Assembly: GCA_026985675.1 (NCBI GenBank)
Contig: JALSPZ010000145.1
Span: 1-39,818 of the forward strand
Reading direction: 5' to 3'
Origin: Flavobacteriales bacterium
Lineage (GTDB): Bacteria > Bacteroidota > Bacteroidia > Flavobacteriales > Flavobacteriaceae
Length of the DNA: 39,818 nucleotides
Part shown: positions 1 through 39,818 of the stretch, in pieces
Numbering within the stretch: position 1 is the first letter of the stretch
How the letters are laid out: every line of letters starts with the position of its first letter
Program-made: the position numbers and the translations under genes
The notes under the pieces: model-generated
The model's input: only the letters and a program-made list of their open reading frames with translations
Database searches by the model: none
Told to the model about the DNA's origin: nothing

Positions 1-288
1 CCCAACACACGAAAAGTAAAAGAAATAGATAATCATCCGAAAACTGCTTTTCATTTCTTTGACAAATCTCAATTGGCTTACGTATCCTTGTATGGAAAAT
101 CCGGAGTCATTAGAGACAAAAACCAAATAAAAAAACATTGGAATCCGACTTGGGACAGATATTATCCCGATAAGCAATACGTTTTGATAAAATTTGTTCC
201 CGAATTTTTGGAAATGGTCAATATCCAAACGGGATTGACAGGAAACGATAAAAACTGGATGCCCGAAAGAGTTGAGTTAAGAAAATGA
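1..288 (+). CDS. Pyridoxamine 5'-phosphate oxidase-like (general stress protein 26-type) family protein, 3' part only
   Basis: The reading frame of the listed ORF (73..288) is open back to base 1 (NTRKVKEIDNHPKTAFHFFDKSQLAYVSLYGKSGVIRDKNQIKKHWNPTWDRYYPDKQYVLIKFVPEFLEMVN...); it resembles the C-terminal part of the PPOX general stress family. Confidence 0.7.
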   Translation, partial: PNTRKVKEIDNHPKTAFHFFDKSQLAYVSLYGKSGVIRDKNQIKKHWNPTWDRYYPDKQYVLIKFVPEFLEMVNIQTGLTGNDKNWMPERVELRK

Positions 289-334
289 TTTTTAAAATAT
301 AAATTTGTATTTTTGGATATTCATTTTATAATTT

Positions 335-1360
335 ATGTTAAATCAGAATTTGGATCCAAACAAGAATCGCCTTCCCAAAGAAGAATTGGAAATAGAAAAA
401 AAATTACGCCCGCTAAATTTTGATGATTTTACGGGACAAGAACAGGTAATTGAAAATCTGAAAATTTTTGTTCAAGCTGCCAATTTGAGAAATGAAGCTT
501 TGGATCACACGCTTTTTCACGGACCACCGGGCTTGGGAAAAACCACACTTGCTCATATTTTGGCTAATGAATTGGGCGTAAACATCAAAATAACCTCCGG
601 ACCGGTTTTGGATAAACCCGGAGATTTAGCCGGACTTTTGACCAACTTGGACGAAAGAGATGTTCTGTTTATAGATGAAATCCACCGATTATCTCCGGTG
701 GTAGAAGAATATCTGTATTCGGCTATGGAAGATTACCGAATAGATATTATGATAGAAAGCGGACCGAATGCACGAACCGTCCAAATTCATTTGGAACCTT
801 TTACACTTATCGGAGCTACCACTCGCTCGGGGCTTTTGACTGCCCCGATGCGTGCCAGATTCGGCATAAATTCTCGTCTGAATTATTATTCCAAAGAACT
901 CTTAACCACCATTATTCAAAGGAGTGCAGGAATTCTTAAAGTCCCGATTACTATGGAAGCGGCTATTGAAATTGCCGGAAGAAGTCGTGGTACTCCCAGA
1001 ATTGCCAACGCTCTTTTGAGAAGAGTTCGTGATTTTGCACAAATCAAAGGAGATGGAAAAATTACTATTGAAATTGCAAAATATGCCCTTTCGGCACTTA
1101 ATGTTGACGAACACGGATTGGATGAAATGGATAATAAAATTCTTAACACAATTATTGATAAATTCAAAGGCGGACCAGTAGGTATCAGCACTTTGGCTAC
1201 CGCAGTTGGAGAAAATGCAGAAACCATTGAAGAAGTTTACGAACCTTTTCTTATTCAAGAAGGTTTTTTGATGAGAACTCCTCGCGGTAGAGAAGCTACC
1301 GAATTGGCTTACAAACATTTGGGAAAACTTAAAAATCCCGACCAAGGTTCACTTTTTTAA
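335..1360 (+). CDS. ruvB: Holliday junction branch migration ATPase RuvB
   Basis: 341 aa; [26 protein letters not shown], Walker [13 protein letters not shown], Walker [31 protein letters not shown]-terminal TPRGREAT. Confidence 0.98.
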
Positions 1361-1376
1361 TTATAAAATTTAAATT

Positions 1377-2249
1377 ATGGCATCAGGTTTTTTTGCTCTT
1401 TTTGACGATATAGCAACTTTAATGGACGATGTAGCAACTATGGGAAAAGTTGCCGCAAAAAAAACCACAAGTATTTTAGGAGATGATTTGGCAGTTAAGT
1501 CCAACCAAGCTTCGGGGTTTGTCTCGGATAGAGAAATCCCAGTTATTTTAAAAATCCTCAAAGGTTCTTTGATAAATAAACTTATCATTTTGCCCATAGC
1601 ATTTTTGTTAAGTATTTATTTGCCGCAAGCCATTACTGTTTTGTTATTGTTAGGTGGAGCCTATTTGGGATATGAAGGTTTTGAGAAAATATTCGAGTGG
1701 ATTTTTCACAAAGAAGATAAAGAAGCAAAAAAACAACTTTTATCCAAAACCAAACCACAAGATTTTCTGGCTTATGAAAATACCAAAATCAAATCGGCTA
1801 TTCGAACCGATTTTGTTTTGTCATTGGAAGTTATTATTGTAGCACTGGGTATGGTTAAGGATACGCCTATTTTCTCACGGATAGTAATAGTTACACTAAT
1901 AGCCATTGGAGCCACCATCGGAGTTTATGCAATCGTAGCACTGATTGTCCGCTTGGATGATATCGGCTATAAAATCAAACATTTTTCATCCAATAAATTA
2001 CTCAATAAAATTGGCAATATCTTAATAAACTCACTTCCTTACGTTATTCGTGCGTTAATGATTATCGGAACTTTGGCTATGCTAACGGTTGCCGGAGGTA
2101 TTTACTTACACAGCACGCCGTATTTTCATCATTTTTTTGAAAAAATTCCTTCTATTCTTTCCGAACTTGTTTTGGGATTTGTTATTGGTGGAGTTGCTTT
2201 TGTTTTTATATCAGGTGTTCAACAGATATTAAAATTATTTAAAAAATAA
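1377..2249 (+). CDS. DUF808 / YedI-like inner-membrane protein
   Basis: 290 aa; N-terminus MASGFFALFDDIATLMDDVATMGKVAAKKTTSILGDDLAVKSNQASGF is typical of DUF808; multiple hydrophobic segments. Confidence 0.9.
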   Translation: MASGFFALFDDIATLMDDVATMGKVAAKKTTSILGDDLAVKSNQASGFVSDREIPVILKILKGSLINKLIILPIAFLLSIYLPQAITVLLLLGGAYLGYEGFEKIFEWIFHKEDKEAKKQLLSKTKPQDFLAYENTKIKSAIRTDFVLSLEVIIVALGMVKDTPIFSRIVIVTLIAIGATIGVYAIVALIVRLDDIGYKIKHFSSNKLLNKIGNILINSLPYVIRALMIIGTLAMLTVAGGIYLHSTPYFHHFFEKIPSILSELVLGFVIGGVAFVFISGVQQILKLFKK

Positions 2250-2280
2250 AAGCTGTTTGTCAATAAGAAAAACAGCTTTT
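2248..2280 (+). terminator. Rho-independent-like terminator after DUF808 gene
   Basis: Inverted repeat AAAAGCTGTTT ... AAACAGCTTTT immediately after the stop codon. Confidence 0.7.
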
Positions 2281-2305
2281 ATTGTATAACTTAAAATCAA
2301 CTTGT

Positions 2306-2695
2306 TTATTTTTCTTCTTTTTTATCTTCCTCTTTTCCTTCTTTGAAAAGTTCTTTTTGAATGATTTCATCGTAGATATTTTCAGGTAGTGCACCAGGTT
2401 GCATCATCGGTGTACCTTCTACAGGAATAAAAAGAATACTGGGGATACTTCTAATACCAAACATTCCAGCTAATTCCCTTTCTTTTTCGGTATCAACTTT
2501 ATATACTTTTAATTTTCCTTCATATTTGTTAGAAAGGTTTTCCATAATAGGTGCTACCATTTTACAAGGTTGACACCAGTCTGCCCAGAAATCAATGATT
2601 GCAGGCACATCACCTTTATATTTCCATTCTTTTTCGTTTTCGTAATCGAAAATTTCGTCTTTAAATTTTTGTAAGGTCAAATCAATTGTTGCCAT
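2306..2695 (-). CDS. Thioredoxin family protein (active site WCQPC)
   Basis: MATIDLTLQKFKDEI...IIDFWADWCQPCKMVAPIMENLSNKYEGKLKVYKVDTEKERELAGMFGIRSIPSILF. Start placed at the internal Met (2695) rather than 2755 because a TATATTTG -7 motif lies inside the proposed extension. Confidence 0.93.
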   Translation of the reverse strand: MATIDLTLQKFKDEIFDYENEKEWKYKGDVPAIIDFWADWCQPCKMVAPIMENLSNKYEGKLKVYKVDTEKERELAGMFGIRSIPSILFIPVEGTPMMQPGALPENIYDEIIQKELFKEGKEEDKKEEK

Positions 2696-2808
2696 AAATA
2701 ATTTTTTAATTTTTATTGAGCGGCAAATATACAACATTTTTATACTCAATGTCAAGCTTTTGACAAAAAAAGAAAACCTTATAACAATCCCGCCCTAAAT
2801 TATTTTAA

Positions 2809-3301
2809 TTTTTTACTTTTTTCATTAATGAACATTTCGACCTTGCTCAATGATAACAAAAAATATAGTGTCTTGTCAAGTATATTCTGTCGCACCAAGT
2901 CTTGTTCTTTTTGCAGATAGCTTCGTTAAAATTTTTAACCATAGCTAACGGCTATGCTGAAAAATTTATGCCTTGCTCTCCACAAAAATTACTACGACTT
3001 ATACAACATCATAAACTTAACAAGACACTAGGCTGACGAGTATTTTTCTAAATTTTTTGTTCATTACACTAAACTGTCTGAATTCGGTTGACTATTTTTT
3101 AAATAGGGCATTAACGCAACTTCAAACAGCAGACAGTTTTACGTTCCATTTCACTTCAAATTTTACGAAAAATCCTCTTATGCCACAAAAATGCATAATT
3201 TTATTGCCTGTGATTTTAATCCTCTAATGCTTAAAAATATACGCAACTCATTATAAATCAAAAATATTACTTTTATTTAAAAAAATATTTAGGACAGAAT
3301 T
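2809..3301. repeat. Dispersed non-coding repeat, copy 1 (second copy at 36136-36533)
   Basis: Long near-identical stretches with the second copy: TAGTGTCTTGTCAAGTATATTCTGT[C/A]GCACCAAGTCTTGTTCTTTTTGCAGATAGCTTCGTTAAAATT (one mismatch in 68 nt), plus shared left flank (GAACATTTCGAC...) and right flank (CAGCAGACAGTTT...ACTTCAAATTTTACGAAAAATCCTC...AAAAATATTTAGGA). Confidence 0.85.
2866..3030. mobile_element. Foldback / MITE-like element inside the dispersed repeat
   Basis: Terminal inverted repeats TAGTGTCTTGTCAAGTATAT (2866-2885) and ATAAACTTAACAAGACACTA (3011-3030), 18/20 complementary. The centre is also palindromic (CATAGC-TAACG-GCTATG flanked by complementary A/T runs). No ORF inside. Confidence 0.55.
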
Positions 3302-3317
3302 GACCTGATATATTCTA

Positions 3318-6300
3318 CTAAAAAATCATTTTTAGCATAATACCCCCGGTATGAATTGCCCGATGATTTTCCGAAATACGGAAATTATAATTGAAATTCA
3401 TCTCCAAATAGGAAGTGAGTCTCCGGCGAAAGCTTAATTCTGCTAGCCAATTTTTTCCTTTTTGCAAACCTTCAAGCATCTGAAAAGCTACCGGAGTGGT
3501 ATCATTGCCCGAAAAATCATTGTTTACATAACGCAAACTCGAATGAAAATTCGAATTTTTTTGTGGATATGTAGTATAACTTAAACCGAAAATTTGTGAT
3601 TTCAAAAGCTCCGAACCGCTAAGATTTTGTTTGGATTTATATTTATAAAAAAGTTTTAAATCTGATTTTTTTACTTGTATAAAACTGATATTTTGCTCCA
3701 TTTTCTTTTCCGAAAGTTTATAGTTTTTCGTTGGATAATTTTCGGAATATCTTTCGGATTCAACCCAAGCAAATTTTTGTTGCCAAAGCCAATAATCGGT
3801 AATAAAATGTTTGATTTGTAAACTTCTATTTTCAATTTGTAGTGCTTGTTTACCGACAACCAAAAGCTGTTCATTCCCGGTTTTTTCCCACAACAAACGA
3901 AAATTATATTGTTTTTCTCCCCTATTGATTATCAACTCATTGCCGTATTTAAAATTTTTTATAAGTGCATTCATTGGTTGCCAAACCCAAAGTTTTCCGT
4001 TGCCTTGTTGTTTAATTTGATATGCATCATACCAAAAACTCTTATTATACAAATGACTCCAAAGCCCTTCTTTTCCCGTTGCCGAAGGATTGATAATCCA
4101 CTGAAAACCCAATTTATTATTAAGTGTGGGAATAAGATTTTTGGAAGGCAAAACCACCCGTATATATTGAGCTTGATCTGAAAAAACCGCAGGTTCAAAC
4201 TCATTTATTTCCTTGATGCCGTTACCGTTATAATCGTTCCATTGATAATTTCCTTGTCCGGGCAGAGTTTCTACATAGATTATTTCATCTTGTAAAATAT
4301 TGCCGTTAAAACTTTCCAAATTCAATTCTCCGGTAAAAACTCTTTTAAAAAAATATTGCTTAATTTGCGTTTGAAAAGTTATCATTCGTCTAAAACGATC
4401 TTGTCTGATATATTTAATGTTTTTTAAATTGAAATATAAATCCAAATTCCCTGTCTTATAAAGTTTACGTATTTTAACATACCCCCCCGCCGATTGTCGT
4501 GCCAAGCTCAAACGGTTGTTTGAAATGCTATCGTTAGCCGACACACGAAAACCGGCTTGGATAGCCAAACGCCCCGAATCTTTCTTGACAAATCCGGTTT
4601 CCCAATACCGATAAGCATAATTTAATGTGTCCCAAAAATTTTGTATGCGAGCCTCTCGTTTTTCCAAGTGCAAAGTATTAAGCCAATCCCATTTTTTTAT
4701 CGGGATTATTATTTTATTATCCGTATCAATCAGAAGCAAGTTTTTGGAATAATTTTCCTGACGAGTCAGACGATTTTGTGCTTTCCAACGGATTTTTTTC
4801 AATTGTCCGTATCCTTCAAAATAAATTTGTCCGGCACGAATACTATCCCGCATTTGAAAATATTTGAATCCGCTTTGCCAATTATCGTGTTTATTTTGAA
4901 AAGAAGTTCCTAAAATAACCGAATGTTGTCTTCCGAAAATACTATCCAACTGCCATCTTCGGGTAAATTCAGGGTCATAATAAGGATCCAAAGCTTTGAA
5001 ATTTTTATGAATAAAATCATATTGCCCGAAAATTTTCCAATTTTTCAAACTATCATTTCGAAGGATTCTTTCATATAACAAATGACTTGCCCCTCCGATA
5101 TTATTGCTATCATCCAATGATGAAAAAGTATTCAAATCCGTATGATTGAAAACAATTTCCGATGAAAAAAAATCTTTATCGGATAATTTTCGGTTAAAAC
5201 TTATACCGAGATACTTACTACTGACAGGTGCGGTCAATTTAATTTTAGGTTCGTAATCGCCATTCCCCGCTCCTACATATTTGTATATTTTTCCCAAAGC
5301 AACAATTTTATCAATTGTATAACTTCCAAGATTTTTGCCCACATAAGAAAAACGAACTTCATATAAGTCCGGTTCGTTTTGATTGGTATATTCAAAATAA
5401 AAATCGTTGCCGGATATTACTTTTTTGTAGAGAATTTTATTTTCGTTATACCCCGAAGGTTTTGCAGCCAATACATATAATTGATTGGGATTGTCGCCAG
5501 CATTTTTCAAAGCTTGAACTTGCTCGGGAGTAAGGTTGAACAATAGTGTTTTATTTTTATCATCTTGCTCTAAAAAAGTATATATTTTTAAATTTCCGTT
5601 CTTAAGCTTACCACTATAATTATTTTCGTTTAAGTATCTTAAATAATTTTGGTTGGAATAATTAAATTCGGCTGTAATTCTATCGTTTGCCGTAGGGTTT
5701 ACCGTTGGTTTAAAAATCAATTCACCGGTTTCGTAATTTAGAGTATAATCTTGCTGATTTTTCAAAATATTACCATTCAGATAAATTTTTTCACTTCCGG
5801 GAATCACAAATATATAGGTTTCATTGTTTTTGCCTTTAAGTAAATAAGGTCCTAAATTTCCTTCTTTAGCGGCAAATTGCATACGATTATAGTTTCCATC
5901 TACAATTCCACCGCTTATACCCATTTTATGATTTTTTCCGGTTTCAAATTCCAGTCCTTGTATTTTTCGTTGATATTTTAAAAAACGTGAGTTCTGTTTT
6001 TTTAAAATCAAATCGCCTCCGGTTGCTTGCCAAACGGGTCCGGTTAATTGCATATAAATTCGGTTAAATTCTTTATAAGATTTCGAAATTCCGGCATAAG
6101 CTTGCGGTAAGTTATCATCGGATAGAACGGCTTTAATTTTTACTTTTTTAGATAAATTCCCTTCAATTTTTAAATCCATCCCCGATTGCATTACCAAACT
6201 TTGATTGTTTCCGACATTTATTCCGCGTCTAAGATTTCCTTTGGTTTTTAAGTCGTCAAAAGGTTTAACTTGTGAAAGATTTTTAGTTGAAAAAACCGGC

Positions 6301-6653
6301 AACAATAATGTATCCGACGGTTTCTCGGGGAGGACGAATTTTTGATAAGTTTTACGGTATCGTTCGGGATAAACGGTATAAAAAACACTTAATGTTTGGC
6401 TTTTATATTTTACAAAATTTTTAAAAATAAGTTTGGCTTTAACAAAATCTACTTGATAATCTGATGGCGGAATTATATTTTGTTTTTTATCATAAATTTC
6501 AAAAAAAACAGGTTGAATACTAAAAGTATCTATTTGAATTTCGGGAGTAACAATCTTAATTTGTTTATATCTGACAAGTAATTCCTTTTCATTTTGTCCG
6601 TAAAAATTCAAAATGACTGTTCCTGTAAACAAAAAAAGGAAAATTTGTTTCAT
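3318..6653 (-). CDS. Large outer-membrane / SprA-related conserved Bacteroidetes protein of unknown function
   Basis: 1111 aa; signal peptide MKQIFLFLFTGTVILNFYG; GNLRRGINVGNNQSLVMQSGMDLKIEGNLSKKVKIKAVLSDDNLPQAYAGISKSYKEFNRIYMQLTG resembles the N-terminal region of large Bacteroidetes OM proteins; beta-strand-rich C-terminus ending in MLKMIF (terminal aromatic). Confidence 0.7.
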   Translation of the reverse strand: MKQIFLFLFTGTVILNFYGQNEKELLVRYKQIKIVTPEIQIDTFSIQPVFFEIYDKKQNIIPPSDYQVDFVKAKLIFKNFVKYKSQTLSVFYTVYPERYRKTYQKFVLPEKPSDTLLLPVFSTKNLSQVKPFDDLKTKGNLRRGINVGNNQSLVMQSGMDLKIEGNLSKKVKIKAVLSDDNLPQAYAGISKSYKEFNRIYMQLTGPVWQATGGDLILKKQNSRFLKYQRKIQGLEFETGKNHKMGISGGIVDGNYNRMQFAAKEGNLGPYLLKGKNNETYIFVIPGSEKIYLNGNILKNQQDYTLNYETGELIFKPTVNPTANDRITAEFNYSNQNYLRYLNENNYSGKLKNGNLKIYTFLEQDDKNKTLLFNLTPEQVQALKNAGDNPNQLYVLAAKPSGYNENKILYKKVISGNDFYFEYTNQNEPDLYEVRFSYVGKNLGSYTIDKIVALGKIYKYVGAGNGDYEPKIKLTAPVSSKYLGISFNRKLSDKDFFSSEIVFNHTDLNTFSSLDDSNNIGGASHLLYERILRNDSLKNWKIFGQYDFIHKNFKALDPYYDPEFTRRWQLDSIFGRQHSVILGTSFQNKHDNWQSGFKYFQMRDSIRAGQIYFEGYGQLKKIRWKAQNRLTRQENYSKNLLLIDTDNKIIIPIKKWDWLNTLHLEKREARIQNFWDTLNYAYRYWETGFVKKDSGRLAIQAGFRVSANDSISNNRLSLARQSAGGYVKIRKLYKTGNLDLYFNLKNIKYIRQDRFRRMITFQTQIKQYFFKRVFTGELNLESFNGNILQDEIIYVETLPGQGNYQWNDYNGNGIKEINEFEPAVFSDQAQYIRVVLPSKNLIPTLNNKLGFQWIINPSATGKEGLWSHLYNKSFWYDAYQIKQQGNGKLWVWQPMNALIKNFKYGNELIINRGEKQYNFRLLWEKTGNEQLLVVGKQALQIENRSLQIKHFITDYWLWQQKFAWVESERYSENYPTKNYKLSEKKMEQNISFIQVKKSDLKLFYKYKSKQNLSGSELLKSQIFGLSYTTYPQKNSNFHSSLRYVNNDFSGNDTTPVAFQMLEGLQKGKNWLAELSFRRRLTSYLEMNFNYNFRISENHRAIHTGGIMLKMIF

Positions 6654-6894
6654 CCTTCAAAGATAAGGATAATAAAAACGTTTGGGAATGGAGGTTTATT
6701 TTGTTTAACAAACAGAAGCATTTTAAGTTTGTATTCAATTAGTAAAAACAACTTATCATAAAATTTTACAATTTTTTGGATAAACTAACTTTAAATTTAT
6801 ATTCTATGAGGCTATCAAAATAAAAATATGAGAGAACGATTCCCGAATTTTCAGAATATTAAGAGTCTTGTAAGTTTGAGAAAGAAGCTAAAAA

Positions 6895-6923
6895 CGTCGG
6901 TGTCGCCTGGAGCGACGCCGACG
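6895..6923 (-). terminator. GC-rich hairpin, terminator-like (for the 6987-10259 gene) or REP-like
   Basis: CGTCGGTGTCGC-CTGGA-GCGACGCCGACG: 12-bp stem with one G-U/G-T pair; on the minus strand followed by TTTTT. Confidence 0.55.
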
Positions 6924-6986
6924 CTAAAAAAACAAAAAACTTTTACAATTTAATTATCGAAAAAAACAATATAACACCAATCAAAT

Positions 6987-9900
6987 TCACCCCTTCATAA
7001 TTTCCACACCTTTTCCAATATAAACCAAAAATTTGTCTGTTACACTATATCCCGTTTCTTCTAAAATTTCCGCATAACTTTCCAATTGTTTTTTATGTTT
7101 TTCGTGTTTTTCTCCGGTTTTGTAGTCTATAATAATTGCTTTTTTGTCTTTTAACAAAATCCTGTCTGGTCGTTTGATACGAAAAATATTATCGGAAGGT
7201 ATCAACAATGCCCTTTCATTTAAAATTTGGTATTTGTCGGTATAAAATTCCGCTAATTCCGGATGATAAATAACCGCTTCTATTGAGTCGGATACTTGTT
7301 CTTTCTCTTGTTCTGAAATTGTAGCTAAAAATTTCTCCTTTTGTGTTTTCCAATCATTTTGTGTATGTATTTTGGATAAAATCGTATGAATTTCCAATCC
7401 ATAAGCAATAGCAGCTTTTTTGGATTCATTCCAGTATTCATAAGAATCAGTGCGTATTTTGAGTTTGTTTTTATCTCCCCAATAGTTTAGATGATCGGTT
7501 ACTTGAATTCGGGTTATTTCTTGTTTTTCTTTTTTTTCGGGAAATGTTTTTTTACCAATACTATAAATTATTTCTTCTTCGGGTCTTTCGGTCAATAATT
7601 TTTTTTCTTGTAAAAATCCTTCATATAATTGAGCAAAATCAGGATGTTCTTTGACAGTTTTGGAAGGTATAGGAGTTATAATATACAATTCACGAGATGC
7701 TCGCGTATGCGCTACATAGAGTTTATTGTAATTATCAAACTTTTTTTCTTCTATGGATTGTTTATAATTGGAAGCATATTTTTTATTCTTTTCCAGAACT
7801 TTGGCTTGAACGGGTAAAGTTTTGAAACCTGCAAAATGTTCAGGATCAACATCTATCCACACAATCTGACTTTTATCTAATCTACTGTCCAACAAGGTTT
7901 GGTTACCCACAAAAATAACGATCGGAAATTCCAAGCCTTTGGATGCGTGAACACTCATAAAACGGACAGCTCCCGAATTTTCAGCGGCTGTCAAACTTAA
8001 ATCCGATTTAATATCATCCCAATGCCTTAAAAAAGCAGACAAACCTGATTTGTTTTGTGTAGTAAACTCGTGAACTTCATCGAGAAAAGCTTCCAAGTAA
8101 GCTTTTTCATCGGTACCGGATAAACGAAATTTTTCTATAAGGTATATCGATAAATCATAAGGACTCATCCCGGTAATCCATTCCAAATCCAATTCATATC
8201 CCAAGCGTTTCAATTCACCCAATACAAGTTTAATATCATTCAAATGTGTTAATTTAATAAGTAAATCACCATATTTGTTAATTTCGTCCCTTTTAAAAAT
8301 AAAATGCAAAGCTTCATACAGGTTTATACCGGTTTTAAAAGCCAAATATTTCATCATATCCACAAGGAATCTTACTTTTGAAGCTCTTTCTACCAACAAA
8401 GAACGTTGAGAGACCACCGGTATATTTTTTTCGGTCAAATATTCCGCTACGGGTTCGGAAGTTTTGTGCGCCCCAAACAAAAAACATATATCTCCAAATG
8501 CATATCCCCGTTTTTTTACATCTTTAATGATATTGTAAACCAACTCAGGTAAACGATTGCCTTCTTCTGCCCTTCCACTTAATTTTTTAGCAAATTGTAT
8601 TTGGACATAACCTTTGTCTTGACGTTCCGACAATTTGTTTTTCGGGATTTCTTGTTTTACATAATCATAAACTTTGCGATATTCCGGTATGTATAAAAAT
8701 TTTTTGTTTAATGTAAAAAATTCGTTATTAAAATTGATAATATTTCCCAAACTTCGCCAATTATATGGCATTTGTTCTATTCTTTTTCCGGTAACATCTG
8801 CAAAAGGATTTCCAGTCTTGTCTTTCAGGTCCGGATTGCTCAAATCGATAAAAATTTCGGGTTTTCCGTTTCTGAATCGATAGATAGATTGTTTGGCATC
8901 TCCTACAATCATAGTTTCGCCCAAAGTTTCTCCCGGAAAATTTACGGTAAAATCTTTTGAAAGCGATTCTTTGATCAATGGAATCATATTTTCCCATTGT
9001 AATTCGGAAGTATCTTGAAATTCGTCCAAAAAATAATGAATAAATTTTTCGCCCAATCGCATATAAATAAAAGGTGTATCGGTTCCCAAATCTTTCAGCA
9101 GTTGTTCTTGTATCAAAAAATTAAAGTCATTGATAAAAATACTATGATTTTGTTCTTTGAAAGCTGCTATTTTCCGCTCCAAGGCATTCATAATTATCAA
9201 CGAATTGATTTCATTTAACAATCCATTGATCAAAAGAAAATTCGGATATTCTTTTTCATAAAATTCGAGCAAATCCGTCAAATATAACATCAGTTCGTCA
9301 TTGTATCGAGATTTGATAATGGATTGTTGTTCAAAAGGAAGTTTTTCAACTCTGCCTTTAACATAAAAAACACCTTTTTTTTCTCCCGATAATATTTTTA
9401 ACATAGTATCCGTAAATAGAACTCCTTTATAAGTTTGAGGCGAAGCGCAAGCTTTTATTCTTTTAATAACCGAATCATTGGTTAAACCTTCAAAAGGTGA
9501 GATAATTTGCATTCCCCGTTGATAAAACTTCGTAAAATTTGATATAATTTGACGCTTTTTATCCAACAATACGTTTTTTAAAGCCAAGAAATCATTAAAA
9601 TTTTTCTTTTTTATTTCGGCTACTTCATTTCTGTGATTCTCATCAAAAAGAATATTTACAATTTCCAATAGTGCGTCCTTGATATCCCAAGATTTTTCAT
9701 TTTCAGCATTTTCTTTTGCCAAAGCAATTAAACTATTCATCAGCACTTCACCTTTTTGAGCTTCGGAAATGATTTCATCTATCAAATTATCAATAACTTC
9801 CCTATGATCCATTATGATATTGACATCATAAGGTATATCCATTTCACGAGCAAAAGTCCGAATGATTTTATAAGAAAGTTTATCGATGGTCATCAGATTG

Positions 9901-10259
9901 AAATCATCATATCCGTGCAAAATTTCTTTACATCTTAGTTGACTTCTTTTGATAATTTCTTTTTTGTAATCGTCATCCGACAGTGTTTTTCCCAGTTGGT
10001 TTTCAATTTCAGGACGGATAAGCGTTACTACTTGATTAATCAAATCGGAAAACTCTCCTTTTGCTGCTTGAATAATTTCAGACAAAATTCGTCTTTTCAT
10101 CTCATTAGCGGCATCATTGGTAAATGTTAGCCCGATTAATCTCGAAACAAAATATTTGGAATTTCCCGATAATAATTTTTGCAAAAAATTGTTTGCAATT
10201 TGAAAGGTTTTTCCCGAACCGGCCGAAGCATTATAAACGGATAATCTGTAATCTCTCAT
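6987..10259 (-). CDS. UvrD/Rep-family helicase with C-terminal PD-(D/E)XK nuclease domain (AddA/RecB-like)
   Basis: 1090 aa; Walker A VYNASAGSGKTFQIANNFL, YFLDEFQDTSELQW, VGDAKQSIYRFRNGKPEIF, MSVHASKGLEFPIVIF, YVAHTRASRELYI, and C-terminal RPDRILLKDKKAIIIDYKTGEKHEKHKKQLESYA. Confidence 0.93.
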   Translation of the reverse strand: MRDYRLSVYNASAGSGKTFQIANNFLQKLLSGNSKYFVSRLIGLTFTNDAANEMKRRILSEIIQAAKGEFSDLINQVVTLIRPEIENQLGKTLSDDDYKKEIIKRSQLRCKEILHGYDDFNLMTIDKLSYKIIRTFAREMDIPYDVNIIMDHREVIDNLIDEIISEAQKGEVLMNSLIALAKENAENEKSWDIKDALLEIVNILFDENHRNEVAEIKKKNFNDFLALKNVLLDKKRQIISNFTKFYQRGMQIISPFEGLTNDSVIKRIKACASPQTYKGVLFTDTMLKILSGEKKGVFYVKGRVEKLPFEQQSIIKSRYNDELMLYLTDLLEFYEKEYPNFLLINGLLNEINSLIIMNALERKIAAFKEQNHSIFINDFNFLIQEQLLKDLGTDTPFIYMRLGEKFIHYFLDEFQDTSELQWENMIPLIKESLSKDFTVNFPGETLGETMIVGDAKQSIYRFRNGKPEIFIDLSNPDLKDKTGNPFADVTGKRIEQMPYNWRSLGNIINFNNEFFTLNKKFLYIPEYRKVYDYVKQEIPKNKLSERQDKGYVQIQFAKKLSGRAEEGNRLPELVYNIIKDVKKRGYAFGDICFLFGAHKTSEPVAEYLTEKNIPVVSQRSLLVERASKVRFLVDMMKYLAFKTGINLYEALHFIFKRDEINKYGDLLIKLTHLNDIKLVLGELKRLGYELDLEWITGMSPYDLSIYLIEKFRLSGTDEKAYLEAFLDEVHEFTTQNKSGLSAFLRHWDDIKSDLSLTAAENSGAVRFMSVHASKGLEFPIVIFVGNQTLLDSRLDKSQIVWIDVDPEHFAGFKTLPVQAKVLEKNKKYASNYKQSIEEKKFDNYNKLYVAHTRASRELYIITPIPSKTVKEHPDFAQLYEGFLQEKKLLTERPEEEIIYSIGKKTFPEKKEKQEITRIQVTDHLNYWGDKNKLKIRTDSYEYWNESKKAAIAYGLEIHTILSKIHTQNDWKTQKEKFLATISEQEKEQVSDSIEAVIYHPELAEFYTDKYQILNERALLIPSDNIFRIKRPDRILLKDKKAIIIDYKTGEKHEKHKKQLESYAEILEETGYSVTDKFLVYIGKGVEIMKG

Positions 10260-10328
10260 TATAAAAAAATATTATACAACTATAAGTTAAATTTAATAAA
10301 ATATTTTTAAAATTAAGCATTTATTTAT

Positions 10329-10336
10329 TATCTTTG
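10329..10336 (+). promoter_or_regulatory. Bacteroidetes-type -7 promoter element of the SOD gene
   Basis: TATCTTTG matches TAnnTTTG, 27 bp upstream of the ATG. Confidence 0.5.
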
Positions 10337-10362
10337 TTTAGAATCATTAAAAATAAAGAATT

Positions 10363-10968
10363 ATGAGTTTTAAATTACCTGAATTACCTTATGCATATGA
10401 CGCCTTGGAACCTTATATTGATGAAGCAACTATGCGTGTTCATCATACGGGACACCACCAAGGATATACCAATGGCTTAAACGCAGCTATTGAAGGAACT
10501 TGCTACGAAGGCAAGAGTATCGAAGAAATTTTGAAAAGTATTCACATTAATGAAACCGCTATACGTAATAATGGCGGTGGATACTGGAATCATATTTTAT
10601 ATTTTGACATTATGACTCCCGGGGGGAGTAAAGAACCCCAAGGAAAATTAGCAACAGCCATCAAAAGAGATTTCGGCTCGTTTGAAAACTTTAAAGATTT
10701 GTGGGCAAAAGCTGGTGCCGGACGTTTTGGTTCGGGTTGGGTTTGGCTTATGAGTAATCATGGAAAATTGGAAATTTGCTCGACTCCCAATCAAGACAAT
10801 CCTTTGATGAAATTTACCGATTGTTTGGGAACCGCTGTTTTGGGAATGGATGTTTGGGAACATGCCTACTATTTGAAACACCAAAATAAAAGAGGTAATT
10901 ATATCAAAGATTTCTTTGAGGTCATCAACTGGGATAAAGTAGGTGAAAATTTTGAAAAGACTTTGTAA
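10363..10968 (+). CDS. Superoxide dismutase (Fe/Mn)
   Basis: 201 aa; FKLPELPYAYDALEPYIDEATMRVHHTGHHQGYTNGLN, GRFGSGWVWL, GMDVWEHAYYL metal-ligand motif. Confidence 0.97.
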   Translation: MSFKLPELPYAYDALEPYIDEATMRVHHTGHHQGYTNGLNAAIEGTCYEGKSIEEILKSIHINETAIRNNGGGYWNHILYFDIMTPGGSKEPQGKLATAIKRDFGSFENFKDLWAKAGAGRFGSGWVWLMSNHGKLEICSTPNQDNPLMKFTDCLGTAVLGMDVWEHAYYLKHQNKRGNYIKDFFEVINWDKVGENFEKTL

Positions 10969-10994
10969 TTTTTTACATACAATGAGGTAAAAAC

Positions 10995-11022
10995 CGTCAC
11001 TTTAATAAGTGGCGTTTTTTTT
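10995..11022 (+). terminator. Rho-independent terminator after SOD
   Basis: CGTCACTT-TAAT-AAGTGGCG stem followed by T8. Confidence 0.85.
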
Positions 11023-11049
11023 ATTAACAATTTAAAAAATGTTTTTACG

Positions 11050-11057
11050 TATATTTG
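11050..11057 (+). promoter_or_regulatory. -7 promoter element of the cydB-like gene
   Basis: TATATTTG just upstream of the ATG and downstream of the SOD terminator. Confidence 0.5.
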
Positions 11058-11071
11058 TTTAAAAAAAGAAA

Positions 11072-12091
11072 ATGGAAGTTGTTTGGTATGTGATACTATT
11101 CGTTTTGTTAGGAACATATTTGTTGCTGGATGGATATGATTTAGGGACAGGAGTGGTATATTTATTTTTTGCAGATAGTATAGAGGAAAAGAAAAAAACT
11201 ATCAAGAGTATCCGTTCGGTTTGGGATGCCAACGAAGTATGGTTGTTTGCTTTTTTAACGATTTTATATTTGGTCTTTCCCAAATTTGCCTATTTAATTT
11301 TTGATGCTTTCGGTGGATATATTTTATTGTTTATATTGTTCTTATTACTTAAAACATTGGCTTTCAATCTTATGATCACATTTAAAGATAAAAAAACCAA
11401 AGATATTTTTGGTTTCTTCTACGGTTTTTTTAATATGATGATGATTGTTTTCATTGCCTTAATATTGGCAAATATTTTGCGTGGTATTTATCCCGATGCC
11501 GAAAAACAATTAGGGTTTGTCAGTGATAGTTTCTCACCTTTTACAGCTAATCAAGGCATCTTCGATTGGTTTACGGTTTTGATAATCGCTATAATATTCA
11601 TTACCATCTTAATACATGGAATGGGATGGGTAATTCTTAAAAATACTGGAGCTTTTAACAGAAAATTAAAAATCAAGATTCAACGTTTATCTATTATTTT
11701 ACTGATATTAAGTATTATTTTTATGGCATTGTGGTATTATATACATCCGGAAATCTACAAAAACTATTTTAAATATCCTTTTTTATTTATTTTTCCGTTT
11801 TTATATTTTTCCGCTCTTTTCGGATTAATGGCCATACGCACTTATCAAGAAGAGAATAAAGGATTTTTGTTATCTACGAATTTAATTATCTTTGGCTTGT
11901 TCAGTGTTTTTTCAGCCACTTTTCCACGATTAAGTTTGAGTTTAACTGAAGAAAAAATAACCATTTACAATACGGAATTTTACAACCCCGAAAAGTTTTA
12001 TTTTCAGGGTTGGGTAATTGCTATCGGGATATTGTTATTGATTTATTCTATTCTGATACACAAGTATAATAAAGGAAAAACAATAGATTAA
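11072..12091 (+). CDS. cydB: Cytochrome bd ubiquinol oxidase subunit II (CydB-like)
   Basis: 339 aa, multi-TM; LLDGYDLGTGVVYLFFAD near the N-terminus, SVWDANEVWLFAFLTILYLVFPKFAYLIF. Confidence 0.9.
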   Translation: MEVVWYVILFVLLGTYLLLDGYDLGTGVVYLFFADSIEEKKKTIKSIRSVWDANEVWLFAFLTILYLVFPKFAYLIFDAFGGYILLFILFLLLKTLAFNLMITFKDKKTKDIFGFFYGFFNMMMIVFIALILANILRGIYPDAEKQLGFVSDSFSPFTANQGIFDWFTVLIIAIIFITILIHGMGWVILKNTGAFNRKLKIKIQRLSIILLILSIIFMALWYYIHPEIYKNYFKYPFLFIFPFLYFSALFGLMAIRTYQEENKGFLLSTNLIIFGLFSVFSATFPRLSLSLTEEKITIYNTEFYNPEKFYFQGWVIAIGILLLIYSILIHKYNKGKTID

Positions 12092-12102
12092 AATTGTAAA
12101 AT

Positions 12103-12891
12103 CTATTTTTCCTTTTTCAATGCTTCTTTTGCTTTTTGTTGATAAAGTTCAGCCGCTTTACGAGACTGATCACTTATTTTATTCATCATAATATACAAAG
12201 TATTCAATAAAGACTCTTTCTTGCTTTGTATGCTTTGCTTGCTCAATTCCCAATCGGCTTGAATACGTTTTAAAGCTTCTGCAATATCTAAGGTATTTTC
12301 TCCGGAATAAAAGGTTTTATCCAGATTTTTCTGAAAATTAATTTTACAATTATTCATTTCCATATCAAGAGACGGATCTTTAATATTTGCCACTTGCATG
12401 GCATAAAGTAAGGTTAACTGTTGTGCCAATAGCTCCATTTCATTGGAAGCTTGTTGGTAATCTATTACCTTTATATGATTAGTTTTTTTTATTTCTTCTA
12501 TTACATTATTAGATGCTTCAATAAAATCTTTAAGTTTTGTAAGCAATCCATCCATTTTTTTTCTTTCCGGCTTTTGTAGGGCTAAAACCCTCATCTTTTT
12601 CCATTTGGTTTTTAATTTTTTCAATTGAGGTTTTATATCCGGAAATTCATTTGCATAAATTTCCAAAGTTAAAATAGCTTTTTCTCCGGTAGAAAGATTA
12701 TTATCGTTCTCTCTGGCAACAAATTTAGATTTTAATCCACGGTATAAATAATCTTTTGCAATTCTCACGCCACTGGTGCGAATATCCAAAGCGGATTTCA
12801 TTGCATCGGAAACATCAATTTCTTGTCCGTATTGTGAAAAAACCGGAAGTTTAATTAATATGATAAAACTTAATAATATAATTTTTTTCAT
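12103..12891 (-). CDS. Exported helical protein with PilJ-N-terminal-like domain (paralog 3 of 3)
   Basis: 262 aa; signal peptide MKKIILLSFIILIKLPVFSQ; helix-rich, IRTSGVRIAKDYLYRGLKSKF...KKLKTKWKKMR pattern shared with the two upstream genes. Confidence 0.65.
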   Translation of the reverse strand: MKKIILLSFIILIKLPVFSQYGQEIDVSDAMKSALDIRTSGVRIAKDYLYRGLKSKFVARENDNNLSTGEKAILTLEIYANEFPDIKPQLKKLKTKWKKMRVLALQKPERKKMDGLLTKLKDFIEASNNVIEEIKKTNHIKVIDYQQASNEMELLAQQLTLLYAMQVANIKDPSLDMEMNNCKINFQKNLDKTFYSGENTLDIAEALKRIQADWELSKQSIQSKKESLLNTLYIMMNKISDQSRKAAELYQQKAKEALKKEK

Positions 12892-12903
12892 TTTTCGGTA
12901 TTT

Positions 12904-13689
12904 TTACTTTTTTTGTGTCAAAAAATCTAAAAGTTTGAAGCTTTTATTTGAAAAAGTCTGTATATAAGAAAACATTAATTTAGGCTGATAAGCTTCACGG
13001 TTTAGCAAAACCTCAATATTCTTTACAGTTTCGCTCATATCCATATAAACTTCCTTCAATTCGGAAGCTAATTTCTTATCCTTTAATATTTTTCTTAAAT
13101 GATTTCTTACATTTCCCAAATTAGTATCAAAATAATCCTTTGCTATTTTTCTTAAGCCCATTCCTCTTTCCAGAACATAAACAATAGCTATCTTCTCAAC
13201 TTCCATTTCATTTTCTGCTAGCTTTTTAATCTTTTTTAAATTCTTTTTATAATCTCCGTAATCCGGTACGGTTTTAATTAACTCCTGTTGAAACTCAAAT
13301 AACAATTTTCTAAAACGCACAGTCTTATTAACAATAGCTTCAATATTTTTATCTTCGTAATTGGTTATTTTTAAACGATAAATATTCCAAAAGTTTTGAA
13401 GTTTTAGATAGTTTTCTTCTACTTTTTTATCCTGTGGCAAAATTAAAGTTAACTGATTCAAGTTATCATCAAATTTTGCTATGGATAAATCCATATCTTT
13501 AATTGCCTTTTGTTTAAAAACATTATTTTTTATGTATAAAAAATTCCTAAGGAATCTAAGGCTGAACATTTCATTTTCAGCCATTTTTTTTGCTATTTCA
13601 TTAATAGGATGTTCTTCAATCTGGGCTTGAACATTTCCGGCATTTAAAGATAGAAATACTATCAATAATAAAAATATGGGTTTTTTCAT
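12904..13689 (-). CDS. Exported helical protein with PilJ-N-terminal-like domain (paralog 2 of 3)
   Basis: 261 aa; signal peptide MKKPIFLLLIVFLSLNAGNVQA; AKKMAENEMFSLRFLRNFLYIKNNVFKQKAIKDMDLSIAKFDDNLNQL...YLKLQNFWNIYRLKIT. Confidence 0.65.
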   Translation of the reverse strand: MKKPIFLLLIVFLSLNAGNVQAQIEEHPINEIAKKMAENEMFSLRFLRNFLYIKNNVFKQKAIKDMDLSIAKFDDNLNQLTLILPQDKKVEENYLKLQNFWNIYRLKITNYEDKNIEAIVNKTVRFRKLLFEFQQELIKTVPDYGDYKKNLKKIKKLAENEMEVEKIAIVYVLERGMGLRKIAKDYFDTNLGNVRNHLRKILKDKKLASELKEVYMDMSETVKNIEVLLNREAYQPKLMFSYIQTFSNKSFKLLDFLTQKK

Positions 13690-13717
13690 ATAAAATTTAT
13701 TTTAGAAATTAAGATAT

Positions 13718-14497
13718 TTAAAAGGTGTCTATTATTTTTTGAACAAAACGATTTTTTATTTGACGTAAATGATAATCTATACTCACACTTAACATAAAAA
13801 TAGTTTTAGGATTTTTTTGCGTGGGATGTTCCAGGTTAGATTTCAAAAAATTCCAATCTACTATAACTTCCAAAATATATTTTCCAGCTATCTGATCATT
13901 TAAAATCTTATCACTGTTATTTTTAATAAAATCCTCTGCTTTTTGTATATTTTTCTGATATTCATGCATCAGACTTTTGCTCAAATGTTTATAATTAGCC
14001 AAATAACTCATACTTATTTTTTGGATGAGTTTTCTAAAATACTGAATATCATTATATAATGTTAATTTATCAAGTGGTAAATCATAAACCGTCTTCATAC
14101 TCTCCATCAAATCGGAAGTCAAACGATCCCAGTTATTTATATCATAACTTATCGCTTTAAAATCATCATTATTCATATTTTGTGTAACTTTTTGGTTGAA
14201 TTTATACCAAAAAGCTTTTAGACTTTTCAAGCTTTCTTTAACCTTAGGGTCTTTAACAGTCATATCAATATTAGCAATATTTTCTTCAATTTTTGCCATA
14301 GCAAAATCAAATTCTTGTGCAGCATCATCCTTCATTATATTATTGATTAAAAACAGCTTATCTTTAACCAAGGTATAGCCGTAAACATTCATGTCGGCAG
14401 CCATATCATATAATTTAATTTTGGGAATATCTTCTTCAAATTGTGCGAAGATACTTAACGATGCCATAAGAAAAAAAGTAAGTAAATTTTTTTTCAT
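13718..14497 (-). CDS. Exported helical protein with PilJ-N-terminal-like domain (paralog 1 of 3)
   Basis: 259 aa; signal peptide MKKNLLTFFLMASLSIFAQ; MNVYGYTLVKDKLFLINNIMKDDAAQEFDFAMAKIEENIANI...SLKSLKAFWYKFNQKVT aligns by eye with paralog 2. Confidence 0.65.
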   Translation of the reverse strand: MKKNLLTFFLMASLSIFAQFEEDIPKIKLYDMAADMNVYGYTLVKDKLFLINNIMKDDAAQEFDFAMAKIEENIANIDMTVKDPKVKESLKSLKAFWYKFNQKVTQNMNNDDFKAISYDINNWDRLTSDLMESMKTVYDLPLDKLTLYNDIQYFRKLIQKISMSYLANYKHLSKSLMHEYQKNIQKAEDFIKNNSDKILNDQIAGKYILEVIVDWNFLKSNLEHPTQKNPKTIFMLSVSIDYHLRQIKNRFVQKIIDTF

Positions 14498-14692
14498 ATA
14501 ATTGTATGTGTTAATTTCTTTAATTTTACAAATTTACTTAAAATTCCTATCTAAAAAAATTATTTTATCCATTTAACTTCCAAATAAAAATCTTTTGAGC
14601 TAAAAAGACCTATTGAAATCAAAACACTTTTTTAAATTTTGAAAATTTAAATGTAAATTTGTCTCTATCATTATTACTTTAAAAAATACTTT

Positions 14693-16477
14693 TTGAAAAG
14701 CATTCAACAAAAAACAAAGACCTTGCCAAACAGTCCTGGCGTTTATCAATTTATTGATAAACAAGGAGATATCATCTATGTTGGAAAAGCTAAAAACCTA
14801 AAAAAAAGAGTTAGTTCTTATTTTACCAAAAATCAAACCGGTAAAACAAAGGTTTTGGTAAGTAAAATAGTGGATATTAAACATATCGTAGTCGAAACAG
14901 AGACGGATGCTTTGCTGTTGGAAAATACTTTGATTAAAAAATATCAGCCCAAGTATAACGTCATTATGAAAGATGACAAAACCTATCCGTGGATTTGTAT
15001 CAAAAAAGAACATTTTCCGCGGGTTTTTCTTACTCGAAATGTCATTAAAGACGGTTCTGAATATTATGGCCCTTATCCTTCGGTTAAAACCGCACGAACT
15101 TTGTTGGATTTAATACATCATTTGTATCCTATTAGAAGTTGTAAGTTGAATTTAAGTCCCGAAAAAATCAAACAAAGCAAATATGAAGTTTGTTTGGATT
15201 ATCATATCGGACTTTGCAAAGCTCCTTGCGTGGGTTTACAAACCGAAGAAAATTATAATGAAAATATAAAGCATATTAGGAGCATCATAAAGGGAAACTT
15301 CAAAAAATCTCTTCATTATTTTGAAGAGCAAATGAAAAAATTTGCCGAAGATTTGGCTTTTGAAAAGGCACAAGATATCAAAGAAAAACTGGATTCACTA
15401 AAAAATTATCAAGCCCGTTCAACGGTTGTCAATCCTAAGATAAACAACGTAGAAGTCTATAATATCATTTCGGATGAAACCGCTGCTTATGTCAATTTTT
15501 TACAAGTAGGGCACGGTTCGATAATTCGTTCGCATACTTTGGAAATTAAGAAGAAATTGAACGAAACCGATAAAGAATTACTGGAATTGGCGATTATAGA
15601 AATACGGAGAAGATTTCAAGTATTTACCAATGAAATTTATATTCCTTTTTCCATTGATATTTTAAATGATATAAAAAAAACTATTCCGCAAATAGGTGAT
15701 AAAAAACGTCTTTTGGACCTATCCAAACGCAATGCAAGTTATTTTCGCTTGGAAAAAATCAAACAAATACAATTAACTGATCCTGACAAACATGTAAATC
15801 GTATTATGAAACAGATGCAAGCCGATTTGCGTTTGCCTGTTGAACCCCGACATATCGAATGTTTTGACAACTCGAATATCCAAGGAACAAATCCCGTTGC
15901 AGCATGTGTGGTTTTTAAAAACGGAAAGCCCAGCAAAAAAGATTACAGGCATTTTCATATTAAAACAGTTGAAGGTCCTAATGATTTTGCTTCGATGGAA
16001 GAAATAATTTATCGTAGATATAAACGTTTGCTTGAAGCAAAACAATCCCTTCCGCAATTAATCATAATAGACGGAGGCAAGGGACAATTGTCATCCGCAG
16101 TCAAAAGTTTAAAAAAATTGAAACTCTATGGAAAAATTTCCATTATCGGAATTGCCAAACGTTTGGAAGAAATTTACTATCCCAACGATTCCGTCCCTTT
16201 GTATCTGGACAAGAAATCGGAAACTTTGAAAATCATACAAAAAGCCAGAGATGAAGCGCATAGATTCGGTATAAGTTTTCATCGAAAAAAAAGATTAAAC
16301 AATACCTTGCAAACCGAATTGGAACAAATTAAAGGAATCGGAGAAAAAACCATTTTGAACTTGCTTAAACATTTTAAATCAGTAAAAAAAATAAAAGAAG
16401 CCAGTCTGGAAGATTTAATAAAAGTTGTAGGAAAACATAAAGCGGAGTTGATTAAAGATTATTTTTCCAATAGTTAA
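14693..16477 (+). CDS. uvrC: Excinuclease ABC subunit C (TTG start)
   Basis: 594 aa; LPNSPGVYQFIDKQGDIIYVGKAKNLKKRVSSYF, GPYPSVKTARTLLDLI, PRHIECFDNSNIQGTNPVAACVVFKNGKPSKKDYRHF, C-terminal HhH. The first codon in the given frame is TTG (14693-14695). Confidence 0.97.
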   Translation: MKSIQQKTKTLPNSPGVYQFIDKQGDIIYVGKAKNLKKRVSSYFTKNQTGKTKVLVSKIVDIKHIVVETETDALLLENTLIKKYQPKYNVIMKDDKTYPWICIKKEHFPRVFLTRNVIKDGSEYYGPYPSVKTARTLLDLIHHLYPIRSCKLNLSPEKIKQSKYEVCLDYHIGLCKAPCVGLQTEENYNENIKHIRSIIKGNFKKSLHYFEEQMKKFAEDLAFEKAQDIKEKLDSLKNYQARSTVVNPKINNVEVYNIISDETAAYVNFLQVGHGSIIRSHTLEIKKKLNETDKELLELAIIEIRRRFQVFTNEIYIPFSIDILNDIKKTIPQIGDKKRLLDLSKRNASYFRLEKIKQIQLTDPDKHVNRIMKQMQADLRLPVEPRHIECFDNSNIQGTNPVAACVVFKNGKPSKKDYRHFHIKTVEGPNDFASMEEIIYRRYKRLLEAKQSLPQLIIIDGGKGQLSSAVKSLKKLKLYGKISIIGIAKRLEEIYYPNDSVPLYLDKKSETLKIIQKARDEAHRFGISFHRKKRLNNTLQTELEQIKGIGEKTILNLLKHFKSVKKIKEASLEDLIKVVGKHKAELIKDYFSNS

Positions 16478-16481
16478 ACTT

Positions 16482-17192
16482 TTACATATTCCAATAAAAA
16501 TCCTTAGTCAATTCGATATATTCGTTCGTATAATGATGACGTGAGTTTTCAATAACCAAATTGTTTTCGTCAGGTGTAATTTTTTCTCGGAAAAAACTAA
16601 TCAATACACGTTTAATTGCCGCATGGGGATTTCCTTTGACATAAGTGATTCTTCTGGGATAAAAACTATAATGTTCGGCTATGGAAATCAAACGATTTAC
16701 TTTGGAATATGGATAAATTATAGTAATAATTCCGTTTGGTGTAGAAAATCTATCGGAAAACTTAAAAATATCTTCCGGTTTCAATTGATAATCTTGACGT
16801 GCCATTTGTCGGGCAATTCCTTTGGCTGGCACTTTCTCATCAAAAAAAGGTGGATTGGAAATAATTATATCGTATTTTACCGGCGGCTTAAATTCTTGCA
16901 AAGCAACCGGGTAAATTTTTAATCGCTTATTCCAAGGCGAAATCTTAAAATTGCTTTCGGCTTCTTTTGAAGCTTCCTTTTCAATCTCAACAGCATCTAT
17001 TGAGGCATCTAAAAATTTTTGAGCCATCATCAAAGCAATTAAGCCGCTACCGGTTCCGACATCCAAAATAGTTTTCGGTTGATAAAATTCGGTCCAAGCG
17101 CCTAATAAAACACCGTCTGTCCCGATTTTCATTGCACTTTTATCTTGACAGATAGAAAATTTTTTGAATCGAAAAATATTTTTACAATGCAT
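16482..17192 (-). CDS. trmN6: tRNA1(Val) (adenine(37)-N6)-methyltransferase (TrmN6/YfiC-like)
   Basis: 236 aa; FKKFSICQDKSAMKIGTDGVLLGAW, ILDVGTGSGLIALMMAQK, YDIIISNPPFF. Confidence 0.9.
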   Translation of the reverse strand: MHCKNIFRFKKFSICQDKSAMKIGTDGVLLGAWTEFYQPKTILDVGTGSGLIALMMAQKFLDASIDAVEIEKEASKEAESNFKISPWNKRLKIYPVALQEFKPPVKYDIIISNPPFFDEKVPAKGIARQMARQDYQLKPEDIFKFSDRFSTPNGIITIIYPYSKVNRLISIAEHYSFYPRRITYVKGNPHAAIKRVLISFFREKITPDENNLVIENSRHHYTNEYIELTKDFYWNM

Positions 17193-17726
17193 CTAACCGA
17201 TATAAATATCTATTAATCCCTCAGGCGTATTAAAAATAATTTGCTTATTTGCTCTATCCACTTTTTCAATCACATCATCGGATACCGGAATAAGAATTTC
17301 TTTGTTTTGATCGTTTTTTATAATAAAATAATGTTGGGGAGAAGTATCATTAACGGCAATTATCTTGCCTATTTTACCATGTTTTTTATCAATAGCATCA
17401 AAATTAATAATTTCGTGAAAATAAAACTTATTCCCTGTAAGTTCAGGCAAATCTTTCAACGGAAGATAAATTTCCTTTCCTATAAGATTTTCGGCTTCTT
17501 CCAAATTATTAATATCTTCAAAATCCAAACGCAAGGTTGTGGCTTTGTGCAAAGTAGATTTGTTGAGAAAATAAGGCACAAGTTTACCGTTGATATCTAA
17601 GAAAACAACATCTATATTCTCATAACTTTCAGGCTCATCCGTATCTATTTTAGCCAACAATTCTCCTTTAATTCCGTATCTTTTGACAATTTTCCCCAAA
17701 TAATAAGCATCATCTTTTTTTTTCAT
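17193..17726 (-). CDS. rimM: Ribosome maturation factor RimM
   Basis: 177 aa; YYLGKIVKRYGIKGELLAKIDTD...GKIIAVNDTSPQHYFIIK...ILIPVSDDVIEKVD. Confidence 0.94.
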   Translation of the reverse strand: MKKKDDAYYLGKIVKRYGIKGELLAKIDTDEPESYENIDVVFLDINGKLVPYFLNKSTLHKATTLRLDFEDINNLEEAENLIGKEIYLPLKDLPELTGNKFYFHEIINFDAIDKKHGKIGKIIAVNDTSPQHYFIIKNDQNKEILIPVSDDVIEKVDRANKQIIFNTPEGLIDIYIG

Positions 17727-17775
17727 AGGTTTAAAATTTTTAACACAGATAAAAATATCAAATTTTTAAACAAAA

Positions 17776-17797
17776 AGGCGTATTTTTCAATACGCCT
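17776..17797 (-). terminator. Hairpin between rpsP and rimM (terminator/attenuator-like)
   Basis: AGGCGTA-tttttcaa-TACGCCT, followed on the minus strand by a short T run. Confidence 0.6.
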
Positions 17798-17828
17798 AAT
17801 TTACAATTTTGTTAAGAATAATTAAATT

Positions 17829-18428
17829 TTATTCTTCTGTTTTTTCCTCATTATTTCCTTTGGCTTCGGCTGCTACTTCATCAATACTTTGTTCTTTGCT
17901 TAAAGCTTCTTCGATTTCATCGGCAACGCCTTCTGTCGGTTCGGCAGCTTTTTCAGCTTCTGCAATCACTTCTTCATTGGCAGCTTTGTGTGCGGCTGCT
18001 CGAGCTTGATTGATAGCTTTTTCTTTTTCTAATCTTTCAGCTTTTTCCGCTGCACGTTTTCCTTCCACTTCTTCTTTGTGTGCGGCTATTTTAGCTTCTT
18101 TTTCAGCTAACCAAGCTTGAAAACGTTTTTCGGCTTCTTCTTCCGAAAAAGCACCTTTTTGCACGCCAACCAACAAATGTTTTTTCAACATCGCTCCTTT
18201 ATATCTTAATATAGCACGAGCTGTATTGGTGGGTTGTGCTCCGTTAAACAACCATTTAACCGCTGCATCAACGTTCAAAGTGATTTCGGCAGGAACTTTT
18301 GTAGGATTATAGGTTCCTAATTTTTCTAAAAACTTACCATCTCTCTTTACTCTGGAATCGGCTGCAACGATCCAATAAAAGGGTTTTCCTTTTTTACCAT
18401 GTCTTTGTAATCTTATTTTTACAGGCAT
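17829..18428 (-). CDS. rpsP: 30S ribosomal protein bS16 with long acidic/Ala-rich C-terminal extension
   Basis: 199 aa; MPVKIRLQRHGKKGKPFYWIVAADSRVKRDGKFLEKLGTYNP core, then ~110 aa of A/E/K-rich tail. Confidence 0.97.
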   Translation of the reverse strand: MPVKIRLQRHGKKGKPFYWIVAADSRVKRDGKFLEKLGTYNPTKVPAEITLNVDAAVKWLFNGAQPTNTARAILRYKGAMLKKHLLVGVQKGAFSEEEAEKRFQAWLAEKEAKIAAHKEEVEGKRAAEKAERLEKEKAINQARAAAHKAANEEVIAEAEKAAEPTEGVADEIEEALSKEQSIDEVAAEAKGNNEEKTEE

Positions 18429-18444
18429 AACTTATTTGTTTTGT

Positions 18445-18461
18445 GAAGGTTCCCGACCTTC
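18445..18461 (-). promoter_or_regulatory. Hairpin in the predicted 5' leader of rpsP
   Basis: On the minus strand GAAGGT-CGGGA-ACCTTC between a TACTTTTG -7 motif (18484-18491) and the rpsP ATG. Confidence 0.4.
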
Positions 18462-18549
18462 GGTTACTAATTATTTTGAGTGGCAAAAGTAATAATTTTT
18501 TTGAAAATATCATATGGATTATAAAAATAAATTTTAAAGGCTTTTTTCT

Positions 18550-18557
18550 TATATTTG
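18550..18557 (+). promoter_or_regulatory. -7 promoter element upstream of cytochrome c-barrel fusion gene
   Basis: TATATTTG 22 bp before the ATG. Confidence 0.5.
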
Positions 18558-18579
18558 AATCCTTAAAAAAAATAGTTTT

Positions 18580-19767
18580 ATGAAATCTTTTCTAATAATA
18601 TTCGCTTTCTTATTTCCACTGACTTTTTATTCCCAAACTTGGAATGCCCCTACCGAAACTAAAAACATAAGTAATCCAGTAGCATACAGCCCGGAAGTTT
18701 ATAAGCAAGGACAAAAAATCTATAATAATTTATGCAAAAGTTGTCACGGCATCGATGGAAAAGGAGATCCTGTTATGGTCAAAACACTAAATCCTCCTCC
18801 AGCGGATTTTACCCGTGAGAGTTTTCAAAAACAATCCGACGGCGAAATTTTTTGGAAACTCTCCGAAGGAAAAGGCGTAATGGCTGCCTATAAAAATATG
18901 CTATCGGAAAAAGAACGTTGGGCGGTTATTCATTATATTCGGAATTTTAAAAATACTACCGAAAATACCGAAACGCTTCAAGCAACTACTGAAAAAGAAA
19001 CTATCGAAAGTTTTCCTTTTACGGGATTAATAAATAATCAAACAACACATATTATCAGACCTAAGGGATTTGGGTTGGTTATTCAACACAGATTTGGTGC
19101 TACAAAATTTAATGAAGAGTTCATAACAAATTTTATGGGATTGGATTTGGCAGCCAATATACGTTTTGGTTTTCAAATTCCGATAAATGAAAAACTTTAT
19201 ACCGAAATCGGGAGAACTCGTTACGGAAAATTTTATGACTGGGGAACCAAATACAAAATTGCCTCCCAAACCGAAAAATTTCCGGTTAGTATCGCATTAT
19301 ATGAAAATATAGCCCTTACCACCGAAAAAACGCCACAATACCCCGACGGAACTACTTTTGTCAACGGAGAAATTTTTCAATACAAATTTGCACACCGCTT
19401 ACGTTATGATACCCAACTGCTGGTTTCTCGTAAATTTAACAATTGGTTTAGCGGACAAATAGGTGCGCAATTTGTTTGGATTAATTTATTTCCCGTAGGC
19501 GACAAACCTTATGTATGGGCAGTACCCCTTAGTCTGCGATTTAAAACCGGTTTGCGTTCGGCAATCGATGTGGAATTTACACCCAATTCTCATAAACATA
19601 CGATGCCTATGTCGTTGGCTTATGAAGTTGCCAGCAGCGGAAATCATATTTTCCAAATTACCATAACCAATACAGACAGAATTTTACCACAAAATATTCT
19701 GACCACCGAGAGCTTAAAACACAAAGACGGTTTTATGTTGGGTTTTAATTTAATTCGTTATTTCTAA
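18580..19767 (+). CDS. Cytochrome c domain fused to DUF5777-like beta-barrel
   Basis: 395 aa; signal peptide; haem site CKSCHGIDGKG with likely distal Met in KGVMAAYKN; C-terminal region IIRPKGFGLVIQHRFG...GLDLAANIRFGF...FSGQIGAQFVW...GNHIFQITITNTDRI...GFMLGFNLIRYF typical of DUF5777 barrels. Confidence 0.88.
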   Translation: MKSFLIIFAFLFPLTFYSQTWNAPTETKNISNPVAYSPEVYKQGQKIYNNLCKSCHGIDGKGDPVMVKTLNPPPADFTRESFQKQSDGEIFWKLSEGKGVMAAYKNMLSEKERWAVIHYIRNFKNTTENTETLQATTEKETIESFPFTGLINNQTTHIIRPKGFGLVIQHRFGATKFNEEFITNFMGLDLAANIRFGFQIPINEKLYTEIGRTRYGKFYDWGTKYKIASQTEKFPVSIALYENIALTTEKTPQYPDGTTFVNGEIFQYKFAHRLRYDTQLLVSRKFNNWFSGQIGAQFVWINLFPVGDKPYVWAVPLSLRFKTGLRSAIDVEFTPNSHKHTMPMSLAYEVASSGNHIFQITITNTDRILPQNILTTESLKHKDGFMLGFNLIRYF

Positions 19768-19779
19768 AAATCAAATCAA

Positions 19780-20175
19780 ATGAAAAAAATATTTTATAGC
19801 TTAATATTTGTTGTGTTCCTTACAAATTCTTGCACAAAAGACGAAGGACCCGTATTGCCGGAAGTTGAAATCAATGAAGTAAGTTTTTCAAACGATATTC
19901 AACCTATTTTTGACAACAACTGCATCAGTTGTCACCCTTCATCCGGGAATTTGGATTTAACCGCAGGCAATTCGTATAATCAATTGGTCAATATAAATGC
20001 TTCGGGATATACGGCAATTCGGGTAATTCCCAACGAACCCGAAAATTCCGTTTTGTATAAAAAAATTGATGGCTCCGGCACCTACGGAAGCAATATGCCC
20101 TTGGGAGGAAGCTTAAATGCCAATGAAGTGGAATTAATAAGATTATGGATTGAACAAGGCGCTAAAAACAACTGA
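19780..20175 (+). CDS. Lipoprotein c-type cytochrome-like protein
   Basis: 131 aa; lipobox LTNSCTKDEG; SFSNDIQPIFDNNCISCHPSSGNLDLT (CxxCH) and NMPLGGSLNANEVELIRLWIEQGAKNN. Confidence 0.88.
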   Translation: MKKIFYSLIFVVFLTNSCTKDEGPVLPEVEINEVSFSNDIQPIFDNNCISCHPSSGNLDLTAGNSYNQLVNINASGYTAIRVIPNEPENSVLYKKIDGSGTYGSNMPLGGSLNANEVELIRLWIEQGAKNN

Positions 20176-20224
20176 CAATCATTGATTTATATCATTAAGA
20201 TTCAACTAAATACGAAATAAAACT

Positions 20225-21085
20225 ATGAAAATATATCCTATTATTCATCAAAATTTTAAACTGGACGGTGGTGCAATGTTCGGAGTAGTTCCCAAAGTAA
20301 TTTGGCAACGAACCAATCCCGCCGACGAAGATAATCTCATCGATATGACTACTCGAAGTCTATTGATAGAGGACGGCAATCAATTGATTTTGATTGATAC
20401 CGGAATGGGCAATAAACAATCGGACAAATTTTTTAGTTATTATAAACCTACCAAGCTTAATTCTTTTGATGAAACCCTTAAAAAATATGGTTTTCACAGA
20501 AATGATATCACCGATGTATTTATGACACATTTGCATTTTGATCATTGTGGAGGTTCCATTGTTCGTAATGATAAAGGTTTTTATGAACCCGCTTTCAAAA
20601 ATGCTAAATTTTGGTCTAACAAAAAACATTGGGAATGGGCTGTGCATCCGAATCCCCGCGAAAAAGCAAGTTTTCTGAAAGAAAATATTTTGCCTATTGA
20701 AGAAAGCGGTCAATTAAATTTTATTGATACTCCCGAAAATGGAAGAGAAATTCATTCCGGCGATTTAAAATTTGATATCATTTTTGTTGATGGGCATACG
20801 GAAAAACAAATGTTGCCAAAAATCGAATATAAAGGAAAAACTTTGGTTTTTATGGCTGATTTATTACCGACAACCGGACATATTCCTTTGCCTTATGTAA
20901 TGGGATATGACACACGCCCTTTGATAACAATGGAAGAAAGACAGGAAATTTTCAATAAAGCAGCCGAAGAAAATTGGTTGTTAGTATTGGAGCACGATCC
21001 GTATCACGAAATTTGTACGTTAAAAAAAACTGAAAAAGGTCCTCGTTTGGACAAAATTTATACCTTTGAAGAAATTTTTAATTAA
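20225..21085 (+). CDS. MBL-fold metallo-hydrolase
   Basis: 286 aa; VFMTHLHFDHCGG (HxHxDH), FVDGHTEKQM, VLEHDPYHE. Confidence 0.92.
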   Translation: MKIYPIIHQNFKLDGGAMFGVVPKVIWQRTNPADEDNLIDMTTRSLLIEDGNQLILIDTGMGNKQSDKFFSYYKPTKLNSFDETLKKYGFHRNDITDVFMTHLHFDHCGGSIVRNDKGFYEPAFKNAKFWSNKKHWEWAVHPNPREKASFLKENILPIEESGQLNFIDTPENGREIHSGDLKFDIIFVDGHTEKQMLPKIEYKGKTLVFMADLLPTTGHIPLPYVMGYDTRPLITMEERQEIFNKAAEENWLLVLEHDPYHEICTLKKTEKGPRLDKIYTFEEIFN

Positions 21086-21102
21086 TGTAAATTTATATTC
21101 GT

Positions 21103-22821
21103 ATGAAACACTCTAAATTTTTTGCAGTAATAGCATTATCCGGACTGAGTTTAATGGGCTGTGCTACCGGAAAAAAAGTTGTAAATTCAACAGCAGAACA
21201 AAATACTTCTACCGATTCAACTGAAATTTACGAACCTTTACCCCAAAAATTCACAACTGTTTTTGAAGGGGAAGGCTTAAAAAACTGGCAACATACCAAT
21301 CCGTTTGACAGCTATATGCCGGGAATGAGCACTGACAAAGCTTACCAAACTATCCTTAAAGATTTACCGGCTACCGAAGTAATCGTTGCCGTAGTTGATG
21401 CAGGAATTGATATTAATCATCCCGATTTGAAAGGTGTTATTTGGACCAATGAAGACGAAATTCCCGGAAACGGAATTGATGATGATCACAACGGTTATGT
21501 TGATGATATTCACGGTTGGAATTTCTTAGGGAGCAAAGATGGAAAAATGGCAGGACCTGAACAATTGGAATTAACCAGAATAGTTGCCAAGTATAGAAAA
21601 CAATGGAAAGATAAAAGTATTGCCGATATCCCCGCCGAGGATAGAGAAATGTTTAAACTCTATCAAAGAGCTGAAAAAGACTTGGCTAAACAATTGGCAG
21701 ACGCAAAAAAACTTGAACAACGTTTGGCTTTCTACAAAATGATGTGGAATCAAACACAAGAAACTTTGAAAAAAGCAATGAAGACGGATAAACTTACCAA
21801 AGAAAGTGTTAAAAATTTTAAAACAACCGAACCGGAAGTCATTAAAGCCAAAGAAGCTTACTTAAACGGTATTGAAGATTATATAAAAAGATTCCAAAAT
21901 TACGTTGACGGACAATTAAAATACAATTTAAATGTAGATTTCAATGGAAGAATACAAGGAGACAACCCTGATGATTTTAACGATAGAAATTACGGAAATC
22001 CCAATGTAATTCCACCTAATAAAGATGAGCTTCACGGAACACATGTTGCCGGTATTATTGCACAAGTTAGAAACAATGGAATAGGTGGAGACGGAGTAGC
22101 GGATCATGTAAAAATTATGTCGGTTAGAGCAGTTCCCGATGGCGACGAGTATGATAAAGATATAGCCCTTGCTTTTCGATATGCCGTTGATAACGGCGCA
22201 AAAGTTATCAATACAAGTTTTGGAAAATATTATTCTCCTCATAAAGATTGGGTTTGGGACGCTATCAAATATGCTGCCGACCATGATGTGTTGATTGTTA
22301 ATGCCGCCGGAAACGATGGAAAGGACATGGATAAATATGGTGATGAAATAAGTTATCCAAATGATGGTGATGTTGCAGGAAAAGAAATTGCCGACAATTT
22401 CTTAAATGTTGGAGCCATTGGTCCCGATTATGGTGCTGATATGGTAGCTTCTTTTAGTAATTATGGTAAAACAACTGTTGATATTTTTTCTCCGGGACAA
22501 AAAATTTATGCTACGGTTCCTTTTGGCGAATATAAATTTTTACAAGGAACATCAATGGCTTCCCCGGATGTGGCGGGAGTAGCAGCTGTAATTCGTTCTC
22601 GTTTTCCTGATTTATCCGCTGCGGAAGTTAAAAAAATTATTATGAATTCTTCTTTACAACCACAGCATTTAGTTATTAAACCCCAAGAAGATGATTATAA
22701 AGGAAAGCCCCAATTGGTTCCTTTCTCTTCTTTAAGTAAATCCGGTGGAATAGTGAATTTATACAACGCCTTGCTTTTAGCGAAAGAAATGTCAGAAGCA
22801 AAAAAGGCTGAAAACAAATAA
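21103..22821 (+). CDS. S8 (subtilisin-like) serine peptidase, lipoprotein
   Basis: 572 aa; lipobox LMGCATGKK; catalytic motifs VVDAGIDINHPDL, HGTHVAGII, GTSMASPDVAGVAA. Confidence 0.95.
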   Translation: MKHSKFFAVIALSGLSLMGCATGKKVVNSTAEQNTSTDSTEIYEPLPQKFTTVFEGEGLKNWQHTNPFDSYMPGMSTDKAYQTILKDLPATEVIVAVVDAGIDINHPDLKGVIWTNEDEIPGNGIDDDHNGYVDDIHGWNFLGSKDGKMAGPEQLELTRIVAKYRKQWKDKSIADIPAEDREMFKLYQRAEKDLAKQLADAKKLEQRLAFYKMMWNQTQETLKKAMKTDKLTKESVKNFKTTEPEVIKAKEAYLNGIEDYIKRFQNYVDGQLKYNLNVDFNGRIQGDNPDDFNDRNYGNPNVIPPNKDELHGTHVAGIIAQVRNNGIGGDGVADHVKIMSVRAVPDGDEYDKDIALAFRYAVDNGAKVINTSFGKYYSPHKDWVWDAIKYAADHDVLIVNAAGNDGKDMDKYGDEISYPNDGDVAGKEIADNFLNVGAIGPDYGADMVASFSNYGKTTVDIFSPGQKIYATVPFGEYKFLQGTSMASPDVAGVAAVIRSRFPDLSAAEVKKIIMNSSLQPQHLVIKPQEDDYKGKPQLVPFSSLSKSGGIVNLYNALLLAKEMSEAKKAENK

Positions 22822-22845
22822 ATTTTTTAGGAATCTAAACAAAAG

Positions 22846-22872
22846 TAGCCGCTCACTTGAGCGGCTATTTTT
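22846..22872. terminator. Bidirectional terminator between convergent S8 peptidase and ssb
   Basis: TAGCCGCTCA-CT-TGAGCGGCTA perfect 10-bp stem with TTTTT on the plus side and AAAA on the other. Confidence 0.85.
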
Positions 22873-22896
22873 GTTAACTTATAAATTAATTAATAA

Positions 22897-23232
22897 CTAA
22901 TTTTTGGAAAAAAACATTATTTCATTTATAGAAATTTCCGTTATAAAACGTCTTTCGCCTTTTTCCGTTTCATAAGAACGGTTGACCAATTTTCCTTCAA
23001 TGGCTATTTGTTTTCCTTTATCAACATAATTTTCTATAAGTTCGGCTGTCTTACCCCAAGCAACTATATTGTGCCAATAGGTTTGTTCAACTCTTTCGCC
23101 TTTTGCATTGGTATATGCCTCGTTGGTTGCTAACGAAAAACGTGCCATTTTGTTTCCATTTTCCAAATTTTTGATTTCAGGTGTTTGACCTACGTGTCCG
23201 ATTAACTGAACTTTGTTTTGTAATGTACTCAT
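22897..23232 (-). CDS. ssb: Single-stranded DNA-binding protein, short form
   Basis: 111 aa; LQNKVQLIGHVGQTPEIKNLENGNKMARFSLATNE...TYWHNIVAWGKTAELIENYVDKGKQIAIEGKL. Confidence 0.93.
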   Translation of the reverse strand: MSTLQNKVQLIGHVGQTPEIKNLENGNKMARFSLATNEAYTNAKGERVEQTYWHNIVAWGKTAELIENYVDKGKQIAIEGKLVNRSYETEKGERRFITEISINEIMFFSKN

Positions 23233-23494
23233 AATAATAAATTTTAAGTGTTAATAAATAAATTAAATTTTACGTGCTGCGATTCATTTTTGAATTACAC
23301 TGCAAACATACGACGTCTTGGAAAAATTATTCGGTTAATAAGTGCTTACTTCCGAATAATTTCGTTTGTAAATGTTTGTAAATGATAAAGTTACTGATTT
23401 TTAATTAATTATAAAAACAAAATTTTAATATATTTTTTAAACTTTTAGAAAGAAGAAGAACAAATCTTATAAGCATTCCACTTTTACTATAAAA

Positions 23495-23528
23495 AAACAA
23501 AGCCGGATAATTTACCCGACTTTGTTTA
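23495..23528 (-). terminator. Terminator of the T9SS cargo gene
   Basis: AAACAAAGCCGG ... CCCGACTTTGTTT hairpin just downstream of 23549 on the minus strand. Confidence 0.65.
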
Positions 23529-23548
23529 AAATAATGATTTATTAAAAT

Positions 23549-25462
23549 TTATTTTTTGATAATTTGCTTGGTTCCTACTGTCTTATCTGTTGTTATTTTT
23601 AAGATATAATTACCTGCTGGCAAATTACCTAAATCAATTTGGGTACTCATACCATTAGTATCTTGCGACATAAGGGTTTGTCCGGCAATATTAACTACGC
23701 TAACATTTAAAATATTTTCTTCCGCTTTAAGTAACAAAACATTATTGGTAGGGTTAGGATAAACTTTTAAACCTTCAATAACATTGTCGGATATGGAAAG
23801 AGTAGTTCCATAAATAGCACAAATTGAGTATTCATCAGCTTGAACATTTCCTAGTAAACTTGCTGTTCCGGTAGTTTTATCAATACTATAAAGTCCGGAA
23901 CTGTTGTTTCCATTTCCGTCTCCAAAATACAATGTTCCATATAAATTACCGGTTGAAGGATCTCCTCCAATATCTTGTGCATAATTCAAATCTACACCTA
24001 AAGCTCCTATAATTGAAGAATTACCTGTCGTTTTATCAATTGAATATAAGTTATCATCGGATAAATCTATACCAAAAAGATTTTCATTATCATCTTTAGC
24101 CAGTCCAATAATTATACCTGCGTTATTCATAGGTCCTACCGGTTGCACTTCTAATAAAGGACTCGTAATAATATATAATTCCGTTGCTGTTGTAACATAA
24201 ACACCGGATGATGTTCCTACAATGCCTGTTATAACATCTGAAATTCCGGAAATTTTACCATATTTATATGCGCTACCGGTTCCGTCTATAAAATACAAAT
24301 TATTAGTTGCGTATTCAACACCTACCAAAAAGTCATCAATAAAATCACCGGCTATTAAGAAATCGTTTGTTGATAAAGGTCCTACATCGGTTGTAGCGGC
24401 AGAGGGTAAATCAAAAGTTGATAAATTATTTTCATTACCCGATAAGTCTGCATCAAACGCAATAAAAGAATAGACTTTATCCATAGCATAAGATGATGCA
24501 TAATCTACAATATTTAAAGGAGCAGTATAAGAATCATTGGTATTGTCGGCATCCCCGCTTAAAGCAACAGATGCGGTCAAAGTATAAGTTCCCACCGGCA
24601 AATTGGCAGTAGCGGTACTTATTACTTCATACGCTCCTACTGAACCTAGGGTTGCTCCGGTAACATTTATAGTTTCATTAAAAACTTCCGTATTGGTAGC
24701 GTCAGATATTGAAAAAGTTACATCAAAATCATTCTGAACATTTAATCCCGGATTAAAAACAGTTGCTTTTAAAGCAAAATCTTGATTGGCTTGAAAAGTT
24801 CCGGGAAAAACATCAACTATTGCGAGATCATTGTCATCCGGAGTATAGAGCATCACATTATCAACTGCCCAATACCATTCCCAATCTGCATTATAATGAT
24901 GGAATCTCACTTGAAAATTAACATTTTTATAAGCAGTTACATCAATTAATTGATGGTCAGGCGAACCCCAAGCTCCTATACCTGAGCTAGTTGTATAAAC
25001 ATTTACCCACTGGGTTCCGTCAAATACATCTACATCCGCAACATCAGCTCCAGTATTAGTTTCAAAATAGTGATCAAAAGATAAAAATACAACGTTTGCA
25101 GCACTTATATCCACAACCGGTGAGTGAAGTTCCGTATCAATTGTATTTCCTTGACCTGCGGCATCACTATCCGTCATTACAAACGGGGTACCGTCTAGTG
25201 TATTTCCGTTATAGTCTGTAACTCCCATCCAAGGACCGTTTCCCGAATTATCCACTACGGTCCATGATGAAGGAATTCCAGAGTCAAAATTTTCCGATAA
25301 ATAAGTAGTGGCATTCGGACTTCTTAAATGATCAAAATGGTGCTCTACCGGTTTAACACGGTTTAAATAAGCTCTCTCCGCTTCTTTTGTAAGCAGTCTG
25401 TTGTTTTGAGCGGTTAAAGCAACCAAAACAAAACTCATCAATAAGGTAATTGTTTTTTTCAT
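23549..25462 (-). CDS. Secreted choice-of-anchor-J-like protein with T9SS type A C-terminal sorting domain
   Basis: 637 aa; signal peptide; SENFDSGIPSSWTVVDNSGNGPWMG; C-terminal GLKVYPNPTNNVLLLKAEENILNVSVVNIAGQTL...LPAGNYILKITTDKTVGTKQIIKK. Confidence 0.9.
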   Translation of the reverse strand: MKKTITLLMSFVLVALTAQNNRLLTKEAERAYLNRVKPVEHHFDHLRSPNATTYLSENFDSGIPSSWTVVDNSGNGPWMGVTDYNGNTLDGTPFVMTDSDAAGQGNTIDTELHSPVVDISAANVVFLSFDHYFETNTGADVADVDVFDGTQWVNVYTTSSGIGAWGSPDHQLIDVTAYKNVNFQVRFHHYNADWEWYWAVDNVMLYTPDDNDLAIVDVFPGTFQANQDFALKATVFNPGLNVQNDFDVTFSISDATNTEVFNETINVTGATLGSVGAYEVISTATANLPVGTYTLTASVALSGDADNTNDSYTAPLNIVDYASSYAMDKVYSFIAFDADLSGNENNLSTFDLPSAATTDVGPLSTNDFLIAGDFIDDFLVGVEYATNNLYFIDGTGSAYKYGKISGISDVITGIVGTSSGVYVTTATELYIITSPLLEVQPVGPMNNAGIIIGLAKDDNENLFGIDLSDDNLYSIDKTTGNSSIIGALGVDLNYAQDIGGDPSTGNLYGTLYFGDGNGNNSSGLYSIDKTTGTASLLGNVQADEYSICAIYGTTLSISDNVIEGLKVYPNPTNNVLLLKAEENILNVSVVNIAGQTLMSQDTNGMSTQIDLGNLPAGNYILKITTDKTVGTKQIIKK

Positions 25463-25638
25463 AATATTAAATATTTTTAAATGTGTTAAATATAAAAAAA
25501 TAAAACTTTTAAACCAAATTTTTTATAATAAATGTAAGTTTTATTAAAAAAATAATTATTAAAAGCAATGTTTAATTAGTATTATAAAAATTTTATAATA
25601 AAAAATGAATCTTGTTTAAAAAAGAAAACAAAAAATAA

Positions 25639-27003
25639 TTAAATCTTTTTTGATCGAGTAAGCCAATGATATTTCCAAAGAATTATTAAGCCCAAAATAG
25701 CCGTTACAAAATTAGTTACCGGATATGATATCCAAATTCCTTCCAATCCCAACGAAGTATATTTAGACAAAACATAAGCCAATGGAAAGCGTAATATCCA
25801 TACAGAAAATAGTGTCAAAAGCATAGAGATTTTAGTCAACCCGGCACCTCTAAAAGCTCCTACTAAAACAATTAAAATGCCCATAAACCCAAAAGAGACT
25901 GCTATATGTTTAATAAATACGGCACTTTCTTTTATGGTTGCCAAATCTTTGGGAATAAAAAAAGCCGCAATATCTGCTGCAAAAACAAAAAATAATATAC
26001 CTAAAACGAACATCGTTAAAAATGCAATGGAAAGACTTAATCGTATCGTTTGCTTTACCCGTGAATATTTCTGCGCACCGATATTTTGTCCTACGAGGGT
26101 AGAAGTAGCCATGCCCAATCCGAAAGCAGGAATAATCACAAAACTCAAAATCCTAGACCCTATTCCATAACTGGCTAAAGCCAAAGTACCAAAACCCGTA
26201 ACTAATAAAATCATGACGAAAATACCTAATGAACGGCTGACTTGTTCAATTGAAACCGGTATCCCCAGTTTAATCATTTTTTTTAATAACGATAAATCCG
26301 GTTTATATTTTTTTAATATAATTTTGATGCCTTTATTGCCTTTCCATAAAATATATAGCCCTAATAATGCCGCCAAAATTTGTGTACCGATGCTGGCAAA
26401 GGCGGCTCCTTTGACTCCATATGCAGGAACTATTTCTTTCCAACCGAAAATAAACAAAGGATCCAATAGCAAATTGAGCAAAACCGTTGATAAAACAATA
26501 TAAAAAGGCAATTTCACCTCGCCTATACTACGCATCAACGATTGAAATACCATAAATAAGAACATAAAACTCATACCCAAAAACGAGATTTGCAAATATC
26601 CGACAGCATCCTTATAAACACCTGATTCAACTTTCATAAAACCAATAAGTATCGGGCTTAAAAAATATCCTATTAGTGATAAAAAAATTGAAAAAACAAA
26701 AACACTTATCAAAGTTTGTGTAGCTATATGATTTATCCGTTTTTGTTCTCCCGCCCCTTTATATTGAGCTGTCATTATTGAACCCGAAATTGCCAACCCC
26801 ATTCCCAAAGAAACCATAATGAAAATAATAGGAAAACTCAATGAAACCGCTGCAACCGCTTTTGCACCTAATCTTCCCACCCAAAAAGTATCGGTTAGAT
26901 TATAAGCCGTTTGTAAGATATTGGTTAATATTAAAGGTATCGATAAGCGTATCAGTGCTTTTAATATTGAGCCTTCCGTTAAATCTTTGGTCTTGGGTCG
27001 CAT
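25639..27003 (-). CDS. MATE family efflux transporter
   Basis: 454 aa, multi-TM; ILTNILQTAYNLTDTFWVGRLGAKAVAAVSLSFPI, ATSTLVGQNIGAQKYSRVKQT. Confidence 0.95.
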   Translation of the reverse strand: MRPKTKDLTEGSILKALIRLSIPLILTNILQTAYNLTDTFWVGRLGAKAVAAVSLSFPIIFIMVSLGMGLAISGSIMTAQYKGAGEQKRINHIATQTLISVFVFSIFLSLIGYFLSPILIGFMKVESGVYKDAVGYLQISFLGMSFMFLFMVFQSLMRSIGEVKLPFYIVLSTVLLNLLLDPLFIFGWKEIVPAYGVKGAAFASIGTQILAALLGLYILWKGNKGIKIILKKYKPDLSLLKKMIKLGIPVSIEQVSRSLGIFVMILLVTGFGTLALASYGIGSRILSFVIIPAFGLGMATSTLVGQNIGAQKYSRVKQTIRLSLSIAFLTMFVLGILFFVFAADIAAFFIPKDLATIKESAVFIKHIAVSFGFMGILIVLVGAFRGAGLTKISMLLTLFSVWILRFPLAYVLSKYTSLGLEGIWISYPVTNFVTAILGLIILWKYHWLTRSKKI

Positions 27004-30000
27004 TATCTCAACTTAAAATTTATTTTTATCTTTTCCAATGTTTCGATCAATTCCGGGGTTAGTTTTACTCCTTTATCTTTCTTTTTTAAACTTACATTGA
27101 GCTCCGGTTGTTGAGCAAATCGTAAATTTACTACTAATTTTTGTTTTCCTTGATAGTTTTCAATGGCTTTATAAACTTCATCCGCCAATTGTTTGCTTAC
27201 TTTTTGAATATCCAAATAAATGTATAAATCCTTTGGAAAATCTTCAAAAGCACGATTGAGCAATTTGATATCTTTGACTTTTATCCTTACTTGCTGCGGA
27301 TGATAGTAAGGTCGATACACACTGATTTTTATCAATAAAAAAGTTTTCGGAACCAAATAATGTTGAAATTTCAAATAATCTTCATTCCATAAATCCAACT
27401 CAATGGTATCCGTATAATCTTCCAAAACAATTCTTCCTTTTTTACTTCCTTTATTAAACTCTCTATGTTCCACATTACTTACCATTCCTCCAATATAAAT
27501 ATCCCTGTTTAGCAGCATTTCAAAACGTTTTCTTTCTTCCAATTCGGCTGCTTTTTTTTCTTCGTTTTCTCCTATCTCTTCTTCCGGATTTTTATCTTCT
27601 TCATTCTCACCGCTTAATGTGGCTATCATTTTTCGTATGAAATGTAAATCTTTTTGTACATAGTATTTATAATGTGTTTTTAGACTATCTAAAGGATGTC
27701 CTGACAGATATAATCCTGCTACTTCTTTTTCTTTTTCCAAAGTATCCAGATCCGTCCAAGGTTCGCAAGGCGGGATTTCAGGCTCGGGGAGTGAGACTTC
27801 TTCCATTCCGGCAAAAAGAGAAGCTTGCATGGATATCTCGTTTTTTTTGAAATCATTACCGAACTTTATGGCTTTTTCGATAATCGTTATACCTTTATTA
27901 TCGGTTTGAAAATACTGTGCCCGATGGATATTCTTAAAACAGTCAAATGCTCCTGCTTTTACCAAAGTTTCGATGGTTCTTTTGTTTACTGCTCTTAAAT
28001 CGACACGTTTGATAAAATCAAAAAAACTTTTATACGGACCGTTGGTTTCCCTTTCTCTGATAATGGCTTTAACGGCAATTTCGCCCACACCGGAAGCGCC
28101 GCCCAAACCATAGCGAATATTTCCTTCTTTATTGACCGTATATAAATAATCCGACTCATTGATATCCGGTGGCAAAACTTCTATTCCCATTTTACGGGCT
28201 TCCATCATTAAGAAAGATAATTTGCTTGCATCTTTCAAATTGTGCGACAAAACGGCAGCCATATATTCCGAAGGGTAATTGGCTTTCAGATATGCCGTCT
28301 GATAGGAAACCAATGCATAACTGACGGCATGCGAACGGTTAAAAGCATAAGAAGCAAATGCTTGCCAATCTTTCCAAATTTTATCCAAAATTTCTTGGGG
28401 ATGTCCGTTTTTGGTTCCGTTTTCGATAAAAATCGGATAAAGCTTTTCCAAATCCGCCAATTTCTTTTTTCCCATAGCTTTTCGTAGCGTATCGGCTTGT
28501 CCACGGGTAAAATCGGCAAGTTTTTGAGACAATAACATTACCTGTTCTTGATAAATGGTTATCCCGTAAGTGGTTTTGAGAATTTCTTCCATATCCGGCA
28601 AGTCATATTCCACTTTTTCTTGTCCGTGTTTCCTTCTGATGTAACTGGGGATTTTTTCCATAGGACCGGGACGGTATAATGCCACCATCGCTATTAAATC
28701 TTCAAATTCCGTAGGGCGTAAAGCCATTAAATGTTTACGCATACCATCGGATTCAAATTGAAATACCGTAACGGTTCTTCCCTGTTGAAATAATTTATAG
28801 GTGTTTTTGTCATCCAAGGGTAAATTTTCTATATCTATATCAATTCCTCTACGATTTTTTATCATACGGATAGCATCACGAATAATAGTAAGAGTTTTGA
28901 TACCCAAAAAATCCATTTTAAGCAGACCGGCAGATTCCACCACGGAATTATCAAACTGGGTAACATACATATCGGAACCTTTGGCTGTGGTAATGGGAAT
29001 TACATTGTCTAAATCCGTTGGTGCGATAATAAAACCGCAAGCGTGTAATCCCAAATTACGCAAAGAACCTTCTAATTTTCCGGCGGTTTGTATGGTGTGA
29101 GCTGCCGGGGTGTTTTCTTTGGCTAATTTTGCCAATTCGAGGGCTTCTTGCACCAATTCGGGGCGTTTGACTTTACTTTTAATTTTTTCTTCATCTTCAC
29201 TCAAAATGTATTGCAAAGAGACATGGGCTTTTTTTGCCAATTTATTAGTTTCTTGCAGGTCAAATTCCATGGTGCGCGCAGCATCCCTAATAGACGATTT
29301 AGCTGCCATGGTTCCGTAAGTTATGATTTGAGCCACGCGATTTCTCCCATATTTATTGATCACATATTCAATTACTTTTTCTCTTCCTTCGTCATCAAAA
29401 TCCATATCGATATCGGGCATGGATATACGGTCGGGATTTAGAAAACGTTCAAAAAGCAATTGATACTTGATGGGGTCCACATTGGTAATCTCTAAACAAT
29501 AAGCCACTGCCGAACCGGCTGCGGATCCTCTTCCGGGACCAACTACTACTCCCATTTTTTTTGCTTGACGAATAATATCTTGCACAATAAGAAAATATCC
29601 CGGATAACCGGTTACTCCGATAGTTGTCAATTCAAAATCCAGGCGTTCACTAATCTCGGGAGTAATTGTTCCATACCTTTTTTTTGCTCCTTCATAAGTC
29701 AGATAACGTAAATAAGCATTTTCTCTACGACTTTCCGGGTCTAATTTTTTCTTGGGTTTCTTTTTTATAATGGAAATTTGTTCTTCCAAATGTTCAAAAA
29801 AAGCTTGGTATTCTTCAGGTTCTTCAAAATCCTCCGGAATATCATATTTAGGAAGTAGAATTTCATTTTTTAATGAATATGTTTCTATTTTATCAACAAT
29901 TTCATTGGTATTGATAATTGCCTGCGGAATATCTTTGAATAGCTTTTTCATTTCTTCGGGCGACTTGAAATAAAATTCATTATTAGGCAAGCCGTAACGA

Positions 30001-31484
30001 TATCCCCGTCCGCGCCCTATGGGAGTGGATTTTTTTTCATTATCCCGAATACATAATAAAATATCTTGTGCGTCGGCATCTTCTTTTTCCAGATAATAAG
30101 TATTGTTGGTTGCTACTACTTTTACATTGTGTTTTTTTGAAAATTCCAATAAAACTTCATTGACATGCTCTTCTTCGTCGAGTCCGTGCCGCATTATTTC
30201 CAAATAATAATCATCACCAAAAATTTCTTTCCACCAAAGCAAGGCTTCTTCGGCTTGTTTATCACCCATGGTTAATATCTTATTGGCAATTTCTCCGCTT
30301 AAACTTCCGCTTAATACAATGATATCGTCTTTGTATTTTATCAAAGTTTTTTTATCAACCCTCGGCACGTAATAAAACCCTTCGGTATGTGCAATGGAAG
30401 AAAGTTTCATTAAATTGCGATAACCTTTTTTGTTTTTGGCTAAAAATACGGTAGGATATCCGTTGTTTTTGCGAGATTTGTCTAAATGATTTTCAACGAT
30501 ATTCAATTCAATCCCGACGATGGGCTTTATATGTTTGGTTTTGTCGGTTTGTTTTTTATTAAAACCTATTACCTGTTGTACAAAATGAAAAGCACCCATT
30601 AAATTGTTAATATCCGTAATGGCTACCGCAGGCATATTATAATGAGCGGTTTTTTTGATAAGTTCTTCTATTTTGGTTGTTGATTGCAACACGGAATATT
30701 GCGTATGATTATGCAAATGGGTAAATGAAACATCTTTTAATTCCGATATATCTGTGAAGGAAGTTTGAGCTCTTGATCTTTCGGTATTTAAGCTTTCGCT
30801 CCATTGTTTTAAATTTTTATGTTTGAGTCCAACAGGTTGAATAATATCCGGATTTTCTCTTCTGAATTTTTCTGTATAATCCGGAGCTTTTTTAAGTTCT
30901 TCCGGGGTAAAATGTCCTATACGTATCAATTCAAAAAAGATACGGGCAGTAGCTTCAACATCGGCAGTTGCATTGTGGGCTTCGGCAAATTCTTCCCCAA
31001 ACAGATGCTTATACAATTCTCCCAGTTTGGGCATTTTGAAACGTCCGCTTCTTCCGCCGGGCAATTGACAAAGTTCAGCAGTTTTTTCGGTCATGGTATC
31101 CAAAACCGGTTTATGAAACATATTTGTTTCCAAATTTTTTCTATAAAATTCGGCTCCCATTATTTTCAAATCGAAACCCAAATTATGCCCGACAAGAAAT
31201 TCCGCTTGGTCAATCACTTGATTAAATTTTTCCAAAACTTCTTGCAAATCATGACCTTCTTGCAGAGCAAGTTCTGTGGAAATCCCATGAATATTTTGCG
31301 ATTCAAAAGGAATATTATATCCTTCGGGCTTGATGATATAATCCTGTTGTTCTACCAACTTTCCCATATCGTCGTGCAATTGCCACGAAATTTGCACCAT
31401 ACGGGGCCAATTATCCGTGTCGGATATCGGAGCATTATAGTTTTTGGGTAATCCGGTAGTTTCGGTATCAAAAATGAGATACAT
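27003..31484 (-). CDS. dnaE: DNA polymerase III alpha subunit with fused N-terminal DEDDh exonuclease
   Basis: 1493 aa; N-terminal YLIFDTETTGLPKNY ... GHNLGFDLKIMG ... HNATADVEAT exonuclease motifs, then PHP FTHLHNHTQYSVLQS, PolIII core GVVVGPGRGSAAGSAVAYCL, PDIDMDFDDEGREKVIEYV, SHAVSYALVSYQTAYLKANYPSEYMAAVL. Confidence 0.97.
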   Translation of the reverse strand: MYLIFDTETTGLPKNYNAPISDTDNWPRMVQISWQLHDDMGKLVEQQDYIIKPEGYNIPFESQNIHGISTELALQEGHDLQEVLEKFNQVIDQAEFLVGHNLGFDLKIMGAEFYRKNLETNMFHKPVLDTMTEKTAELCQLPGGRSGRFKMPKLGELYKHLFGEEFAEAHNATADVEATARIFFELIRIGHFTPEELKKAPDYTEKFRRENPDIIQPVGLKHKNLKQWSESLNTERSRAQTSFTDISELKDVSFTHLHNHTQYSVLQSTTKIEELIKKTAHYNMPAVAITDINNLMGAFHFVQQVIGFNKKQTDKTKHIKPIVGIELNIVENHLDKSRKNNGYPTVFLAKNKKGYRNLMKLSSIAHTEGFYYVPRVDKKTLIKYKDDIIVLSGSLSGEIANKILTMGDKQAEEALLWWKEIFGDDYYLEIMRHGLDEEEHVNEVLLEFSKKHNVKVVATNNTYYLEKEDADAQDILLCIRDNEKKSTPIGRGRGYRYGLPNNEFYFKSPEEMKKLFKDIPQAIINTNEIVDKIETYSLKNEILLPKYDIPEDFEEPEEYQAFFEHLEEQISIIKKKPKKKLDPESRRENAYLRYLTYEGAKKRYGTITPEISERLDFELTTIGVTGYPGYFLIVQDIIRQAKKMGVVVGPGRGSAAGSAVAYCLEITNVDPIKYQLLFERFLNPDRISMPDIDMDFDDEGREKVIEYVINKYGRNRVAQIITYGTMAAKSSIRDAARTMEFDLQETNKLAKKAHVSLQYILSEDEEKIKSKVKRPELVQEALELAKLAKENTPAAHTIQTAGKLEGSLRNLGLHACGFIIAPTDLDNVIPITTAKGSDMYVTQFDNSVVESAGLLKMDFLGIKTLTIIRDAIRMIKNRRGIDIDIENLPLDDKNTYKLFQQGRTVTVFQFESDGMRKHLMALRPTEFEDLIAMVALYRPGPMEKIPSYIRRKHGQEKVEYDLPDMEEILKTTYGITIYQEQVMLLSQKLADFTRGQADTLRKAMGKKKLADLEKLYPIFIENGTKNGHPQEILDKIWKDWQAFASYAFNRSHAVSYALVSYQTAYLKANYPSEYMAAVLSHNLKDASKLSFLMMEARKMGIEVLPPDINESDYLYTVNKEGNIRYGLGGASGVGEIAVKAIIRERETNGPYKSFFDFIKRVDLRAVNKRTIETLVKAGAFDCFKNIHRAQYFQTDNKGITIIEKAIKFGNDFKKNEISMQASLFAGMEEVSLPEPEIPPCEPWTDLDTLEKEKEVAGLYLSGHPLDSLKTHYKYYVQKDLHFIRKMIATLSGENEEDKNPEEEIGENEEKKAAELEERKRFEMLLNRDIYIGGMVSNVEHREFNKGSKKGRIVLEDYTDTIELDLWNEDYLKFQHYLVPKTFLLIKISVYRPYYHPQQVRIKVKDIKLLNRAFEDFPKDLYIYLDIQKVSKQLADEVYKAIENYQGKQKLVVNLRFAQQPELNVSLKKKDKGVKLTPELIETLEKIKINFKLR

Positions 31485-31798
31485 AATTCATTTAGTTTTA
31501 GGTTAATAGAAAGATATTTAGGGAATTTTGCCGGAGTGGAAAACTCATGTGTAAAATTATAGATTATTAAAATAAGTTGTAAAATAAGTTATTAACAATA
31601 GAATAAAATTTATATTTTTACTGGTTTAAAACTCACATAGACTGATGATAATCAAATATTTGTGATTGTGGAAAAATTCTTTTTAATTTTATTTGTTTTA
31701 TTATGATTCTACTCCTGAAAGATTGCATCAAACTTATGCTTTGTTTCATTTCTTTAAAACAACTATATTAACAAGCATATGTTTTTTTGAATAACCAA

Positions 31799-31907
31799 CC
31801 GCAAAACTTACAAAATATAAACTTTCGGGTTATGAAACTTATAATTTTGGCTTATGGTTCAAATGTAATATTTTTTATAGCCTTTTGTTTTCTTTAGGGA
31901 TTTATCA
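31799..31907 (+). repeat. Dispersed non-coding repeat S, copy near the TonB gene
   Basis: CGCAAAACTTACAAAATATAAACTTTCGGGTTATGAAACTTATAATT...CTTTAGGGATTTATCAC matches 36562-36654 (CACAAAACTTACAAAGTATAAACCTTCCGAGTTATGAAATTTATAATT...GTTTAGGAATATTTCAC). Confidence 0.7.
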
Positions 31908-32097
31908 CAGGAAGTAATTTGTGTGAGAGTAAAAAAATTTTGCTTATATCTGAAATTTTTGTTGTTGAAAATTAAAAATATAAATCTTTACTTAATTTTA
32001 CAAGCATTAAAAAAAATTCACGATTTGTTAATATTAAATAAACTTTAATATAAGATTTATTTAATCTATTTGATGATTAAAATCTAAAAAAGATAGA

Positions 32098-34830
32098 ATG
32101 AAAAAAATATTATTACTTATCAGTATTGTCATTTATTCCAATTTACTATCCCAAAACAATTTACACGGTAAAATAACCGATGGAAACGAAGCGTTACCCG
32201 ATGTAAGCATTTCTCTAAAAAACACAAATTTCTTTGCCATTACGGATTTTGATGGAAATTATGAAATTTCAAATATTCCTGATGGCCAATATGAATTGGT
32301 AATATCTGTTGTTGGTTATAAAGAAAAACATATTCCCATTAAGCTTTCCAATGGACAAAATTTAGAGAAAAACATAATTTTAGATGAAGGTGTTAAGTTA
32401 AATGAAGTCATAATCAATACACGTATTGAAGGACAAGCAAAAGCTTTAAATATTCAAAAAAACAGAAAAAATATTGTCAATATCGTGTCCAAAGAACAAA
32501 TCGAAAGGTTTCCCGATGCCAATATTGGTGATGCCCTTAAAAGAATTTCCGGCATAAATGTTCAATACGATCAAGGCGAAGCAAGATTTGCAAACATCAG
32601 AGGCACGGCACCTGAACTAAATTCGGTTACGGTAAATGGCGAAAGAGTGCCTTCGGCGGAAGCAGAAGTCCGTTCTGTGCAACTGGACTTAATTCCTGCC
32701 GATATGGTAGAATCCATTGAATTAAACAAAGCCGTAACTCCCGATATGGATGCCGATGCCATTGGCGGAAGTATAAATTTGGTTACAAAAAAAGCAAGTG
32801 CGAAACAAAAAATCAAAGCAACTATTGGTTCGGGATACGGTTTTTTAGCAAACAAACCCATTGGCAAGGGTAAAATTAGTTATTCCAATCGTTTTTATAA
32901 TAACAAAATAGGTGTCGTATTAAATGCTTCTGTATTGGATAAGCAAGTACGTTCAGATAATATTGAAGCCGATTGGAGATATTTTGATGAAAACAATAAA
33001 GATAAAACCGCTTATACCTACGACTTTCAAAACAGGCAATATTATTTGGAACGTTTAAGACAGAGTTACGGTATTTTATTGGATTATAAGCTCGATAATA
33101 AAAATGATTTTTATATATCCACCCAATACAATTGGCGAAATGATTGGGAAAACAGATTTCGTTTACGCTATAAAAAGATAAAAGAATCCGGCAATGATTT
33201 TAAAGCCGAAATTCGCAGGCAAACCAAAGGAGGAACACACAAAAACAGACGTTTGGAAGATCAAAGGGTATTTAGATTTTCTGTTGGCGGAAATCATCAA
33301 TTCAATAAAATAAAGATGGACTGGGGAGTGATTGCCGGAAAAGCAAGCGAAGACCGACCCAATGAAAGATATATTTCTTTTAGAAAAAAGGATGCTATTA
33401 TAAATATGGATTTACAAGACAAAAATCATCCTAAAATTACTCCTGTTGATCCAAATTTGCAAGACTTATCATCTGATTTTTCACTAAAAACTTTGTCGGA
33501 AGAACATAAATATACCGAAGAAAACGACTTGATTTTTCGTCTAAATATGGAATTCCCTATACTTACGGGCGAAAATAACAGCAAGTTAAAATTAGGAGGG
33601 AAAACCAAAATAAAAGATAAAAAACGCACCAATGACTATTATAATTATGATCCGATAAACACTTCCTCTTTCGAATCCGATGCTTTACAACACTTAACCA
33701 ATGAAACCAACTCCGATTTTAATGCCGGAAATTATCAACTGGGAAGTTTTATCTCACCTATATATTTAGGAAGTTTAGATCTTAATAATTCAAATATTTT
33801 TACCAAAGAAATTGATTTAGCCGAATTGGCGGGAAACTACAATGCCAATGAAAATGTTAATGCTTTCTACGTTATGTACACACAAAATTTATCAAAAAAA
33901 TGGACAATTATAGGAGGAATTAGATATGAAGGAACTCACTTGGAATACCAAGGTAAGATTTATGACGGGACTAACTTAAACGATACTGATAATGTAAAAA
34001 ACAGTTATTATAATATTCTTCCGGGTTTACATATTACATATAAAGCAAACACCAATACAAACATTCGTTTTGCTTATACCAATACATTGGCTCGCCCCAA
34101 TTATTATGATTTAGTGCCTTATCAAGAAATTGATGTAAATGACAACATAATTAAAATCGGAAATCCTGAACTAAAAGCAACAACATCTACTAATTTTGAT
34201 TTGTTAGCCGAACATTTCTACAAAAACGTAGGTATAATTTCAGGAGGTATATTCTATAAAGATTTAAAAAATGTCATTGCAGATAAAATTTTAAATTCTT
34301 ATACCTACAATGGACATACTTACTATAAATTCTACCAACCCGTTAATACCGGAAATGCATACATCTTTGGTGCGGAAATTACCTTCCAAAGGAGATTGGA
34401 TTTCCTCCCGGGTTTTCTAAATAAATTTAGCTTTATTGGAAATTATACCTATACATATTCCGAACTAAAAAATATTAAATTGGAAAACAGAACCGATGAA
34501 ATTTTGCCTTTATCAGGGACTCCCAAACATATTTTCAATACAAGTTTCGCTTACGACACAAAAAAACTGGATATGCGTATCTCTTATAATTTTGCAGGAA
34601 AATTTATAGAAAAATATGCCGACGAAGCATTTTATGACAGATGGTATGATAAAGTGCAATATTTGGATTTTAATGCCAATTACAAAATTAATAAACATTG
34701 GAAAATATATGCCAGTGTAAATAATATACTCAATCAACCTTTACGTTACTATCAAGGAGTTGAAGAAAGAGTTGCACAAGCTGAATATTATGGAGTGCAT
34801 ACAAAATTCGGAGTTAAATTAAAATTTTAA
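32098..34830 (+). CDS. TonB-dependent receptor with N-terminal carboxypeptidase-regulatory-like domain
   Basis: 910 aa; LHGKITDGNEALPDVSISLKNTNFFAITDFDGNYEISNIPDGQYELVISVVGYKE; plug VSKEQIERFPDANIGDALKRISGINVQYDQGEARFANIRGTAPELNSVTVNGERVPSAEAEVRSVQLDLIPADMVESIELNKAVTPDMDADAIGGSINLVTKKA; terminal GVKLKF. Confidence 0.96.
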   Translation: MKKILLLISIVIYSNLLSQNNLHGKITDGNEALPDVSISLKNTNFFAITDFDGNYEISNIPDGQYELVISVVGYKEKHIPIKLSNGQNLEKNIILDEGVKLNEVIINTRIEGQAKALNIQKNRKNIVNIVSKEQIERFPDANIGDALKRISGINVQYDQGEARFANIRGTAPELNSVTVNGERVPSAEAEVRSVQLDLIPADMVESIELNKAVTPDMDADAIGGSINLVTKKASAKQKIKATIGSGYGFLANKPIGKGKISYSNRFYNNKIGVVLNASVLDKQVRSDNIEADWRYFDENNKDKTAYTYDFQNRQYYLERLRQSYGILLDYKLDNKNDFYISTQYNWRNDWENRFRLRYKKIKESGNDFKAEIRRQTKGGTHKNRRLEDQRVFRFSVGGNHQFNKIKMDWGVIAGKASEDRPNERYISFRKKDAIINMDLQDKNHPKITPVDPNLQDLSSDFSLKTLSEEHKYTEENDLIFRLNMEFPILTGENNSKLKLGGKTKIKDKKRTNDYYNYDPINTSSFESDALQHLTNETNSDFNAGNYQLGSFISPIYLGSLDLNNSNIFTKEIDLAELAGNYNANENVNAFYVMYTQNLSKKWTIIGGIRYEGTHLEYQGKIYDGTNLNDTDNVKNSYYNILPGLHITYKANTNTNIRFAYTNTLARPNYYDLVPYQEIDVNDNIIKIGNPELKATTSTNFDLLAEHFYKNVGIISGGIFYKDLKNVIADKILNSYTYNGHTYYKFYQPVNTGNAYIFGAEITFQRRLDFLPGFLNKFSFIGNYTYTYSELKNIKLENRTDEILPLSGTPKHIFNTSFAYDTKKLDMRISYNFAGKFIEKYADEAFYDRWYDKVQYLDFNANYKINKHWKIYASVNNILNQPLRYYQGVEERVAQAEYYGVHTKFGVKLKF

Positions 34831-34833
34831 AAA

Positions 34834-35949
34834 ATGATTAAAAAATTTTTGTATTTCATCATTATTTTTATTCCTCTATTGTCGTGTAGCGTCTCCAAAA
34901 TATCTAAAAAAGAAGCGGTTTATGACAAAAAATCTTTTGAACAAGCACTTGTAGAACAGAATAACATCAAGCATAGCCTCAGAGCCGACGCAGAAACTCA
35001 ACCGGTTATATCGGATAATATTACGGACGACTGTGCAGACGATCCCGCAATTTGGTATAACTCGAAATTTCCTGAAAAAAGCATAGTTTTCGGCTCTAAC
35101 AAAAAACGTGGAATTCATAGTTATGATCTGACCGGAAAACAAAAACAATTTATCTCATACGCAAAAATTAACAATATAGATATCAGACAAAATATTGTTT
35201 TGGATAATAAAGAATACGATATTTTAGGAGGAAGCAACAAATCCGATAAAAGTATAGATTTATTCATTATCGATTCAAATGGAAAAGTTAAAAATAAGCC
35301 TGACTTTACAATTGGTTTGGGAGAAAATTTTAAGCCTTACGGATTCTGTTTGTATAAAAATCCAAAAGGACAATTTTTTGCTTTTGTCAATGACAAAAAA
35401 GGAAATGTTTTCCAGATAAAAATCGATATCAAAAACAACAAATTTCTAGCGAAAACCATTAAAAAATTCAAATTGAACTCGCAAGTTGAAGGAATGGTCG
35501 CTGACGATAAAAACGAAAAATTATATGTTGCGGAGGAAGATTTTGGTATTCACATTTTTGATTTAAAAAATCCAAACAATAAATCCGAAATATTAAATGG
35601 CAGCACAAAAGATAATACTAAAATTCGGTTTGATATTGAAGGAATCGCATTATTACCACCACATTATTTGGTTGCTTCAAGTCAAGGGAATTTTACTTAT
35701 GCTATATTTGATTTAAAAGAAAATAAATATATTACTTCATTTAAGATAAAATCCAATATAGTAGATGGTGTGGAAGATACCGATGGTTTGGAAATTTATA
35801 CAGGTTATTTAAATAAAAAATATCCAAAGGGCATCTTGGTAGTCCAAGATGGTTTTAATTTTGATAAAGGCAAATTAAATTTTCAAAATTTTAAAATCAT
35901 CGATATTCGTAAAATAAATAAACTTATTAAAAAAACAACTCATCCATAG
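34834..35949 (+). CDS. Beta-propeller (3-)phytase, lipoprotein
   Basis: 371 aa; lipobox LLSCSVSK; DDCADDPAIWYN, SQVEGMVADDKNEKLYVAEEDFGIHIFDL, VEDTDGLEIYTGY, ILVVQDGFNF. Confidence 0.9.
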   Translation: MIKKFLYFIIIFIPLLSCSVSKISKKEAVYDKKSFEQALVEQNNIKHSLRADAETQPVISDNITDDCADDPAIWYNSKFPEKSIVFGSNKKRGIHSYDLTGKQKQFISYAKINNIDIRQNIVLDNKEYDILGGSNKSDKSIDLFIIDSNGKVKNKPDFTIGLGENFKPYGFCLYKNPKGQFFAFVNDKKGNVFQIKIDIKNNKFLAKTIKKFKLNSQVEGMVADDKNEKLYVAEEDFGIHIFDLKNPNNKSEILNGSTKDNTKIRFDIEGIALLPPHYLVASSQGNFTYAIFDLKENKYITSFKIKSNIVDGVEDTDGLEIYTGYLNKKYPKGILVVQDGFNFDKGKLNFQNFKIIDIRKINKLIKKTTHP

Positions 35950-36135
35950 GAATACGAACCTTTGGTAAAAATTGATTTCTATTTTTCGGGGAACGATAAC
36001 CCACAACCGCTACATTTTATCATCCAATTCCAGGGCACTTTCAGAAGAACATATTTAACTACCAAATGCAACTTTTTGATTTGCAAGTTTATAGAAAAAA
36101 AATATTTTTAAACAAACCTGTTCTAAATATATTTA

Positions 36136-36533
36136 TTTTTTACTTTTTTCCATTGATGAACATTTCGACTTTGCTCAATGGTAACAAAAAATATAGTGTC
36201 TTGTCAAGTATATTCTGTAGCACCAAGTCTTGTTCTTTTTGCAGATAGCTTCGTTAAAATTCTTTGCATAGCAATAGCTACGGAAATAGTTTTTAACAAT
36301 AAGAAAGGAAAATAGAAATGATTTATATAGCGTATTTTGGTGTTAATTTGGTATAATCTCAAACAGCAGACAGTTTACGTTTCATTCACTTCAAATTTTA
36401 CGAAAAATCCTCGTATGCCGAAAAGGCTAAATTCATTCGCCTGTGAATCTAACCCCATAATGCTTAAAAATAAACTCAACGCACTATAAATCAAAACATT
36501 AATTTTATTTTAAAAAATATTTAGGATGGAATT
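36136..36533. repeat. Dispersed non-coding repeat, copy 2 (see 2809-3301)
   Basis: Same left and right flanks and same left arm (36194-36261) as copy 1; the central part is replaced by unrelated sequence. Confidence 0.85.
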
Positions 36534-36561
36534 TATATTTAAACTATTTTTACCCCGCTAC

Positions 36562-36654
36562 CACAAAACTTACAAAGTATAAACCTTCCGAGTTATGAAA
36601 TTTATAATTGCTATTCACGTTTCAAATATAGGGTTTTGTTTAGGAATATTTCAC
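36562..36654 (+). repeat. Dispersed repeat S, copy at the left end of the Rhs-tail array
   Basis: Matches 31799-31907; the GTTTTGTTTAGGAATATTTCACATGTGG part also matches 38205-38240 (GTTTTGTTTGGGAATATTTACCGCACGTGGGG). Confidence 0.65.
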
Positions 36655-36689
36655 ATGTGGATAGGCTGGAGCGGGGACTTAAAAATTAT

Positions 36690-37310
36690 TCAATGGAATA
36701 ATTCATTTAAAATTTTTTCTCTATTATTATTTTTAAAATTTTTTTTCATTTCATTTAACAACTTAATATTTATTTCTTGTGGAAATTTTTCTTCTATAAT
36801 ATTTAACTCTTTCATTGCATTATTATTATCATACATAAGATAGTATGTAAAAGATTTATTTAATCTGTCTAATGATGTTAGTGATTTTTTATTTAAATAT
36901 AAATTTAATGTTTTTTTATAATAATATACAGCGCTATCGTGTTTATTAAAATAATCCATCAATAAACCCTTGTATAAAATAGTTAAGGTATCTCTTGGAT
37001 TTAAAACCAAAATATTATTGGTGTATTCTAGAGTTTTTTTTATACTATCAATATTTCGATACATACTAGTCAATGTTTTGTAGCCCCCAATAAATTTTGG
37101 GTCAAGTTTAATAGCTTCTTTCACTAGCTTTATAGCCTTCATATATTTTATGGTATCTTCTCTTGTTAATGGAACGTAACCAAAAGTTTCTAATGTGTCT
37201 TGAGACGATTTTATTAATACCATTGCTTTTTGTCTTTTATTGTAACTGCAAGAGACAATAAATACGTAACTAATGATTATTAATACGAATATTCTATTTA
37301 TTTTTTTCAT
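36690..37310 (-). CDS. TPR-type lipoprotein, putative immunity protein of Rhs-tail cassette A
   Basis: 206 aa; lipobox IIISYVFIVSCSYNK; TPR-like helices (VKEAIKLDPKFIGGYKTLTSMYRNIDSIKKTLEYTNNILVLNPRDTLTILYKGLLMDYFNKHDSAVYYYKKTL); start overlaps the stop of the Rhs-tail gene by 17 nt. Confidence 0.6.
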   Translation of the reverse strand: MKKINRIFVLIIISYVFIVSCSYNKRQKAMVLIKSSQDTLETFGYVPLTREDTIKYMKAIKLVKEAIKLDPKFIGGYKTLTSMYRNIDSIKKTLEYTNNILVLNPRDTLTILYKGLLMDYFNKHDSAVYYYKKTLNLYLNKKSLTSLDRLNKSFTYYLMYDNNNAMKELNIIEEKFPQEINIKLLNEMKKNFKNNNREKILNELFH

Positions 37311-38103
37311 AATAAAATAAATATGATTTTTTTAAGTATAAATGACTATTATTTCCTGCTGTATCACCCGTATATTGTATTATGTTTACATTTACTTTTA
37401 CTAATAAATTAGGTTTTAACTGTACATTAACCTCTCCAATAGGAATTACATTTGGGGGTAATTGTGGGGGGATAGAAAATGGTTTGAACTTACGAAAAAT
37501 TTCTTCGTTACTACCCGCTATTGAAAATCTAGCATTTGATACATCAGTAAAATTTGTAAAATTACTATCGACGTGGGATATTGATGCTGTAATTAATAAT
37601 TGTCCATTTTCATTTAAAGAAATCCTACACCCTACATTTCCAGATGCCCCTGCCCCTTCTCCTTCAATGAAAGAATAATGAATATTCATTCCAGTACTAA
37701 GATCTATATCAGTATTATTTCTGTATATTTTTTCATTGCTTATTCTCATAGGTTTTTTTATGCCAAATATTTGATTAGTATATCCTTTACCTAATTGCCC
37801 CTTAGTTAAAGTTGCTATTCTGTCGCCATCAACATACAAGTTATCTTTTTTATCATTTGTTTTAACCACATGTGTTTCTCCTGTTTTAGAATTATAAAAA
37901 TAATCATCTTCTTTTTTATCCACCCCCATCCCATCAACATCCATCAAACCAACAGGATTATCCGTTGCATAGGTGTATGGGCTTTGGAAGTAGTATTTTT
38001 CCGCCAGCGGGTCTGTGGCATTAAACTGTGAAATGCGCGGGTTGTAATAGCGGTTTGCAACTAATTTGTAATTACAATTATATGAAAAATTGCCGGTTTT
38101 CAT
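37294..38103 (-). CDS. Orphan Rhs-core-tail protein with unidentified C-terminal (effector?) domain, cassette A
   Basis: 269 aa; MKTGNFSYNCNYKLVANRYYNPRISQFNATDPLAEKYYFQSPYTYATDNPVGLMDVDG matches the end of the RHS repeat-associated core; the remaining ~210 aa are unrelated to cassette B. Confidence 0.8.
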   Translation of the reverse strand: MKTGNFSYNCNYKLVANRYYNPRISQFNATDPLAEKYYFQSPYTYATDNPVGLMDVDGMGVDKKEDDYFYNSKTGETHVVKTNDKKDNLYVDGDRIATLTKGQLGKGYTNQIFGIKKPMRISNEKIYRNNTDIDLSTGMNIHYSFIEGEGAGASGNVGCRISLNENGQLLITASISHVDSNFTNFTDVSNARFSIAGSNEEIFRKFKPFSIPPQLPPNVIPIGEVNVQLKPNLLVKVNVNIIQYTGDTAGNNSHLYLKKSYLFYYEKNK

Positions 38104-38158
38104 TGTTGTAAAGGTATGAAAATTTTTTGTTATCTTTAAAAAATAACCAAAATCAGCA
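37940..38158 (-). repeat. Conserved cassette head (Rhs core end + start codon region + upstream spacer), copy A
   Basis: Near-identical to 39400-39612, including non-coding CATTGTTGTAAAGGTAT(G)AA..TTTTTTGTTATCTTTAAAAA(A)TAAC. Confidence 0.8.
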
Positions 38159-38278
38159 TTGTGTTTTTTTTGGGGTAGTATTATATTTTTTTCTTAATGG
38201 TTTTTTGTTTTGTTTGGGAATATTTACCGCACGTGGGGAGTTGTGTTGTAGTAGAGTAACAAGTATTTTGAAACGAAA

Positions 38279-38785
38279 TCACTTTAAATATATGACTATT
38301 TCGCCAATTTTTTCTAATTTTCTATTGATAGGTTTTTTTACCACTAAAGTTATACTGTCCTTATCTCTTGAAATATCGAATGAAGAACCATATATTAAAC
38401 CAACAGGTTTATTATTGTAATAAATATCTCCATCAAAAATATATTCAATATATTCAGGTTTTTTCAAATCTATATGAATTCGTAATCTATCTTTATCCTC
38501 ATGAACAAAATAAATAAGCCCATAAAATTCTTGATAAAGACTGTTGGAAGTCCAAAAACGACAATATTGTCGAATTTGATTTTCCTGCTTAGGTTGAAAA
38601 CCTTTGAGGACATATTTTACATCTTCATTAATAATACCACCTTTTCTTCTAGCATCTTCTATATTATCATAAGAAAAGTAATGTATCATGCGTGTTTGCC
38701 CATTCATTAAAATATCACTTGCAACATAATATAGCCCAAGAATACCTATAAGTATTATCGTATATTTGAAATATTTTTTTTTCAT
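38279..38785 (-). CDS. Membrane-anchored putative immunity protein of Rhs-tail cassette B
   Basis: 168 aa; N-terminal TM KYFKYTIILIGILGLYYVASDIL; ATG starts 1 nt after the stop of the Rhs-tail gene 38787-39557. Confidence 0.6.
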   Translation of the reverse strand: MKKKYFKYTIILIGILGLYYVASDILMNGQTRMIHYFSYDNIEDARRKGGIINEDVKYVLKGFQPKQENQIRQYCRFWTSNSLYQEFYGLIYFVHEDKDRLRIHIDLKKPEYIEYIFDGDIYYNNKPVGLIYGSSFDISRDKDSITLVVKKPINRKLEKIGEIVIYLK

Positions 38786-38786
38786 T

Positions 38787-39557
38787 TTATCTGTTTAATT
38801 GTTCGCTAACATCTGTTCCTTCATTGCTTCTCTCAATTTCTTCTTGTTTTGTAACAGGTAGCCAGTTTTTTTCTAAAACAATATTTTGCGGATAAGCAGC
38901 TGAAAATTCGCCATCTTTTAAACCCCCTGCCCGCAATGCATTTCGAGGTACTGCGGTACAATCATTTATTAGTAATTTATATGTTTTATCAAAAGTTGTA
39001 TTGGCGGCTTTCTTCATTTTTACATCGGCTTCTTTACTTGTTTTAATACGGTAAGCTCGTTGATAACGCTGTATTATTTTTCCATCTTTATCTTTGTGTG
39101 ATGTATCAAGTCCTTCTCCATCATCATAATCATCTTTAAAAGTATTATGTTCGCTTTTTGCAAAATCTTCAATACTTTTAAAATATACACCCGCAGTAAA
39201 ATTATCGTTATCACTTACATTTTTTTTATTTGAACGTCCATTTACCCCGTAATCAGCATCATATGAATAATAGTACCAGCCATCTTTATCATTTCCAATA
39301 AGAACAGCTTGATGTCCAACTATATGATTTTTTTTATCCTCAGGATCTTCCGTATAACCATAATTTAATACGATAAAATCTTTCCCATCCGGATCCGTCA
39401 ACATCACCGGATTATCCGCTGTATAAGTATAAGGCGAAAAATTGGGATATTTTTCAGCTAGCGGGTCTGTGGCATAAAACAGTGAAATACGCGGGTTGTA
39501 GTAGCGGTTTGCAACTAATTTATAATTACAATTATATGAAACATTGCAGGTTTTCAT
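38787..39557 (-). CDS. Orphan Rhs-core-tail protein with putative permuted papain-like (NlpC/P60/LRAT-like) effector domain, cassette B
   Basis: 256 aa; MKTCNVSYNCNYKLVANRYYNPRISLFYATDPLAEKYPNFSPYTYTADNPVMLTDPDG core tail; C-terminal domain with IVGHQAVLIGNDKDGWYYYSYD (His) followed later by YKLLINDCTAVPRNALRAGG (Asn-x-Cys). Confidence 0.78.
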   Translation of the reverse strand: MKTCNVSYNCNYKLVANRYYNPRISLFYATDPLAEKYPNFSPYTYTADNPVMLTDPDGKDFIVLNYGYTEDPEDKKNHIVGHQAVLIGNDKDGWYYYSYDADYGVNGRSNKKNVSDNDNFTAGVYFKSIEDFAKSEHNTFKDDYDDGEGLDTSHKDKDGKIIQRYQRAYRIKTSKEADVKMKKAANTTFDKTYKLLINDCTAVPRNALRAGGLKDGEFSAAYPQNIVLEKNWLPVTKQEEIERSNEGTDVSEQLNR

Positions 39558-39612
39558 TGTTGTAAAGGTATAAATTTTTTGTTATCTTTAAAAATAACAA
39601 AAATCTGCCTTA
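39400..39612 (-). repeat. Conserved cassette head, copy B
   Basis: See 37940-38158. Confidence 0.8.
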
Positions 39613-39708
39613 CATACTTTTTGGGGTATTATCTATTTAATTTTTAATCATTGTTGTTCGGTTTTTTCTGGGCTAATACACTATTACAGTATAATAGATT
39701 AAGAAAAT

Positions 39709-39816
39709 TTAAATAGCTAATTTATCACGAATATAAATGAACAAAAAAATTGAACAAAACCAAAATATTAAAAATAATATAATTACGAAATATGAAATAT
39801 ATTTATCTTTTTTACT
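39709..39816 (-). CDS. Possible C-terminus of another membrane protein (third cassette immunity?), truncated by the window edge
   Basis: Minus-strand frame open to the window edge: SKKDKYISYFVIILFLIFWFCSIFLFIYRDKLAI-stop; its stop lies 152 nt upstream of the cassette B start, similar to the 176-nt spacing between cassettes B and A. Confidence 0.3.
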   Translation of the reverse strand, partial: SKKDKYISYFVIILFLIFWFCSIFLFIYIRDKLAI

Positions 39817-39818
39817 AA

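What the first reader, a model, noticed from the sequence alone, without database searches (positions are those of the whole stretch)
38787..39400. Cassette B effector candidate: permuted papain-like cysteine peptidase/amidase tail
After the Rhs core the protein has GHQAVLIGNDKDGWYYYSYD (His in a hydrophobic strand) and ~120 residues later YKLLINDCTAVPRNALRAGG. This His-then-(N)xC order is the arrangement of circularly permuted NlpC/P60-LRAT-like folds ('YNLLTNNCTT'-type motif). A TM-anchored partner gene fits a cell-envelope target.
Basis: partly seen in the sequence, partly recalled or inferred. Interest (0 to 1): 0.68.

Follow-up and report, generated by a model that had tools for sequence, protein, structure and literature searches.

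The report
Rhs toxin tip, permuted NlpC/P60 type
A short bacterial gene encodes the detachable poison tip of an Rhs toxin, a cysteine enzyme of an unnamed family that probably attacks the lipids of a rival's cell envelope, next to a membrane-tethered gene that probably protects the maker.

Summary
ORF 38787-39557 (- strand, 256 aa) is a short Rhs-core remnant (about residues 15-58) fused to a ~200-residue tail. His82 (GHQ) and Cys200 (NDC) are in the order stated and invariant in 14 aligned family members collected here; a 15th, distant member keeps both by eye.
The fold call is well supported. The family profile matches Lnb_N (DUF4105) better than all 199 column shuffles, with His and Cys in register. 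A model of a family member has the permuted NlpC/P60 effector TseH as first PDB hit (prob 0.89, TM about 0.5). The superfamily's polar partner of His (D/N100) and Tyr before Cys (Y193) are present. Cys-His distance was not measurable.
Every member with downstream DNA held has a membrane-anchored, lipoprotein-like or integral-membrane partner; nine of these, the window's included, form one immunity-like family.
No Pfam, NCBIfam or PHROGs model covers the tail. It is a new clade of a known kind, here as a trunkless orphan cassette.

The parts
38787..39557 (-). Orphan Rhs effector ORF, 256 aa (core remnant plus toxin tail)
   Evidence: the ORF listing; TIGR03696 E 4.8e-8
39384..39515 (-). Truncated Rhs-associated core, residues 15-58, ending at DPDG; GC3 about 0.40 over residues 1-58
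38787..39383 (-). Toxin tail, residues 59-256: unnamed permuted NlpC/P60-like family; GC3 0.16, an abrupt change at DPDG
39312..39314 (-). His82, predicted catalytic, first residue of a strand (GHQAVLIGN); invariant 14/14
39258..39260 (-). Asp100 (D or N in 14/14), predicted polar partner of His82, paired across the beta hairpin
   Evidence: hairpin strands 82-89 and 93-99 in model; pairing is inference
38979..38981 (-). Tyr193, seven residues before Cys (Y 12/14, W 2/14), predicted fourth catalytic residue
   Evidence: Tyr role from PMC3142127
38958..38960 (-). Cys200 (NDC), predicted nucleophile at the N-terminus of a helix; invariant 14/14
38279..38785 (-). Partner / candidate immunity protein, 168 aa, N-terminal TM then a predicted periplasmic domain; its ATG lies 1 nt after the effector stop codon
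38705..38761 (-). TM segment of the partner, residues 9-27
   Evidence: hydropathy
39384..39645 (-). 5' module (upstream inverted repeat, ATG, core remnant) shared at 88-89% DNA identity with cassette A and a third cassette on contig C284

Best explanation
This is an orphan Rhs C-terminal toxin cassette with its immunity gene. The tail is a circularly permuted NlpC/P60 (papain-like) thiol enzyme: Cys200 is the nucleophile, His82 the base, Asp/Asn100 orients the His, and Tyr193 helps the oxyanion site. In intact relatives it rides at the C-terminus of a large Rhs shell protein. It is predicted to act in the periplasm of a competing bacterium, most likely by cleaving or transferring acyl chains of membrane phospholipids or lipoproteins, as its characterised permuted relatives do. 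The downstream gene makes an inner-membrane-tethered protein whose periplasmic domain would bind and block the enzyme. Shown here: motif invariance, profile and fold similarity, partner co-occurrence, modular core/tail boundary. Inferred: catalysis, periplasmic action, lipid substrate, immunity. Rough likelihoods: permuted NlpC/P60 thiol enzyme 0.9; envelope action 0.85; lipid rather than wall substrate about 0.6.
For: Family of 14 aligned members, from Rhs proteins of several Bacteroidota families and a Fusobacteriota plasmid, with His82 and Cys200 invariant; a more distant Alphaproteobacteria plasmid Rhs protein keeps both. The tail lies on a >2,860-aa Rhs protein in Chryseobacterium luteum. 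Profile vs Lnb_N: E 0.0054, His and Cys in register; reversed profile E 0.53; 0/199 shuffles reach it, and C92 vs Lnb, a known superfamily pair, scores about the same. Member L018's top two Pfam hits are Lnb_N (E 0.024) and TseH (E 0.05). PDB top hit TseH 6v98, prob 0.89, TM 0.49/0.51. Polar residue and Tyr of the superfamily present. Partners with TM, signal-like or integral-membrane sequences in every locus with downstream DNA held. Tox-Act1: H43/C151, toxic only in periplasm, membrane-associated immunity, phospholipase (PMC12994826).
Against: No Pfam, NCBIfam or PHROGs model reaches its cut-off. Models are moderate (pLDDT 68 and 71) from 4-sequence alignments. hhalign probabilities are low in absolute terms. 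The window copy lacks an Rhs trunk and a signal peptide, so it may be a silent reserve. Substrate is analogy only.
Confidence: 0.6

Rival explanations
1. Same fold and periplasmic site, but the enzyme cleaves peptidoglycan stem peptides or amide bonds.
For: Canonical NlpC/P60 and several T6SS amidase effectors cut peptidoglycan; TseH was first proposed as an endopeptidase (PMC12994826). Envelope site fits.
Against: The His-first, Cys-last order is the permuted group, whose S1 pocket is hydrophobic (PMC3142127). Profile match to canonical NlpC/P60 is only 14 columns. TseH and Tox-Act1 show phospholipase activity.
Confidence: 0.25
2. A protein-modifying thiol enzyme (protease, deamidase or transglutaminase-like) acting on a periplasmic or membrane protein.
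For: Papain-like toxins are listed among polymorphic toxins (PMC3482391); the superfamily is chemically diverse.
Against: Closest profile and fold matches are Lnb_N and TseH, not those groups.
Confidence: 0.12
3. A degenerate, non-functional remnant: an Rhs tail left behind by recombination, not expressed or delivered.
For: No full-length Rhs trunk with this core was found in the 95.6%-complete genome; no signal peptide; the cassette sits at a contig end.
Against: Reading frame intact, all family-invariant residues present, intact adjacent partner, own start with a 5' module conserved in three cassettes. A missing trunk may be an assembly gap.
Confidence: 0.25

Closest known systems
TseH (Pfam PF25218; PDB 6v98)
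   Same: Antibacterial effector; permuted NlpC/P60 fold; His before Cys; top PDB match of the family model and second Pfam match of member L018.
   Different: T6SS effector without an Rhs core; family members fall below the Pfam cut-off (13.9 vs 27 bits).
Tox-Act1 / Imm-Act1 (PMC12994826)
   Same: Permuted NlpC/P60 toxin; His...Cys spacing 108 vs 118 here; toxic in periplasm; membrane-associated immunity protein; sister of DUF4105, the nearest profile here.
   Different: T6SS effector of Salmonella; its sequence was not compared here; phospholipase activity shown there, not here.
Lnb_N / DUF4105 (PF13387)
   Same: Best profile match: GH strand and Y-x6-C helix motif in register.
   Different: Lipoprotein N-acyltransferase of Bacteroides with a long C-terminal membrane region; not a toxin; below cut-off (14.6 vs 22.2 bits, one member).
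YiiX / Peptidase_C92 and LRAT
   Same: Permuted order and the Cys, His, polar, Tyr set (PMC3142127).
   Different: Direct profile score to C92 not above shuffles (30/199 reach it).
Rhs polymorphic toxins with orphan C-terminal modules
   Same: Truncated core ending at DPDG, variable tail, adjacent immunity gene.
   Different: Window cassettes carry their own start and conserved 5' module and no trunk was found.
Cystatin-like-domain polymorphic toxins with papain-like fatty acyltransferase tips (PMC12419801)
   Same: Lipid-targeting papain-like tip idea and membrane-anchored immunity proteins.
   Different: Different N-terminal carrier (Cystatin-like, not Rhs); sequences not compared.

Membership tests
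Permuted NlpC/P60 superfamily (PPNE) | Catalytic His N-terminal to catalytic Cys | tested here: met
   His82 and Cys200 invariant 14/14
Permuted NlpC/P60 superfamily (PPNE) | Polar third residue one strand after His | tested here: met
   D or N at 100 in 14/14; placement opposite His82 is inferred from the hairpin
Permuted NlpC/P60 superfamily (PPNE) | Conserved Tyr shortly before Cys | tested here: met
   Y193 at Cys-7: 12/14 Y, 2/14 W; PPPDE1 also Cys-7 (Tyr101, Cys108)
Permuted NlpC/P60 superfamily (PPNE) | Homology to a known member | tested here: met
   hhalign with Lnb_N, 0/199 shuffles reach the score
Permuted NlpC/P60 superfamily (PPNE) | Papain-like permuted fold | tested here: inconclusive
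   TseH top hit prob 0.89, TM about 0.5, E 0.095; first model no papain-like hit above noise
Permuted NlpC/P60 superfamily (PPNE) | Cys and His juxtaposed in space | not testable with these tools
   model coordinates not exported
Pfam TseH, Lnb_N | Score above curated cut-off | tested here: not met
   13.9 vs 27 and 14.6 vs 22.2 bits, one member only; so not filed under either
Canonical NlpC/P60 (C40) | Cys before His; Pfam NLPC_P60 match | tested here: not met
   order reversed; no Pfam match
Tox-Act1 clade | Phospholipase activity; clade membership | not tested
   activity not testable here; sequence not fetched
Rhs polymorphic toxin | Rhs-associated core followed by variable C-terminal domain | tested here: met
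   TIGR03696 above cut-off, GC3 break at DPDG
Rhs polymorphic toxin | Full Rhs shell (repeats) | tested here: not met
   window copy is an orphan; the shell is present in relative L007
Rhs polymorphic toxin | Cognate immunity gene downstream | tested here: inconclusive
   co-occurring related partners; protection not tested

The most novel reading that the evidence does not exclude
A distinct, unnamed clade of permuted NlpC/P60 Rhs toxins with its own immunity family, acting on lipoprotein or phospholipid acyl chains (a weaponised relative of the Lnb acyltransferase), spread by self-starting orphan cassettes that carry their own 5' module and need no resident Rhs trunk.
Probability: 0.25. Interest if true: 0.65.

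Novelty: new variant of a known kind. Interest (0 to 1): 0.45.

Why it matters
It adds a family without a domain model to the small set of lipid-directed, papain-like antibacterial toxins. It links Rhs toxins of Bacteroidota to the TseH/Tox-Act1/Lnb branch of the superfamily. With the catalytic residues and a paired immunity family named, it is directly testable in laboratory E. coli. It also gives an annotation for 'RHS repeat-associated core' proteins whose tails are now hypothetical.

Tried and rejected
Pfam, NCBIfam and PHROGs scans of the tail: nothing above cut-off; DUF5097 and Ribosomal_L6e-type hits are noise. The G068 match is a beta-galactosidase-like protein with an acidic stretch; the G1086 match is a penicillin-binding protein: both dropped. 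phmmer and profile search of PDB sequences: no relative of the tail. IMG/VR scans: no relative; no phage match. First fold search with the window-led model: nothing significant. Direct profile comparison with C92: not above shuffles. Sharing of one immunity family does not extend to the partners of L019/L021 and L020, nor to the multi-TM partners of L006 and L009.

Full report
What is there. The window is contig C145 of a 2.13-Mb, 359-contig genome (95.6% complete). ORF 38787-39557 on the - strand encodes 256 aa. Residues 16-58 match the Rhs-associated core (NCBIfam TIGR03696, E 4.8e-8, above cut-off). The remaining ~200 residues match nothing in Pfam, NCBIfam or PHROGs above cut-off. Composition breaks at DPDG: GC3 0.40 over residues 1-58, 0.16 after, the usual sign of a swapped tail.

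Relatives. A genome scan with the tail found Flavobacterium branchiophilum, Chryseobacterium luteum and Sphingobacterium cavernae, all Bacteroidota. Plasmid searches found Haliovirga abyssi (Fusobacteriota) and Asticcacaulis excentricus (Alphaproteobacteria, conjugative plasmid). Genome samples of the window's own phylum added L018-L021, L024, L026, L029, L030 and L032-L034. The family is rare: 4 of 396 sampled genomes of the phylum, own included, and 3 genuine of 398 of the order (a fourth match there is a penicillin-binding protein). In C. luteum the tail ends a >2,860-aa protein with TcdB_toxin_midN, FG-GAP and RHS repeats, so it is a normal Rhs toxin tip; in the window it is an orphan.

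Active-site residues. In 14 aligned members G58, L64, G81, H82, W94, G107, F132, Y165, D178, C200 and P234 are invariant; position 100 is D or N in all; position 193, seven before the Cys, is Y in 12 and W in 2. The Asticcacaulis tail, outside that alignment, keeps His, a Y at Cys-7 and Cys by eye, with E in place of D/N100. The permuted NlpC/P60 enzymes are described as having a Cys/His/polar triad plus a conserved Tyr, with Cys near the C-terminus and a hydrophobic S1 pocket (PMC3142127). All four residues have counterparts here. Hairpin geometry then puts residue 100 opposite His82 (inference).

Fold. A model led by the Sphingobacterium member (pLDDT 71, pTM 0.73) has TseH, 6v98, as first hit among 350,542 PDB chains (prob 0.89, TM 0.49/0.51, E 0.095). 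The window-led model (pLDDT 68) gave nothing significant. Member L018 has Lnb_N (E 0.024) and TseH (E 0.05) as its two best Pfam families of 24,736. A profile of the 14 against 28 Lnb_N sequences scores 24.6 (E 0.0054); the low-threshold alignment puts GHQA on FGHT and YKLLINDC on YDFFYDNC. Column shuffles average 11.8 (sd 1.9, maximum 18.6; 0 of 199 reach it). The accepted superfamily pair C92/Lnb scores 23.0, while canonical NlpC/P60 vs Lnb is indistinguishable from shuffles. These lines (sequence profile, profile-profile, structure) agree on the TseH/Lnb branch. Cys-His distance was not measured.

Partner. The downstream ORF (38279-38785) has one TM at residues 9-27 behind a lysine-rich start, which by the positive-inside rule puts the rest in the periplasm. 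Every family member with downstream DNA held has such a partner: one N-terminal TM (window, L007, L008, L018, L019, L021, L024, L026 from its upstream GTG start, L029, L030, L034), a lipoprotein-like start (L020), or about three TMs (L006, L009; the Asticcacaulis ORF by eye). With TM segments removed, the partners of window/L007/L008 and of L018/L024/L026 match (0 of 60 shuffles), as do the latter and L029/L030/L034 (0 of 60). This fits periplasmic immunity proteins; protection is not shown.

Mechanism. The Salmonella effector Tox-Act1 is a permuted NlpC/P60 toxin related to DUF4105 and TseH; its H43A and C151A mutants lose toxicity, it kills only from the periplasm, its immunity protein is membrane-associated, and it cleaves PG and PE; TseH also showed phospholipase activity (PMC12994826). 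Lnb acylates lipoproteins (same paper). A papain-like fatty-acyltransferase tip with membrane-anchored immunity has been noted in another polymorphic toxin class (PMC12419801). By analogy the window enzyme most likely attacks lipid acyl groups. Peptidoglycan remains possible.

Cassette anatomy. Cassette B, cassette A (37294-38103) and a third cassette at the end of contig C284 share about 260 bp, from about 90 bp upstream of the ATG to the core end, at 88-89% identity. Only these three places carry it in the genome. It holds an inverted repeat (TTGTTATTTTTAAAGATAACAA) and the start codon. No full Rhs trunk with this core was found, though assembly gaps are possible.

Limits. Shallow alignments for AlphaFold, a fragmented draft genome, no biochemistry. 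The family tree and the delivery system were not studied.

Noticed in passing
window 37294-38103 (-) and 36690-37310 (-): Cassette A: a second orphan Rhs core remnant with an unrelated tail, followed by a lipobox-bearing TPR protein, so its partner also looks exported.
   Followed up: partly
window 39572-39645; 38121-38198; G000:C284:7635-7818 (L016): Three orphan cassettes share a 5' module with an inverted repeat and a TACCTTTA box just before the ATG; possible self-contained promoter or recombination unit.
   Followed up: partly
L019 and L021 (G356 contig C1, 4 kb apart); L026 (G811): Tandem short Rhs-core cassettes with own starts and, in G356, near-identical leaders: trunkless cassette arrays recur in other genomes of the phylum.
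   Followed up: no
L029, L032, L033, L034 (G1129): One genome carries four copies of the tail family on different contigs.
   Followed up: no
L088 about 4490-4930 (Asticcacaulis excentricus plasmid pASTEX02): Multi-TM ORF directly after the Rhs protein with this tail, absent from the distributed gene table; a candidate immunity gene.
   Followed up: partly
L009 4914-5890 (Haliovirga abyssi plasmid pHIC): Effector tail and three-TM partner annotated only as hypothetical proteins, near an IS3 transposase and an integrase.
   Followed up: no
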